A stretch of DNA of 64,000 bases, taken from NCBI GenBank assembly GCA_004293935.1, contig RDZH01000019.1, forward strand, positions 1 to 64,000. The letters are read 5' to 3'. The stretch comes from Alphaproteobacteria bacterium. Its GTDB lineage: Bacteria > Pseudomonadota > Alphaproteobacteria > Rickettsiales > UBA998. Position numbers and translations under genes: made by a program. Positions 1-64,000 of this stretch are shown here, in pieces. The first letter of the stretch is position 1. Every line of letters begins with the position of its first letter. The notes beneath the pieces are model-generated. The model was given only the letters and a program-made list of their open reading frames with translations. It did no database searches and had not been told where the DNA came from.

Positions 1-199
1 ATTTATCTCACCCTACGATAAACTCGTTCAAGAATTTGACCAAAAACCCCATCTATTCAACATTAATCCAATCCATAAGTTGATGGGACTGAACAATTAC
101 TCTACCTCATTTTTTTAGCGTATCAAGGATACAAAGGTGCTGAATGCAAGGCATCAGAACCTAGTGATGAGAGAACCGTAGCCCTCTCAGGTTTAATCA

Positions 200-778
200 T
201 CAGAACGGGCGTTCATCGATCACTTCGGGTTCACCAATGAAGGCGTTTCCGAACTGGCTTTCCATGAGGTGCGCGAAAATTGCTGCACGTTCACGAGACG
301 TGAAGGAGGCAACATAAATGCGCCGACCCTCAGATCCAGCAAACGCATCGTGACAGAAACGATCCTGCACGACGTTCAAATTTGAACTGGTGTAGCGAAT
401 CTGCACAGGGTAAATGGTTACCGGATATGCAGAAGCACGCGTAGGCAAGGCATCTCCGCACGTAGCACGTGGGAAATAGGATTGCAGCGGATTCTCACTT
501 CTGAGAACTTCCCGCTTTTCTTGGGGTGTAGCTTGCGCTCCATCCATTAAAGATCCCAACGCACGACGACCAAGCTCATCACTTGCGCCCCGTATGAAAC
601 CTTCCCAAGCGGCATCCCAGAAATTCTGAGAGAACACGGGTTGAGCATCAACTGCTAACACCGACGAACCGATAGCCAAAGCAGAACACAAGGCAACAAA
701 CGAACGTTTGATAGACATGATGAATTTCCACCGTTTTATAGAGTGTACAAACACTGAAAGCTGAATGATGAAAAACAT
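200..778 (-). CDS. Hypothetical secreted protein; likely start is the internal Met (MSIKRSFVALCSALAIGSSVLA...)
   Basis: ORF with signal-peptide-like hydrophobic N-terminus. Confidence 0.6.
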   Translation of the reverse strand: MFFIIQLSVFVHSIKRWKFIMSIKRSFVALCSALAIGSSVLAVDAQPVFSQNFWDAAWEGFIRGASDELGRRALGSLMDGAQATPQEKREVLRSENPLQSYFPRATCGDALPTRASAYPVTIYPVQIRYTSSNLNVVQDRFCHDAFAGSEGRRIYVASFTSRERAAIFAHLMESQFGNAFIGEPEVIDERPF

Positions 779-942
779 AATCCAGCGAATGAGAAGGTTC
801 TCATAATGCTATGAGAAGTACAGGATTCACGAAATCATGATTGCAGGGCAATATAAAAACATGAATCAAGGTACGCCTTGAACCATTACACACATACACA
901 CATCTTGTCAATAGTTTTTTTGTTTTTTTTCCCAAAAAAAGG

Positions 943-1227
943 CTATGAGCGCACCGATCCCTCTTTCATACCCTCTTTGATCATATCAGTGAAGATATAA
1001 CGCACATGATCTTCGGGGCGAATTTTTCCCGATCCTATGGCAGCAATGCCCGCTTGGATCATACGTTCTGTTGGTTGCGTCGGCATAAAAGTGAGGTTTG
1101 CCGCTTTTAATGCCTGCATAACCGCGTTAGCTTGCTTGCTATAATCCTCAAAGAAGTAGGATTTATCCGCTTCTTGGATTGCTTTTGCAATAATCTTCTG
1201 TATAGATGGAGGGGATGACTGATTCAT
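943..1227 (-). CDS. Hypothetical 94-aa protein
   Basis: Intact ORF without overlapping competitor. Confidence 0.5.
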   Translation of the reverse strand: MNQSSPPSIQKIIAKAIQEADKSYFFEDYSKQANAVMQALKAANLTFMPTQPTERMIQAGIAAIGSGKIRPEDHVRYIFTDMIKEGMKEGSVRS

Positions 1228-1266
1228 TATGATATATAATACGTAGGAATGGTCAAAAAAACACTA

Positions 1267-1415
1267 AGAACCTATCTTCACAGACTTTCAAAATGCCTGC
1301 AACACTCGGTTTTTTACGCTTCCGCTACTCATGTACTTCTATGTACACTCCGTTGCGGTTCTCAAAAACACAAGCGTTTCGGCGGTTTTCAAAATCTGTG
1401 CAGATAGGTTCTAAA
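1267..1415. repeat. Palindromic dispersed repeat, family A (copy 1)
   Basis: Outer inverted repeat AGAACCTATCTTCACAGACTTTCAAAA / TTTTCAAAATCTGTGCAGATAGGTTCT; core TTCCGCTACTCATGTACTTCTATGTACACTCCGTTGCGGTTCTC shared with copies near 39.3 and 52.8 kb. Confidence 0.85.
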
Positions 1416-1433
1416 CTAATATGAGTTTTAGCT

Positions 1434-2177
1434 ATGAATGTACTTTCCCGCGCCCCACGCATTGGCATCACGATGGATCATGAAACCACGGCTTCCTATT
1501 CGCGCTATCCGTGGTATGCGCTGCGAGAAAATTATTGCAGCTCTATTGCGCAATCAGGGGGCGTACCCTTGCCGATTCCTCATGAACGTGCATTGGTGGA
1601 AACCTATCTTGATATGATCGACGGGCTAGTGATTACGGGCGGGAATTTTGATGTATCACCTGCGCTCTATGGGCAGGAAGTTGTAAGCGATACGGTATCC
1701 ATGAAAGATAATCGAACCCTATGTGAATATGCACTGGTGCAAGGAGCATTGGCGCGATCCATGCCTATTTTGGGGATATGTGGCGGGCAGCAACTGCTTA
1801 ATGTGGTGCTTGGGGGGACGCTGATTCAACATATACCGGATGCGATTGCACAGCCACTTGCGCATGAACAACCCAATCCACGCCATGAAGCGGGGCATGT
1901 TGTTAGTTTTGTGGAAGATAGTATGTTAGCGCGTATTGCTGGGTGCGCTCAAACTTCTGTCAATAGTGCGCATCATCAAGCGGTGGATGTGGTCGCGCCT
2001 AAGGTGCGCGTCAATGCCTATGCCCCTGATGGAGTGATTGAGGGGATTGAACTGCCCGATCATCCTTTTTGTTTGGGTGTGCAGTGGCATCCTGAATTCT
2101 TTATCAGTGAGGTGGATCATAAGCTCTATACTGCGTTTATTGAAGCCGCAAAAATTTATGCTGGAAATGTCGGATAA
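1434..2177 (+). CDS. Gamma-glutamyl-gamma-aminobutyrate hydrolase family protein (class I glutamine amidotransferase-like, peptidase C26)
   Basis: GLVITGGNFDVSP, ILGICGGQQLLNVVLGGTLIQ and GVQWHPEF motifs. Confidence 0.85.
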   Translation: MNVLSRAPRIGITMDHETTASYSRYPWYALRENYCSSIAQSGGVPLPIPHERALVETYLDMIDGLVITGGNFDVSPALYGQEVVSDTVSMKDNRTLCEYALVQGALARSMPILGICGGQQLLNVVLGGTLIQHIPDAIAQPLAHEQPNPRHEAGHVVSFVEDSMLARIAGCAQTSVNSAHHQAVDVVAPKVRVNAYAPDGVIEGIELPDHPFCLGVQWHPEFFISEVDHKLYTAFIEAAKIYAGNVG

Positions 2178-2262
2178 TATGTTCTATGTGATGAGTATAA
2201 AGGAGTCTAACGTGCCACGGGGTGAGGGGGAGTGATGGTTTTATCTTCCGTATATACATTTT

Positions 2263-2868
2263 TTGTACATAAATCGTATGATATTAAAAACTTCATTATA
2301 TGCTATTAATGAGGTGATGGAGAGTATGATGGACAAACCAGAAACATATCCTGTGGAAGCAATCGTTAATTATTTCCTTGATTTTGTCAAACGTCATCGG
2401 ATTGTTCTCACGCCAATGAAATTGCAAAAAATGCTCTATTTTGCTAATGGGTGGTCTTGGGCGTTTTATGATAAACCTATTATTCACGATGAATGCTATG
2501 CATGGGAGTATGGTCCTGTCTATCCATCGGTCTATCATCAATATAAAAGCCCCATTAAAGCCACGCCGATTGATCCTGATCATAAGATGACAAAAATGCA
2601 TGTTGCATATGATGCAATGAAGTTTGAGGCAACGATGACCATGCCCTGTATTTCTCCAGAAGACGAAAAAGCCATTGAACTCTTAGAAAGCATTGGGCGA
2701 ACTTATGGATCGTTTGGTGCTATCACCCTATCAGATATGACGCATGTGGATGCCCTAGATAATCCTTGGCGTTGTGCGCGTCAGAAAGAACGTGAACACA
2801 ATATTCTTATATCAGAGGATATTGATAAGTATTTCAAGAGGTTGAAACGCGAGGGGAAATTATGTTAG
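2263..2868 (+). CDS. Panacea-domain (DUF4065 / SocA-like) protein, putative antitoxin
   Basis: VEAIVNYFLDFVKRHRIVLTPMKLQKMLYFANGWSWAFYDKPIIHDECYAWEYGPVYPSVYHQYK is typical of Panacea/DUF4065. Confidence 0.8.
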   Translation: MYINRMILKTSLYAINEVMESMMDKPETYPVEAIVNYFLDFVKRHRIVLTPMKLQKMLYFANGWSWAFYDKPIIHDECYAWEYGPVYPSVYHQYKSPIKATPIDPDHKMTKMHVAYDAMKFEATMTMPCISPEDEKAIELLESIGRTYGSFGAITLSDMTHVDALDNPWRCARQKEREHNILISEDIDKYFKRLKREGKLC

Positions 2869-3440
2869 AAGAAACTATAACCTCTCCAAACGATCTTGAA
2901 CGTGTGAATTACTCAGGAAATTCTTACCGTTCATTTGAACATATCTTCAGCACAGAGGTCAAACGCTTGGAAGTAATAAGAAAATGGATTGCTGGTTTGT
3001 TAATCCTTCTTTTTATACTCATTGTTAGTTTTCCTTGGGTATATGATTATTGCCTTTTTCGTGTAGAGGGCATGAAAAAAATAGCATTTCTTAGTGCAGG
3101 TACATTCTCATCTTCTTTTCTTTTAAGCATGTATCTGCTAGGAAAAACCGTAGGATTTTTATTCTTATTTTCTGTTTTTGCATGGAGTGCCAAAATATAT
3201 TCACACACACGCCGTTTGATTCTTTCTTATCGTGACAAACAGTTGCGAGGGCAGATGATTGTTTTTTTGAATCAGGATGCAGGAATTGATGTTACGCCTT
3301 ATCTTGACGGCTTGCTTGAACCCATACTTCATGCAGCAGATGCCAAAAAGAAAGAAATACAAAAATCAGATGATCAGCACGCATTGGTGGATGTCATTAA
3401 GAGCCTCATTGAGACATTAAAAGAGAAAAAAGATGGATAA
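2862..3440 (+). CDS. Hypothetical membrane protein, candidate partner of the Panacea protein
   Basis: 7-nt overlap with upstream ORF; two hydrophobic segments (WIAGLLILLFILIVSFPWVYDYCLF; FLLSMYLLGKTVGFLFLFSVFAW). Confidence 0.7.
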   Translation: MLEETITSPNDLERVNYSGNSYRSFEHIFSTEVKRLEVIRKWIAGLLILLFILIVSFPWVYDYCLFRVEGMKKIAFLSAGTFSSSFLLSMYLLGKTVGFLFLFSVFAWSAKIYSHTRRLILSYRDKQLRGQMIVFLNQDAGIDVTPYLDGLLEPILHAADAKKKEIQKSDDQHALVDVIKSLIETLKEKKDG

Positions 3441-4728
3441 AATACGCATTATTGGCGGTGTGCCGCTTGAAGGAACAATACGGATTAGCGGGGCGAAGAA
3501 TGCGGCATTGCCGTTGATGTGCGCTGCCTTATTGACGGAGAAGCCGTTCACGCTTACCAATGTTCCGTACCTTGCCGATATTGTCACCATGACCAAATTG
3601 CTGATGCAGCATGGGGTGGAAATGAGCATGACGGATGCACATGCACGGCAGACGATGGGGGGGATCACACTTGGGCGCACCCTTGTGTTGGATGCATCGA
3701 ACATTTTCAATAAAACCGCTCCTTATGAGATTGTCCGCAAGATGCGTGCCTCGGTGTTGGTACTAGGACCATTGCTTGCTCGTTTTGGTGAGGCGCGGGT
3801 GTCGCTTCCGGGGGGGTGTGCGATTGGAACACGACCGATTGATCTGCATCTGAAGGCATTGGAACAGATGGGAGCAGACATTGAATTAGATCAAGGCTAT
3901 ATTGTTGCCAAAGCACCTAAGGGGCTGCACGGGGCAGAGATTTATTTTAATATGGTATCTGTGGGTGCAACCGAAAATATTGTGATGGCAGCAACGCTGG
4001 CGCAGGGTACAACGGTGCTACGCAATGCTGCATGTGAGCCTGAGATTGTTGATCTTGTGCAATGTTTGCGGGGGATGGGAGCGAATATACATGGTGAAGG
4101 TACACCGACATTGACGATTCATGGCGTGCCGACTTTAGGCAGCGTGTTTCATCATGTGATGGCGGATCGGATTGAGGCGGGGAGCTTTCTTGCGTGCGTT
4201 GCTTTGGCAGGAGGGGATGTGACGCTTACCCATGCGCCTGTTGATGCGATGTTGCCCGTGCTAGAAAAAGCGCGTGAGGCAGGTGTGGTGCTGCATACGC
4301 CCAACCATCAAACATTACGCATTACGAGCCAAGGGAAATTAGAACCCGTCGACATTATCACGCAACCACATCCTGCATTCCCTACCGATATGCAAGCGCA
4401 ATTTATGGCGATGATGTTGCTCACCTCGGGTACATCCACCATAACAGAAACGATTTTTGAGAATCGATTTATGCATGTTCCTGAATTGATGCGTATGGGC
4501 GCAAATATCCAGCTTAAAGATCGTTTGGCGATTGTGAAAGGTGTGCCGAAACTTAATGGTGCTGAAGTGATGGCAACGGATTTGCGTGCGTCTATATCAC
4601 TTGCGATTGCTGCTCTTGCAACCCCTGAAGAAACAGTGATTCATCGCATTTATCATTTGGATCGTGGCTATGAGAATTTGGAAGCAAAGCTCTCCGCGTG
4701 CGGAGCGGATATTGTGCGGATGAAGTGA
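3433..4728 (+). CDS. murA: UDP-N-acetylglucosamine 1-carboxyvinyltransferase
   Basis: MDKIRIIGGVPLEGTIRISGAKNAALPLMCAALLTEKPFTL; FPTDMQAQFMAMMLLTSGTSTITETIFENRFMHVPEL. Confidence 0.97.
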   Translation: MDKIRIIGGVPLEGTIRISGAKNAALPLMCAALLTEKPFTLTNVPYLADIVTMTKLLMQHGVEMSMTDAHARQTMGGITLGRTLVLDASNIFNKTAPYEIVRKMRASVLVLGPLLARFGEARVSLPGGCAIGTRPIDLHLKALEQMGADIELDQGYIVAKAPKGLHGAEIYFNMVSVGATENIVMAATLAQGTTVLRNAACEPEIVDLVQCLRGMGANIHGEGTPTLTIHGVPTLGSVFHHVMADRIEAGSFLACVALAGGDVTLTHAPVDAMLPVLEKAREAGVVLHTPNHQTLRITSQGKLEPVDIITQPHPAFPTDMQAQFMAMMLLTSGTSTITETIFENRFMHVPELMRMGANIQLKDRLAIVKGVPKLNGAEVMATDLRASISLAIAALATPEETVIHRIYHLDRGYENLEAKLSACGADIVRMK

Positions 4729-4747
4729 TGGGACATGATGTGAGAAG

Positions 4748-4792
4748 ATAATCATTGATTATATTGACATCAATGCAATCAATGATTATAAT
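4748..4792 (+). promoter_or_regulatory. Consensus promoter TTGACA-17 nt-TATAAT with overlapping 13-bp perfect inverted-repeat operator
   Basis: ATAATCATTGATT (4748-4760) / AATCAATGATTAT (4777-4789); -35 at 4764-4769, -10 at 4787-4792. Confidence 0.8.
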
Positions 4793-4816
4793 GCATCTTG
4801 TGTAGGGGGAAAAACT

Positions 4817-5062
4817 ATGGCAAATATTACAATACGCGGCATTCCTGATCATACCAAAGACATATTACGGGTACATGCTGCACAGCATGGGCAATCTCTA
4901 GAATCTTATATTCGCCGTATGTTACAAGAAGCAACAAATAAGTCAGTCACGGATAATACGGGTATGTTGGATATAGCTCAGAAATGGTTCGGAGAAGAGC
5001 ATGGCATTGATATGGAAATTCCTGAGCGTCATACAAAGCGTTCAATAGAGGTATTTGAATAA
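4817..5062 (+). CDS. FitA/VapB-like ribbon-helix-helix antitoxin
   Basis: MANITIRGIPDHTKDILRVHAAQHGQSLESYIRRMLQEA typical FitA-like. Confidence 0.88.
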   Translation: MANITIRGIPDHTKDILRVHAAQHGQSLESYIRRMLQEATNKSVTDNTGMLDIAQKWFGEEHGIDMEIPERHTKRSIEVFE

Positions 5063-5481
5063 TGATTATTCTTGATACCAATGTCATTTCTGAATTAATG
5101 CGCCCCCTCCCAGATGAAAAAGTAACAGCATGGTTAGGTAATAGAACAAAACTTCATTATGGCATAACGACTATCACGATTGCTGAAATTACACGAGGAA
5201 TAGAGCGGCTAGCCATAGGAAAAAGACAAGATGATTTACGCTCTCGTTTTGCGCAGTTTGTGAATGAGGCTTTTCATGGTCGCATCTATGCTTTTGATGA
5301 AGAAGCTGCACAAAACTACGCGACGATAGCGACAAGACGTGAACGCTCTGGATTACACGCTGATCCTATGGATATGCTGATTGCAGCTATAGTCAAGGTG
5401 CATAAGGCTACGCTTGCTACCCGTAATATCAAGGATTTTACAGAATGCGATATTACGATCATGAATCCATGGAATAGCTAG
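5062..5481 (+). CDS. VapC/FitB-like PIN-domain toxin
   Basis: MIILDTNVISELMRP, TTITIAEITRG, DPMDMLIAAIVKVHKATLATRNIKDF PIN motifs; 1-nt overlap with antitoxin. Confidence 0.92.
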   Translation: MIILDTNVISELMRPLPDEKVTAWLGNRTKLHYGITTITIAEITRGIERLAIGKRQDDLRSRFAQFVNEAFHGRIYAFDEEAAQNYATIATRRERSGLHADPMDMLIAAIVKVHKATLATRNIKDFTECDITIMNPWNS

Positions 5482-5530
5482 TTTTGTCAAACGATTATAG
5501 CACTTTTTAGTCTGCATACGTCTATCTTCT

Positions 5531-5603
5531 TGTCATGCTTGGCGTAAGGCAGGCATTCAGAATAACCCATGATCGCTGGATTCCCGCCTTCGTGGGAATG
5601 ACA
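5531..5603. repeat. Short palindromic repeat, family B (copy 1)
   Basis: TGTCATGCTTGGCGTAAGGCAGGCATTC...GCTGGATTCCCGCCTTCGTGGGAATGACA. Confidence 0.75.
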
Positions 5604-5622
5604 AAAAACTCAGCTTAGCAAT

Positions 5623-6660
5623 TCAGCTAATTCCGTGTTCTTTGAGTTTGCGGTAAAGCGTGGTGCGTCCAATAGCGAGGTCACGCGATAAGGTGCTTTT
5701 GCAGCCATGATGATGGTGATAGAGTCGGGCGATGATGCTTTTTTCTATGTCGTGTAAGGAATGGATCGCACCTGTCTGTTCATCAATCAGTGAGATATTC
5801 CATTGCGGATCGATCATGTGTGTTTGTGGTGTGCGCCCGTCATCATAATGTTCACTGAGTCTTAGCAGATCTACTATCTGTGTGCGATGGTGGATGTTAA
5901 GGATTCTTCGTTGACATAAGAGAAAGCAAAAATTTTGTAGTGATCGTATATTATGCGCCCAGAGGTGCTGTTGTAGCCATGCTAACATAGCGGGGCTGAA
6001 GTGCGGGGTATGAGGAAGGTTCATCATTTCAGTGCAGTAATCAAGATAGTGATTAAGGTAGAGTGCCGTATCATGGGGGCGATAATGCAAGGGTGAAAGT
6101 ATAATATGTTGGTGTGGATGATCTACTAGATGGTATTTGAGTAGATAGATCGCTTCACGTAGTTCATGTGCGTGGTGCGCAAAATTAGGCGATTCAATGA
6201 GAACAAGGGCAGGGGTGTGATCATGGGATGCACATAAAAATGCACTATAGCGATGCAGTGCTTCCAAAGAAATCTGTTCATCCAGACGTAGCACGCAATG
6301 CGCTCCTGTTGCCCAAAGATGATCAAGGTGCGCTAAGGTGGATGCACTATCTTCATCGGCAAGGATCATTCGATGCCATGGATGCATCCCAATGGTGTTT
6401 TGTTGTTGCGCATGACGTTCGATGAGACGTTCTATCAGCAATGATTTGCCTACGCCCTGTGCGCCTTCAATCCATAATAAGGTGCGATGCTGATCATAGG
6501 CATTTTGAGCGCGTTGTATCATGGTGATGGTAGCGCGATCAATGCAAGGAAAATCGCGCAATAAGGTGCGTTCCTTATGAGCGTGTTGCTCAATATCGGG
6601 GCGAATAGCAGGATAGGTAGGGGACATGGAACGCATCATCATTACTCCATATATACCCAT
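5623..6660 (-). CDS. P-loop ATPase with C-terminal Fis-type helix-turn-helix, atypical sigma-54-regulator-like protein
   Basis: LLWIEGAQGVGKSLLIERL (Walker A-like); C-term CKSTLSRDLAIGRTTLYRKLKEHGIS (Fis-type HTH). Confidence 0.65.
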   Translation of the reverse strand: MGIYGVMMMRSMSPTYPAIRPDIEQHAHKERTLLRDFPCIDRATITMIQRAQNAYDQHRTLLWIEGAQGVGKSLLIERLIERHAQQQNTIGMHPWHRMILADEDSASTLAHLDHLWATGAHCVLRLDEQISLEALHRYSAFLCASHDHTPALVLIESPNFAHHAHELREAIYLLKYHLVDHPHQHIILSPLHYRPHDTALYLNHYLDYCTEMMNLPHTPHFSPAMLAWLQQHLWAHNIRSLQNFCFLLCQRRILNIHHRTQIVDLLRLSEHYDDGRTPQTHMIDPQWNISLIDEQTGAIHSLHDIEKSIIARLYHHHHGCKSTLSRDLAIGRTTLYRKLKEHGIS

Positions 6661-6772
6661 ATCACTTCAAGGAGTTGAGTCCGCCAAGTGAAATGAAGGG
6701 TATATCTTATTAAACATACTCATCTGTCCACATGTTGATAGTACGCATCGTGCGTGGGCGATGAGTATACAA
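6645..6772. repeat. Dispersed structured repeat, family C (copy 1)
   Basis: TATATACCCATATCACTTCAAGGAGT..GGGTATATCTTATTAAACATACTCATCTGTCCACATGTTGATAGTACGCATCGTGCGTGGGCGATGAGTAT; near-identical to 61986-62110. Confidence 0.85.
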
Positions 6773-6913
6773 CTTTAGGTAATTTTATTTTGCATAAAAA
6801 CAACTAATACTACTTAAGATGCCCTCAATGCACGATTGATGGCTAAGTGATGCAGGTAAGACACAATTTATGGTTTTTTGAAGCAAGAAAATAACAACCT
6901 AAAGTTGCGTGCA

Positions 6914-7750
6914 TTAAAGTTGAGGGCATTGGGTGCGCAGTGCCAGCAAGATAGAGGGCGTATCAAGATTGATGTGATCCGCATCAGGATAGACAATCCG
7001 TTCTTTGGGGGTGCGGATTGCATCCATCAGGCGTGCGCTTTGTTCTTCAGGGATAATAGTATCCTTCTTTCCATGAAAAATACATACAGGGCTTATGATG
7101 TGCGGTGCGCGTGCTAGAGAATCAAAATGATCTTTGAGCAACCATGATATAGGGATATAAGGGTAGCGTAATTGCGCGACATGGGTGATGGAGGTGTAGG
7201 GAGAAAGCAAAATCGTTTGATGAAATGGATGCAGTGTTGCAAGATGCACCGCAACACCCGATCCGAGGGATCGCCCCATTACGATCATGTTGGCAGGTTC
7301 AATACCATGCTGGTGTAAGAATTCCACGGCGGTTTCCGCATCTAAGAATAATCCTGCTTCGCTAGGTTTTCCATTACTCGCCCCATAACCGCGATAACTA
7401 AAAGCAAGCAACCCATATTCACCCCCCACAATATGCGCAAAGAATGATTGCAACTGAGAAATGCTCGTGGCATTGCCGTGCAAATACAGAATAGTTTTGT
7501 AACCATCTTTCGGCGGTTGATACCATGCCATGAGTTCAAACCCATCAGGGGTGTATAAGGTCACTTCTTGAATGTGCGGTAAGATGGTGCGATCAGGGGC
7601 GTGATAGGTTGATTTATTGGTGACATATAATAAATCCCGTTGCGCACTATAAAGATAGGCACATAAGCTACCATAGGCTACTAGTACCACAATCAGCAAC
7701 AAGAAAAGGATGCGATATAATAACCGACGGAATGAGTGTGCCTTGATCAT
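6914..7750 (-). CDS. Alpha/beta hydrolase (ABHD13/BEM46-like)
   Basis: LYLHGNATSISQL, GYGASNGKPSEAGLFLDAE, MGRSLGSGVAVHLA, FHGKKDTIIPEEQS, DADHIN. Confidence 0.85.
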   Translation of the reverse strand: MIKAHSFRRLLYRILFLLLIVVLVAYGSLCAYLYSAQRDLLYVTNKSTYHAPDRTILPHIQEVTLYTPDGFELMAWYQPPKDGYKTILYLHGNATSISQLQSFFAHIVGGEYGLLAFSYRGYGASNGKPSEAGLFLDAETAVEFLHQHGIEPANMIVMGRSLGSGVAVHLATLHPFHQTILLSPYTSITHVAQLRYPYIPISWLLKDHFDSLARAPHIISPVCIFHGKKDTIIPEEQSARLMDAIRTPKERIVYPDADHINLDTPSILLALRTQCPQL

Positions 7751-8163
7751 GAAACTATCAGTAACGCAAAATAGCCACCAAGTCCACTAAGAATTGAAAT
7801 GCTGATGCCCCATAAGGTATCGACAATCGTCATTTTGAGTGACCAGTTGCGCAGCAGGGCATAGTTGGTGATGTCATAGGTGCCATAGGCTAATAAGCCT
7901 AATAGTCCGCAATGGATGATAACGGGCATGATAGTAGGAGCAGCGAGGTGAGGTAGAACCCCCATATACACCAATATGGCATTATAACAGAGGTAAAAAA
8001 GCACGATGCACAGCATGTTGGGATTGTCACGCAATAACCCTCCCATCTCTTGACGATAAAACTTCCGTGCAACGAGCAACAGCCATATCGCATCAATGCA
8101 AATGAAGGTAAAAAACGCGCCAATAAATCCGTACAGCATGGGAAGTCCCTTACTATCTATCAC
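7747..8163 (-). CDS. DUF2177 family membrane protein
   Basis: FICIDAIWLLLVARKFYRQEMGGLLRDNPN...LLGLLAYGTYDITNYALLRNWSLKMTIVDTLWG. Confidence 0.85.
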   Translation of the reverse strand: MIDSKGLPMLYGFIGAFFTFICIDAIWLLLVARKFYRQEMGGLLRDNPNMLCIVLFYLCYNAILVYMGVLPHLAAPTIMPVIIHCGLLGLLAYGTYDITNYALLRNWSLKMTIVDTLWGISISILSGLGGYFALLIVS

Positions 8164-8439
8164 ACCATGCCTTAAGCATCATAGGATAGATATGTAGAAG
8201 TGTTTTGCGAAAAATGCAATTATTATTATATATGTAGCATAGCGCACCTAACCTAAGCGATACGTGGTGATGAATGTTTTGACATAAAAGTCCTTAATTT
8301 TATCCTTTGCACTCATCACGCGCTATATCTTCTTGTCTTTTCATGGATTATTGGTTAGATAACTATCCCACATCATCTTATGTGGATATGACAATAGAAT
8401 ATATAAATAATATGAGACATCTACATAACTCTCACTTCT

Positions 8440-8509
8440 TGTCATACCCGCGAAGGCGGGTATCCATAAACTACTGTTGTTACTGGATTCCTGCCTTCGC
8501 AGGAATGAC
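8440..8509. repeat. Short palindromic repeat, family B (copy 2)
   Basis: TGTCATACCCGCGAAGGCGGGTATCC...CTGGATTCCTGCCTTCGCAGGAATGAC. Confidence 0.8.
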
Positions 8510-8587
8510 GAACTGTTGATTTTATGGATTATGCAAAAGTCTCACTATAATAAGAACACATCACAGGATATAAGAAGGGTAATTGGT

Positions 8588-9841
8588 ATGAAAAAAGTGG
8601 TCATTTCAGGGATGATAGGCAATGGCTTGGAGTGGTATGATTACGCACTCTATGGTCAAGTGGTGTTTATTCTTGCCAAACATTTCTTTCCTGCTGGGGA
8701 TGAAACTGTGCAAATGTTAGCCGCCTTTGGTGTGTTCGCAGCGGCGTTTATTGTGCGCCCCATTGGTGCAGCCTTCTTTGGTTGGCTTGGGGATAAATAT
8801 GGCAGGAAACCTGCAATGGTGGTCGCTATTTTAATGATGGCACTACCCACGGGCGCGATCGGACTGCTTCCAACCTATGCAGAGATTGGCGTTTGGGCGC
8901 CGATTGCGCTGACCGTGATTCGGTTGCTGCAGGGGATGTCGCTTGGTGGTGAATTTTCAGGATCGATTGCCTATATTGTGGAACATGCACCCGCAAAGCG
9001 ACGAGGGATCGCAGGGGCTGCATCATTAGTGAGTCTAAAACTCGGATTTATGCTAGGTATTATTGTCGTGCGTGGCGTGATGGAGTTAGTGGGAGAAGAA
9101 GCCTTTCAAGCGTGGGGATGGCGTATTCCGTTTTTATTAGGCATTGTCATTGGGCTTATTGGGTTTTATATCCGCCATTATTGTGATGAAAGCCCGATCT
9201 ATGTGGAAGCTAAACAGGCAGAAAATCTTTCCCCACGCCCCATCCGTGAAGCATTTGGTTCGCATCCGTGGAAGATGGCGCAAGGGTTTGGTGCGTATGT
9301 TTCGGTGACGATGCCGTTTTATTTAATGACGGTGTTCTTTATCTCTTTTATGACCAAACATATGCATATTACGGTGAGTCATGCGCTGGACATTACCTTA
9401 ATGAATCTCAGCTTGATGGCAGTTGCAACGGCGATGTCGGCGCATATGTCGGATTATTTTGGACGTAAAAAAGTGATGATGGCTTCAGCGATCATGTGCA
9501 GCGTTACCATTTATCCTATGTTCGCCATGATGCAACAAGGTATGAATGTTGAATATTATATGCTAATACAGGGGATATTTTGCTTTATGTTGGGGTGTTA
9601 TATGGGACCAGTTGCCACCTTTTTGGTGGAATTATTCCCGACATCAGTGCGCTTTTCTGGTATGGCGATAAGCTATAATTTAGCTGCAGCATTGTTCGGA
9701 GGCACAGCACCCTTGCTGTGCGAATGGCTTATTGGGGCGACAGGAAGCTATCAATCCTTAGCCTATTATGTGATGCTGTGTAACCTTATATCCTTGATTG
9801 CACTCTATTATTACCGTGATCGATCAGGTGCGCCATTATAG
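8588..9841 (+). CDS. MFS transporter, metabolite:H+ symporter (ProP/KgtP-like)
   Basis: MKKVVISGMIGNGLEWYDYALYGQ; GWLGDKYGRKPAMV; LLQGMSLGGEFSGS. Start reset from 8477, which lies in the family B repeat. Confidence 0.85.
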   Translation: MKKVVISGMIGNGLEWYDYALYGQVVFILAKHFFPAGDETVQMLAAFGVFAAAFIVRPIGAAFFGWLGDKYGRKPAMVVAILMMALPTGAIGLLPTYAEIGVWAPIALTVIRLLQGMSLGGEFSGSIAYIVEHAPAKRRGIAGAASLVSLKLGFMLGIIVVRGVMELVGEEAFQAWGWRIPFLLGIVIGLIGFYIRHYCDESPIYVEAKQAENLSPRPIREAFGSHPWKMAQGFGAYVSVTMPFYLMTVFFISFMTKHMHITVSHALDITLMNLSLMAVATAMSAHMSDYFGRKKVMMASAIMCSVTIYPMFAMMQQGMNVEYYMLIQGIFCFMLGCYMGPVATFLVELFPTSVRFSGMAISYNLAAALFGGTAPLLCEWLIGATGSYQSLAYYVMLCNLISLIALYYYRDRSGAPL

Positions 9842-9879
9842 TAGTAGATTTTTATAGAGACGACTGATATACTCATGCC

Positions 9880-10032
9880 ATGAAACAAGAAGATATAGAT
9901 GAACCGCCCATCCTTGAGCATGATGCTAAGAGTCAACCACTAGACAATACCCCTGAATATGGTGGACGCAAAGGGCTTGATCCAGTGCGTTTTGGTGATT
10001 GGGAATTGAATGGTAAATGCGTAGATTTTTAA
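9880..10032 (+). CDS. DUF1674 family protein (succinate dehydrogenase assembly factor 4-like)
   Basis: Own translation MKQEDIDEPPILEHDAKSQPLDNTPEYGGRKGLDPVRFGDWELNGKCVDF; GGRKG-(D/E)P-(T/V)R-(F/Y)GDWE-DF signature; absent from ORF track. Confidence 0.85.
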   Translation: MKQEDIDEPPILEHDAKSQPLDNTPEYGGRKGLDPVRFGDWELNGKCVDF

Positions 10033-10038
10033 TCTCAG

Positions 10039-10557
10039 ATGATACCGATTTTTTTGATAAAGTGGAAAGTACGCATTAAACGCGCTGTAGGGGCGCAACG
10101 AGCCTCCCTCAATGCACGGGCGCGTGCCTCCCTAGAAGATACCTTAGAAGCCATTGCCCAAGAAACGGTTGAAACGGGAAAAATCTTTCTACGCCGTGTT
10201 CAATGTACCCTATGGTGTGCCCCCTCACATCAACGCGATCAGTTTAGAGAATATTATCGTCACATGTTGCTGCAAGTGCGCAAAGATTACGGGCTTGAAG
10301 ATGGTTCGTACTTATCCAAAGCCCAGCAAGCACAGCTTGAATCTTTGCGTATCTATGCGCGAGAGCAGCAATTAGATCGTTCCTTGAACCGCGCAGCCTT
10401 GCGCCGTATTCACGGCATGTTGATGCGCCACCCTGAAATGCATCAAGCCTTGCATGAGATACGGGGTAGCGTACATGGTGAACCAACTCAAAATCAAGAA
10501 ACACCGATGATGCACAAAGCCCCCTCACAGACGGTACGGCGTGAACCTTCACGATGA
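10039..10557 (+). CDS. Hypothetical protein
   Basis: 172-aa ORF close downstream of DUF1674 gene. Confidence 0.5.
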   Translation: MIPIFLIKWKVRIKRAVGAQRASLNARARASLEDTLEAIAQETVETGKIFLRRVQCTLWCAPSHQRDQFREYYRHMLLQVRKDYGLEDGSYLSKAQQAQLESLRIYAREQQLDRSLNRAALRRIHGMLMRHPEMHQALHEIRGSVHGEPTQNQETPMMHKAPSQTVRREPSR

Positions 10558-10729
10558 ATGGCACAATTTTATCAACATAACATATAGTTTTAGTTGACTT
10601 TGAGATCATAATCTTATAAAAAACACCGAGTTTAGACTAAATCATATGTTTGATATGCGCTATTATGGTAGGTGCTTATCGTTATATTATTTAGTTGCAC
10701 TATTATTAGAGATAGTGTTTATATCTTAC

Positions 10730-11067
10730 GGAGTGGTGGCCGAGAGGCTGCCCGCAGTGCTTAGGCACTGCTAGTTTATGTTTGCCTTGCGGCCTTACTC
10801 GGCAGATCCAATCACTTACGGAGTGGTGGCCGAGAGGCTGCCCGCAGTGCTTAGGCACTGCTAGTTTATGGTTGCCTTCAGCCTTACTCGGCAGAAGAAG
10901 TACGTGAACTATCCAATCACTTACGGAGTGGTGGCCGAGAGGCTGCCCGCAGTGCTTAGGCACTGCTAGTTTATGTTTGCCTTGCGGCCTTACTCGGCAG
11001 GAGATGCGTGAACTATCCCCTTGCGGCCTTACTCGGCAGGAGATGCGTGAACTATCCAATTACTTAC
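10730..11067 (+). repeat. Tandem array of three truncated tRNA-Ser 5' segments fused to a palindromic element
   Basis: GGAGTGGTGGCCGAGAGGCTG at 10730, 10820 and 10925, each followed by CCCGCAGTGCTTAGGCACTGCTAGTTTATG.TTGCC..GGCCTTACTCGGCAG; spacers resemble the tRNA leader (ATCCAATCACTTAC). Confidence 0.95.
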
Positions 11068-11159
11068 GGAGTGGTGGCCGAGAGGCTGAAGGCGGCGGTT
11101 TGCTAAACCGTTATACGGTTAATCCCGTATCGGAGGTTCGAATCCTCTCCACTCCGCCA
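11068..11159 (+). tRNA. tRNA-Ser (anticodon GCU), CCA encoded
   Basis: GGAGTGG...CCACTCC acceptor stem, anticodon loop TTTGCTAAA, long variable arm, GGTTCGAATCC T-arm, terminal GCCA. Confidence 0.97.
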
Positions 11160-11438
11160 TTAAATTATCGTAAATATCTAAAAAATATGGATATTATTTC
11201 TATCCACTCAAAATATACCCCTAATTATACCCCCAAAGTGATGTGGGTAGGTGCTACGATGTACTGTTATTTTCATCAAAAGACAAGATAAGTAGGGTAG
11301 AGCGTATATATAATTCCTATTTTTGATAATCATGATTTTTCTTTCTCTTGATGCGTGCAAAAACTGCATAAACCCATGTTATGCTCTGGTTTTTGAGGTT
11401 TTTGCAGTTTTTGCATGGGGTGCGAGTTCTGTATTATG

Positions 11439-11630
11439 CTACTCAACAACACTCCTCACAATCAGCAACATACCATCTTCATCATGCGGATTAAAGGCTG
11501 GGTGGGTGGCGTGATAGACTGCAATCGCTTCTTGCTGTGATTGTCCTATTCCACATATAACCACATGCGGGTGCTGGGGTATGGTGCGCTTGCGTTCTAT
11601 ACGTTTGATGCGGTTGGATAATGCGCTCAT
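11439..11630 (-). CDS. Small hypothetical protein of integrative element
   Basis: 63-aa ORF, 3-4 nt overlap with upstream 11627-12025 ORF. Confidence 0.55.
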   Translation of the reverse strand: MSALSNRIKRIERKRTIPQHPHVVICGIGQSQQEAIAVYHATHPAFNPHDEDGMLLIVRSVVE

Positions 11631-12025
11631 CTACGTTCCTCAAGTGCGGTGATGCGCTGTTCTAATTCCAATGTTTCATAGTGCTTGCGATAGCCTTCTA
11701 ATAAATCAGCAAACGATTTACCCTCTTGTGGCGTGAGTTCACCCGCTGCTACCGCTGCAATCAGGTGTGCATGTGCGCTCATAACATCATGGGGATGATG
11801 TAGGGGAGGTATCGTGAAGCGAATCGGTGTATCTTTCGCGGTGGGCATGATGCGTTCCAGCACTAGCTTAATCGCTTGCATTTCTCCATTTTTAGCAAGT
11901 TCGATTGCTTTGCGCGTAATGGCTTCCGCTTCACCATCCAGCAATGATTGCAGATAGAGAGTGGATTGATTCCTACTCCCCTTGGGTCTACCTGCACCTT
12001 CTCTTTTTCCGCCTTTTTGTTTCAT
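11627..12025 (-). CDS. DUF5681-like / terminase small subunit-like protein
   Basis: N-terminal KGGKREGAGRPKGSRNQSTLYLQSLLDGEAEAITRKAIELAKNGEMQAIKLVLERIMPTAKD. Confidence 0.7.
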   Translation of the reverse strand: MKQKGGKREGAGRPKGSRNQSTLYLQSLLDGEAEAITRKAIELAKNGEMQAIKLVLERIMPTAKDTPIRFTIPPLHHPHDVMSAHAHLIAAVAAGELTPQEGKSFADLLEGYRKHYETLELEQRITALEERR

Positions 12026-12154
12026 AGCTACTCACCAAACAATGATAATGATTGAATGTTTATCAATAGGATAACATGATATATTCCTAGGGTAAAGCTG
12101 CAAAAAATATAAGTGCAACCACCGTGCAGAAACTGCATAAACCTCATAAACCCC

Positions 12155-13708
12155 TTACCTCCATTGTGCGACAAGTTCTGGATGAACATCATACAGCAAT
12201 GCAGGTCGCCCACCTTTCTCGGTGGTTTTTCCACGTTCTTTGATGATGCCTGCCTCGCACATAAAATCAAGGGCGTGATCTCGCCTTTTTCTATCACGTA
12301 GCGGAGAGTTTTTAGCGCGTGGTAGCTGGCTTGCATCAAGTATGGCTGTACGTTGTTTGGATAGCCATTTGAGAATAAGACGTGCGTCCCGTTGCTCTTG
12401 AGGTAGTGCCATATCGCCAAAGCATCGCACCGCCATAGGGAGGTAATAAGCATCAACCAAGGTAATAGCACGTTCTACGGTGTGTTTTTCTATGCTGGTT
12501 GGCTCATCCCAATCTGTGCCTACTGCCCAATCAAGAAACGCCAATACCCCCGCAATACGCACCACATAGCCACGCATTTTCCCTATGTGCGATTCTAGCA
12601 ATCCATCTGCTTCTTGTTCTCTTTGCGCTAGATGCTCGGCATAATCAAATAAGCAATCGCGTGCATCTTCCTCAAAAGGTACAGAAATGGATTGTGGCGT
12701 GCCATACTGATCCATGCGTAATTCCAACTTATAGAGTCGCGTAAAGATATGCATGAGTAGTTTTTTATCATAGCGTGTATTGTGCCTCTGTATTGGTACA
12801 CGATCCGAACAATCATAGAGAAAACGTGCAGATAATCCATCATCGGTGCTGGCATGAAATATCTCAGTCAAGCGTTGCGGTTGAATGCCCCCTAGCAAGG
12901 TGAGTAGTAGGCGTTGGATGATAAGCGGTTCAGGGCGGTTTCTTGTATCTACCGTGTAACGTCTGCCACCGAACGACTCAATATAAAACTGCCTATCTGT
13001 ACCGCCTCCATAACGCTCCATATTCATAAGTAAGCCTGCCATTTCATCACGCACCATGCATAAGCCTCGTGGGTTTTGTTGTACCAATTCTGCTATTTGT
13101 TCTATGCTTCCAGTAGTAACCACAATGCGCTTCCTGCGTGGCGGGTGCGGTTGTTTGATGGCTTCCTCTTTATCAGGCAGTGCATCGCCGTCCTTCAAGG
13201 CTTTTTTCGTTTGTTCCTTGCTTAGCTTTTCTTGTGCTTCATAGAGTTTCATTTTTTCCTGATATTCTGCTTTCAGTGCCTCATAATCGCTATTGATCTC
13301 TAATTCAAGTTCCTCAATAATACGACTGCACACATCCATTGCAGGAGATTTATTGCTGCTTGGTGCGCCTACAATCATCATCCATAAGGTTGGTGGTTCA
13401 TACCAATCATGCTTTGGGTTAATGCTACGGCTGATGCCAATCAATCCACCTGCTAGAGAAAGCACGGTGCTTGCTACATAACCAATCGGCGCACTTTTGC
13501 TAAGTGCTGCATCATGAATCACTTGTGCAAGCATAGGGGGTAAGGTAGCAAGAGGGAACAAAGGTGCAGGTGGTGATGTGGTGCTATCATACGCACCGCT
13601 TAACGGCTTCCATTCATTCGCTGATGAAGGGGGGATTTCTGCAAAGCCTTCGGGCAAAGCAAAGGGCTGTGCTGCCTGTGCAGCATCATTATGGGTGGTG
13701 TCAAACAT
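12155..13708 (-). CDS. DUF3987 (YfjI-like) replication/helicase-like protein
   Basis: APSSNKSPAMD (P-loop-like), PRGLCMVRDEMAGLLMNMERYGGGTDRQFYIESFGGRRYTVDTRNR, LLTLLGGIQPQRL. Confidence 0.85.
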   Translation of the reverse strand: MFDTTHNDAAQAAQPFALPEGFAEIPPSSANEWKPLSGAYDSTTSPPAPLFPLATLPPMLAQVIHDAALSKSAPIGYVASTVLSLAGGLIGISRSINPKHDWYEPPTLWMMIVGAPSSNKSPAMDVCSRIIEELELEINSDYEALKAEYQEKMKLYEAQEKLSKEQTKKALKDGDALPDKEEAIKQPHPPRRKRIVVTTGSIEQIAELVQQNPRGLCMVRDEMAGLLMNMERYGGGTDRQFYIESFGGRRYTVDTRNRPEPLIIQRLLLTLLGGIQPQRLTEIFHASTDDGLSARFLYDCSDRVPIQRHNTRYDKKLLMHIFTRLYKLELRMDQYGTPQSISVPFEEDARDCLFDYAEHLAQREQEADGLLESHIGKMRGYVVRIAGVLAFLDWAVGTDWDEPTSIEKHTVERAITLVDAYYLPMAVRCFGDMALPQEQRDARLILKWLSKQRTAILDASQLPRAKNSPLRDRKRRDHALDFMCEAGIIKERGKTTEKGGRPALLYDVHPELVAQWR

Positions 13709-13713
13709 GGGTA

Positions 13714-14286
13714 TTATCCTTCTAAAATAGTAGAGTTCTGCATCAATCGTTCATTAAAATCTTTGTAGCCTTGCGGGGCAATAATACGCACCATGCACCC
13801 TTGTTGTAGGAAGCGACTGCGTGCCTGTTCTGATGCATTTATGCCTGCGCTGTCATTATCACGAAAAATTAGCACTTCCCTAATGAGTTCAGGAAGTTGC
13901 ACATTGCCTAAGCCTGATGCGCTTCCGACTGCCCAACATGGTACGCCTGTCATCTTCATCACGCTCAAAGCATTTTCTATGCCCTCAGTTAGTCCAATGG
14001 TCGGTGCAATCGGGGCAAGCCTAAGCGCACAACCTCGTGATGATCCTAGCATTAGCTTCGGATTAATGCCTTCACCTTGTATCTTTTCGCCTTGCGGAGT
14101 AAGGTAGGTGCGGTGAATGGCGCACGGGTTGCCTTGCGCATCACGATAGAGTGCTACCATACATGGGTGCTTCTTTTTGGTTGCTGGGTGCAACATAGCG
14201 GGATGATAACGTATATCTTCAGGAATTATCACACCATCAAGTGCGCGGTGCTTCAGATAACGCATGACGGGATTATCATCGTGCAT
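13714..14286 (-). CDS. Toprim domain protein, primase-like
   Basis: HRTYLTPQGEKI, LRLAPIAPTIGLTEGIENALS, EVLIFRDNDSAGINASEQARSRFLQQG. Confidence 0.88.
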   Translation of the reverse strand: MHDDNPVMRYLKHRALDGVIIPEDIRYHPAMLHPATKKKHPCMVALYRDAQGNPCAIHRTYLTPQGEKIQGEGINPKLMLGSSRGCALRLAPIAPTIGLTEGIENALSVMKMTGVPCWAVGSASGLGNVQLPELIREVLIFRDNDSAGINASEQARSRFLQQGCMVRIIAPQGYKDFNERLMQNSTILEG

Positions 14287-14689
14287 GACACCCCCCTAAT
14301 GGATGAGCATCATTCCATAGGGCAAGAGCATATTTTTGCTTGCTTGCGCGTTGTGCTTCATCCTCATGATGATGAGGGCGGGGAAGTGGTGCAGCTATAA
14401 GCTGCCCACCCCCTGCAAATTGCGCCACTATCTGAGGCACTTCCTCAAAATTGCACCCTGTGAGAGCCTGTACAAAGGAAAAAGCATCTCCCCCTGTTCC
14501 TGCCTCAAAGTCATGATACAATCCTTTTTGCGTATCAAACACCCGCGCCCCTTTTGTACCTATGCGCACCTCATGACGATGCTGTATGACATGCGCTCCA
14601 TTGGCATAATGCTGTGCAAGTGCAAAGGCGTGATGATGAATTGCTGCACGCACCGCTTCTTTATTGAATGGGGTCATGGTGTGCCTCAT
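14276..14689 (-). CDS. Primase N-terminal-like domain protein (start likely MTPFNKEAV)
   Basis: GTKGARVFDTQKGLYHDFEAGTGGDAFSFVQALTGCNFEEV; overlaps the toprim ORF start. Confidence 0.65.
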   Translation of the reverse strand: MRHTMTPFNKEAVRAAIHHHAFALAQHYANGAHVIQHRHEVRIGTKGARVFDTQKGLYHDFEAGTGGDAFSFVQALTGCNFEEVPQIVAQFAGGGQLIAAPLPRPHHHEDEAQRASKQKYALALWNDAHPLGGCHAR

Positions 14690-14945
14690 TGTTTATTGGT
14701 GAAAAACTACCTAACAAAACATAACGCCCTACACGATGCAGCTTGCCTCGTTCTGTGGGTTGCCATGTCCAAGCGGTGACAATATCTATACCCTGCTTGC
14801 GCAATTCTTTGATGCGTCCTGCGGGATGAAGAATATCTAACAAGGTACGTGCTTCAAGGGAAGTGACTCCTAATACTCCACGTTCTTTCAAGGCGTGAAA
14901 TAATCGGCTGCGTTGCGCTGCCGTATTGGTGCTTAAATCATTCAT
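14661..14945 (-). CDS. Helix-turn-helix domain protein
   Basis: MNDLSTNTAAQRSRLFHALKERGVLGVTSLEARTLLDILHPAGRIKELRKQGIDIVTAW, phage-type HTH. Confidence 0.7.
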   Translation of the reverse strand: MNDLSTNTAAQRSRLFHALKERGVLGVTSLEARTLLDILHPAGRIKELRKQGIDIVTAWTWQPTERGKLHRVGRYVLLGSFSPINNEAHHDPIQ

Positions 14946-15239
14946 CTTACACCCCCTTTTCAGAAGATAAGCGGCTTTCAGCAATGCGTGCTTCCTCAAA
15001 CGGACTTTATTTTTTGCTTTTTTTTACTAGATGCACAATGCGCATAATAAGCAAGAGTATCTTGAGTGCGTGTTCCAAAAATTCATAATCCATGTGTTCA
15101 TTACTCCTAATGAAATAAATGATTGCGTTTCATAAGGAATATCATGACACAAAGCCAAGCGATTAAAAGGACTATAAACTCACAAATCCTATATATAACG
15201 TACTGTAAAACAAAGACGATAAAGAAAAAGTATATCGCT

Positions 15240-16499
15240 CTACTTTATAGTTTCCTGCTGCTTGATATAAGCATCGTCATACTTCTTCATTCCAATTTTA
15301 TCTCTCAAAGTTTTTTCCTGAAAATTAAATGCGTTATTTTCCTGAGCCCACTGCACAAGTGACTGTAGCTCTTGATAAAAAACGCCAATTAGTTCTTTTG
15401 CTTCCACTCTACGATGATATTCTTCCATTACAGTTGCTATTTTTGATGGTCGTCCAATTTGCTTTTGGGGTTGTGGTTCTTCGTCTGCTCGTGTTTTAAG
15501 TGGCAACATTTCTTTTAGCTGTGGTCTTATCCTGATTCCTAATTCATGACATAATGCTACAAAGACTGATGGTTTCACTTTCCACTTTGCAATATCTTGC
15601 TCATTGGGATCAAACAAAACGGATTGTTTTTTCATAGAGTCACCCATGATGGTGTAATAGACTAAATCATAAATGTCTTTTAGTCCTGACCATTCATTTG
15701 CCCACTCATGCCATACAAAATAATTATCTCCATGATCTGGCAGGTTAGGGTTATTAAAATGATTGGCAATCTCTTGCTCAAAAGAACGCCACCGCATTTC
15801 ATCCATCATTATATCTGTGCCAAATGCAGATGGTCTACCCATGACAAAACAACATGCTTGTGCGAGTCCCCACTTTATGTCTTTCAAATGCCTATTAGGA
15901 ATCGAAGTCGCTTCATAAGCAATGAAATTGTTTATTCTATACAAACAATCATCTCTCATGCTCTCATGATGTTGATTATAGTCAATCAATGCATGTTCCA
16001 ATTTTTCAGGGATTTTATTTTCAGTATCACTCACCCAATGTTTCAAATCGTAGTTATATATCCATGCAGGGTGGTTGTTCCAAAATTTTGAATAAATACT
16101 TGTTTGTTTTAACGGGGTAACTGTCTGAAAGTTAACATAATAATCATACAGACTTTGATAGGTTTTTTTGATTTTTGTGGTTTCTTTTTCCGAACAACCT
16201 ATTTCTGCAATCACTTCCTCAAGGGATAAATCTTTTATCTCACAACTGTAAACGGGTTTAATATTGTGCATCAAGCAAGCAAAATCCAACAATATTATGC
16301 TTTCGGTGCAAATCATTTTCGCATGTTCAAACCATCCTGAACGCTCAATAATCTCGCCTTCAGCGTTTATATGTTGGATTGTGTCGGGAATGTATATTGA
16401 GGGCTTTCTTACGTCACAAGTTGCGTTCTCTGATAAAGATTCCACTTTCACTAATTCACTCATAGCACCTCCTGATGATGCGTTTATTGTGCAATGCAC
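15240..16499 (-). CDS. Hypothetical 419-aa protein, possible cargo of the integrative element
   Basis: Long intact ORF; start possibly MSELVKVESL. Confidence 0.6.
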   Translation of the reverse strand: MHCTINASSGGAMSELVKVESLSENATCDVRKPSIYIPDTIQHINAEGEIIERSGWFEHAKMICTESIILLDFACLMHNIKPVYSCEIKDLSLEEVIAEIGCSEKETTKIKKTYQSLYDYYVNFQTVTPLKQTSIYSKFWNNHPAWIYNYDLKHWVSDTENKIPEKLEHALIDYNQHHESMRDDCLYRINNFIAYEATSIPNRHLKDIKWGLAQACCFVMGRPSAFGTDIMMDEMRWRSFEQEIANHFNNPNLPDHGDNYFVWHEWANEWSGLKDIYDLVYYTIMGDSMKKQSVLFDPNEQDIAKWKVKPSVFVALCHELGIRIRPQLKEMLPLKTRADEEPQPQKQIGRPSKIATVMEEYHRRVEAKELIGVFYQELQSLVQWAQENNAFNFQEKTLRDKIGMKKYDDAYIKQQETIK

Positions 16500-16757
16500 A
16501 TAAAATAGGGGAAGTTCCAGTGCGTTTCAATAGTTACCTGTTGATTTTATTGCGTATTTATGCGTTATTCTGTGCTTCCTAGGTTTATGAGGTTTTTGCA
16601 GTTTATGCACACCTCATAGGGGATTATTTTTTATAGCGCGTTAACTTTACATTTGCACATTCTCTATGTGCTTGTAATGTTAAAGTCGCGCTATAAGTCA
16701 TTATAAAATATAGCACTACTTAACTTTATGGCGCAGCATAGATGCGCAGTTATAAAG

Positions 16758-17954
16758 TCAAAGTGCTATCATCTCATCAAGATGATTGCTCCACCATTGC
16801 ATCATCTCTTTGCGTTCTTTCATATATTCCGCATGATTATAGGCTGCACGGATTTTATTACGCTCGGCATGAGCAAGTTGCCTCTCAATCACATCGGCAC
16901 GAAACCCATGCTCATTGAGGATGGTGCTTGCAGTAGAACGAAACCCATGCCCTGTGGTTTTGCCCTTATACCCCATACGATAAATCGCAAAAAGCATCGT
17001 ATTATTGCTCATTACATCGTTTTTCTTTTTTGCTCCCTGCTTATTGATGTTCGGGAACAGATAATCCGTGCCATTGCTATAATTCCTAATCTGCTCAAGT
17101 AAGGATAGCACCTGCGGGGTGAGCGGTACGATGTGCGTTTCTTTCATCTTCATACGGTGTGCGGGAATGCGCCACTCGGCTTTATCCAGCAAAAACTCCT
17201 CCCACCGTGCTTCCCGTAGTTCGGTGGTACGCACCATTGTATGAATCAGCATCAACAAGCCTAGGCGCGTAAGCGGGTCACCATGATAATGCTGCAACGC
17301 GTGCATAAAAGCGGGGAGTTCCTCTGCATGAAGATGTGCAAAATGCGTTTGTTGCGGGGTGGTGAGTGCGCCTTTTAAGTCTGCTGCTGGGTCGCGTTCG
17401 GCTTTGCCTATCACAATCGCATAACGAAATATCTGCCCACATACTTGTGCATTACGGTGTGCCACTTCATGCGCCCCGCGTGCTTCTATCACACGCAATA
17501 CCCGCAATAATTCAGGGGCAGTAATATCACTAATCGGTCGGTTGCCTATCTTGGGGAAAATATCTGTTTCTAGTCGGCGCATGATAATCCATGCGTTCTT
17601 TTCATCCCATGCAACGGATTTCTTACTATGCCATTCCCGCGCTACTGCCTCAAAACTATTATGAGCGCGTGCATGACGTTCCTGCTTTTCTTCCTGCTTC
17701 ACTAGGGAGGGGTCTTTATTCTGAGAAAGTAGGGCTTTTGCCTCTGCTCTCTTTGCGCGTGCTTGGGATAGAGTGATATGCGGATAAACACCTATAGCTA
17801 GGAGTTTTTCCTTGCCTGCATAGCGATATTTCATGCGCCAATATTTACTACCGTTCGGCATCACCTGCAAAAATAATCCCTCCCCATCGGTGAGTTTATA
17901 GGCTTTTGCTTCTGGCTTGGCATTGCGTACTTTTGCATCACTGAGTTGCGTCAT
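16758..17954 (-). CDS. Tyrosine-type integrase with DUF4102 arm-binding domain
   Basis: MTQLSDAKVRNAKPEAKAYKLTDGEGLFLQVMPNGSKYWRMKYRYAGKEKLLAIGVYP; GHGFRSTASTILNEHGFRADVIERQLAH. Confidence 0.95.
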   Translation of the reverse strand: MTQLSDAKVRNAKPEAKAYKLTDGEGLFLQVMPNGSKYWRMKYRYAGKEKLLAIGVYPHITLSQARAKRAEAKALLSQNKDPSLVKQEEKQERHARAHNSFEAVAREWHSKKSVAWDEKNAWIIMRRLETDIFPKIGNRPISDITAPELLRVLRVIEARGAHEVAHRNAQVCGQIFRYAIVIGKAERDPAADLKGALTTPQQTHFAHLHAEELPAFMHALQHYHGDPLTRLGLLMLIHTMVRTTELREARWEEFLLDKAEWRIPAHRMKMKETHIVPLTPQVLSLLEQIRNYSNGTDYLFPNINKQGAKKKNDVMSNNTMLFAIYRMGYKGKTTGHGFRSTASTILNEHGFRADVIERQLAHAERNKIRAAYNHAEYMKERKEMMQWWSNHLDEMIAL

Positions 17955-18154
17955 GATTTCTATCCATCATCGGTAATTTATACCCCCACTTATACCCCCA
18001 TAATCATGTGGATGTCAACGGAATAGAAAAGAACGGAACGCTCTATATATCATTGAATATCAAAATAATATGTGATACTAGTGAAACTTATTGGAATGAA
18101 AAATCTTTTAATTAGAAGGTTCTCCACTCCGCCATTCATGATGCGACAACCGTT

Positions 18155-18699
18155 CTACATGAGGGTTAGATTGCCCCGCAAATGTATCTGATGATTATAA
18201 TGATGGCAATAATTTTTTAGCGTTTGATGCAATTCCTTTGCAGAGGAAAATTTAGTGGTGTTCAAAATCTGCTGGACTATACCATTAAATCGCTCGACCA
18301 TACCATTGGTTTGCGGAGAAAACGGCTTGGTTAGCCTATGCTCTATGCTATTCTTTTTTACACACAATATCGAACTTATGATTGCCTGTTGGTGTGCGCT
18401 CACCTGTCGCACAAAAACGGTCAGTGAACTCTTTGCCATTATCGGTTAAAATAATGGTACGAAGATTGCCAACACCATGCCGATGCAATAAGCATTGCAA
18501 CGAAGATCGCACCATGTCGGGCTTCATATAGTGCTTTGACACTATAATTACCTATTCTTAGCGATCGCAGCATGACTGAGAGGAGATGCGCAGATAGCTT
18601 TACGTAAAGCTGGTGTTGTGCGTGCATTGCGGTGAAGACGGAGTTCCATAAAGATCGTTCCTTTTTGGTGAATGAGTGATCAGGATAATGACTATCCAA
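18155..18699 (-). pseudogene. Frameshifted IS transposase (rve/DDE integrase core) remnant
   Basis: Three overlapping frames: VGNLRTIILTDNGKEFTDRFC and HRLTKPFSPQTNGMVERFNGIVQQIL in different frames. Confidence 0.85.
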
Positions 18700-18760
18700 C
18701 CATTCGCCGCCAAGTGCAACAATATTTTTGTATGAACCATAACCTAATGGGTCTTGACAA

Positions 18761-19396
18761 TTAGTCTATAATTGCATATTGGCTAGCTGATCCGCAATTT
18801 TCAACTGCTACATAGGCTTTATAATCTTCTAGTGTCACCACGTTTTTTGTTGTCATGTGGATAAGTTTCACATCACTAATTACCTCAACCACGGCAGCGC
18901 GAATGCCATAGATTTTTTCTAAAAAACTTTTTTCGCGAATGAAGCGTGGATCATCTCTGCTTACGATAGTACAACACTGAGGATATTGACGAAAAAAATC
19001 TTCTATTTGCAGTTTTAACATCACATCTATTTTGGGGCTATAACCACCCTTGGGATATGAATTCCATGATTCTGGGTCACGATAATTGGTATACTCAGTT
19101 AGCTTTCCCATTGATGCAGGGAAATTATAATCACCGCTCTTATACTCTATGCTATTATAACTAACTCCGCCAGTTTGCACATCTCTCGCTGCAGCCCTGA
19201 TATATTCCTCATCACTAAGCCAGCGTTTTTCTGCCCAGCAAAAGCCACTATAGTTCATTACTCCTACCACAAATAGATAGCCAAACAGCATGAATACAGG
19301 CGAAAACAATATCAATAGTAACTTTATTCGTGAATTTGTCATACCCCTTATCCTTAACATAGCTTTTTGCACTCCGCAACTATGTTTTATGCACAA
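18761..19396 (-). CDS. Hypothetical membrane-anchored/secreted protein
   Basis: ORF with hydrophobic N-terminal segment LLLILFSPVFMLFGYLFVVG. Confidence 0.55.
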   Translation of the reverse strand: MCIKHSCGVQKAMLRIRGMTNSRIKLLLILFSPVFMLFGYLFVVGVMNYSGFCWAEKRWLSDEEYIRAAARDVQTGGVSYNSIEYKSGDYNFPASMGKLTEYTNYRDPESWNSYPKGGYSPKIDVMLKLQIEDFFRQYPQCCTIVSRDDPRFIREKSFLEKIYGIRAAVVEVISDVKLIHMTTKNVVTLEDYKAYVAVENCGSASQYAIID

Positions 19397-19466
19397 ATGT
19401 TCATGTTCAATCTATGTTCTTTGTTGTTGAATAGGCGAAATTTCTCATGGTTTTTTTGTTCCTAAT

Positions 19467-19996
19467 CACCCATCGAAAAATCTATTTTGGCAGCCGTTAT
19501 GAAATAACGGATAAGTGCGCCATTGATTCAATGGACCAATTCAAGAAAATAGCATTCGTTCACGCCTAAGAGATCATCATGCTGAAATGGTCATTCAATA
19601 AATTAGATTTGGCATGTGGTGAGGTGTGCGTGATGATAGCCCCATAATGCCATTTTTAGCCACGATGAGGTTTTTTTTATGGCACTCTACATGCGTCTAT
19701 AATGGCTAATTTTCCTCATTCCTACTGCCCGTAATCTAGCGGGGATGAAAGAAAAAAGCGTAGGGCAAGATAAAGCGTTCGCACCGTGTAGCCAAAATTT
19801 GGTGCGATTTTAGCACCGCTCAAATCCAACCCTTGGCATTAGGAAAAAACTATGCCTGAATGGTGAGTGATTTCACCACATCTCGTTAATTTTGTGTTCT
19901 CTCACATTCAAGCAAATAGTAGGTCCATTGATTCAATGGCGCACTTACCCGTTCTTGTCAGAACGGTTGATCACGTAGCTTTTTGATGGGTGAATG
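19467..19996. repeat. Inverted pair of structured arms around a non-coding spacer
   Basis: GGATAAGTGCGCCATTGATTCAATGGACC (~19507-19535) and its near reverse complement GGTCCATTGATTCAATGGCGCACTTACC (~19922-19949); similarity extends outward. Confidence 0.8.
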
Positions 19997-20209
19997 TGAT
20001 ACAATGATGCTTCTTGAAATCGCAATCTTCTTTCCCTTTGAGATGCTATGTGTGACACTTTGATGAAGATTGCAATAGATCGTTTCTTTGCGATTGCGTA
20101 GGGCAAAAACTATGGATAAGATGGTACGTATGAAAAAATTGCTTGCTCTATGTATTAATACTCCATATCAGGTAGCTTACCTCTTACATAAACCTAGTGG
20201 CGCATTTCA

Positions 20210-20760
20210 GTGTTGAATCGGCGAGGAAACACCATGACAATCACTACTTCCACCCAAGATAAACCAATCCAAGATTTAATAAAATGGAATCCAGATGCTC
20301 TAGGTTTGAATCAAGACTACAGAATTTTATTTAATAATCTCGGCATCAAAGGCACTTATTCTTTCACAGGTGCATCGGGACAAGGGGCAACCATTCGCTA
20401 TTCGTTGGATACGGATAATACCATTTTTCACACTGGGCAATGGAACAATTACATTGATAATGCAACTGTTCGTCAGATTCCTTCCCTCATTCCCTCAGAC
20501 CAACAAACAGCGGTAATCAAGGCAATGAGGGTATGGGGCAATTATGGTAACCTAAACTTCGTACAAGATGATAATAATCCCAACCTCGTGATTACCGAAG
20601 CATCGTCTTTTTATTTATCCACGGATGTCAATCCTGATACCTTCCAGCCAGCGTACCTCTTGCGCATTGATCCAGAAGCAAATCCAAACACCACATCTTT
20701 AGGAAGCAATCGAGCAGGTGGACTTACCTTTGCATTTACTGAAGCGGCATCTCTATCAAC
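20210..20760 (+). pseudogene. Truncated gene, possible secreted metalloprotease N-terminal region, disrupted by an IS remnant
   Basis: ORF runs into antisense IS5-family sequence around 20750-20760, so its C-terminus is transposase DNA. Confidence 0.45.
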
Positions 20761-21120
20761 GCCAATAATTAGATTTTCTTTAGAGTACCCGCCTTTCGCA
20801 GCATCACCATGACGGCGTAACTCGCCTGCAAACCAGCCAAATATCTGCTGCTCTATGTCTTCCTTCTTGAGTCGCTCGCGCCACAACCAGATCGTTTTCG
20901 CATCAGGTGATTTTTCCGTCACCGACAATCCAAGAAAGCGTTTGAAGTTCAAGCGATCATTGATCTGATATTCCATCGCATCATCACCGCATCCAAAGGA
21001 CGGCGACCGACTTTGCCACCATTCATGGTAGCATCAAAACGTAGACCAGACATCACCAAGCGCAAACCACACCAGCCCATATGACGCGCCAAAAATGCGA
21101 ACGGATCACCAGAACCGTCT
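20750..21120 (-). pseudogene. IS5-family transposase remnant
   Basis: MEYQINDRLNFKRFLGLSVTEKSPDAKTIWLWRERLKKEDIEQQIF; upstream HMGWCGLRLVMSGLRFDATMNGGKVGRRP in a broken frame. Confidence 0.8.
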
Positions 21121-21175
21121 AAGTATTATACGCAAAACTTATAAGAAAATCATACGGTTAATAGAGCTGCCCGGT

Positions 21176-22261
21176 TCAATAAGGAACAAATTGATCATCT
21201 GGGTTTTTTTCTGATTCTTTATCCTTGATTTCCGTATCAGGAACAACATCCACAGCAGTTGAACCGGGGTTCGCATTTTGCTCTTTATTCAACAACGAGT
21301 TGCCTCCTCCTTCCAATTCTTGCTTTTTGCGCTCATATTCCAGCAAGGAATTATCTTTAGGGCGTGGGTTGGCAAATGGATTCGCACTTTCTGCTGATGG
21401 GCGATCCATCAATGGTGTGGCGATATGCTCACCACGAAGCAAGATAATTTCGATACGACGATTTTTCGGATTTTCGGGTTCTGAAGGGATAAATAGCTCT
21501 TTATCCGCACGCCCAAGCACCTTAGAGACGCGCTCTTGAATCATCCCATGAGAGATAAGAAAACGCCGAGCTGCATTAGCGCGATCCGCTGAAAGTTCCC
21601 AATTAGAATAGTTGACACGACGATTATAGGGGCGAGTATCGGTATGCCCAGATATGGAGATATAATTGGGCAAATCTTGTATCACGGCATTAATCGCGCT
21701 TAGTAACCGTTCACCCGCTGGTGTCAGATATTCACGACCAGGGCGAAACATTGGTTGTTTTTCTGTATCCATTACTTGGATTTTCAACCCTTCAGGAGTT
21801 TGTTGCATCATCACGTTCTGCCCTAAATCTGCAAGCGTAGGGTCTTGGTGCATCATTTCACTTAATGAATTACCTGCTTTATCAAAAAGCATTTGTTCGC
21901 CTTCAGGAGATTCTATAACAGATTTTTTAGTCGGTTCACCCGGTTTTACACCTTGGGGCGGTTGTCCGATGACGATACTAGGTGTTCCCGTATTCGTGTT
22001 TTGGATGCCATCCATCACTTCGCTTTTACCACCTTTCGTGCCGATACCTTCTTGATCGATAAGTCCAATGGTGGGGCTGAAATAATCCGCAATACCCTCT
22101 AAGGTTTCCTCTTCCGCAGCATTGAGCAACCACATGAGCAAGAAAAACGCCATCATCGCCGTTACGAAGTCGGCATAAGCAACCTTCCACGCGCCACCAT
22201 GATGACCGCCCTCAATCTTGTTGATCTTTTTAATGATGATTGTTTGTTCCAATTCAGCCAT
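21176..22261 (-). CDS. motB: Flagellar motor protein MotB
   Basis: GGHHGGAWKVAYADFVTAMMAFFLLMWLLNA plus OmpA domain ISISGHTDTRPY...NWELSADRANAARRFL. Confidence 0.96.
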   Translation of the reverse strand: MAELEQTIIIKKINKIEGGHHGGAWKVAYADFVTAMMAFFLLMWLLNAAEEETLEGIADYFSPTIGLIDQEGIGTKGGKSEVMDGIQNTNTGTPSIVIGQPPQGVKPGEPTKKSVIESPEGEQMLFDKAGNSLSEMMHQDPTLADLGQNVMMQQTPEGLKIQVMDTEKQPMFRPGREYLTPAGERLLSAINAVIQDLPNYISISGHTDTRPYNRRVNYSNWELSADRANAARRFLISHGMIQERVSKVLGRADKELFIPSEPENPKNRRIEIILLRGEHIATPLMDRPSAESANPFANPRPKDNSLLEYERKKQELEGGGNSLLNKEQNANPGSTAVDVVPDTEIKDKESEKNPDDQFVPY

Positions 22262-22283
22262 GTGAGTAATGCTCTATGAGTTT

Positions 22284-23141
22284 TTAGATGCTTTGACATG
22301 CTGATTCAACATCAGCAAATTTCGGTTTATAGAGTACATCAATGTTCGTTCGTGCATATTCAACTGCCACAGCGGGTGCTACACCTTTCGCATAGGCAAC
22401 CAAACCTGCTTTGATGCATTCCATATAACGCACTTCTGATTCCAGAACACTGCCAACATAATTGGCAATCGGTGCAATAATACCGTAAGAAATCAATACA
22501 CCAAGGAATGTTCCCACAAGTGCCGCACCAATTAATTTACCCAATACTTCAGGCGGTTCTGTGATGCTCCCCATGGTGATAATCACCCCAAGTACCGCCG
22601 CCACAATACCAAGAGCGGGCATACCATCCGCCATCGAAGTAAGCGCATGGGTAATGTGCTTCGCTTCTTCACGATGCGCATTAATTTCTTTATCCATCAA
22701 ATCATCCAGCTCATAATGATTTTCAACACCCATCGTCATCATACGCAGATAATCCGCGAAGAAATCTACCGCATGATGATTTTTTGCAAATTTAGGCGCA
22801 CTATTAAAGAGTGCGCTATTATGCGGATGCTCAATATGCTGTTCAATCTCCAACATACCTTTAGTACGCATCGTTTTGAATACTGTATATTGCATCACCA
22901 GCAATTCAAGATATTCCTTTTGTCGGTAAGGCATACCTTTGAGCAGCTTTTTGAGGCTTTTTAATATCACCTTTAGGAGCGCGCTAGGGTTGGCGATGAT
23001 AAACGCCCCCACTGCTGCCCCCACGATGATAATCACCTCGGTAGGCTGCCATAAAACGGCAAGATTTCCATTGTGCATGACATAGCCGCCAAGCACACAA
23101 CCTATAACTGTCGCAAAACCAATCAAGAACTTCATACCCAA
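22284..23141 (-). CDS. motA: Flagellar motor stator protein MotA
   Basis: MGMKFLIGFATVIGCVLGGYVMHNGNLAVLWQPTEVIIIVGAAVGAFIIANP; MADGMPALGIVAAVLGVIITMGSI. Confidence 0.96.
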   Translation of the reverse strand: MGMKFLIGFATVIGCVLGGYVMHNGNLAVLWQPTEVIIIVGAAVGAFIIANPSALLKVILKSLKKLLKGMPYRQKEYLELLVMQYTVFKTMRTKGMLEIEQHIEHPHNSALFNSAPKFAKNHHAVDFFADYLRMMTMGVENHYELDDLMDKEINAHREEAKHITHALTSMADGMPALGIVAAVLGVIITMGSITEPPEVLGKLIGAALVGTFLGVLISYGIIAPIANYVGSVLESEVRYMECIKAGLVAYAKGVAPAVAVEYARTNIDVLYKPKFADVESACQSI

Positions 23142-23447
23142 TGGTTTACCACAACATCTATTGATAAAAGATTAAAATACGGGCAGTGCGATTAAAATAA
23201 AACTACCGACTATCTATTTGTTTTTTCATTATATATTTTTATTACCCCACGGAATTCCTAAGGTCGCGCTGCAATAAAAAATGATATTTTTCTTGGAATG
23301 TTGCATTGCCATGACAGAGGAAAAACTTTCAATAATCGCACTTGATTCTAAAATAAAAAATCGCTACACTTCATAATACAAAGAGATTATTCCAAAATAT
23401 TCTTGGATAGTTCTTGGTGTTTAATATCTATGGAGCAAAAAATAATT

Positions 23448-23945
23448 ATGAAAACAATACTTACTTGTATGAGTGTGGCTATACTTCTTTCTTCTTGCGC
23501 TCAACAAGGGCAGCCGGGATGGTCGCATGGCGGATCGGGGATCGATAAAGGCGTGCTGGGTGGGCTTGCGGGTGCTGCAGGCGGTGCTGCAATCGGTTCT
23601 AACATTGGTAAAGGGCGCGGCAATATCGCTGCGATTGCGATTGGCACATTGCTTGGTGCGGGCTTAGGTTCTGAAGTGGGTAAATCACTTGATCGTGCCG
23701 ATATGGGGTATTATAACCAAACGTCACAACAAGCACTAAATACGGGACAACCGGGGCAATCCTTCCCATGGCAAAATCCGCAATCAGGGCATTCGGGAAG
23801 CATTACACCCTCTAACTATTACCCATCCAATGGAACATATTGCCGTGAATATACACAAACGGTCAATATAGGTGGGCAGATTTCTAATGGATATGGCACA
23901 GCATGTCGTCAACCTGACGGACGTTGGCAGGTAGTGAGCAATTAA
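23448..23945 (+). CDS. 17-kDa surface antigen-like glycine-zipper lipoprotein
   Basis: MKTILTCMSVAILLSSCAQQ lipobox; GGLAGAAGGAAIGSNIGKGRGNIAAIAIGTLLGAGLGSEVGKSLDRAD; C-term YCREYTQTVNIGG...GTACRQPDGRWQVV. Confidence 0.9.
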   Translation: MKTILTCMSVAILLSSCAQQGQPGWSHGGSGIDKGVLGGLAGAAGGAAIGSNIGKGRGNIAAIAIGTLLGAGLGSEVGKSLDRADMGYYNQTSQQALNTGQPGQSFPWQNPQSGHSGSITPSNYYPSNGTYCREYTQTVNIGGQISNGYGTACRQPDGRWQVVSN

Positions 23946-23961
23946 TTCAACAACCCTGTGT

Positions 23962-23990
23962 AAGGTGATAGGTGCTGCACCTATCACCTT
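23962..23990. terminator. Perfect palindromic hairpin between convergent genes
   Basis: AAGGTGATAGGTG-CTG-CACCTATCACCTT. Confidence 0.75.
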
Positions 23991-24000
23991 AGAACAACAT

Positions 24001-24990
24001 CTATTGTTGAAGCACCAGACGTAATGATTCGTTGCTACGCGCACCAATCTGTTGAATAATATGGCTTGCTAAGATATGCCCATAACGCGCCGATTGTTCA
24101 ACATCCTGTTCATGCGCTAAACCATACAGAAACCCTGCAGCGAACAGATCGCCTGCACCTGTGGCATCTTCAACATGATCAATCTGCACACCGTGTACTT
24201 CTGTTATGACACCCTTATGCCCTATCAATGCAGGTTGTGAACCACGGGTGATAATGAACGTCTCCACGGGCGTTTTCAGATAATCTGCTGCTGCTTCATG
24301 CGCTTGCGCAAGACAAAAGAGCGATAAGGCTTCATCTTCATTGGAAAAGACAATATCGACATAATTGTGAATAAGGTGCAAAAATTCCTCACGATGGCGA
24401 TCCACACAAAACGTATCCGACAAAGAAAAAGCGATTTTCGCACCCGCCGCTTTCGCTTTTTCAAGAGCATAGGTAATCGCCTCACGAGCAGGGCGTTTAT
24501 CCCAAAGATAGCCCTCAACATAGAGAATAGATGCTTGTTCAAGAAGATCGCTATGCACATCACTGGGGATGAGATCAGCACTTGCACCAATATAGGTGTT
24601 CATGGTACGTTCTCCGTCAGGTGTGACGCAAATAACACAGCACGCCGTTGGTGCGCCATCAGGTGATGCAACCGCGATGGTAGTCGCAACGCCTAAATGC
24701 GTGAGATCATCGATAAAAACCTTCCCAAGATCATCTGCTCCGACTTTACCAATAAAACCTACCTTCATATTCAAATCAGCAAGAGCTGCAATCGTATTGG
24801 CAACCGATCCGCCCGAACATTGACGAGCTTCAGGCATTTGTGCATGTAATTGCATGATGGTGGCACTTTCCACAAGCTGCATACCGCCTTTTTCCATATT
24901 ATGTTGTTTCAAGAATGATTCTTCCACATGGGCAAGAATATCCACAATAGCATTGCCAATTCCAACTACATCATATTGTTTTTTAATCAT
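24001..24990 (-). CDS. PfkB-family adenosine kinase-like sugar kinase
   Basis: YDVVGIGNAIVDILAHV; GGSVANTIAALADLNMKVGFIGKVGADDLG; VEDATGAGDLFAAGFLYGLA. Confidence 0.9.
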   Translation of the reverse strand: MIKKQYDVVGIGNAIVDILAHVEESFLKQHNMEKGGMQLVESATIMQLHAQMPEARQCSGGSVANTIAALADLNMKVGFIGKVGADDLGKVFIDDLTHLGVATTIAVASPDGAPTACCVICVTPDGERTMNTYIGASADLIPSDVHSDLLEQASILYVEGYLWDKRPAREAITYALEKAKAAGAKIAFSLSDTFCVDRHREEFLHLIHNYVDIVFSNEDEALSLFCLAQAHEAAADYLKTPVETFIITRGSQPALIGHKGVITEVHGVQIDHVEDATGAGDLFAAGFLYGLAHEQDVEQSARYGHILASHIIQQIGARSNESLRLVLQQ

Positions 24991-25129
24991 AATAACACCC
25001 TCCATGGTGAATATTGGTGCGCAACTTTATCACGATACTCATTGAGAAAAGAATAAAAGGTGCATTTTCTTTGCTCATATCATACGTAAAGGGATTGCAC
25101 AAGTGCGCAAGCTGGGATATAGAAGAACT

Positions 25130-27163
25130 ATGTTTAAGAAAATTTTGATAGCAAATCGCGGTGAGATTGCACTGCGTATTATGGATACGTGCAGAAAGAT
25201 GGGCATTAAAACGGTGGCCGTCTATTCTGAAGCGGATACGAACGCACGCCATGTGAAAGAGGCGGATGAAGCGGTCTATATTGGCCCTTCCCCTTCTGCA
25301 CAGAGTTACCTCAACGTCAAGGCAATTCTTTCTGCTATTGATCAAACAGGTGCGCAAGCAGTGCATCCGGGCTATGGCTTTCTTTCAGAAAACGCTGATT
25401 TTGCTGATAAGCTCGCTGAACGTGGTGTGGTGCTGATTGGTCCTTCTCCTTCTGCGATTCGCTCTATGGGGGATAAGATTGAATCCAAAAAACTCGCGAA
25501 GCGGGCAGGGGTGAATGTTGTTCCCGGAGGGATTGATGCCGTAGCAAATCTTACTGATGCGAAGCGTCAAGCGGCACGTATTGGTTATCCAGTGATGATC
25601 AAAGCGGCAGCAGGTGGCGGTGGCAAAGGGATGCGCGTTGCCCGTTCTGATGAAGAATTGAAAGACGGTATGCGCCTAGCCTCCAGTGAAGCGCGTTCCA
25701 GCTTTGGTGATGCACGGGTGTTTATTGAGAAGTTTTTCGATAATCCGCGTCATATTGAGATTCAAGTCTTGGCGGATAAATATGGAACGATTGTGCATTT
25801 AGGTGAGCGTGAATGTTCGATTCAGCGTAGGCATCAAAAAGTGATTGAAGAAGCACCGAGTATGTTTGTTGATGAGCCACTGCGTCTTAAAATGGGTAAG
25901 CAGGCGGTCGCATTAGCAAAGCGTGTCGAATATTGGACGGCAGGAACGGTCGAGTTCATTGTTGATGACAAAAAGAATTTCTACTTCCTTGAGATGAATA
26001 CGCGCTTGCAGGTTGAACATCGCGTCACCGAGCTTATTACGGGCATTGATATTGTTGAATGGATGATCCGCGTTGCTGCAGGAGAACCGCTTGGCTTCAC
26101 CCAGCGTGATATAAAATTCAATGGTTGGGCATTTGAAAGCCGTGTCTATGCGGAAGATCCGCGCCGTGGCTTCTTGCCTTCGATTGGACGCGTCACACGT
26201 TATGAAGAACCAGAATCTGAAGGAAATCATAAGGTACTCATCGATTCAGGGGTGTATAGTGGTGGTGAAGTCAGCATGTTTTATGATCCCATGATCGCTA
26301 AAATATGTACGCACGCCCCCACACGCACGCAAGCGATTGACAGCATGAAATCGTCACTTGCCGCCTTTGTGATTGAAGGTGTGTCGCATAATATCAGCTT
26401 TTTACAATCGATTCTTGCGCATACACGTTTTGCGAACGGTGATTTATCCACCAATTTTATTGCACAAGAATATCCCGAAGGCTATGCAACGAGCGGTCTC
26501 ACTGAGGAAGCATTGCGCGTCTTTATTGGGGTAGGGGTTCATGCGTTCTTGACGGATATTCGCCGTGAAGCATCGATTAGCGGACAAGTGGCAGGGCATA
26601 GCCGTGTCATTGGTGCGCGTTGGGTTGTGCATCTTGATGGGCGTGATTATCCCGTGATTGCGAATCAAGTCGAAGGTGGCTATGACATCAGCTTTGGCAC
26701 GGGCGTTGCAACCGTGCGATCCAGTTGGCAATTAGGGCGACGCTTATTTCAAGGCACGGTGAATGATAATCCTGTGAGTGTGCAGCTTAAGCGCATTATT
26801 GAGGGCTATGAACTGCATTATGGCGGTTCGGAAGCTAAAGTGAAAGTACGCACCCCCCGTGTGGCAGAATTGTCCGTGCATATGCCGCTTCCTTCTGATA
26901 ATGATAGCCGTAATCAGCTCACCTCACCGATCACAGGTCTGGTGCGTAGCGTATCAGTGAAAGAGGGGGATACCGTGTTTGCAGGGCAGGAACTGCTCAC
27001 CATCGAGGCCATGAAAATGGAAAATATCTTCCGTGCCGAACATGATGCCTTTGTGAAGAAAATGCATGTCGCGAAGGGCGAGAATGTTCGCGCTAATGAT
27101 TTGCTGATCGAGTTTAGCAGCGTGGAAGATGCAGAATTACAGATGAAAAAAGAGAAAAAATAA
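25130..27163 (+). CDS. pccA: Acetyl-/propionyl-CoA carboxylase alpha subunit (biotin carboxylase plus BCCP)
   Basis: MFKKILIANRGEIALRIMDTCRKMGIKTVAVYSEAD; AAGGGGKGMR; EAMKMENIF. Confidence 0.93.
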   Translation: MFKKILIANRGEIALRIMDTCRKMGIKTVAVYSEADTNARHVKEADEAVYIGPSPSAQSYLNVKAILSAIDQTGAQAVHPGYGFLSENADFADKLAERGVVLIGPSPSAIRSMGDKIESKKLAKRAGVNVVPGGIDAVANLTDAKRQAARIGYPVMIKAAAGGGGKGMRVARSDEELKDGMRLASSEARSSFGDARVFIEKFFDNPRHIEIQVLADKYGTIVHLGERECSIQRRHQKVIEEAPSMFVDEPLRLKMGKQAVALAKRVEYWTAGTVEFIVDDKKNFYFLEMNTRLQVEHRVTELITGIDIVEWMIRVAAGEPLGFTQRDIKFNGWAFESRVYAEDPRRGFLPSIGRVTRYEEPESEGNHKVLIDSGVYSGGEVSMFYDPMIAKICTHAPTRTQAIDSMKSSLAAFVIEGVSHNISFLQSILAHTRFANGDLSTNFIAQEYPEGYATSGLTEEALRVFIGVGVHAFLTDIRREASISGQVAGHSRVIGARWVVHLDGRDYPVIANQVEGGYDISFGTGVATVRSSWQLGRRLFQGTVNDNPVSVQLKRIIEGYELHYGGSEAKVKVRTPRVAELSVHMPLPSDNDSRNQLTSPITGLVRSVSVKEGDTVFAGQELLTIEAMKMENIFRAEHDAFVKKMHVAKGENVRANDLLIEFSSVEDAELQMKKEKK

Positions 27164-27169
27164 GGGGAA

Positions 27170-28051
27170 ATGACTATGGCTATGATACCGTTTGATGATC
27201 GTGATGGGGAAATATGGTTGGATGGCGCGCTTGTGCCATGGCGTGATGCCAAAGTGCATGTGCTATCGCATGGCTTGCATTATGCTAGTTCGGTGTTTGA
27301 AGGATTACGCGTCTATCATGGCAAACCGTTCAAGCTCACTGAACATTCGCAGCGTTTGCAGACTTCCGCTAAAATGTTGGATTTTACCATTCCTTACAGC
27401 GTTGAAGAACTGAATGCAGCGTGCCTTGAAGTGGTGAAAAAGAATAATGTCGTCAATGGCTATATCCGCCCTGTGGCATGGTCGGGTAGTGACATGATGG
27501 CGATCTCAGCGCGCAATAACCGTATTCATGTGGCGATTGCAGCGTGGGAATGGGCAGCTTATTTCGGTGCAGAGATGAAGGAAAAGGGCTTGCGCCTAAA
27601 AACCGCTACATGGCGCAGACCTGATCCGCAAACAGCACCATCGCATAGCAAAGCAGCAGGCTTATACATGATCTGTACTATGTCCAAACATCAAGCGGAA
27701 GCAGAGGGCTATAATGATGCATTGATGCTTGATTGGCGTGGCTATATTGCGGAAGCAACGGGCGCGAATATCTTCCTTGTGATGAAAAATGGTGAAATTC
27801 ATACACCTACTGCCGATTGCTTCTTGAACGGCATTACCCGCCGTACCGTGATGGGGCTAGCTGCACAAGCAGGGCATAAGGTAGTGGAGCGTCATATTCA
27901 ACCGCAAGAATTGACGGATGTTGCGGAAGTGTTTTTAACGGGAACGGCAGCGGAAATCACTCCCGTTGCCTCGATTGATAACCATCAATTTGGTGTTGGC
28001 GAAGTGACGAAGAAGCTAATGCGTGATTATGATTTGTTAGTGCGGTCTTAA
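27170..28051 (+). CDS. ilvE: Branched-chain amino acid aminotransferase
   Basis: GLHYASSVFEGLRVYHGKPFKLTEHSQRL; YNDALMLDWRGYIAEATGANIFLV; VAEVFLTGTAAEITPV. Confidence 0.94.
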   Translation: MTMAMIPFDDRDGEIWLDGALVPWRDAKVHVLSHGLHYASSVFEGLRVYHGKPFKLTEHSQRLQTSAKMLDFTIPYSVEELNAACLEVVKKNNVVNGYIRPVAWSGSDMMAISARNNRIHVAIAAWEWAAYFGAEMKEKGLRLKTATWRRPDPQTAPSHSKAAGLYMICTMSKHQAEAEGYNDALMLDWRGYIAEATGANIFLVMKNGEIHTPTADCFLNGITRRTVMGLAAQAGHKVVERHIQPQELTDVAEVFLTGTAAEITPVASIDNHQFGVGEVTKKLMRDYDLLVRS

Positions 28052-28121
28052 GGGGAGAATGTGCGCACAGACGTTTTTTAGCAGAAAATTCAGAATATGT
28101 CGTGTATAATCTTGAGTAACT

Positions 28122-29903
28122 GTGAGAAAAATCATGCAAAAGCACAATACATCCTTTAGTTTCATTAAACAAGACAATGTTCAAACGAACAAACACCGCC
28201 AACGTATTGATCATTATTATCTAAGCGATGAAGCGGTTCTTGATGGTGATGGTAATGAGTGGAAGCTCCTTACGTCCACATCTAATGGTCCAAGCCGTAA
28301 CCCAAAATGGTATGATGGTGCGACAATGCTTGTCTGCGGAGAACGCATTAGTAATGGACGAGATGGATGTGACTATCCTGATAGCATTCCATTTGTCGCG
28401 CCTGATGACCAATTCACGGTAGAAAATCTAGCCCGTTCGTTCGCCAGTGTGCATCGTTTGGAAGAAGCAGAACAGTTGCTGCCCGATGCTAAAGAGCGTT
28501 TCGCTCAAGAAATAGCGCGTGTCAGAAAAGATATGCGTGAGAAGGCATTTGCAACATTATATACTGAGATTGAACGACCAGAAGATATGCGCATATATGT
28601 TCAGAGTTATCAGCCAGAGAGAGGGGAGATATGTTACGAACGTCAACAAAATCTACAAGCGCAAGGTATTACCCTCAATAGCATTGCTAAGGAAGATTTA
28701 ATATCTGCTGCACTCTATGTTCTTAACGTCACAGAAACCCCCCATATTAATCGGCGTTTGAAGAATTTAGTCAATACTCCTAAAGATCAGCGTGAGTTTA
28801 GGAATGATACACATGATCTCACTCTTTCAGTAAGCGGCATGTGGGAATTAAAAGAAAGAAAAAACTGGGGTAGATGCACGGAACATTTGTCATACAACAA
28901 AAAAGATTTTGCCCCAAAAGCAGAATATGAAGAATATGCAGCACAATCATATCAACAATTACAGAACGAATACCCTGATCCCATAGTTTTGGAACAAGAT
29001 GGCAAATATTTTGCGGCACTACCCAACAATAAAACTGGTAAATTGATGGTTCATGCGATCACAACAGAGAAATATGCACAACCTACAGATCGTTTTGTGC
29101 TGTATGATCCGCATATGTTCCCAATCGATGATAAAGTATATGCATCACCCGAGGCTTTAGAAAAAGCAGGCTATAGCATTGCTACGCCACCGAAGATGCC
29201 AAGCAGAGATGAATTTCATAAAGATTATGCATTTGCTATGCAAGAACGTAATGGAATAATTGAAGTGCATTCCATAGGGGCGGGAGGCAAAAAATTACTC
29301 GCTCGGTTCTCGGATCAGGAAGCAGCGGAAGCAGTGGGATGGATAACACCCGAACGGGAAAAAGAAAAAACACAGCAACGAGCGCAACAGGAACAAGAGC
29401 AAGCACTACAGGAACAGCGCGATAGCATTGCTGCAGCCAAAGCACAAGCAGAAGCCGCTTTACCACAACAACAATATCGTCTTAACCGTGCATTGGCAGC
29501 AGTGCATTGGGGGATTGATAAAGATGAATCATTAATCAATGACAGTAATATTGTGACTTGGGCAAAAGATGGTGCAAAATTATGCGGTGAAATTTTGCCT
29601 AAAAAAGTAGATGTTGCTTATGATGTGGCAGTCGTTAAATATGCTGCTGCAAAGATTATTGTTGAAAAAGCAAAAGAAGGCGATCCTACCATCGATATGC
29701 CGCAAGAGATACTGAAAGCAAAAGCGCAAGGATGGGCTGCGGGCTTTACAGGCAAGGATGAGTTGATCGGCGCGATGGATTCTGCACTAGAAGATGTAGC
29801 TCTTGAATCTTATGAGCAAGGGGAAGCATGGCGTGAACATTACCCACATCTTGCACAAATCATGGAAGAACGATTAAAAAATGCTTCAGAACGTGGCAGA
29901 TAG
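28122..29903 (+). CDS. Large hypothetical protein (593 aa), Gln/Glu-rich coiled-coil segment
   Basis: Long intact ORF; EREKEKTQQRAQQEQEQALQEQRDSIAAAKAQAEAAL. Confidence 0.65.
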   Translation: MRKIMQKHNTSFSFIKQDNVQTNKHRQRIDHYYLSDEAVLDGDGNEWKLLTSTSNGPSRNPKWYDGATMLVCGERISNGRDGCDYPDSIPFVAPDDQFTVENLARSFASVHRLEEAEQLLPDAKERFAQEIARVRKDMREKAFATLYTEIERPEDMRIYVQSYQPERGEICYERQQNLQAQGITLNSIAKEDLISAALYVLNVTETPHINRRLKNLVNTPKDQREFRNDTHDLTLSVSGMWELKERKNWGRCTEHLSYNKKDFAPKAEYEEYAAQSYQQLQNEYPDPIVLEQDGKYFAALPNNKTGKLMVHAITTEKYAQPTDRFVLYDPHMFPIDDKVYASPEALEKAGYSIATPPKMPSRDEFHKDYAFAMQERNGIIEVHSIGAGGKKLLARFSDQEAAEAVGWITPEREKEKTQQRAQQEQEQALQEQRDSIAAAKAQAEAALPQQQYRLNRALAAVHWGIDKDESLINDSNIVTWAKDGAKLCGEILPKKVDVAYDVAVVKYAAAKIIVEKAKEGDPTIDMPQEILKAKAQGWAAGFTGKDELIGAMDSALEDVALESYEQGEAWREHYPHLAQIMEERLKNASERGR

Positions 29904-29947
29904 TGCTTCTATGATATAATTACCGATTGATCGGCAATTATATCATG
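29903..29947. repeat. Palindromic repeat, family D (copy 1)
   Basis: ATGATATAATTACCGAT-TG-ATCGGCAATTATATCAT; similar to 61723-61783. Confidence 0.75.
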
Positions 29948-29964
29948 CGAACAATGCCACAAAC

Positions 29965-31143
29965 CTAAAACGCTGCAATGCCCGTAATGGCACGCCCTAA
30001 AATGAGCGCATGAATATCGTGTGTGCCTTCATAGGTGTTGACGCTCTCTAGGTTCATCGCATGACGCATCACATGATATTCATCGGAGATACCATTACCA
30101 CCATGCATATCACGGGCAATGCGGGCAATCTCTAAGGCCTTTCCTGCGGAGTTACGCTTGATCATTGAAATCATTTCAGGCACTTGTTGCCCTGCATCAA
30201 TCAGTTGCCCAACACGCAAACATGCCTGCAATCCAAGCGCAATATCGACCATCATATCGGCTAATTTCTTTTGAATGAGCTGATTTGCAGCAAGGGGTTT
30301 GTTGAATTGGTGACGCTGCATCGTATAATCCCGTGCTGCGTGCAAGCAGAATTCTGCTGCACCAAGCGCACCCCAACCAATGCCATAACGTGCTTTATTC
30401 AAACAAGAAAATGGTCCTTTCATGCCCCACACATCCAAGCGATGATCGTCAGGCACGAATGCATCATCGAGCATAATCATACCCGTCTCCGATGCTTTGA
30501 GCGATAATTTCCCCTCTAATCGCGGTGTTTCAAAGCCTTTTGTCGCACGCGGGATGACAAACCCGCCGATTGTTCCATCCGCACATGCAGGATCGCTGTA
30601 AACTTTTGCCCATATGATTGCCACATCGGCAATAGGTGCATTGGTGATCCATGTTTTTGAACCGTGCAACTTGTAGCCACCCTCAACCTTCACGGCACGC
30701 GTGTGCATTGACGATGGATCAGAACCATGATCAGGCTCTGTTAAACCAAAGCATCCAATCAGTTCACCACGTGCAAGTTCTGGAAGATAATGTGATTTAA
30801 GTTGTTCACTTCCAAACGCATAGATAGGATACATCACGAGGCTTGATTGGACGGATAATGCGGAACGGTAGCCACTATCTACCCATTCCACTTCACGCGC
30901 CACCAAGCCATAGGCTACATGCGATGCCCCCGCACAGCCATATCCCTCAATGGTTGATCCCAGCAAGCCAAGTTTGCCCCATTCTTTCATAATGTTTGGA
31001 TCAAAATAGCCCTTGCGGTTTGCTTCGATGATGTGGGGAAATAATTCATTGCGACAAAAAGTGCGGGTCATGTCCGCAATCATTTTTTCATCATCAGTTA
31101 GTTGTTCATGCAGCAAAAAGGGATCGTCCCAAGAAAACGTCAT
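29965..31143 (-). CDS. gcdH: Acyl-CoA dehydrogenase, glutaryl-CoA dehydrogenase-like
   Basis: [85 protein letters not shown]. Confidence 0.88.
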
Positions 31144-31145
31144 TA

Positions 31146-31397
31146 TTATACCTCAATGTTAAGAATTGAACCGCGATCCCATAACTTGCCTTCACGCAAC
31201 GCCAATAAGGCACGCTCTATCAAGGAAGAAAGCACCTCTGGATTGGGAATAACCGTAAAACCGCGCCCAACGGGTGGCATGACATCGACTACCTCCTCAT
31301 AGGATGCATGACGTGCGCCCGATCGTGGACGCGATGCTTTCGATCGGCTCGGAATGGGGGAAGTATGAGGCGGAAGAATTGTGTTCATAGCGTTCAC
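31146..31397 (-). CDS. Small hypothetical protein
   Basis: 83-aa ORF immediately upstream of the acyl-CoA dehydrogenase on the same strand. Confidence 0.5.
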
Positions 31398-31406
31398 GCT
31401 AGCATA

Positions 31407-32285
31407 TTATAATGGTTCACGCAACCACGCATGTATCATGGCGCACTGATAGGCATCCATTAGATTCGGCATGTGTCCTGCGTGCGGTATTGTATAGAGC
31501 CGCACAGGAATATCGGTGCGTGCTGCCATCGCCTCGGCGGTATCTGCACGAAATAATAAGGATTCTTCACCACGAAAAATCAGGGTAGGGCATTGCACTT
31601 GTTCCCACACGGCTTCTAAGCTAATATCCTGTGCCATAGGCGTGGCATGAATCCATGCTTTGAGTGGTTCAACCACGGCAGGATCACGCTTTAATTGCCA
31701 CCCTCCTTCATGATGTGGCATCACACGCGATGCAAAAAATAGCTTCCAATGTTCCTCATCGGTGATATGAAAAGGCTGCGCATAATCGCGCATCAATGCT
31801 TCAAATCGCTGCGGATCGTTCGTTGGCAGCGGGGAAGATGTTGAAGAAATAATCGCCTGCAATCCTTCATGTGCCAAAACAGCACCAATATCATTGAGCA
31901 TGAGGCGATCCATGAAATGTGGTCGAAATGCCCATACCATCATGCCCATAATCCCCCCCATCGATGCCCCAATCCATGCGAAAAGGTGATCGATGTGCAA
32001 CGCATCAAGCAAGTGAAACGTCCAAAGAAGATGATGCGGATTGCTATAAAAATCCTTATTCTCCAGATGGGTACTATTGCCACGCCCCGGCATATCAAGT
32101 GCAATCACATAATAATCCGTTGCAAGCTGCTGTGCGAGAATATCAAAATCATGAGCATTGCCTGTGAGGGCATGAATGCATAAAATCACAGGATTTTTGG
32201 GGTCGCCTGCGGTGCGATAATGCAAACATACAGGCTCTAAGCCGTCAATCGTACATTCATGATAATGACTCGTGATTGCATTCAT
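31407..32285 (-). CDS. Alpha/beta fold hydrolase
   Basis: VILCIHALTGNAHDFDILA, ALDMPGRGNS, WIGASMGGIMGM, IPHAGHMPNL. Confidence 0.9.
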   Translation of the reverse strand: MNAITSHYHECTIDGLEPVCLHYRTAGDPKNPVILCIHALTGNAHDFDILAQQLATDYYVIALDMPGRGNSTHLENKDFYSNPHHLLWTFHLLDALHIDHLFAWIGASMGGIMGMMVWAFRPHFMDRLMLNDIGAVLAHEGLQAIISSTSSPLPTNDPQRFEALMRDYAQPFHITDEEHWKLFFASRVMPHHEGGWQLKRDPAVVEPLKAWIHATPMAQDISLEAVWEQVQCPTLIFRGEESLLFRADTAEAMAARTDIPVRLYTIPHAGHMPNLMDAYQCAMIHAWLREPL

Positions 32286-32288
32286 AAT

Positions 32289-33551
32289 TTACCCTGCTTT
32301 ACGGTAGCGAGAAAGTTCATAGCCTGCCAAACGGATTTCCGTTGCGCGTTGGTCGATAATATCAGCTAATAAATATGCCGTACCCGCGCCATGCGTCCAC
32401 CCTAATGTTCCATGTCCCGTATGTAAATAGAGATTAGCACAAGGCGTGCGCCCTACGAGAGGCGGACCATCAGGCGTTTGTGGACGAATACATGCCCATT
32501 CATCCGCGCCATTGGTTGGAACATGGGGGAATAAATCACGAAACGAGCTAAAAATCTGCTCAATGCGCACAGGGCGAATCGCTGTATTATAGCCAGCAAA
32601 CTCCGCCGTTCCCGCCGCACGCACCCGTTCACCGAGGCGACTAAATACCACCTTTTTCTCATCATCCGTAATGCTCACCTCAGGCGCATCTTTCCATGCA
32701 GGCAGCGTAATGCTGTAGCCTTTCATCGGATAAATCGGCAGATGAATATCAATCTGTTTTGCTAAAAGAGTTGAGTATGATCCGAGTGCCAACACATACG
32801 CATCGGCGCGCATTTCTCCTTGGGATGTCGCAATAGAGGTAATACGTTGCTTCGATCCGTGAAGTTTGTTTACTGTCACGCCATAAGAAAAACGCACCCC
32901 TAAATGCTGCTCACAATATTGGGCAAGACGTTGGGTAAACAGATGCGCATCCCCACTTTCATCACTATCGGAATAAATACCGCCAATAATCTGCTTATGC
33001 GCTTGCTGCAAGGAAGGTTCTTTGGCTAAACATTCTTGCCGTGATAAAATCTGCTCATGACACCCAAGTTTTTCTTGGAATTTCGCATGTTTGATTGCGC
33101 CGTCTAATGATTTTTGATCGGAGAAAATATGCAAAATACCTTGTTGACGATAATCAAACTCGATGTTGGTTTGCGCAACAATCTCATGCATTTTTTTGCG
33201 CGAATAAAGCGCGATGCGCAACATACGTTCGCAATTCTCATCCGCACGAGCAGGTTGACATTGCAAAAGAAAGTGCATCATCCAGCGTATCATTGCGAGA
33301 TCAGCTTTTGGGCGCAATACTAAAGGCGCATCATCGCGTAGCATCCACCCAAAGACTTTCTTAAATACAGCGGGGTTTGCCCATGGCTGTGCATGAGAAT
33401 AACTTAATTGCCCGCCATTAGAAAAGGTGGTTTGCATGGCTGCGGAAGGCTCTTGCTCTACAACTTCGACTTCATGACCACGTGATGCAAGTGTATAGGC
33501 GGCAGTGATACCAGTAATACCTGCTCCTAAGATAAGAATGCGCATCGACAA
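32289..33551 (-). CDS. dadA: D-amino acid dehydrogenase small subunit-like FAD oxidoreductase
   Basis: MRILILGAGITGITAAYTLASRGHEVEVVEQ; TFSNGGQLSYSHAQPWANPAVFKKVFGWMLRDDAPL; HTGHGTLGWTHGAGTAYLLADI. Confidence 0.93.
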   Translation of the reverse strand: MSMRILILGAGITGITAAYTLASRGHEVEVVEQEPSAAMQTTFSNGGQLSYSHAQPWANPAVFKKVFGWMLRDDAPLVLRPKADLAMIRWMMHFLLQCQPARADENCERMLRIALYSRKKMHEIVAQTNIEFDYRQQGILHIFSDQKSLDGAIKHAKFQEKLGCHEQILSRQECLAKEPSLQQAHKQIIGGIYSDSDESGDAHLFTQRLAQYCEQHLGVRFSYGVTVNKLHGSKQRITSIATSQGEMRADAYVLALGSYSTLLAKQIDIHLPIYPMKGYSITLPAWKDAPEVSITDDEKKVVFSRLGERVRAAGTAEFAGYNTAIRPVRIEQIFSSFRDLFPHVPTNGADEWACIRPQTPDGPPLVGRTPCANLYLHTGHGTLGWTHGAGTAYLLADIIDQRATEIRLAGYELSRYRKAG

Positions 33552-33559
33552 TCCTCCCT

Positions 33560-34048
33560 TTATGCTGCATGAGCGGCTTGGGCAAGAGTACGTAGCTTTT
33601 CCAATACATCCTCCGCATGACCCGTTACCTTGACTTTGTTCCAGATATGACGAATCACTCCGTCTTTATCCAGCAACAAAGTAGTGCGTTCAATGCCCAT
33701 ATATTTTTTGCCATACATGCTTTTTTCAGTCCATACGCCATAGGCTTCACACATCGAACCTTCTTCATCCGAAAGCAACATGACGTTCAAACTATGTTTT
33801 TCAATGAAGGAGCAATGCGAGGCGGTGGAATCCTTCGATATGCCAAGGATGACAGCACCTGCTTGTGCAAATTCTTGATGCAAGCGCGTGAAATCTAGGG
33901 CTTCTGTCGTGCATCCCGGCGTATCATCTTTGGGATAGAAATAAAGTACCACATACGAACCCTGCAATCCAGATCGTGATATGATTTCCCCTGCGTGATT
34001 GGGTAATGAAAAATCAGGTGCAGGCATAGAGACTGTAAGATGTGTCAT
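33560..34048 (-). CDS. bcp: Peroxiredoxin (thioredoxin-dependent thiol peroxidase, BCP)
   Basis: YVVLYFYPKDDTPGCTTEALDF; GISKDS; RTTLLLDKDGVIRHIWNKVKV. Confidence 0.92.
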   Translation of the reverse strand: MTHLTVSMPAPDFSLPNHAGEIISRSGLQGSYVVLYFYPKDDTPGCTTEALDFTRLHQEFAQAGAVILGISKDSTASHCSFIEKHSLNVMLLSDEEGSMCEAYGVWTEKSMYGKKYMGIERTTLLLDKDGVIRHIWNKVKVTGHAEDVLEKLRTLAQAAHAA

Positions 34049-34129
34049 GGTAATATCCCCCATAGATGTTATCATCAAGCTATACCATATTATTTATGGG
34101 ATTGCATAGTATTTTTTACGAAGCATCTA

Positions 34130-34185
34130 ACTACCCCTCATGAGACATGAATGATTTACTCCCCCGCAGGCGGGGGAGCATAAGA
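34130..34185. repeat. Dispersed GC-rich palindromic repeat, family E (copy 1)
   Basis: CTCATGAGACATGAATGATTTACTCCCCCGCAGGCGGGGGAG; resembles 48677-48724. Confidence 0.6.
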
Positions 34186-34249
34186 CCGAATGCATAGCGT
34201 GAAATATTTACATAATGTGAAGGGTGGTAAGATGAAGCATAAGCAGACT

Positions 34250-34843
34250 TTATCGCCCTTTTAAGGTAGGAACGGCACGATCGCTAAGGATGATTTGTTC
34301 TAAAAAACTTTTTCGTATCTCTGGACGATGTTCTTCGATGCGGTTGACAATGGTGTTAAATAATTCAACCGTCTTATCTCCAAAAAGATCGTGCTTATCA
34401 CCAAGAATAAGTTTCGCTTTGGTTGCATAATGTATGGCTAAGCTATCCTTAGCCCGATCATTCTCTAAATACATATCGACAGGGGCGCGATCCTCTCTGA
34501 ACGGTTGATTGCCCTCTAAGGTTGCCACCGCATAAGCAAGCATGTAGGCTGCTCGTGCCATATCCTCAACCTCACGGTTGCTATGGGGGATGCATTCACG
34601 TGATGCGAGGGAGTGAAAAGGGGAGAGTGCGACTAAAAATTCACTCAGTGCCATGCTTTGTAATGCGCCACTGGCAAGATGCTCTAATCCGTTCTCAATG
34701 AAGATTTTGGATGCCTCAATGCTGTTTCCTAGACCATTTTTTGTGACATAATCCGCAACATTCTTTGCCTGATCCGCAGGTATACGATCATATTTTGATG
34801 GTGTTTTTTTAGAAGATATTTTTTCAGTCCACGGCTTTTTCAT
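34250..34843 (-). CDS. Hypothetical protein (197 aa)
   Basis: Intact ORF with no recognised family. Confidence 0.55.
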   Translation of the reverse strand: MKKPWTEKISSKKTPSKYDRIPADQAKNVADYVTKNGLGNSIEASKIFIENGLEHLASGALQSMALSEFLVALSPFHSLASRECIPHSNREVEDMARAAYMLAYAVATLEGNQPFREDRAPVDMYLENDRAKDSLAIHYATKAKLILGDKHDLFGDKTVELFNTIVNRIEEHRPEIRKSFLEQIILSDRAVPTLKGR

Positions 34844-34882
34844 CGCCTAACCATGATGAGGGGGGGGTATCTCATTGAGACG

Positions 34883-34926
34883 TATAGTCGTTTGACATAA
34901 AAGCATTTTTTGTCAAACGACTATAT
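34883..34926. repeat. Palindromic repeat, family F (copy 1)
   Basis: TATAGTCGTTTGACATAAAAGCATTTTTTGTCAAACGACTATATA. Confidence 0.8.
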
Positions 34927-34943
34927 AACACGAAATGCGAAGG

Positions 34944-35900
34944 CTAACGAGCGCATTGAGTTGCGCATTGCTTGGCTTGTGGCGTTGATGGCGGTGTCGC
35001 TGATGTAGGTACAGAACTACTTGCAGGTTCAACAGCTTTGCATTTAGAGGCAGCAGCACGCGCTTCTTCTAATGCCTTAGGCGGTATGGAAGGTTCTGTT
35101 TGAGCAATTTTCACCAACTGACTGTCAAGATGATATTCATCCAACTCTTTTAATGTCGTCGGATTAATAACCCCCTCTTTGTTAATGACACCGGCTTGCA
35201 GTGCTGCATGACGGAAATAGGAATTCTCATTCACCATCGCATTATCCGAAGGCTCGGTATTGCTCCCTTCTAAAAACCCTGTTTGCACCAGCATCGTTGC
35301 TACATAATAACGCTCGCTTTTGCTCATATCCTGCACATGTTTTGGCGCATCAGGACGCGTCCAACGTTCTGTGCTTTGTGCTTTTAATGTTTCTTTGTTG
35401 ATGACACCATCTTTGCCAATGACTCCCATCTTTTCTCCTGCTGCACGCACATCTGCATCGGTAAGCAGAGAAGTAGTTTGCAAATCTGGATGTTCATCAC
35501 GAAGAACTCGGATGACTTGTTTGCCAAATGCGCGATCATCATCTTTGGATTCAATCTTATCGATAGACACATCGACATTTGCTGATTTAGCCTCCATTTT
35601 CGCTTTTTCTTCTTTGGTCGGAGGCGTTGGCGTTTCGCAAGTGGTGCTTGCTTTTTCACCTGCTTTTTTATCTTCAGCAACAGGAGTCTCTTTCTCCTTT
35701 TCTTTTTCTTTCGCAGCAGGTTCTTGCGCAGGAGGCGTTTTCTCCGTAGCTACTGCTTTATTCTTTTCTAAAAAACAATCGATCGCATCATGAAGAATAC
35801 TGAAATCAAATTTTTCAGCCTTGCCATCAGTGCTTTGCGTTGATTCATTAGTTTTTGCAGGATTTGGGGTTTCTGTCATGGGTGTAGCACACTCTATCAA
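34944..35900 (-). CDS. Hypothetical protein with disordered N-terminus and duplicated GVIxK(D/E)GVIN motif
   Basis: VRAAGEKMGVIGKDGVINKETLKAQ and FRHAALQAGVINKEGVINPTTLKEL. Confidence 0.6.
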   Translation of the reverse strand: MIECATPMTETPNPAKTNESTQSTDGKAEKFDFSILHDAIDCFLEKNKAVATEKTPPAQEPAAKEKEKEKETPVAEDKKAGEKASTTCETPTPPTKEEKAKMEAKSANVDVSIDKIESKDDDRAFGKQVIRVLRDEHPDLQTTSLLTDADVRAAGEKMGVIGKDGVINKETLKAQSTERWTRPDAPKHVQDMSKSERYYVATMLVQTGFLEGSNTEPSDNAMVNENSYFRHAALQAGVINKEGVINPTTLKELDEYHLDSQLVKIAQTEPSIPPKALEEARAAASKCKAVEPASSSVPTSATPPSTPQAKQCATQCAR

Positions 35901-35993
35901 GGTTAATATTTAAGAGAACATAGGCAAAGATAGATTCTCATATCTTTAGTTATAATCTATTTCTGTGACAAAATTATGAAGGTGCATCGATAT

Positions 35994-36569
35994 TTATTCT
36001 ACAGATGAAGCATTAGGGAGTGCTTTGTAAAAATACCTTCCCGCAATCATTGTGCCACCGACAATCTCGTGACATGGTAATATACCCCATTCACAATAAT
36101 TCTGCTCACGATAGAGGGCAATAGCTGCCGTTTGTGTTTCACGAACACTTAAGCGCAACACGGTAAAGCCTTCATGCATTGCTTCGCGTTCTGCTTGTTC
36201 CAATAATCGGCGTGCGATACCATGACCCCGCGCCCATGGTGCGACAAAATGCGCTTCAATCTGCGCACAAAAGGATGATGTTTCCTTGGATTTCCACGGC
36301 TTCACCACTTGCACAGAGCCACATAATACGCCATCAAGCCACGCCCCAATTAAGATGCGTTCAGGCACCATAATCACGCCACTCCAGTAGCGTTCCAGCA
36401 CTTCGGGCAAGGGGGAGGTAATCCAGTTAAACCCAATGCCATCATCAATGGCTTGACGTGTTGCATCGCACAAATTGCCAATGTCATCCAACTCAAGTTC
36501 CGTGATGACACCGACGCGAATCTGTGGTTTTGAAGTAATCTTTACAGCATTATTTGTCATATACTTCAT
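35994..36569 (-). CDS. GNAT-family N-acetyltransferase
   Basis: IEAHFVAPWARGHGIARRLLEQAEREAMHEGFTVLRLSVRETQTAAIALYREQNYCEWG. Confidence 0.88.
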   Translation of the reverse strand: MKYMTNNAVKITSKPQIRVGVITELELDDIGNLCDATRQAIDDGIGFNWITSPLPEVLERYWSGVIMVPERILIGAWLDGVLCGSVQVVKPWKSKETSSFCAQIEAHFVAPWARGHGIARRLLEQAEREAMHEGFTVLRLSVRETQTAAIALYREQNYCEWGILPCHEIVGGTMIAGRYFYKALPNASSVE

Positions 36570-36573
36570 TATA

Positions 36574-37215
36574 CTACCTCATTTTTAAGAAATTTTCCAG
36601 TATTTTCGCACCAATTTTGTGACTTTTTTCAGGATGAAATTGTACGCCTATGATATTCTCATAGCCTATCATAGCGGGGATGGGTGTGCCATAATAGGTG
36701 GAAGCGATTAAAGAGTCGTTACGTGCAAGGCGGGCATAGTAGCTATGGACAAAATAAACATGATCGCCCGTGACGATTTCATCAAGCAGGGGGTGAGGGC
36801 GGTGAACCGTCAATTCATTCCACCCCATATGCGGAATGCGCATGGAGGGATCGCTGCGATCCAGCATCACTACTTCACCTTCTATCCATCCAAGCCCCGC
36901 ATGGACACCATGTTCATGACCACGCTCTAACAACATTTGCATCCCCACACAAATCCCAAGGAATGGCTTTTTGAGAACACGCGCATGATGCTCAATCGCC
37001 TCAATCATACCCGTGCATTGCGTGAGTGCCGTGATGCAATCGCCAAAAGAGCCAACGCCCGGAAGAATCACATGGGTGGCATGGGCAATATCATGAGGAT
37101 CATGCGTGACCATGATGCGATCTTCTGGCTGGGCAACACGCCGTAGGGCAGCATGGACAGAATGAAGATTGCCTGCACCATAATCGATGATAGCAATATG
37201 GTTCACATCGATCAT
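36574..37215 (-). CDS. hisH: Imidazole glycerol phosphate synthase subunit HisH
   Basis: IAIIDYGAGNLHSVHAALRR; PFLGICVGMQMLLERGHEHG; GVQFHPEKSHKIGAKILENFL. Confidence 0.96.
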   Translation of the reverse strand: MIDVNHIAIIDYGAGNLHSVHAALRRVAQPEDRIMVTHDPHDIAHATHVILPGVGSFGDCITALTQCTGMIEAIEHHARVLKKPFLGICVGMQMLLERGHEHGVHAGLGWIEGEVVMLDRSDPSMRIPHMGWNELTVHRPHPLLDEIVTGDHVYFVHSYYARLARNDSLIASTYYGTPIPAMIGYENIIGVQFHPEKSHKIGAKILENFLKMR

Positions 37216-37634
37216 ACGCGCCCTCCTGCCATCAATGCCGAAGAAGGCATGTGTCGATCATAATAACGATGCATCGCCTCTAATTCGCTGTACGCCACAA
37301 TAACATCACTAACGATCCAGCCTTTATTTTGATAATATTGACGCAACCAATCATAGCCCATCATGCCTAACAGCATCCGAAATCCTAGATTGATCATAAT
37401 AATACTCATCGGATGAAACCCGAAAGCATAGCCCATCACCTCACCAAAAGGGACGCACAAAAAACATAGTGCGGCAAGTTTCCATGCGTGGTGCGAACCT
37501 GCCCAAAAGCCCGAAAATAAAAAAGCATACCAACAAAATCCTTCGGGAATAAAATGCGCTTGCTCCAAGCTATTTTTTTCCTCTGGGTTAAGTAGTACAG
37601 AATAAATCCGCATACGAGAACCAAAGAATGCCAT
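37212..37634 (-). CDS. DUF2628-like membrane protein
   Basis: MAFFGSRMRIYSVLLNPEEKNSLEQAHFIPEGFCWYAFLFSGFWAGSHHAWKLA; located between hisB and hisH. Confidence 0.8.
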   Translation of the reverse strand: MAFFGSRMRIYSVLLNPEEKNSLEQAHFIPEGFCWYAFLFSGFWAGSHHAWKLAALCFLCVPFGEVMGYAFGFHPMSIIMINLGFRMLLGMMGYDWLRQYYQNKGWIVSDVIVAYSELEAMHRYYDRHMPSSALMAGGRV

Positions 37635-37635
37635 A

Positions 37636-38223
37636 TTATAATACTCCCTTGGTTGAAGGAATGGCATCAAGCTGCTGCATATCAAGGCGCATCGCACCAC
37701 GCAATGCGCGTGCTAGCCCTTTATAGCATGATTCAATTTTATGATGATTATTCACACCATATAGCGTTTCAATATGCACATTCGCCCCGAGTGCAAAGGT
37801 GAACGCCTGAAACCATTCACGAAATAATTCCGTATCAATCGATCCGAGGCGTTCTTGCGTAAATTGAACATTCCACACCAAATAAGGTCGCCCTGATAAA
37901 TCTACCGCTGCACGTGTGAGCGTTTCATCCATCGGAATATAAGCGTGAGCATAACGCTCAATGCCCTTGCGTTCGCCCAATGCTTTTTTTACCGCAAGAC
38001 CAAGCACGATCCCCGTATCTTCCGTGGTATGATGCCCGTCAATATGCAAATCACCCTGTGCATGAAGCGTAATATCCATGAGGCTATGGCGGGATAATTG
38101 TTCCAGCATATGATCCAAAAACCCAATCCCCGTATGGATGTTGTACGTTCCTGTTCCATCTAAAGCAACAGTGGCGGTAATGCTTGTTTCTTTTGTGATA
38201 CGTTCAATGGTGGCTGTGCGCAT
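37636..38223 (-). CDS. hisB: Imidazoleglycerol-phosphate dehydratase
   Basis: [69 protein letters not shown]. Confidence 0.97.
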
Positions 38224-38265
38224 TGGTGCTTCCTTCCTGTTTATCTTTCATGTATAATAAAGTCT

Positions 38266-38991
38266 ATGAAGAAACAAGTATATAATCGCTATTTTATTCC
38301 TACAATGCTAATATTGTCGAGTTGCATCCCCAACATCGCATATAGTGCAGAATGCATCATTGCGCGTAGCTACCATGCCAAAAATAACGCTATGCTGCAT
38401 TTTTCTCGCGCCCCGCTTGATGATGCTGAAGCGGCAACCAATGAACAAAGTTGTGCTAAAGAATGTAGGCGGCACGCTTATTACATCACGCAGCGCGATG
38501 CTACCATATTAGAAAAAAAGACGGGAACAGAAAAAGTTGAAATATCCTGTTCCTATGGTTCAGACAGTGGCGGGCGTGTGGTGGCGCAGTTTCATACAAA
38601 CAATCCAGAATCATTGACCGTGCGGGATCAACCACGACCGAAAAAGCCATCCCAAAATGCTTCACAAAATCAAAATAATTCCGTGATTGCACCGTTGCAC
38701 GAACCCGCTATCGCCCGACAACCTGTACAAGCACGCATATCTCCCCCCAGTTCACCGCCGCCTTCTAACCACATCTATGCGGATGAGGATGCGCTGGATG
38801 TTTATGAAGATAACCAAGATTATGAATATGATCATGATCACGATGATTATGATGATCAGGATTATGAGGATGATTATCATGATTATCCCGATGAGCATAA
38901 CGCACGTACACAGCAAAGCCCCAATACGAATAATCAACCACCTTATAGAAATATGCCTACAACTTTTCGTCCACTTCCTCCTAGGCAATGA
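38266..38991 (+). CDS. Hypothetical secreted protein with Asp/Tyr/His-rich low-complexity C-terminus
   Basis: Signal-peptide-like N-terminus; DVYEDNQDYEYDHDHDDYDDQDYEDDYHDYPDEHN. Confidence 0.65.
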   Translation: MKKQVYNRYFIPTMLILSSCIPNIAYSAECIIARSYHAKNNAMLHFSRAPLDDAEAATNEQSCAKECRRHAYYITQRDATILEKKTGTEKVEISCSYGSDSGGRVVAQFHTNNPESLTVRDQPRPKKPSQNASQNQNNSVIAPLHEPAIARQPVQARISPPSSPPPSNHIYADEDALDVYEDNQDYEYDHDHDDYDDQDYEDDYHDYPDEHNARTQQSPNTNNQPPYRNMPTTFRPLPPRQ

Positions 38992-39033
38992 GAGAATAGG
39001 GGGGTATTTATATGATGAGACCTCTGCATAAAT

Positions 39034-39087
39034 CGTCATACCAGCGAAGGCAGGAATCCAAATATCTGCCTTGCGCCAAGCATGACA
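39034..39087. repeat. Short palindromic repeat, family B (copy 3)
   Basis: CGTCATACCAGCGAAGGCAGGAATCCAAATATCTGCCTTGCGCCAAGCATGAC. Confidence 0.75.
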
Positions 39088-39146
39088 AACTGTCGGTTTT
39101 ATGGATGACCTTACGGGGAGTAGGGGGATGTTCTATCACTGAACAT

Positions 39147-39200
39147 TATAGTCGCTTGACATAAATAATGAGTCATTTTTATGTCAAGAAACGACTATAT
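39147..39200. repeat. Palindromic repeat, family F (copy 2)
   Basis: TATAGTCGCTTGACATAAATAATGAGTCATTTTTATGTCAAGAAACGACTATA. Confidence 0.8.
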
Positions 39201-39229
39201 ACGCTATATTATCATAGCTCAATCACTAG

Positions 39230-39375
39230 GTTCTGTTGATTTTTCTACTACTGCTGGCTGCAAATGGCATTTTGCTGTGTTTCCGCTACTCATGTACCTT
39301 AAGTACACTCCGTTGCGGTTCTCGCAAATCTGCCATTTTCGCTAGCGCATCAGCGAAAACGCAACAGAACCTATG
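39230..39375. repeat. Palindromic dispersed repeat, family A (copy 2)
   Basis: AGGTTCTGTTGATTTTTC...TTCCGCTACTCATGTACCTTAAGTACACTCCGTTGCGGTTCTC...GCGAAAACGCAACAGAACCT. Confidence 0.88.
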
Positions 39376-39441
39376 GGTAACTCGAAATATGTACTCCCCA
39401 TACATAATAAGGGGAGAGAATAAAATCTGGCAAAATCTCCT

Positions 39442-39624
39442 TTAAGAAGCTAGTTCAAGTTTTTGGAATAGTGAGACAATTTCATCTTTCATACGCAAAT
39501 TTGCTTTTTTCATCTCAATGACACGTTGTTCGTCATAATGGGGAGACTTCATTTCTTCGTGAATGGCAACTTTCAATTTTGTGCGCTTCTGTTGCAAATT
39601 TTCAATGTGTGAATCAATGCTCAT
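39442..39624 (-). CDS. DUF465 (YdcH-like) family protein
   Basis: HIENLQQKRTKLKVAIHEEMKSPHYDEQRVIEMKKANLRMKDEI. Confidence 0.88.
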   Translation of the reverse strand: MSIDSHIENLQQKRTKLKVAIHEEMKSPHYDEQRVIEMKKANLRMKDEIVSLFQKLELAS

Positions 39625-39797
39625 AGTAAAACTCCTAATGTGTTGAATAACATTACTTAAATTGAATGTCTTTTTTTACAAGACCAGCATACTATATCAT
39701 TTTTTTTCGATCTCACCAAGAACTTTTTGTAAAAAAACTGTATATAAAGCATTTTTCACTTCCAATTTGTTTAAGTTTCCTATAAATAACTTCGTTT

Positions 39798-40931
39798 ATG
39801 TTTATTTCATCGACTGAAGATTTAGCCAATTATTGCGATCACGCCTCACAAAGCGCGCATTTATTCCTTGATACTGAGTTTTTGCGGGAGCGCACTTATT
39901 ATGCGCATCTGTGTTTGATTCAGATAATTACGGATGATGGGGAAGCTGTGGCTATTGACCCCTTGGCAAAGGATATATCCTTAGAACCACTCTATGATCT
40001 TTTAGCGCAGACACATATCACCAAAATATTACATGCGTGCAGACAAGATATTGAGATTTTCGTGCAGCATATGCCGATCGTTCCTGCCCCTATCTTTGAT
40101 ACGCAAATTGCCGCGATGATCTTAGGTTTGGGTGAACAAATAGGCTATGAGGCATTGGTGCGCTATTGTTTGGGGATTGGTATCAGCAAGCACCAACAAT
40201 TTACTGATTGGAGCAAGCGTCCACTTTCCGAAGCGCAATATAATTACGCTCTGGATGATGTACGCTATTTGCGGGAATGTTATCCTATCTTGCGTCAACA
40301 ATTAGAAGCGAAAGGGCGCACCGCATGGGTGGATGATGAATCAGCCTATCTTTATGATCGCAGCCTATACCATGCAGACCCTGAAGAAGCATGGCAAAAA
40401 TTGCGCAAACGGGATAAAAAACCTCATTATCGCGCACGTTTGCAAAAGCTAGCAGCGTGGCGGGAGCGTTATGCTATGCGCAAAGATGTTCCACGTTCTC
40501 GCGTGATGCATGATGATACGTTGCAAGAAATTGCACTCACTAATCCTACTACGCTGGATGAATTGCGTCATGTGCGCAATTTGCATCGTAACCTACCTTT
40601 CCATGAAATTATGCAGATTCTGCACGAAGTGAATCTTTTGAGTGCGGATGCATGTCCTCCTAAGGAAACCTTCTACCGTGAAGAATCGGAGGATTTAGTG
40701 CTACGCGATGCACTAAAATTATTATTAAAAATCAAATCGAAGGAGCATAATGTCTCCCCTAATTTGCTCTGCTCACGAGAAATGATGGATGCTTTGGTGA
40801 ATGGTGAACCTCTGGAGCTACCAACCAATAATTGGCGTTATGACATGTTTTTCCATGAGGCCTATGCGTTTTTAGGTGGCACAACCTCTATGTGTGTGCG
40901 CGATGGAGTGTTGCATTTGTACACTACATAA
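39798..40931 (+). CDS. rnd: Ribonuclease D
   Basis: LFLDTEFLRERTYYAHLCLIQI; KILHACRQDIEIF; DWSKRPLSEAQYNYALDDVRYL; HRDC region. Confidence 0.94.
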   Translation: MFISSTEDLANYCDHASQSAHLFLDTEFLRERTYYAHLCLIQIITDDGEAVAIDPLAKDISLEPLYDLLAQTHITKILHACRQDIEIFVQHMPIVPAPIFDTQIAAMILGLGEQIGYEALVRYCLGIGISKHQQFTDWSKRPLSEAQYNYALDDVRYLRECYPILRQQLEAKGRTAWVDDESAYLYDRSLYHADPEEAWQKLRKRDKKPHYRARLQKLAAWRERYAMRKDVPRSRVMHDDTLQEIALTNPTTLDELRHVRNLHRNLPFHEIMQILHEVNLLSADACPPKETFYREESEDLVLRDALKLLLKIKSKEHNVSPNLLCSREMMDALVNGEPLELPTNNWRYDMFFHEAYAFLGGTTSMCVRDGVLHLYTT

Positions 40932-41041
40932 CGCATGGTAAACGGCTATAATATAGAAAAAGCTACTTGCATGATGCGCTTAGTTCACATATATAACATT
41001 ATGATAGCAATGTAACGGTAAGAAGTATAAGGAAGAATATT

Positions 41042-41362
41042 ATGTCTGTTAAGCACGTATCTGATAATAGTTTTCAACAAGATGTTTTGAAAGCGGATGG
41101 TTCTGTATTGGTCGATTTTTGGGCTGAGTGGTGTGGTCCGTGCCGCAATCTCTCACCCATCCTTGATCAGCTTGCTGAAGAACTCGGTGGCAAAGTGACA
41201 ATCGCTAAAGTAAATATCGATGAAAGCCCTGAAGCACCTTCCACCTATGGTGTGCGCGGTATCCCTACGATGATTTTATTCAAAAATGGGCAAGCGGTTG
41301 CCACAAAAGTTGGGGCATTGCCTAAAACACAACTGAAAGAATGGTTGGAATCGCATATTTGA
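41042..41362 (+). CDS. trxA: Thioredoxin
   Basis: [42 protein letters not shown]. Confidence 0.97.
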
Positions 41363-41474
41363 TAAGCGGGTATCTATAAAAGATACTATTGTTTCTGGAT
41401 GCCAGCCTTGCGCCAAGCATGACAAGGTTTGTTAGGTTCTTGTTATGCCCTTGATAAGCGGGTATCCAGAAACT
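41361..41474. repeat. Short palindromic repeat, family B (copy 4, compound)
   Basis: GATAAGCGGGTATC...TTTCTGGATGCCAGCCTTGCGCCAAGCATGACAAGG followed by TGTTATGCCCTTGATAAGCGGGTATCCAGAAAC. Confidence 0.7.
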
Positions 41475-41492
41475 AGCATGTACGCCTTTGAT

Positions 41493-42599
41493 TCACGCTG
41501 CACATTCATAATCTTCTTCTGCATCCGATGCCACTGCACCACGAGGAGCGGGTTGATAATCTTGTGCAAGCAATGCTTCATAATAGGCGCATAAATGCTC
41601 TTTAGCTTCTTCAACATCGTTGAAACGATTAAATTGATGACGAAACTCAGCAGAATTGGGTAGCCCTGTTGAATACCAACCAATATGCTTGCGAGCAATA
41701 CGCAACCCTCCCTCACGTCCATAAAGATGCAGCATTTCTTCTAAATGTCCAAGTAAGGTAGCATATTGTATGGCCAATGTCGGATCAGCGGGTACTTCCC
41801 CTGACGCAAGATACTGCATCATCTGTGCGGGAAACCACGGACGACCATAGGTACCGCGTCCGATCATGATGCCATCTGCACCCGATGCATGAATGGCAGC
41901 ATCACCATCCGCAAAACTCGTAATATCACCATTCGCAATGACAGGCAGCGAAATAGCCTCTTTCACTGAGCGGATAAAGCCCCAATCCGCATGACCTTTA
42001 TACATCTGACAACGGGTGCGCCCGTGAATCGTGATCATCTTAATCCCGCATTCTTCAGCAATCTTTGCCAAACGCGGTGCGTTCAAACTGTTGCTATCCC
42101 ACCCCATACGCATCTTTAGTGTGACGGGAATCGATACTGCCTTTGCCGTTGCCTCTAAAATACGTGCTGCAAGCGGTTCATCGCGCATGAGGGCAGAGCC
42201 AGCAAAGCCATTGACGACTTTCTTCACGGGGCAACCAAAATTAATATCGATAATATCCGCACCCATATCCTCATTGAGCTTGGCAGCTTCTGCCATGACT
42301 TCAGGTTCACACCCTGCAAGTTGCACTGCCATAGGATATTCATGTTCGCTACGCTGCGCCATACGCAAGGAATTTTTCGTTTGCAAAATCATTGCTTTTG
42401 AGGCAATCATTTCCGATACGACCATGCCCACCCCAAATTGTTTGACAAGGCGACGAAAAGGCAGATCCGATACGCCTGTCATTGGGGCAAGAATCACAGG
42501 ATGTTCAATACGGATAGTGTTGCCAATCGTCATAGGAGCGAGGCGTGGGGTAGGGGTGATGGTTTCAGCGAAATGAGTCGATTCCATAGTATGTATCAT
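41493..42599 (-). CDS. dusB: tRNA-dihydrouridine synthase (DusB-like)
   Basis: [72 protein letters not shown]. Confidence 0.95.
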
Positions 42600-42659
42600 G
42601 AAAAAAGTTGTATATTATCACACTATATACTACAAACCGAGCAAAGGTGCTAGCATAGA

Positions 42660-43850
42660 ATGAATCCAACCATCGCAATCATTATCGTGGCAGGGGGAAC
42701 AGGAACGCGTTATGACGCGCACTTGCCCAAGCAATATCATGTTTTGGCAGGGAAAACCGTGCTAGAACATACGATGCATTATGCACATCATGCCCTGCCT
42801 GATGCACGCATGGTGCTGGTGACGCACCCTCAACATCATGATTATTATGCATCTCTTGTTCTGCCCGAACATATACGAGTTGATGGCGGGGAAACTCGTC
42901 AAGCATCTGTGTATGCGGGGTTATGTGCGCTTGCGCATAATCCGCCCGAGTTCATCTTGATTCATGATGCCGCACGTCCGTTTTTAACTCATGCCGTTGC
43001 GCATCGTCTGGTGCAGGGATTGCAGCACCATCATGCGGTGATTCCCGTGCTTCCTCTAGTCGATACGATGAAGCGGATCGATGCGGATGCGTGTGTGATA
43101 ACCACGGAAGATCGTCGCCAATTAGTCGCGGTACAAACCCCGCAAGCCTTCCATTATGCCACCATCAAAGCCCTACATGATCACGCATTGCACCATAATG
43201 CAACAGATGATGCGGCATTGTGTGAAGAAGCAGGCGTGAAGGTTGCCACCATCGTAGGAGACAATGCTTTGTTCAAAATCACCACCCAAGAAGATATGCA
43301 ACGCGCACAGCATTATCTTATGCCGTCTTATCCCACATTACGCACAGGCATGGGCTATGATGTTCATCGTTTGCTTGCCTATGATGATGATGTGCCGATT
43401 GAGGCGCGCCATATTATTCTAGGGGGTATAAAAATCCCACATACGCATTATTTATCAGGTCATTCTGATGCGGATGTGTTGTTACATGCCCTTACTGATG
43501 CCATTTTAGGGGCGGCGTGCGCGGGGGATATTGGGGATCATTTTCCGCCTACCAATCCCGCTTTTGCAGGGATGGATTCGCGCATATTCGTGCATGAAGC
43601 AATGCGGCAATTATCCATGCGCGGGGGAAGAATAGCCCATGCCGATATGACGATTCTATGTGAAGCACCCAAAATCACCCCCCATAAAGTAGCAATGAAT
43701 GAGGCAATCGCTCAGATGCTTGGCATTGCTACGTCGTGTGTGAATGTCAAAGCCACCACCACAGAAGGCTTAGGTTTTGAAGGCAGGCGTGAAGGCATTG
43801 CAGCGCAAGCTGTGGTGAGCGCAATCTTTGATGGGGGAGTGAAAAACTAG
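42660..43850 (+). CDS. ispDF: Bifunctional IspD/IspF (MEP pathway)
   Basis: IIVAGGTGTRYDAHLPKQYHVLAGKTVLEHT (IspD) fused to RTGMGYDVHRLL...ILGGIKIPHTHYLSGHSDADVLLHALTDAILGA (IspF). Confidence 0.97.
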   Translation: MNPTIAIIIVAGGTGTRYDAHLPKQYHVLAGKTVLEHTMHYAHHALPDARMVLVTHPQHHDYYASLVLPEHIRVDGGETRQASVYAGLCALAHNPPEFILIHDAARPFLTHAVAHRLVQGLQHHHAVIPVLPLVDTMKRIDADACVITTEDRRQLVAVQTPQAFHYATIKALHDHALHHNATDDAALCEEAGVKVATIVGDNALFKITTQEDMQRAQHYLMPSYPTLRTGMGYDVHRLLAYDDDVPIEARHIILGGIKIPHTHYLSGHSDADVLLHALTDAILGAACAGDIGDHFPPTNPAFAGMDSRIFVHEAMRQLSMRGGRIAHADMTILCEAPKITPHKVAMNEAIAQMLGIATSCVNVKATTTEGLGFEGRREGIAAQAVVSAIFDGGVKN

Positions 43851-43966
43851 GAACTTACCCATGAGGAATTATCCTATAATGATTATTATGGAAAGTGAAA
43901 TTGATAGCGCGTAGCGATAGGTTCGTTAAAGAACCTATCAGCTAGGTCGCGCTATAACTATAGGAA

Positions 43967-44479
43967 CTATGGCACAAGATTATAGAGCAAAAAGAATATA
44001 TCATTATTATAATGCATTTGGCAGAGCAATTCTAACATGAAAAAGAGAATAATTCCGTAGATTCCAGCAAGCATATCATCCACCATGATGCCGAGTCCGC
44101 CAGATAATTTGCGATCTGCCCATGATACGGGATAAGGCTTCGTTATATCAAATAAGCGAAATAATATGAATCCGATAGCATAGGCGGTGATCGATAATGG
44201 CATAATAGAGAGCACAAGCCACTGACCTGCCACTTCATCAATCACTACTTCTTTCGGGTCTTTGCTGGTGGCGCAATCAAGTTTAAGGTATTGATCAGAA
44301 ATAATAATTCCAGCAAAAAAGATACCCCATGATGCCCAAAATACACTATGCGCACCCCACATATCATGCATAATCCATGCACAAGGCAAGGCAGCAAGCG
44401 AACCCCATGTGCCTGATGCAAACGGCATTTTTCCTGAATAAAACCATGTTGCAAGGGCTGTAATAATGTGTTTTTTCAT
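43967..44479 (-). CDS. pgpA: Phosphatidylglycerophosphatase A
   Basis: GSLAALPCAWIM; DPKEVVIDEVAGQWLVL; RLFDITKPYPVSWADRKLSGGLGIMVDDMLAGIYG. Confidence 0.95.
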   Translation of the reverse strand: MKKHIITALATWFYSGKMPFASGTWGSLAALPCAWIMHDMWGAHSVFWASWGIFFAGIIISDQYLKLDCATSKDPKEVVIDEVAGQWLVLSIMPLSITAYAIGFILFRLFDITKPYPVSWADRKLSGGLGIMVDDMLAGIYGIILFFMLELLCQMHYNNDIFFLLYNLVP

Positions 44480-44574
44480 AAGGGATCGTGGCGTTACTTT
44501 GTTATATACATAAAACGCGCCATATGATACTAAAACTATACTAAAGTCAAGCGAGTTATGCTTGAAGATTGCGT

Positions 44575-45549
44575 CTAAATTGCTAGTATACGCTCCGCCA
44601 ACCGATTAGCACTCAGCCACACTTCTTCAATGCGCGATCCTGATGCCCAATCACTGGTTGCGGCGATGCCGTGCCTAGCATCAAGATAAAAACACATATC
44701 TCCTTTCCTATCCTCAATCACCGCATATTTCCAGCGATGCGTCGAGAGATAATCTGCACCCGCACTATCAATGGCTGTGAGAGCCATAAACTGTTCTACC
44801 AGCATTTTTTGTGCTTCTTGCATATCGCAATCACTATGTTCATCTGCCCAATGATTGCTTGAATGAACAAGAATAGAGGTAACGTCCTTATTCCGCTGTG
44901 GCTTCGTAGAATTGATGATAATCCACTCAATCGGATTATTGCGTACTTTTGCTGCAATCCACTGCTTATTCCATGGTCTGTTAAAGCCAATCATCAATGA
45001 ATAACAGCCATGCATAGGCGCGCCATGAAGCGGTGTTTCGGTGTGAAATAAGGTTTGTGTTTGTGCAAGCGGAGCGGTGGAAATCACCCAATCATATGCA
45101 CCTAAAGGCGTGCCTTGTTTATCCTGCAGTTCCCAAAAATCTGACTGCTTGCGCGTTAGTGGCGCGACTTCACAAGAAAGCCGCACATCAAGCCCTTGCC
45201 CTAATTGTTTGCATACACTATTCATGTTCGGTGTAGCCACCCAATGAGGTTCAAACCATAAGCGTTTTGTCGCTTTTTTTCCGAGTTCCAAATTAATGAC
45301 TTTGCCATGCCACTCAGCAACCAACCCGTCTTCGATATAGGGTTGCAAAAAAGATTGGAACTCGTGCGTGCGTGCCGTAAAATAGGGCGCACCATGGTCA
45401 AAATAAAACGGATCGGCGTAGCGCGTACTCATACGCCCACCGACACCGCGTGCTTTTTCAAAAATAGTAACATGAGCATGTTCTTTGAGTTTTTGCCCGA
45501 GCGTAAGCCCTGATATTCCTGCACCAATAATCGCAATATTCTTTTTCAT
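44575..45549 (-). CDS. Renalase-like FAD-dependent amine oxidase/NAD(P)-binding protein
   Basis: [61 protein letters not shown]. Confidence 0.9.
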
Positions 45550-45692
45550 ACACACTTCGTCTTCTTACATTTATCTGAACAATATTTGACTTCATCCCAC
45601 GCTTTTTCCCATTTTTTGCGCCATGCAAAAGGTCTGCCACAACGTGCGCATATCTTGGTTGGAAGATGTTGTTTTTTAACCCCCCTAGGCAT
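45546..45692 (-). CDS. DUF2256 zinc-ribbon-like small protein
   Basis: Own translation [52 protein letters not shown] overlap with downstream gene; absent from ORF track. Confidence 0.93.
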
Positions 45693-45712
45693 CGAATCCT
45701 CTTAGTGCTTTG

Positions 45713-46576
45713 TTAAAAATCGCGTCCTGAATTGCCTCGCCCTCTATCTTGATCACCGATAGTTTGCCCCGTATGTTTACCAACGATATTCAGCCCTTGT
45801 GCTGCCATGCGTTTCACCATGTCACGTGATTGTTCATAGACCATTAGTTGGCTAGTTGCAAAACGCATCCCTGCTTTATTCATCTCTGTGACATCATTGC
45901 GTATATATTCACGCGTCTGTTGCACTGCCCCGATTGCCCCCTGCACTTCCGATTTGTTTGGTGCGCCTTTTGCCAACATCTGTACTAATTTGCGCTTCAA
46001 CCCTTCATGCTCCAATTCTTGCGCACCGCGCATGACTTGCTGCACACCAATCGTTCCTTGGGCAAATTGTTTGAGCATCTGCTCAAGACGGTAGCAATCT
46101 TCCAGCATCACATTCGATTCTTCTTTACGCGCTCGGATGTTATCTTCCATGAAATCCACCATGATCGCAGCAAAATAGACGGTATAATCCTTATAATAAT
46201 CCCCTAATTGTTGCTTTACTTGCCGATCAGGACGTTGCTCAGCATGATGTTGATGATACACTGTGAGGGCATCGGATACGGAAAAATGGTGATCCCCCCT
46301 GCCCGCCACCAATGGGCGGCTACTAATCAACCGTAGCATCTCAATATCATAAGCAAGCCGTTCAGCAGAAAGACGCGAATCTTTGCTGAGTCCGTTCAAA
46401 TAATCATTGCCAAGGGCGCGTACCGCATCATGATAATAATCAATACGCGGACGAAAATCCCCCTCATGCCCATAAATTTGATGCTGCCGTTCCAGCATGT
46501 TAATCTGCTCATATTTCGCAATAATTAAAGGGAGTAAGGCGTGACGATCGGACATAATGATAAGTATATACCACAT
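45713..46576 (-). CDS. Hypothetical protein (start likely MSDRHALLP)
   Basis: 287-aa intact ORF, helical composition. Confidence 0.55.
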   Translation of the reverse strand: MWYILIIMSDRHALLPLIIAKYEQINMLERQHQIYGHEGDFRPRIDYYHDAVRALGNDYLNGLSKDSRLSAERLAYDIEMLRLISSRPLVAGRGDHHFSVSDALTVYHQHHAEQRPDRQVKQQLGDYYKDYTVYFAAIMVDFMEDNIRARKEESNVMLEDCYRLEQMLKQFAQGTIGVQQVMRGAQELEHEGLKRKLVQMLAKGAPNKSEVQGAIGAVQQTREYIRNDVTEMNKAGMRFATSQLMVYEQSRDMVKRMAAQGLNIVGKHTGQTIGDQDRGRGNSGRDF

Positions 46577-46597
46577 AGGGCAATGATTGCAATAGGA

Positions 46598-47068
46598 CTA
46601 TGCCTCACGATGATAAGGATGCCCTGAAAGGATGCACTGCGCACGGTAGAGTTGCTCTGCAAGCAACCCACGCACCAATAGATGCGGCCATGTCATCGCC
46701 CCGAAGGATAACATCACCGTCGAAGAAGGCAACATGGTTTTATCCAACCCGACATCACCACCAATCAAAAAAGCAGTGTTGCGCGTTCCCGTATCGCGCC
46801 ATCCCCCAAGCATCTGTGCAAAATGGGAACTTGTCATAGTGCGTCCTGTTTCATCGAGTACGATGATCTGCTCAGCACGCAAGGTTTTTGCAGCATCGAG
46901 CAATAATTGCGTATCATGCGTTTGCTGTTGTGCGCGTGTGGGATAATGCGTGCTTTCATATTCTTTAAGCATAATCTTCCACTGACTACGCGCCACATAA
47001 TGCTCAAATAATTCACGTTCGCGTGCTTGCTTTTTCCATTTTCCCAGCGTGAGAATCGTACAGTGCAT
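46598..47068 (-). CDS. rlmH: 23S rRNA (pseudouridine1915-N3)-methyltransferase
   Basis: IIVLDETGRTMTSSHFAQML; TAFLIGGDVGLDKTMLPSSTVMLSFGAMTWPHLLVRGLLAEQLYRAQCILSGHPYHRE. Confidence 0.95.
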   Translation of the reverse strand: MHCTILTLGKWKKQARERELFEHYVARSQWKIMLKEYESTHYPTRAQQQTHDTQLLLDAAKTLRAEQIIVLDETGRTMTSSHFAQMLGGWRDTGTRNTAFLIGGDVGLDKTMLPSSTVMLSFGAMTWPHLLVRGLLAEQLYRAQCILSGHPYHREA

Positions 47069-47069
47069 A

Positions 47070-48494
47070 TTAAGTAGATAGCCCTATTAGGGGGCAACCT
47101 TCCACCGCATCTGTGGCAAGTGTTGCCACGGGATAGGCGCAATAATCCGCTGCATAATAGGCACTTGGGCGATAATTCCCACTATGCCCCGGCCCACCGA
47201 ACGGAGAACTGCTTGCAGCTCCCGTAGTTGGGCGGTTGCGGTTAAGAATGCCTGCACGCAAATGACGATAGGCATAATCCCAATAGGCATCATCATCGGT
47301 GATCACCCCTGCGGAAAGTCCGTAAGCGGTAGCATTGGCAACACGCACGGCTTCCTCGCCATCTGCCACGCGGATAATCTGCAATAACGGGCCAAATACT
47401 TCTTCATCTTCAATGCCGTCAATGCCCGTGACATCAAGCAATCCTGCCGTAAGGAACGGGCGATCCGCAATGGTGCGCTCCGCCTTATGCAAGAGTTTTG
47501 CCCCACGTGCAATGAGTGCTTCTTGCGCGTTTAATACTGCATCGGCTTGTGTGTTATTAATCAGTGCTGCCATATAAGGCTCAGGGGTAGCGAAGGCATC
47601 ACCCACGGTTAAACGCCCTGTTACATCCTGCAATGCTGCAATCACCTTATCCCCTTGCGCTCCTACAGGTACAATTAAGCGGCGCGCACAGGTGCAACGC
47701 TGCCCCGACGATGCAAAAGCGGATTCCACAATCAGTTGTGCGGCTTTGTACGCATCATCGGCATGGTGCGCAATAAGCGGGTTGTTGCCCCCCATCTCTA
47801 GTGCTAACATCACTTCGGGTCGTCCGCTTAAGGCTTTATGAATTGCCTTGCCTGTGGCATAGCTGCCTGTAAATAATACCCCAGAAATGCTTGGATGCTG
47901 CACTAATGCTTCTCCTTGTGCGCGTCCCCCTTGCACACACTGCACCACATCTGTGGGGAATCCTGCTTCATGGAATAATTCAACAATCAGCGCACCACAT
48001 GCAGGCGTTTGTTCGCTAGGTTTAAGAATCACGACATTGCCTGCAAGCAATGCGGGTACTATATGCCCATTGGGTAAATGCATGGGGAAATTATATGGTC
48101 CAAACACCGCCATCACACCGATCGGTCGATGCGTCACACGGCGTTGTATGCCACCATCCATAGTGCTATTCGTCTCGCCTGTGCGTTGATGATATGCTTC
48201 GATGGAAATTGCTACCTTAGAGATCATCACCCCTGCTTCAGCCTTCGCATCGCGCAGCACTTTACCATTTTCTTTAGCAATAAGATGTTCAATTTCTTCG
48301 CGGCGTGCTTTCACGCGTTCTGCATAACGCTGCAAGAGTTCGATACGTTCGTCTAGTGTTGTATGCGACCATGGCGTGAATGCGGTGCGCGCACGATCCA
48401 CTATGTCATTCATCGCAGATAATGGCGTTTCATCACCGCGCCATATCTCATCTCCCGTTGCGGGATTATAAGAGGATAATATCGTCATGCGCAA
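47070..48494 (-). CDS. astD: Aldehyde dehydrogenase, succinylglutamate-semialdehyde dehydrogenase-like
   Basis: NPATGDEIWRGDETPLSAM; KVAISIEAYHQRTGE; LEMGGNNPLIAHHADD; GQRCTCARRLIVP. Confidence 0.85.
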   Translation of the reverse strand: MRMTILSSYNPATGDEIWRGDETPLSAMNDIVDRARTAFTPWSHTTLDERIELLQRYAERVKARREEIEHLIAKENGKVLRDAKAEAGVMISKVAISIEAYHQRTGETNSTMDGGIQRRVTHRPIGVMAVFGPYNFPMHLPNGHIVPALLAGNVVILKPSEQTPACGALIVELFHEAGFPTDVVQCVQGGRAQGEALVQHPSISGVLFTGSYATGKAIHKALSGRPEVMLALEMGGNNPLIAHHADDAYKAAQLIVESAFASSGQRCTCARRLIVPVGAQGDKVIAALQDVTGRLTVGDAFATPEPYMAALINNTQADAVLNAQEALIARGAKLLHKAERTIADRPFLTAGLLDVTGIDGIEDEEVFGPLLQIIRVADGEEAVRVANATAYGLSAGVITDDDAYWDYAYRHLRAGILNRNRPTTGAASSSPFGGPGHSGNYRPSAYYAADYCAYPVATLATDAVEGCPLIGLST

Positions 48495-48581
48495 AAAGAT
48501 GAACTATTTCTATCCTAGATGCAAGTATTTTATTGGCATGATTGTTCATTTCTTGGCACGTTCATCATACATCGTAGTTTC

Positions 48582-48653
48582 CGTCATAGTTGGCGTAAGG
48601 CTGGCATCCAGTCAAAATGGTTATCTGGACTCCTGCCTTACGTCAAGAGTGAC
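48582..48653. repeat. Short palindromic repeat, family B (copy 5)
   Basis: CGTCATAGTTGGCGTAAGGCTGGCATCCAG...CTGGACTCCTGCCTTACGTCAAGAGTGACG. Confidence 0.75.
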
Positions 48654-48673
48654 GAATTTTATTGCGAATCATC

Positions 48674-48727
48674 TCACCCCCCTCATGCGATAGGAATGGG
48701 TTACTCTCCCGCCTGCAGGGGAGTCCA
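48674..48727. repeat. Dispersed GC-rich palindromic repeat, family E (copy 2)
   Basis: CCCCCCTCATGCGATAGGAATGGGTTACTCTCCCGCCTGCAGGGGAG. Confidence 0.6.
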
Positions 48728-48837
48728 AGAATCAAGGTTTTTCAACGAAAAACCGCAGATGATTGGGTAGGGGGGATAGAATGCACCCCCACAGTGCAGC
48801 ATCAGATTTCTTTGTCAAAATCTATGCATCCACAATG

Positions 48838-50067
48838 TTACACAAACCGTTCTTGCCCAGTCGCTTTAACAGGCGTGACAACTTTTGGAGTTGCCGAAGG
48901 AGGGGCTACGCTTGCAACATCAGCCTCACCCTGAAGTTTTTCTTTTTGTGCAATAAGTGGTTCAAAAGCACCTTTCATTTGTGCTGCTGCAACAACAACA
49001 GGATTCTCGCGCATTGCTTGTAATGTAATCGGGCCAATAATACCATCTGGCTCGACACCAAGAGTTTTCTGAAGTTTTGTGATAGCTGCCACGGTTTTTT
49101 CACACCAAATACCACTTGATTCACAACCAAGTTGCCTTTGTATGCCTGCAATGACTTGAGGGTCAGAGTCAGGGCCAATATATTCGCCTTTTTTAACAAT
49201 GCCATCCACACCTACAAGCGTGCGTTGCGTATCACCCTCAATCACTTTCTTAGTTTCTACAGCGTGCGTCTCTAATGCCTTCAACTCATCCTGAGTTTTT
49301 GCCTGCGCTATTTGTGCCTTATTCTCTGCAATTTTCGCAGTTGCTGCTTGTTCAAGCATTTGTTCTTTCACTTTCTCAACATCACCACGAGCAACGATCG
49401 CGCCTGTTTCGTTATGCTTAAATGAACCCGCGCCAAAACGTCCAGTTAATTCAGTATGGGTCTCAGCAAAAATTTTGTTGACACTTTCTTTTAGTGGTGC
49501 TTTAGCTTGTTCAATACGTTGCCTTGCAACAGAATCTTGCAAAATTTCTCCTGTTTCCCTGTCTCTGTAGATACTAAATTCCCCGCCTCGCACGGTCTTT
49601 TTTTCTTCCGCAATACCCGCCAATATATGCACAGGATCTTGATCTTTGATTTCTGCTGGTGCAACATTTTTTGGTGCTACCGCTGGAACAGTTTCTTGCG
49701 CGACCGTTGCAACCTTTTCTTGTGGATGATTTTTTGCTTGCTCCGCAGCTATTTTCTTGAATAAAGAATCTTTTAGCTCATCAACTTGCGTATGCTCGAC
49801 TACTTCGCCCGTGTTTGATCGGTAATTTGTTACGCCACCACGCCCACCTATTGCTTCGTAATTAGATTTAATATAGTCATCTACTTGCGCTTGGATGTTT
49901 TTTTCTACTTGCGCGAACTTTTCTTGCGCTGCTTTCGCATCGATTGCTTGCCCAGTTTGTCTATCTTTATAGATCGTACCTTGCCCACCGCGAATATTTT
50001 TTACTTCAACATCTATACCAGCTATGGTCTGAATATCTTTATTTTCTGTCATATAATGCTCCATCAT
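48838..50067 (-). CDS. Hypothetical protein with two tandem ~100-aa repeats and a C-terminal peptidoglycan-binding-like domain
   Basis: Repeat units IAGIDVEVKNIRGGQGTIYKDRQTGQ... and LAGIAEEKKTVRGGEFSIYRDRETGE...; IAGIQRQLGCESSGIWCEKTVAAITKLQKTLGVEPDGIIGPITLQAM. Confidence 0.75.
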   Translation of the reverse strand: MMEHYMTENKDIQTIAGIDVEVKNIRGGQGTIYKDRQTGQAIDAKAAQEKFAQVEKNIQAQVDDYIKSNYEAIGGRGGVTNYRSNTGEVVEHTQVDELKDSLFKKIAAEQAKNHPQEKVATVAQETVPAVAPKNVAPAEIKDQDPVHILAGIAEEKKTVRGGEFSIYRDRETGEILQDSVARQRIEQAKAPLKESVNKIFAETHTELTGRFGAGSFKHNETGAIVARGDVEKVKEQMLEQAATAKIAENKAQIAQAKTQDELKALETHAVETKKVIEGDTQRTLVGVDGIVKKGEYIGPDSDPQVIAGIQRQLGCESSGIWCEKTVAAITKLQKTLGVEPDGIIGPITLQAMRENPVVVAAAQMKGAFEPLIAQKEKLQGEADVASVAPPSATPKVVTPVKATGQERFV

Positions 50068-50169
50068 GATTCAATGTAGAATGCCTTCATATATAAGCAT
50101 TCCTTGTGCTATACCAATAATCTAGCAACAAAATATGTCAATTTCATGACAAAATAAGCGTATGTTACA

Positions 50170-50739
50170 TTAATTTACCGCATCTAACGATAATAATGTC
50201 AAATGATGGTTGGTATAGACGCATATATCACCTGCAATCTTCATAGCTTTACGTGCCAAATCTTCCGCACTCATGCCCTCCACATCCAACAATGCGCGGG
50301 CTGCTGCTAAGGCATAATTCCCACCCGATCCAATGGCAGCGATGCCATCTTCAGGTTCAAGCACATCACCCGTACCGCTCAAAATGAGGGTAGTGCGTTC
50401 ATCTGCCACAATCATCATCGCTTCCAAACGACGCAAATAACGATCAGTACGCCAATCTTTGGCTAATTCTACGCAAGCACGCATTAATTGTTTTGGATGT
50501 TTTTCTAATTTCGCTTCAAGGCGTTCAAAGAGCGTGAAGGCATCTGCGGTTGCTCCTGCAAATCCTGTGATAATGCTGCCATCTGCAAGGGTACGCACTT
50601 TTTTGGCACTGGATTTAATGACAGTATGACCAAGGCTTACCTGCCCATCTCCTGCAATAACAACCTTATCGCCTTTGCGGACGCATAAAATAGTCGTAGC
50701 GTGCCATGAAGCATCAGATGATGATTGAGAATGGTTCAT
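50170..50739 (-). CDS. hslV: ATP-dependent protease subunit HslV
   Basis: [64 protein letters not shown]. Confidence 0.97.
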
Positions 50740-50742
50740 ATA

Positions 50743-51066
50743 TTATCCTTTATGGTCTATTTTTGCGGGAGTGGGAAGTTTTGGCAATTCAAGCATTTGA
50801 TCATGGTTAAAGCCATATTCTTCCAACATACGCGCTCTGATTTCTTCGCTTGGTTCACCTTCACCGGATTCAATGATCACACCAAATTCTAACGGATCAA
50901 ATCCGTTGGGTAAGGATTGCGCCCGTATAAACGCATCCATCTCATCGCCACGCACTGCTACATACGCAAAAATGGGAGTGCCTTCGACATTTTCGCCACG
51001 TATTAGATTGATCATCACGGAATAGCGCAACGCTAATTCATCACTATGGCTACGTTCTTGTGTCAT
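50743..51066 (-). CDS. Hypothetical 107-aa protein
   Basis: Intact ORF directly upstream of hslV. Confidence 0.6.
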   Translation of the reverse strand: MTQERSHSDELALRYSVMINLIRGENVEGTPIFAYVAVRGDEMDAFIRAQSLPNGFDPLEFGVIIESGEGEPSEEIRARMLEEYGFNHDQMLELPKLPTPAKIDHKG

Positions 51067-51131
51067 GCTTTAACTCCTTATCGTTAGTAAAAATGAATAT
51101 AGTGAGCAATATATATTTTGTCTAGAAGGCA

Positions 51132-51890
51132 TCATGACATATGTTGTGCAATGCTATCATACGCAGCTTGTGCTAAGGCTTTGCGATGTTCATAATGTTC
51201 ACCAAGATGCAAAGGCGGCAAACAATGCACCACCACATCAATACGCTTAAATCCAGAAAAAATCCACAAATGCGATATGAGATATTGATCACCAAACCAC
51301 GCTATATGAGGCCATTGCGCCGCAGTAATGGGCGCACCATCGGCACAACGATACGCAATCGCAATAGGTTGTACGGCTAAAGGCGTATCACCATCCCATT
51401 GTTCCGCAAGGCTAAAAAGCGTTGGCTTGAAGGGTTTTAGGTTCTGCCCATCATTGGTTGTCCCCTCAGGGAAAACGCAAATACGATCCCCCCCACGCAA
51501 AGCAGCCAGCAAATCTTGTTGTGCTTTTTTGGATTTTGAGGGAGTACGGTCAACAAAAATCACATCGAATGCTTGCACCATTTGCCCAATAACAGGCCAG
51601 CGACGCACTTCGCTTTTAGGCGTGAAGCGTACCGAATCAATCGCACCAATGATCCCTACATCAAGGTAGCTGCAATGATTCGCAACCCATAGCGCAGGCG
51701 CAGGCGCAGGCGTGCCTTCTATCGTAAGTTTAATATGCCAAATCTTGAGGACATGACGGAAGGTAAAAATCTGTAATGCACGACGCTGTTTTTTTAAGCC
51801 CATTATTCCAAGCAAGGATAAGCACATCCAAAAAAAACTGACATACACAAACACCCCAAAAAAACTACTGACGCGACGAACCGATCTCAT
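51132..51890 (-). CDS. olsA: 1-acyl-sn-glycerol-3-phosphate acyltransferase family (OlsA-like)
   Basis: LWVANHCSYLDVGIIGAI (HxxxxD-like), CVFPEGTTNDG; ATGA overlap with OlsB-like gene. Confidence 0.8.
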   Translation of the reverse strand: MRSVRRVSSFFGVFVYVSFFWMCLSLLGIMGLKKQRRALQIFTFRHVLKIWHIKLTIEGTPAPAPALWVANHCSYLDVGIIGAIDSVRFTPKSEVRRWPVIGQMVQAFDVIFVDRTPSKSKKAQQDLLAALRGGDRICVFPEGTTNDGQNLKPFKPTLFSLAEQWDGDTPLAVQPIAIAYRCADGAPITAAQWPHIAWFGDQYLISHLWIFSGFKRIDVVVHCLPPLHLGEHYEHRKALAQAAYDSIAQHMS

Positions 51891-52723
51891 GCACCGCCAC
51901 CTGCAATACTATCTGGTGCATATTTCTGCATATATTTCTCTCCCACTCCCTGCGTGCGCACTACGATTAAAATATCTGTCGTAGAAAAATCATGATCCAA
52001 GAACGCCCCCTCCCCAACGCAGCCACCAATGCGCAAATATCCCTTAATCAAAGGGGGTAAAGCGAAAAAGGCTTTTTTCTTATCAATCTGCTCCGCAGGG
52101 ATGTTATCCATCGGGGCATAATGCTCAGGCAAAGCGCGAGGGCGTAGATGTTCTGGGGCGCGATGTTCATGATAGAGGTACGATAAGGCCTCCGCATGTT
52201 GGGATGGATCATCCCCTGCAAAACTTGCACAACCAAACATCACATCAATGTTATGATGCATAATATATTCGCCAATACCACGCCATAAAAGTTGCATCGC
52301 TACTTTGCTACGCACTTCAGGATGGGTACATGAACGCCCCAATTCTAAAATATGCCCATCATAGGCTTTGAGGCAATCAATGTTAAACTCACTTTCAGAA
52401 TAATAACGCCCAATGTTGGGCATATGCACATCACGCAGCAAGCGATATGTTCCAACAATGCGCGGTGATGCATCCTCTGCACCATGGTGACGTACCAACA
52501 AATGATCGCATACGGCATCAAAGGGATCGCCATCACGTTGAAGGCGTTGCTTCTCCTCACTCATGCCAAGCCCAAGCCCCAAACAAAAGACTTCATAGCG
52601 CAGGCGTTGCGCCTCGATCACTTCTTCTGCCGTCTGTGCTACAACAACGGAATAGTCACCCTGATGCACAGCAGCAAAAGGGATGGGATCAAAAAAGGTA
52701 GGAAGCCACGGATCATTTGTCAT
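51887..52723 (-). CDS. olsB: L-ornithine N-acyltransferase (OlsB / GNAT hemolysin-like)
   Basis: VVVAQTAEEVIEAQRLRYEVFCLGLG; ILELGRSCTHPEVRSKVAMQLLWRGIGEYI; PLIKGYLRIGGCVGEGAFLDHDFSTTDILIV. Confidence 0.85.
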   Translation of the reverse strand: MTNDPWLPTFFDPIPFAAVHQGDYSVVVAQTAEEVIEAQRLRYEVFCLGLGLGMSEEKQRLQRDGDPFDAVCDHLLVRHHGAEDASPRIVGTYRLLRDVHMPNIGRYYSESEFNIDCLKAYDGHILELGRSCTHPEVRSKVAMQLLWRGIGEYIMHHNIDVMFGCASFAGDDPSQHAEALSYLYHEHRAPEHLRPRALPEHYAPMDNIPAEQIDKKKAFFALPPLIKGYLRIGGCVGEGAFLDHDFSTTDILIVVRTQGVGEKYMQKYAPDSIAGGGA

Positions 52724-52730
52724 TTAAGCA

Positions 52731-52872
52731 CTAGGTTCTGTTAAATTTTCGCTGATGCGCTAGCGAAAATGGCGGATTGGTGAGAACCGCAACGGAGTGT
52801 ACTTAAGGTACATGAGTAGCGGAAGCGCAGCAAACCACCATTTGCAGCAAGCAGTAGTAGAAAAATCAACCG
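52731..52872. repeat. Palindromic dispersed repeat, family A (copy 3)
   Basis: TAGGTTCTGTTAAATTTTCGCTGATGCGCTAGCGAAAATGGC...GAGAACCGCAACGGAGTGTACTTAAGGTACATGAGTAGCGGAAGC...AGTAGTAGAAAAATCAACCGA, reverse complement of 39.3 kb copy. Confidence 0.88.
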
Positions 52873-53402
52873 AGTCTATAGCGTTCCATCGCTTCACGGA
52901 TGAGAGAAACAGCAGTTTCTTTATCTTTCCAGCCAACAATTTTCACCCACTTGCCTTTTTCTAAATCTTTGTAATGCTCAAAGAAATGTTGAATCTGATC
53001 CAACAAAATTTGCGGCAAATCCGTATAGTTTTTGATATTCTCATAGAATGGGAAAATTTTTGTAGTGGGAACAGCAAGGATTTTTTCATCCATCCCGCCA
53101 TCATCTTCCATCACCAGCACCCCAACAGGGCGCACAGGGATCACCGCACCCGCCACCACAGGCGCAGTAGAAACAACCAACATATCCGCAGGATCGCCAT
53201 CACCGGAAAGCGTGTGGGGTATGAATCCGTAATTGCACGGATAATACATGGCGGTATGCAGAAAACGGTCTACCATGAGCGCACCTGCATCTTTGTCAAA
53301 TTCATATTTAATCGGAGCAACACCCATAGGCACTTCGATAATTACATTCACTTCTTCAGGGGCATTCTTCCCGACAGATATTTGATCAATATTCACGCAC
53401 AT
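52866..53402 (-). CDS. ppa: Inorganic pyrophosphatase
   Basis: [58 protein letters not shown]. Confidence 0.97.
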
Positions 53403-53499
53403 ACTCCAAAATTTCGTTATACCGCCTAGCTCTACAAAAAAAACGCAACTATTGCAATCTTTTTATGGCATCCAGACGCAACAATGCTATAAGAAACAC

Positions 53500-54297
53500 A
53501 TGACACACTCACTTCGTATTATTAGTTGGAACATTAATTCATTGCGCCTACGCTTGCCTTTGCTGGAACGTCTGACGCATGAAGCGCGCCCCGATATTAT
53601 CTGCTTACAAGAAACCAAAGTGGAAGATGCACTTTTTCCGCTTGATGCTGTGCGTGCGTTGGGTTATGAACATTGCGTCTTTCGTGGGCAAAAAAGCTAT
53701 CATGGTGTGGCGATTGCCTCCCGCATTCCTTTGAGTAATGTCGAGATCTGGGATGTGGTGGGTGATGCAAGTGCGCGCCATATTAGTGCAGCATTGGATA
53801 ATGGCATTCATGTGCATAATCTGTATGTGCCTGCTGGCGGAGATATTCCTGATCCTGCACTCAATCCTAAATTTGCAGAGAAACTCAGATGCGTACAAGA
53901 AATGACGCGACGCGCTGCCACCATGACGCAGCAACCAAGCATTTTGGTAGGGGATTTTAATATTGCGCCACTGGAACATGATGTATGGTCGCATAAACAA
54001 TTATCGGATGTGGTAAGCCATACGCCCATTGAAATAGAACATTGCCATGCGTGGCGTGAGGCTGGAGCATGGCGTGATGTTGCTCGTCACTTTGTGCCAC
54101 ACACAGAGAAGCTCTATAGCTGGTGGAGCTACCGTGCGCGAGATTGGAAGGCATCTAATCGTGGGCGCAGGCTGGATCATATATGGGTAAGTCCGCATCT
54201 TTATGATGCGTGCATTGCCTATGAGAGCTTCCCCCATATGCGCGATTGGGAGCAACCTTCCGATCATATCCCTATCATGTTGACATTTTCTCTTTGA
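53500..54297 (+). CDS. xthA: Exodeoxyribonuclease III
   Basis: RIISWNINSLRLRLPLLERL; DIICLQETKVED; VGDFNIAPLEHDV; NRGRRLDHIWVSPHL; SDHIPIMLTF. Confidence 0.95.
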   Translation: MTHSLRIISWNINSLRLRLPLLERLTHEARPDIICLQETKVEDALFPLDAVRALGYEHCVFRGQKSYHGVAIASRIPLSNVEIWDVVGDASARHISAALDNGIHVHNLYVPAGGDIPDPALNPKFAEKLRCVQEMTRRAATMTQQPSILVGDFNIAPLEHDVWSHKQLSDVVSHTPIEIEHCHAWREAGAWRDVARHFVPHTEKLYSWWSYRARDWKASNRGRRLDHIWVSPHLYDACIAYESFPHMRDWEQPSDHIPIMLTFSL

Positions 54298-54305
54298 GGT
54301 TATTT

Positions 54306-55286
54306 ATGCGTAGATTATTATTGTCCTGTTGCGTATGGCTTGTAAGTTCCTTTGCGAACGCTGCTCCGTTTACCCTAGAAATACCTGTGCGTTGCACTAT
54401 TGGTCAGGATTGCTTTATTCAAAATTATGTCGATCAAGGCAAAGGTGATCTGCATCATGATTTCCGTTGCCGTCCTTTGTCCTATAATGGGCATACGGGT
54501 ACAGATATACGCACCGGCATCATCGATATGAGCAAAAAATCGCCAGAGGTACTCGCAAGTGCTGATGGTGAAGTATTGCGGATGCGGGATGGCGAGGAAG
54601 ATCGCATCATTACCAGCGATGATCCACATGATCCCAAAGGATGCGGTAATGCTGTGATCCTAGGTCATGCAGGCGGGTGGGAAACATCGTATTGTCATCT
54701 TCGTAAAGATAGCATTGTGGTGAAGCCTCAACAAAAGGTGAAGGCAGGGGATGTGTTGGGGCAGATAGGGCTTTCAGGACAAACCGAATTTCCGCATGTG
54801 CATCTGCAAGTGCGCAATCCTCAAGGCATCATTGTTGATCCGTTTAATGCGCAGCCAATAGAGACAGGATGTTCTGTCCGCCAAGAGCAATTATGGAGCG
54901 ATAAAGCGCGCCAGCATCTCAACATCAATGATGCGGGTGTATTAGCCGTGGGTGCAGCAAGTCAGGTGGTGGCAAAAAATGATGTGCTTATGGCACGCCA
55001 TAGTCACACGCAATTTTCCACTGAAGCCCCTGCCCTTGTGCTATGGGTGCTTACCTATGGTCTAAAAAAAGGAGATGAATTGTTCATGATCCTGCTTGCC
55101 CCTAATGATGAAACCATGGTCGAAAATCGCACGAAATTTACCAGTTTCAAAGCCCAATCACTGGATTTTATCGGCAAGAAAAAAAGTAAGGATGCATGGG
55201 CGGTTGGCACGTATGAAGGCATTGTGAGCGCATCGCGCAAGGGTACAACATTATTTGATCGCACCTTCACTTTTGAGGTAAAATAA
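54306..55286 (+). CDS. M23-family metallopeptidase (LytM domain)
   Basis: Signal peptide MRRLLLSCCVWLVSSFANA; GHTGTDIRTG, NAVILGHAGGWETSYCHLRKDSIVV, FPHVHLQVR. Confidence 0.88.
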   Translation: MRRLLLSCCVWLVSSFANAAPFTLEIPVRCTIGQDCFIQNYVDQGKGDLHHDFRCRPLSYNGHTGTDIRTGIIDMSKKSPEVLASADGEVLRMRDGEEDRIITSDDPHDPKGCGNAVILGHAGGWETSYCHLRKDSIVVKPQQKVKAGDVLGQIGLSGQTEFPHVHLQVRNPQGIIVDPFNAQPIETGCSVRQEQLWSDKARQHLNINDAGVLAVGAASQVVAKNDVLMARHSHTQFSTEAPALVLWVLTYGLKKGDELFMILLAPNDETMVENRTKFTSFKAQSLDFIGKKKSKDAWAVGTYEGIVSASRKGTTLFDRTFTFEVK

Positions 55287-55435
55287 TTGATGCATCATGG
55301 ACGCAAGAATGACATACGCCTTCCTAACAGATTATGACGAGGCATTGTTTATCTTTTGGCATTGAATCTTCCTATAGTGCTATAGTATAACCAATGCATC
55401 ACCGTGTCTTACCCACATACGCAGGAATAGTACCC

Positions 55436-56587
55436 ATGGCAAAACATTTAGAATCACTCTACGTCAAGAATTTTCGCTGCCTCGATGAACTCACCATTGA
55501 TCGCCTTGGGGATGTGAATTTGCTGGTGGGAGGGAATAATTCAGGCAAAACCACGGTGCTGGAGGCGTTGGAAGTATTTGCACTTAAGGGACTCAAAGCT
55601 GTCTTAAGGTACATCGCATCATCACATGATGAATATAATAGAGAAGTTGCCGATGAACTGGATGAAAATGACTGTGTCGACATTGTTGAAGTTTTGTTCA
55701 ATGGTCGGAAATTCTCTGATGATGAGAACGAATTTATCGCAATAGGGGAACATGCTGAATCAAATAATCTTTTGAAAATTGCAGATACCTACTATTATAC
55801 TACTCATTCCACCAAATCACACGATGACGGAGATGAGATTAGTATCAAGAAGAACATTGTCAGAAAAAATGAATTGGATTCGCACAAAGAAAGGTCTTTG
55901 AAGAAAGCTATTCGTATTTCCTATAAACAGGATGCTGCATTTCTGCCAAAGTCAATTTCTGGTTTCATGAACTGTAATTTTATTCCATCTAATACGTTTT
56001 TAAATTTCGGTCTAGCAGAACAGTTGGGAGGCATTGCAAAAGATGGAGAACTATCTAAAGTCATTAAAATACTTCAGATCATTCATAAAGATATTGAGGA
56101 TATTAGAACACGCACCATCACCATAGAAAGCAAAAACAATCTTTTATCTGATAGAATTTCTGGTTTTTCACCACAGTCACAAACAAAAACTATTATTGAT
56201 GTCAAAGTCACAAGTGATCCCCGTTATTTCCCCCTTAAAAGCATGGGTGAAGGCGTATCGCGCATCTTACAAATCGCACTTCATGCCTATGATGCCAAAG
56301 ACGGCATCCTCCTCATTGATGAACTAGAAAATGGCTTGCATTATTCCATCCAAGAAAAAGTGTGGGAATGGCTGTTTGAACTTGCCAAACAGTATAATAT
56401 GCAAATTTTTGCAACGACACATAGCAAAGACGTTATTGAAAATTTCAATAACGTTGCTCAAGCACGGGAAGAAGAAGGGATATTGATTTCATTGGGCAGA
56501 AGTCGATCAGGAAAGTTAGTATCGAATCCTTATAGTGAGGAAGATCTTGATGTCTATGTCACGACTGGAATGGAAGTACGCGGATGA
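55436..56587 (+). CDS. AAA ATPase (OLD/AAA_15-like)
   Basis: YVKNFRCLDELTIDRLGDVNLLVGGNNSGKTTVLEALEVFAL (Walker A); GILLIDELENGLHYSIQEKVWEWLFELAKQYNMQIFATTHSKDVIENF. Confidence 0.9.
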   Translation: MAKHLESLYVKNFRCLDELTIDRLGDVNLLVGGNNSGKTTVLEALEVFALKGLKAVLRYIASSHDEYNREVADELDENDCVDIVEVLFNGRKFSDDENEFIAIGEHAESNNLLKIADTYYYTTHSTKSHDDGDEISIKKNIVRKNELDSHKERSLKKAIRISYKQDAAFLPKSISGFMNCNFIPSNTFLNFGLAEQLGGIAKDGELSKVIKILQIIHKDIEDIRTRTITIESKNNLLSDRISGFSPQSQTKTIIDVKVTSDPRYFPLKSMGEGVSRILQIALHAYDAKDGILLIDELENGLHYSIQEKVWEWLFELAKQYNMQIFATTHSKDVIENFNNVAQAREEEGILISLGRSRSGKLVSNPYSEEDLDVYVTTGMEVRG

Positions 56588-57309
56588 AGACTACTAAAAA
56601 ACGGCTACTCGTAGAAGGGATGAGTGATGCTGCTTTTTTACGTTCATTGCTGGATGCCATGATCGAAAAAAAACAGAAAGAAATTGCTATTTCGCCTAAA
56701 GAAAAACTTGAAGTAAATGCTGTAAATGTTCAACCAGTGCGAGGAAAACCTTACATTTTAACAAATTCATTAAAGAAAGAAATAAGAAGTAGCACGCAAG
56801 GGTTTGTTACTCATTTGGGCATCGTAATCGATGCAGACTATCCAACATCAGATAATGGGATGCTGGGCAAAGGTTATGCGGATACTCTAGCAGAAGTAGA
56901 AAGCAGGATAATTCCGCATGGTTATCCTGCTTTTAGCCGTGTCGAACATAGCTCAGGATGGATAACGCACCATCCAGATTCAGATTATTGCACCATAGGA
57001 TTATGGATTATGCCAAATAATCAGGATGATGGGATGTTAGAAGATTTTATGATTACTAATCTGAAACAAGAATATGCATCGTTCATGCAAGAAGCGAAAG
57101 AGATTATTGAAACAAAGCAAGAGCAAGATTATATTGGCAAATATGATGTTAGACATCATCAAAGTAAAGCACAGTTTGGCACATGGAAATCATGGTATCA
57201 CAAACCAGATGATTTTATTACCATTGATAAAATGGATGATACGAAACAAGGGGTCAAGCATTTGAAAGCGTGGCTAAGAGCAGTATACAATATAAATGAA
57301 GGCACATGA
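56584..57309 (+). CDS. DUF3226/TOPRIM-like protein, partner of the AAA ATPase
   Basis: KKRLLVEGMSDAAFLRSLLDAM and GIVIDADYPT toprim-like acidic motifs; 4-nt overlap with ATPase. Confidence 0.78.
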   Translation: MKTTKKRLLVEGMSDAAFLRSLLDAMIEKKQKEIAISPKEKLEVNAVNVQPVRGKPYILTNSLKKEIRSSTQGFVTHLGIVIDADYPTSDNGMLGKGYADTLAEVESRIIPHGYPAFSRVEHSSGWITHHPDSDYCTIGLWIMPNNQDDGMLEDFMITNLKQEYASFMQEAKEIIETKQEQDYIGKYDVRHHQSKAQFGTWKSWYHKPDDFITIDKMDDTKQGVKHLKAWLRAVYNINEGT

Positions 57310-57315
57310 CATAAC

Positions 57316-58080
57316 ATGAACAACACCCATCACACAACCGATTTTCATGCAACGCACTTTGGCTTTGAAGAAGTAGCGCAGCAGCATAAACATGAGAAAG
57401 TGCGCGAGGTATTTGATCGCGTGGCGAACCGTTATGATCTAATGAATGATCTAATGAGTGCGGGGATGCATCATCTATGGAAGCAACGCCTTATCGATGC
57501 GGTACGCCCTACCCCCTCCATGCATCTGCTCGATGTCGCGGGTGGCACGGGGGATATTGCGTTTCGTTTTCTAAAGCGTGGCGGATGCCATGTGACCATC
57601 TCTGACATTAATGAAGAAATGCTGAAAGTTGGGCGTGCGCGTGCCATTGATGCAGGCATGGATGTACGCCGCATGACGTGGCTTCCTGCTAATGCTGAAG
57701 AATTACCATGCCATGATGCTTCTTTTGATGCCTATACGGTGAGTTTTGGGATTCGCAATATGACCTACCTCGACAAGGTATTATCAGAAGCCTATCGTAG
57801 CTTAAAAATGGGGGGGCATTTCTTATGTTTGGAATTCTCTATGCCCACACATTCATGGTTGCAGCGTATCTATGATGCCTATTCATTCCGTGTGATTCCC
57901 GCTTTGGGTGAAAAAATCGCTGATGATCGTGCCTCCTATCAATATTTGGTGGAGTCCATACGGCAATTCCCCAAGCCTGAAGCGTTCATGCAGTTGATGC
58001 GTGATGCAGGGTTTGCTCGCGTGCAAGCAACGCCGATGAGTGGCGGGTTGGTGGTGATGTATTCTGGCTGGAAGGTATGA
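57316..58080 (+). CDS. ubiE: Ubiquinone/menaquinone biosynthesis C-methyltransferase
   Basis: KVREVFDRVANRYDLMNDLMSAGMHHLWKQRLI; LLDVAGGTGDIAFRFL; FGIRNMTYLDKVLSEAYRSLKMGGHFLCLEFS. Confidence 0.97.
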   Translation: MNNTHHTTDFHATHFGFEEVAQQHKHEKVREVFDRVANRYDLMNDLMSAGMHHLWKQRLIDAVRPTPSMHLLDVAGGTGDIAFRFLKRGGCHVTISDINEEMLKVGRARAIDAGMDVRRMTWLPANAEELPCHDASFDAYTVSFGIRNMTYLDKVLSEAYRSLKMGGHFLCLEFSMPTHSWLQRIYDAYSFRVIPALGEKIADDRASYQYLVESIRQFPKPEAFMQLMRDAGFARVQATPMSGGLVVMYSGWKV

Positions 58081-59105
58081 GTTACGTTATGCAACACCCC
58101 GAATTATTCACCACATCACAGTTTTTTCAACCAAGTCTTTTGAGTATGGTAACACCTCCAGAATTAGGCGCATCTCCCTTTGCGGGATGGAATATGGTGG
58201 ATATTTTTGCAGGGATTGGGGGGATTCGTCATGCATTCGATGCACTTGGGGCAGATTGTGTATTTTCCTCAGAATGGGATAAGCACGCACAAATGACATA
58301 CAAAGCAAATTATGGTGATCTTCCGCATGGGGATATTACGCAGATTGAAGCCGCAGATATACCCAAAATGGAACTGCTTTTAGCAGGTTTTCCCTGCCAA
58401 CCGTTTTCACAAGCTGGGCATAAAAAAGGCTTTGATGATACACGTGGCACATTGTTTTTTGATCTGTGCCGTATCATTGCGCATCATCGACCAAAGGTTC
58501 TTTTGTTAGAGAACGTCAAAGGATTCAAAGGGCATGATAAAGGACGTACCTTCGCTGTAGTGAAACAATCTTTGCAGAACTTAGGTTATTGCGTCTATGC
58601 GCAGGTGCTGAATGCTAAAGATTTCGGTGTGCCGCAAAACCGTGAACGCATTTACATTGTGGCGTTTGAAGGGTTTGTGCCGTTTGATTTTCCCCATCCC
58701 CCCAAAACACCTACACGCGTTGGGATGATTTTAGAGGATACAGTGGATGATAAATATACGATTTCTGATCGCTTATGGGCAGGGCATCAACGGCGCAAAC
58801 AAGAACATCGTGCAAAAGGCAATGGCTTTGGCTATGCCTTGTTTGATGCAGACGCGCCTTATACAAGCACGATTTCTGCGCGTTATTATAAGGACGGTTC
58901 AGAGATTCTGATTGCACAAGAAGGAAAAAACCCGCGCAAACTTACTCCCCGTGAAGCTGCACGATTACAAGGATTTCCTGATGATTTTATTATTCCTGTG
59001 AGTGACGTGCAAGCCTATAAACAGTTTGGCAATAGCGTTGCTGTACCTGTGATTCGTGCCATCGCACAGCAGATTGCACTGAGTGTTAGGGGGACTGCAT
59101 TATGA
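58077..59105 (+). CDS. DNA (cytosine-5-)-methyltransferase
   Basis: DIFAGIGGIRHAFDALGADCVFSSEWD; AGFPCQPFSQAGHKKGFDDTRGTLFFDL; LLENVKGF; PQNRERIYIVAF; LTPREAARLQGFPDDF; QFGNSVAVPVI. Confidence 0.97.
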   Translation: MSYVMQHPELFTTSQFFQPSLLSMVTPPELGASPFAGWNMVDIFAGIGGIRHAFDALGADCVFSSEWDKHAQMTYKANYGDLPHGDITQIEAADIPKMELLLAGFPCQPFSQAGHKKGFDDTRGTLFFDLCRIIAHHRPKVLLLENVKGFKGHDKGRTFAVVKQSLQNLGYCVYAQVLNAKDFGVPQNRERIYIVAFEGFVPFDFPHPPKTPTRVGMILEDTVDDKYTISDRLWAGHQRRKQEHRAKGNGFGYALFDADAPYTSTISARYYKDGSEILIAQEGKNPRKLTPREAARLQGFPDDFIIPVSDVQAYKQFGNSVAVPVIRAIAQQIALSVRGTAL

Positions 59106-60139
59106 GCCTTGCCATAAATGATGATGTGTTTTCCATCAATCTACGTTGTTATTTTTTCCTCAAATATCTTGTGAAGGTTAAATTATCGGATAAAAACACA
59201 CGCATATTGCTTGAACAGCTAATACGACACGAAAGTGCTTCCACAGATAAAGTACGCGAATTATTGGAAATATACGTAAAAGAGCATGTGACCAATCGTG
59301 ACAAGCAGGAGATATTTCTTTTGATGATCGAACATATCCAACATTCATTGGATATACGATTATTCGCATTTAGCGTTCGCCTTTATATCATCAAAGACGT
59401 GTTGTTAGCGGAAGCAAAATTGAAGAATGCATCGATTGCTTATGATTTAGCAGAATTGCATCCTTTATCCTTAGACTATGATAACATCATCGTATTTAAC
59501 CCGTATAATACGCGAGTGCAAGGCGCATTGCTGGTTTTATTGTTTTTTCAAAAAATAGAACGTGGCGAACATACATTCTTATCAGAACAATCATCGCATC
59601 TCTTAGAGTGCCTTGTGCAGGATATGCGTATATTGCAAGCAGCAGGGCTAGAACCCAATCAGATGTTTATGCTGATGTTTACAGAAACAATGAATCAATC
59701 CATTACCTCCGCAAGCGGTTCAAACTACGAAAGTCGATTAAAAGATGTACTGGTGCATATCGGTATTCCGCGTGATTCTATCCGTAAAGCACATGATAGC
59801 CACGACATCAGCCGAGAATTTGATCTTATTTTTTCACTGGAACAACCAACGGGTGGAACACGCACCTATGGTATTGGTGCAAAAAGAACCTTAAGGGAAC
59901 GGTACAAGCAATTTACCAACACAGCCGATGAAAGTGATGCAGATATACTGATTCAAGTGACCCTAGGGCTAGATTTGAATGAAGCGAAAGCAAATACGAT
60001 TGTGGTACACAAAGGCGTTATCTTGTTTGTTGCAGATGAAATCTATGATAACCGATCCTTTTTGCAATCGCTCGCACATGTATATCCTGTGAGTGAGTTA
60101 ACGATTGAAACATTATACAATCTGCCGAGTAGAAGATAA
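59102..60139 (+). CDS. Putative type II restriction endonuclease partnered with the C5 methyltransferase
   Basis: 4-nt overlap with methyltransferase; EFDLIFSLEQPTGGTRTYGIGAKRTLRERYKQF fits a D...xxK-type nuclease core. Confidence 0.75.
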   Translation: MSLAINDDVFSINLRCYFFLKYLVKVKLSDKNTRILLEQLIRHESASTDKVRELLEIYVKEHVTNRDKQEIFLLMIEHIQHSLDIRLFAFSVRLYIIKDVLLAEAKLKNASIAYDLAELHPLSLDYDNIIVFNPYNTRVQGALLVLLFFQKIERGEHTFLSEQSSHLLECLVQDMRILQAAGLEPNQMFMLMFTETMNQSITSASGSNYESRLKDVLVHIGIPRDSIRKAHDSHDISREFDLIFSLEQPTGGTRTYGIGAKRTLRERYKQFTNTADESDADILIQVTLGLDLNEAKANTIVVHKGVILFVADEIYDNRSFLQSLAHVYPVSELTIETLYNLPSRR

Positions 60140-60144
60140 AAATT

Positions 60145-61662
60145 ATGCCCCATTCACTCCATAATCTAGCATCGTTGTTGCGTATTGGGCGGGTATTGGC
60201 ACAGCACAATGCCTTGTTTATGTGCGAATCCTTGCCGTTTTACCCGCTTCTGGCACGGTTTTATGCACGCTCACTTCGGCGATCTAAACATAAAGGTGGG
60301 CGCAGAGGTGAGCGTTTAGCCGCTGCCTTGGTGGAATTAGGGCCAACCTTCATTAAATTAGGGCAAGTATTATCCACGCGCTCAGATTTAATTGGGGAGG
60401 AATTTGCACGGGATTTAGCCTTGCTGCAAGATAGCCTACCGCCGTTTGGTTCGGATGTGGCACGCAGTATCATTGAAGCAGAATTAGAAAAACCGATCAA
60501 CGCATTATTCGATCATTTTGAAGATATACCCGTTGCAGCCGCATCCATGGCGCAGGTACATTTTGCCATCACCAAAGAGGGCAAACGCGTTGCCGTGAAG
60601 ATTTTGCGCCCCGATGTCGAAGTGCGCTTTAAGCGTGATCTTGCGTTATTTCGCTGGTTGGCGCGTATTATGGATCGCACCATGCCGCAATTTCGGCGTA
60701 TGCGCCCGATTGAGATGGTGCAGATTATGGAAGATTCCGTGCATATGGAACTGGATTTACGCTATGAGGCTGCAGCAGCGGTAGAACTAAAAGCAAATAT
60801 GCAGGGAGAGGAAGGATTTTATGTTCCTGAGATTGATTGGCAACGCACGACTTCTCGTGTGTTGACGCTGGAGCGTATTGACGGCATTGCGGGAAATAAT
60901 GTTGAGGCAATTCGCGCACATGGGCATGATCTCAACCTCATTATAGAACATGCGGCTAATGCCTTTTTTGTGCAGGTGTTTCGTGATGGATTTTTCCACG
61001 CGGATATGCATCCGGGGAATCTGTTCATCATGGATGATGGGCGCATTGCCGTTGTCGATTTCGGGATTATGGGACGGCTGGATTATAAAAATCGTGTGTT
61101 TCTGGCACAAGTATTAAGCGGATTTTTGCGTGAGGATTATTATTTAGTAGCCAAGATTCATGCAGAATTGGGGATTATCCCACCGCATAAATCGGTGGAT
61201 CAGTTTGCGATGGCATGTATGGCGATTGGTAAGCCGATTTTGGGAAAAAATCTTGATGAAATATCGGTAGCACGGTTGCTTGCGCAATTATTCCATCTCT
61301 CTGAGACCTTTGAAATGCGCCTGCAACCGCAATTATTATTATTGCAAAAAACCATGATGCTTGCTGAAGGCATTGGGCGATCGCTGAATCCTTCGATGAA
61401 TATGTGGCGTATGTCTGAACCGTTGATTATGTCGTGGTATCGTCAGAATCTCAGTGGTCCTGCGATGGCACGCGCCAAGATTGATGATACGTTACAGCAA
61501 CTTAAACGCTTGCCCGAGCTTATGGAATCGTTTCATACGGCATTGGAGCGTGTGGGGAATAAGGAATATACCAATACCACCAAGAAACCATCATGGATAC
61601 AATATGTAGCTATTGCGTTGTTGCTCATTGGTTTGGGATGGGTGCTTGGTGCGCATTTTTAG
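60145..61662 (+). CDS. ubiB: UbiB-family ubiquinone biosynthesis protein/atypical kinase
   Basis: LGPTFIKLGQVLSTRSDLIGEEFARDLALLQDSLPPF; AAASMAQVHFA; VAVKILRP; FFHADMHPGNLFIMDDGRIAVVDFGIMGRL. Confidence 0.96.
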   Translation: MPHSLHNLASLLRIGRVLAQHNALFMCESLPFYPLLARFYARSLRRSKHKGGRRGERLAAALVELGPTFIKLGQVLSTRSDLIGEEFARDLALLQDSLPPFGSDVARSIIEAELEKPINALFDHFEDIPVAAASMAQVHFAITKEGKRVAVKILRPDVEVRFKRDLALFRWLARIMDRTMPQFRRMRPIEMVQIMEDSVHMELDLRYEAAAAVELKANMQGEEGFYVPEIDWQRTTSRVLTLERIDGIAGNNVEAIRAHGHDLNLIIEHAANAFFVQVFRDGFFHADMHPGNLFIMDDGRIAVVDFGIMGRLDYKNRVFLAQVLSGFLREDYYLVAKIHAELGIIPPHKSVDQFAMACMAIGKPILGKNLDEISVARLLAQLFHLSETFEMRLQPQLLLLQKTMMLAEGIGRSLNPSMNMWRMSEPLIMSWYRQNLSGPAMARAKIDDTLQQLKRLPELMESFHTALERVGNKEYTNTTKKPSWIQYVAIALLLIGLGWVLGAHF

Positions 61663-61722
61663 AAACAACTATAAGGGTTATGCTATGACTATAAAAAAAC
61701 TTTTTCTTTTTTTGTGCATCTT

Positions 61723-61783
61723 ATAGTGCTTCCATTATATTATTACCGATTAATCGGCAAGTATATAATGGAAAAAGCACTAT
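61723..61783. repeat. Palindromic repeat, family D (copy 2)
   Basis: ATAGTGCTTCCATTATATTATTACCGATTAATCGGCAAGTATATAATGGAAAAAGCACTAT. Confidence 0.85.
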
Positions 61784-61795
61784 ACATCATAGTGT

Positions 61796-61849
61796 TATAG
61801 TCGTTTTTTGACATAAAAAATGAGTAATTTTTTTGTCAAACGACTATAT
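61796..61849. repeat. Palindromic repeat, family F (copy 3)
   Basis: TATAGTCGTTTTTTGACATAAAAAATGAGTAATTTTTTTGTCAAACGACTATA. Confidence 0.85.
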
Positions 61850-61863
61850 GTGCGCCAACTATT

Positions 61864-62367
61864 GTGAGTGCAAAAAATATTGATGATGTTCATAATGAAA
61901 TGATTACACTGGTTAAAAAAGCGATGTGGCAAGGGGAAGCGAAGTTTGCGCAACCGTGGAAGGAAGGAGCAAACAAGGAAGAAGCCTATATATACCCATT
62001 TCATTTCAAGGAGTGGAGTCCTTGAAATGAAATTAAGGGTATATCTTATTAAAAACACTCATCGTTTCCACATTTTGATACTGCGCATCGTGCGTGGGCG
62101 ATGAGTATCGCTGATGCAGAGGCAAAACAGATACTGCGTTATGGGGTCATTAGTGGGCGTGCTGAAGCATGTGGTCTTGATTGGCAGCCCCATTTTAAGG
62201 CACTCATGGCACATGAACGCGCTAAGGGGCGCACAGAAGATCAAATGACCTATATTGGAGTATTGCATGGGATAAGCAGTGCTGCGATTAAAGATCACCC
62301 CTGCTCAGCGAGTGATAGAGAAAAAGCGCGTAAAGCGGTACAAGATAGTATAAACCAGCTAAGATAG
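61864..62367 (+). pseudogene. Small ORF apparently interrupted by family C repeat; 3' part (62101-62367) remains open
   Basis: VSAKNIDDVHNEMITLVKKAMWQGEAKFAQPWKEGANKEEA... enters the repeat and stops; downstream MSIADAEAKQILRYGV... is in the same frame. Confidence 0.5.
61986..62110. repeat. Dispersed structured repeat, family C (copy 2)
   Basis: ATACCCATTTCATTTCAAGGA-GTGGAG-TCCTTGAAATGAAATTAAGGGTAT hairpin followed by ACTCATCG..CCAC...GTGGGCGATGAGT; matches 6645-6772. Confidence 0.88.
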
Positions 62368-62368
62368 A

Positions 62369-62397
62369 AAGGTTGACTTTGCAACAAAGCCAACCTT
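62369..62397. terminator. Hairpin terminator candidate between convergent ORFs
   Basis: AAGGTTGACTTTG-CAA-CAAAGCCAACCTT. Confidence 0.65.
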
Positions 62398-62407
62398 CGC
62401 CTCTAAA

Positions 62408-63577
62408 CTATAATCCTAACAAGAAACGACGCGGGTCTTCAATCGATTCCTTAATGCGCTTCAAGAAGGTTACGGACTCACGCCCATCAATAATACGATG
62501 ATCATAGGATAACGCCACATACATCATTGGACGAATCACGATTTGTCCATTGACCACAACAGGGCGTTCTTCGGTTTTATGCATCCCCAAAATACCTGAT
62601 TGTGGCGGATTAATGATCGGAGTAGACATCAATGAACCATACACCCCACCATTAGAAATGGTGAATGTCCCACCTTGTAAATCCTTCATTGCCAACGTAC
62701 CTTTGCGGGCTTGCTGCGCTTTTGCTGCTAAATCTCCCTCAATCTCAGAGAGTGATTTTTTATCTGCATCACGGATGACAGGAACGACAAGTCCATTTTC
62801 CGTACCCACGGCAACGCCAATATCATAATAATTTTTATAGACCAATTCATCACCATCAATTTGTGCATTCACCTCAGGTAGTTCTTGCAATGCATTGACG
62901 GCAGCCTTCACAAAGAAGCCCATAAAGCCAAGTTTAATACCAAATTTACGTTCAAAATCATCCTTATATTGTGAACGCAACTCGATGACACTTGACATAT
63001 CAATCTCATTAAACGTCGTGAGAATGGCGGCGGTATTTTGTGAATCCTTCAAACGGCGTGAAATCACTTGACGCAATTTCGTCATTTTCACACGTTCTTC
63101 ACGTTCACCTTTTGGCTTCGGCTCTTCGCTATGCACGGCTGCCATCGGCACAACATTTTTTGCGGCCAATACATCACCTTTCGTGACGCGCCCATCTTTG
63201 CCTGTGGCAACCACAGCATCACGCGCAATCTGTGGATTTTCTGCAAGCATTTTCGTTGCTGCCGGGCCATCTTTTGCCGCTGCAGGAGTGCTTGCTACTG
63301 CAGATGCAGGGGCAGAAGGAGCAGGAGTGGATGCCACCGCACCTTCCCGAATCACGCCTAAAAGCGTCCCCACATTCACCGTTGCATCTTGCTGTACTGC
63401 CACGGATTCCAACACGCCATCACATGGTGAATTGACTTCCATCGATACTTTATCGGTTTCTAATTCTACCAATGGCTCATCTTTTTTTACAGCATCACCT
63501 GCTTTCTTGAACCATTTTGCAATGGTCGCTTCACTCACAGATTCACCCAACGAAGGCACAACAATATCAGCACACAT
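62408..63577 (-). CDS. sucB: 2-oxoglutarate dehydrogenase E2 (dihydrolipoyllysine succinyltransferase)
   Basis: [99 protein letters not shown]. Confidence 0.97.
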
Positions 63578-63701
63578 GTTATAAAACTCCAGAAAAAATA
63601 CTTTATTATAGTTACGTTATTGTGCTTTTGCACACAAGAAAAACTGGTATGATATGCCACAAAAAGAAGTATTTTTCTTCTTCTGTGACATATCATCGAA
63701 G

Positions 63702-64000
63702 TTATGTGGTTACATCAAAAGCACTCAACACCAATTCTTGTTGTTCACGATTATGAATCTTCAAATATCCCGCTGCAGGTGATGCAGCCATCACACGCCC
63801 AACATAAGCAGGGCGATCACTGCGTCCAATATCCAACAATACATCCTCAATATATGGCGCAACGAATGTCCACGCGCCCATATTTTTCGGCTCTTCTTGC
63901 ACCCATGCGATGGATGCGTTCGGATAACGCTGCACAACCGCTTTCAGTTGATTGTGCGGGAATGGATAATATTGTTCAAGGCGTATAATCGCGACATCGT
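63702..64000 (-). CDS. sucA: 2-oxoglutarate dehydrogenase E1, C-terminal part (continues beyond window)
   Basis: VAIIRLEQYYPFPHNQLKAVVQRYPNASIAWVQEEPKNMGAWTFVAPYIEDVL...YVGRVMAASPAAGYLKIHNREQQELV. Confidence 0.95.
   Translation of the reverse strand, partial: DVAIIRLEQYYPFPHNQLKAVVQRYPNASIAWVQEEPKNMGAWTFVAPYIEDVLLDIGRSDRPAYVGRVMAASPAAGYLKIHNREQQELVLSAFDVTT

What the first reader, a model, noticed from the sequence alone, without database searches (positions are those of the whole stretch)
10730..11067. Tandem array of three tRNA-Ser 5' fragments fused to a foldable element, directly upstream of intact tRNA-Ser(GCU)
The first 21 nt of the tRNA (GGAGTGGTGGCCGAGAGGCTG) and its leader (ATCCAATCACTTAC) recur at 10730, 10820 and 10925. 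Each copy is fused at the D-arm to the same ~55-nt sequence CCCGCAGTGCTTAGGCACTGCTAGTTTATG(T/G)TTGCC..GGCCTTACTCGGCAG. The D-arm segment GCCGAGAGGCTGC can pair with the 3' end GCGGCCTTACTCGGC, enclosing the perfect hairpin GCAGTGC-TTAG-GCACTGC. In unit 2 the 3' arm changes GGCC to AGCC, which converts a G-U wobble to A-U and so keeps the pairing. Each unit would therefore be a tRNA-5'-half chimera with a conserved fold. Candidate roles are a tRNA decoy, a structured tRNA leader, an attachment-site mimic for the adjacent integrase, or a palindromic mobile element targeting tRNA D-arms. I know of no described system with this arrangement.
Basis: partly seen in the sequence, partly recalled or inferred. 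Interest (0 to 1): 0.85.

Follow-up and report, generated by a model that had tools for sequence, protein, structure and literature searches.

The report
Fold-back repeats upstream of serine tRNAs
In one bacterial order, serine-tRNA genes (and, as far as checked, no other tRNA genes) repeatedly carry just upstream a copy of their own first 12-30 bases joined to a hairpin and to a piece that is antisense to the same tRNA, a recurring arrangement that matches no family I could find and may be a tiny tRNA-targeting insertion element or a tRNA-Ser control element.

Summary
The array is real: three units at 10730, 10820 and 10925 upstream of intact tRNA-Ser(GCU) 11068-11159. It is not unique. The same genome has a second array (2 units) at tRNA-Ser(GGA), built with that tRNA's own first 21 nt and the same module. 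A sister species has arrays at the same two genes (1 and 2 units). The other 24 tRNAs of the genome have none. The architecture recurs, with different hairpins, in 19 genomes of 5 families of the order, at Ser GCU, GGA, UGA and CGA genes: tRNA 5' fragment, usually CC, hairpin, AT-rich spacer, antisense of the tRNA spanning the breakpoint, leader, intact tRNA. The antisense arm follows the tRNA sequence of each lineage. A module-independent pattern hits 9/352 genomes of the order and none of about 383 from other orders. Same-genus empty and filled sites show insertion plus duplication of 24-29 nt, with the intact tRNA kept. I read it as a family of small fold-back insertion units specific for tRNA-Ser D/anticodon arms, mobiliser unknown (0.42); an RNA-level leader function is the main rival. 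Attachment-site mimicry of the nearby integrase is not supported: that element uses the tRNA 3' end.

The parts
10594..10622 (+). promoter-like TTGACT .. TATAAAAA, also present upstream of the array in the sister species
   Evidence: read; below the threshold of the consensus scan; inference
10730..10819 (+). unit 1: tRNA-Ser(GCU) nt 1-21 (10730-10750), module with hairpin 10754-10771 and antisense arm 10784-10803, short link
10820..10924 (+). unit 2: tRNA nt 1-21 (10820-10840), hairpin 10844-10861, antisense arm GCCTTCAGCC-TTA-CTCGGC 10874-10892, link
10925..11067 (+). unit 3: tRNA nt 1-21 (10925-10945), hairpin 10949-10966, antisense arm 10979-10998, with a 39-nt tandem duplication (10980-11018 / 11019-11057) and leader ATCCAATTACTTAC
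11068..11159 (+). intact tRNA-Ser(GCU), the gene the units copy

Best explanation
The array is a set of small fold-back insertion units (insert about 50-95 nt) specific for serine-tRNA genes. A unit enters the D-loop or the 5' side of the anticodon stem (after nt 17/18, 21 or 28-30) and duplicates the promoter-proximal part of the gene (0-40 nt of leader plus the tRNA 5' end), so an intact tRNA is kept downstream and the insertion is tolerated. The inserted DNA folds back: the copied D-arm pairs with an antisense arm across a hairpin. The antisense arm runs 5-6 nt past the breakpoint and so matches the intact target; I infer that it takes part in target choice. Repeated insertion, unequal exchange and local duplication make tandem arrays in which the copy next to the tRNA is youngest. 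Shown: architecture, tRNA-Ser specificity in the own genome, empty and filled sites, recurrence, modules that do not group by locus. Inferred: mobility, the role of the antisense arm, neutrality. The mobilising enzyme is unknown.
For: Same module at two tRNA-Ser genes of one genome, each with that gene's own 5' sequence; letters 5 and 16 of the fragment are locus-specific in 8/8 units while modules do not group by locus: G000-GCU unit 2 is one step from G001-GGA unit 2 and three from its array neighbours. Copy number differs between species 93-95% identical in most flanking coding stretches (3 vs 1 at GCU). Empty versus filled sites within a genus: G337 vs G080 and G028 vs G050, collinear flanks, gain of 102 and 123 nt. 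0 of 24 other tRNAs affected, including Ser(UGA). Distal copies carry mismatches, proximal ones are identical (G059, G000/G001 GGA). Antisense arm of at least 8 nt in 18/21 loci with a fragment vs 2/32 without, p=3e-9. Hairpin motif CCAGCC..GGCGCYTGA shared between families and isoacceptors.
Against: Duplicated length is not constant (about 20 to 70 nt), unlike classical transposition. The module was not found away from tRNA-Ser in G000 and G001, where a mobile element might have stray copies. No transposase or recombinase is linked to it. Gene conversion or serial template switching could also move a module between two similar tRNA genes.
Confidence: 0.42

Rival explanations
1. A cis-acting leader element: the unit lies between promoter and tRNA-Ser and is transcribed with it; the copied 5' end and the antisense arm compete with the real tRNA 5' end, so the precursor can fold either into the tRNA or into a dead end, tuning tRNA-Ser output.
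For: In G080 and G050 the promoter-like sequence that the empty sites also have lies upstream of the unit. In 15/17 loci with units the predicted best fold pairs the copied 5' end, not the native one, with the 3' acceptor strand, by up to 10 kcal/mol; 1 of 12 controls does so. The consensus antisense arm binds the intact D-arm at -33.0 and its own fragment at -19.7 kcal/mol. Units fold better than shuffles, mean z -1.9 over 27 related units. Hairpin position is kept while sequence changes.
Against: The alternative fold remains when the antisense arm is shuffled, so it is mostly a by-product of the copy. Units are absent from close relatives and vary in number. Some units seem to contain their own weak promoter, so the last transcript may skip the unit. 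No expression data.
Confidence: 0.28
2. A mutational by-product: tandem duplication of the tRNA 5' end with replication template switching, which leaves an inverted D-arm copy, followed by gene conversion that keeps fragments like the local tRNA.
For: Variable duplicated length, inverted copy spanning the breakpoint, extra tandem duplications inside units (39 nt in unit 3, 29 nt in the G000 GGA array), lineage-specific fillers.
Against: Restricted to tRNA-Ser in the own genome and to one order (9/352 vs 0/383); same breakpoints, CC and hairpin recur in five families; filler motif shared across families and isoacceptors.
Confidence: 0.2
3. Mini-genes for small RNAs: each unit carries promoter elements, a tRNA 5' fragment and a terminator, and so makes a tRNA-5'-fragment-like RNA.
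For: Terminator-like hairpin right after the fragment in all window units (3 found, 0.7 expected); G348 GGA has GGCTCG-TCCA-CGAGCC-TTTTTT after nt 30; a -35/-10-like pair lies before the next fragment in the GGA arrays (reading).
Against: Many units lack a T tract after the hairpin; promoters inside the window units are weak and not found by the scan.
Confidence: 0.06
4. Remnants or mimics of attachment sites of integrative elements.
For: An integrative element sits at this tRNA.
Against: Its repeat is at the tRNA 3' end; no large element lies between any fragment and its tRNA; the duplicated stretches include local leader sequence.
Confidence: 0.04

Closest known systems
YPAL/RU-2 palindromic elements of Yersinia
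   Same: Small palindromic insertions, target duplications of variable size (3-26 bp), targets at or next to dyad symmetry (PMC2229807)
   Different: YPAL is a 168-bp element; here the sequence differs by lineage, the target is always a tRNA-Ser gene, and one arm is antisense to the target
Rickettsia palindromic elements (RPE) and other bacterial MITEs
   Same: 105-146-bp stem-loop elements; RPEs also enter RNA genes (tmRNA, RNase P RNA; PMC2229807)
   Different: Dispersed, in intergenic regions and protein genes, without target regeneration; here only tRNA-Ser, with the tRNA 5' end duplicated
Group I intron internal guide sequence
   Same: A sequence complementary to the target across the insertion point (own knowledge)
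   Different: No catalytic core (52-nt module, no Rfam hit) and an uninterrupted tRNA follows
Integron attC sites
   Same: Imperfect fold-back with two short paired boxes, unpaired spacer and variable terminal hairpin, in arrays (own knowledge)
   Different: No integron integrase seen, no cassettes, conserved boxes are tRNA D-arm sequence
T-box and other tRNA-linked leaders
   Same: Structured leader with alternative pairings involving tRNA
   Different: Leader of a tRNA gene, pairs with the D-arm, no T-box hit

Membership tests
MITE / small palindromic element | non-coding, under 200 bp, fold-back | tested here: met
   inserts of about 50-95 nt, fold-back in all types
MITE / small palindromic element | target duplication and empty site | tested here: met
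   G337/G080, G028/G050; duplicated length varies
MITE / small palindromic element | many dispersed copies of one sequence | tested here: not met
   G000 and G001: only at tRNA-Ser
MITE / small palindromic element | terminal repeats shared with an autonomous transposon | not tested
   no candidate transposon
YPAL/RU-2 | conserved 168-bp sequence | tested here: inconclusive
   fillers differ between families and are shorter; YPAL sequence itself not compared
Group I intron | conserved catalytic core | tested here: not met
   no Rfam intron match at E up to 1; too short
Group I intron | guide complementary to the joined exons | tested here: met
   antisense arm spans nt 21/22 or 28-30
Integrative-element att site | direct repeat of the tRNA part flanking an element with an integrase | tested here: not met
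   inserts about 50-95 nt, no gene; the real att is at the 3' end
Integron attC | RYYYAAC/GTTRRRY core boxes and linked IntI | tested here: inconclusive
   boxes not seen by eye in units; IntI not searched
T-box leader | matches the T-box covariance model | tested here: not met
   no match at E up to 1 in 16 loci and the window region

The most novel reading that the evidence does not exclude
A tRNA-isotype-specific, self-guiding insertion system: the antisense arm acts as an internal guide (like an intron guide sequence or a bridge RNA) that directs a fold-back RNA or single-stranded DNA into the D-arm of tRNA-Ser and is re-templated from each host tRNA, so guide and target stay matched.
Probability: 0.12. 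Interest if true: 0.95.

Novelty: categorically new. Interest (0 to 1): 0.75.

Why it matters
tRNA genes are known as landing sites mostly at their 3' half; a recurrent element that takes the 5' half of one isotype, keeps the gene intact and carries an antisense arm to it would be a new way to parasitise or control a tRNA gene. Empty and filled sites in the same genus make it directly testable. Should it prove to be an ordinary MITE, it would be a new variant of a known kind.

Tried and rejected
Known RNA family: Rfam at E up to 1 gives only tRNA and weak sub-threshold matches to other families. Viral origin: module pattern absent from viral contigs; the 28 viral hits to the f27-type filler look like GC-rich coding or unrelated DNA without tRNA. 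Phages and plasmids: mostly ordinary tRNA-Ser or chance short matches. GTDB-wide pattern: only RDXO01 carries a tRNA-Ser. Class-wide antisense pattern: coding-like chance hits in other orders. Assembly artefact: excluded by recurrence. Conservation between G000 and G001 as evidence of selection: dropped, since the species are 93-95% identical in most flanking coding DNA. The decoy fold as proof of function: weakened, it persists with a shuffled antisense arm. A first pair count used columns shifted by one and was redone. Literature: nothing found, but most subscription journals are not held.

Full report
Observation. The window holds three units, each made of the first 21 nt of tRNA-Ser(GCU) joined to the same 55-nt module, at 10730, 10820 and 10925, followed by the intact tRNA at 11068-11159. 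Unit 1 lacks most of the linker and has a different leader upstream; unit 3 contains a 39-nt tandem duplication.

A second array and a sister species. In the same genome (G000, 1.73 Mb, 39 contigs) tRNA-Ser(GGA) on contig 29 has two units with the same module but with its own 5' sequence, GGAGCGGTGG(C/T)CGAGTGGCTG. None of the other 24 tRNAs found, including Ser(UGA), has an upstream copy of its 5' end. The sister species G001 (RDXO01, an alphaproteobacterial metagenome assembly) has one unit at Ser(GCU) and two at Ser(GGA). Most flanking coding stretches of the two species are 93-95% identical. The letters that distinguish the two tRNAs (nt 5 and 16) are kept locus by locus in all eight units, while the modules do not group by locus. 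So the module moved, or was converted, without the tRNA part.

What the module contains. After nt 21 come CCC, a 7-bp hairpin, a T-rich spacer and GCCTTCAGCC-TTA-CTCGGC. The last is the reverse complement of the tRNA D-arm (GCCGAG.GGCTGAAGGC, nt 10-26) and runs five bases past the breakpoint, so it matches the intact tRNA better (-33.0 kcal/mol) than its own fragment (-19.7).

The same architecture elsewhere. A pattern for fragment plus CC found tRNA-Ser-linked copies in other families. A pattern for two nearby copies of the tRNA-Ser 5' end, with no reference to the module, matched 9 of 352 genomes of the order but none of about 383 genomes of other orders (p = 0.001). Fetching tRNA-Ser loci of further genomes, chosen by genus and family only, added many more. 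In total I count 19 genomes in 5 families: f1 G000, G001; f14 G059, G080, G332; f18 G026 (fragment at a contig end), G048; f20 G050; f27 G036, G066, G076, G094, G103, G110, G122, G128, G348, G349, G350. G110, G122, G349 and G350 are degenerate or partial and were judged by eye. Breakpoints are nt 12 (G332), 17/18, 21 or 28-30. In most types CC follows the breakpoint and closes a hairpin with the GG of the copied acceptor strand.

The antisense arm. Among distinct tRNA-Ser loci, an exact antisense match of at least 8 nt lies upstream in 18 of 21 with a 5' fragment and in 2 of 32 without (p = 3e-9). It follows the host tRNA: GCCTTCAGCC, GCTTTCGACC, CCTTCAACCAC, TAAACCAC or GCGTGCGC. The central hairpin is always near the same place but its sequence varies; a loop GGCGCYTGA after CCAGCC is shared by several f27 units, with related forms in f18 and f20. 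The units fold better than shuffled sequence (mean z -1.9; the units are related, so this is descriptive).

Empty and filled sites. G337 (empty) and G080 (one unit), and G028 (empty) and G050 (one unit), are pairs of one genus with collinear flanks. Filled sites gained 102 and 123 nt: the insert plus 24-29 nt of duplicated leader and tRNA start. A promoter-like sequence shared by empty and filled site lies upstream of the unit, so the unit is probably transcribed as part of the pre-tRNA leader (inference). In the f27 Ser(GGA) loci the antisense segment also occurs upstream of the first fragment, so there the repeat unit is larger.

What it may do. Folding of last unit plus tRNA predicts that the copied 5' end replaces the native one on the 3' acceptor strand in 15 of 17 loci with units and 1 of 12 controls. 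Shuffling the antisense arm lowers the advantage by about 2-8 kcal/mol in eight of 13 loci and leaves it about unchanged in the others; the displacement itself stays. I therefore treat the decoy fold as a possible consequence and not as evidence of selection.

Judgement. The combination of target regeneration, variable presence, module exchange and distal decay favours a small insertion element; the constant architecture, isotype specificity and position in the leader keep an RNA function open; variable duplicate length keeps a template-switch origin open. I commit to the insertion-element reading at 0.42. It resembles YPAL and RPE elements in size and fold but fails the dispersed-copy test and has an antisense arm to its target, so I do not file it under them.

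The neighbouring integrative element (tyrosine integrase, DUF3987 and Toprim proteins) is bounded by a repeat of the tRNA 3' end and is independent of the array.

Noticed in passing
window 11145-18134: Integrative element inserted at the 3' end of tRNA-Ser(GCU): 15-nt repeat at 11145-11159 and 18120-18134 (one mismatch), tyrosine integrase 16758-17954 (-), DUF3987 protein 12155-13708 (-), Toprim protein 13714-14286 (-), HTH_39 protein 14661-14999 (-).
   Followed up: partly
L182 upstream of tRNA-Ser(GGA) (genome G332): Two 38-nt repeats with tRNA nt 1-12 followed by a hairpin and TATATTTTTT directly before the tRNA, a minimal variant without antisense arm.
   Followed up: partly
L190, L199, L200 upstream of tRNA-Ser (genomes G036, G122, G350): Older units are themselves interrupted near tRNA nt 10-13 by other palindromic insertions (GAAGC..GAGCGAAG type).
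   Followed up: no
window 61722-61849; L081 10407-10534: A dispersed repeat (87% identical) stands between the upstream gene and the array in the sister species but not in the window, where related copies lie elsewhere (also 29900-29943).
   Followed up: no
window 4817-5481: A small probable antitoxin gene followed by a PIN-domain gene, a likely toxin-antitoxin pair.
   Followed up: no
window 18155-18699: Short adjacent ORFs that look like pieces of a broken insertion-sequence transposase just past the integrative element.
   Followed up: no
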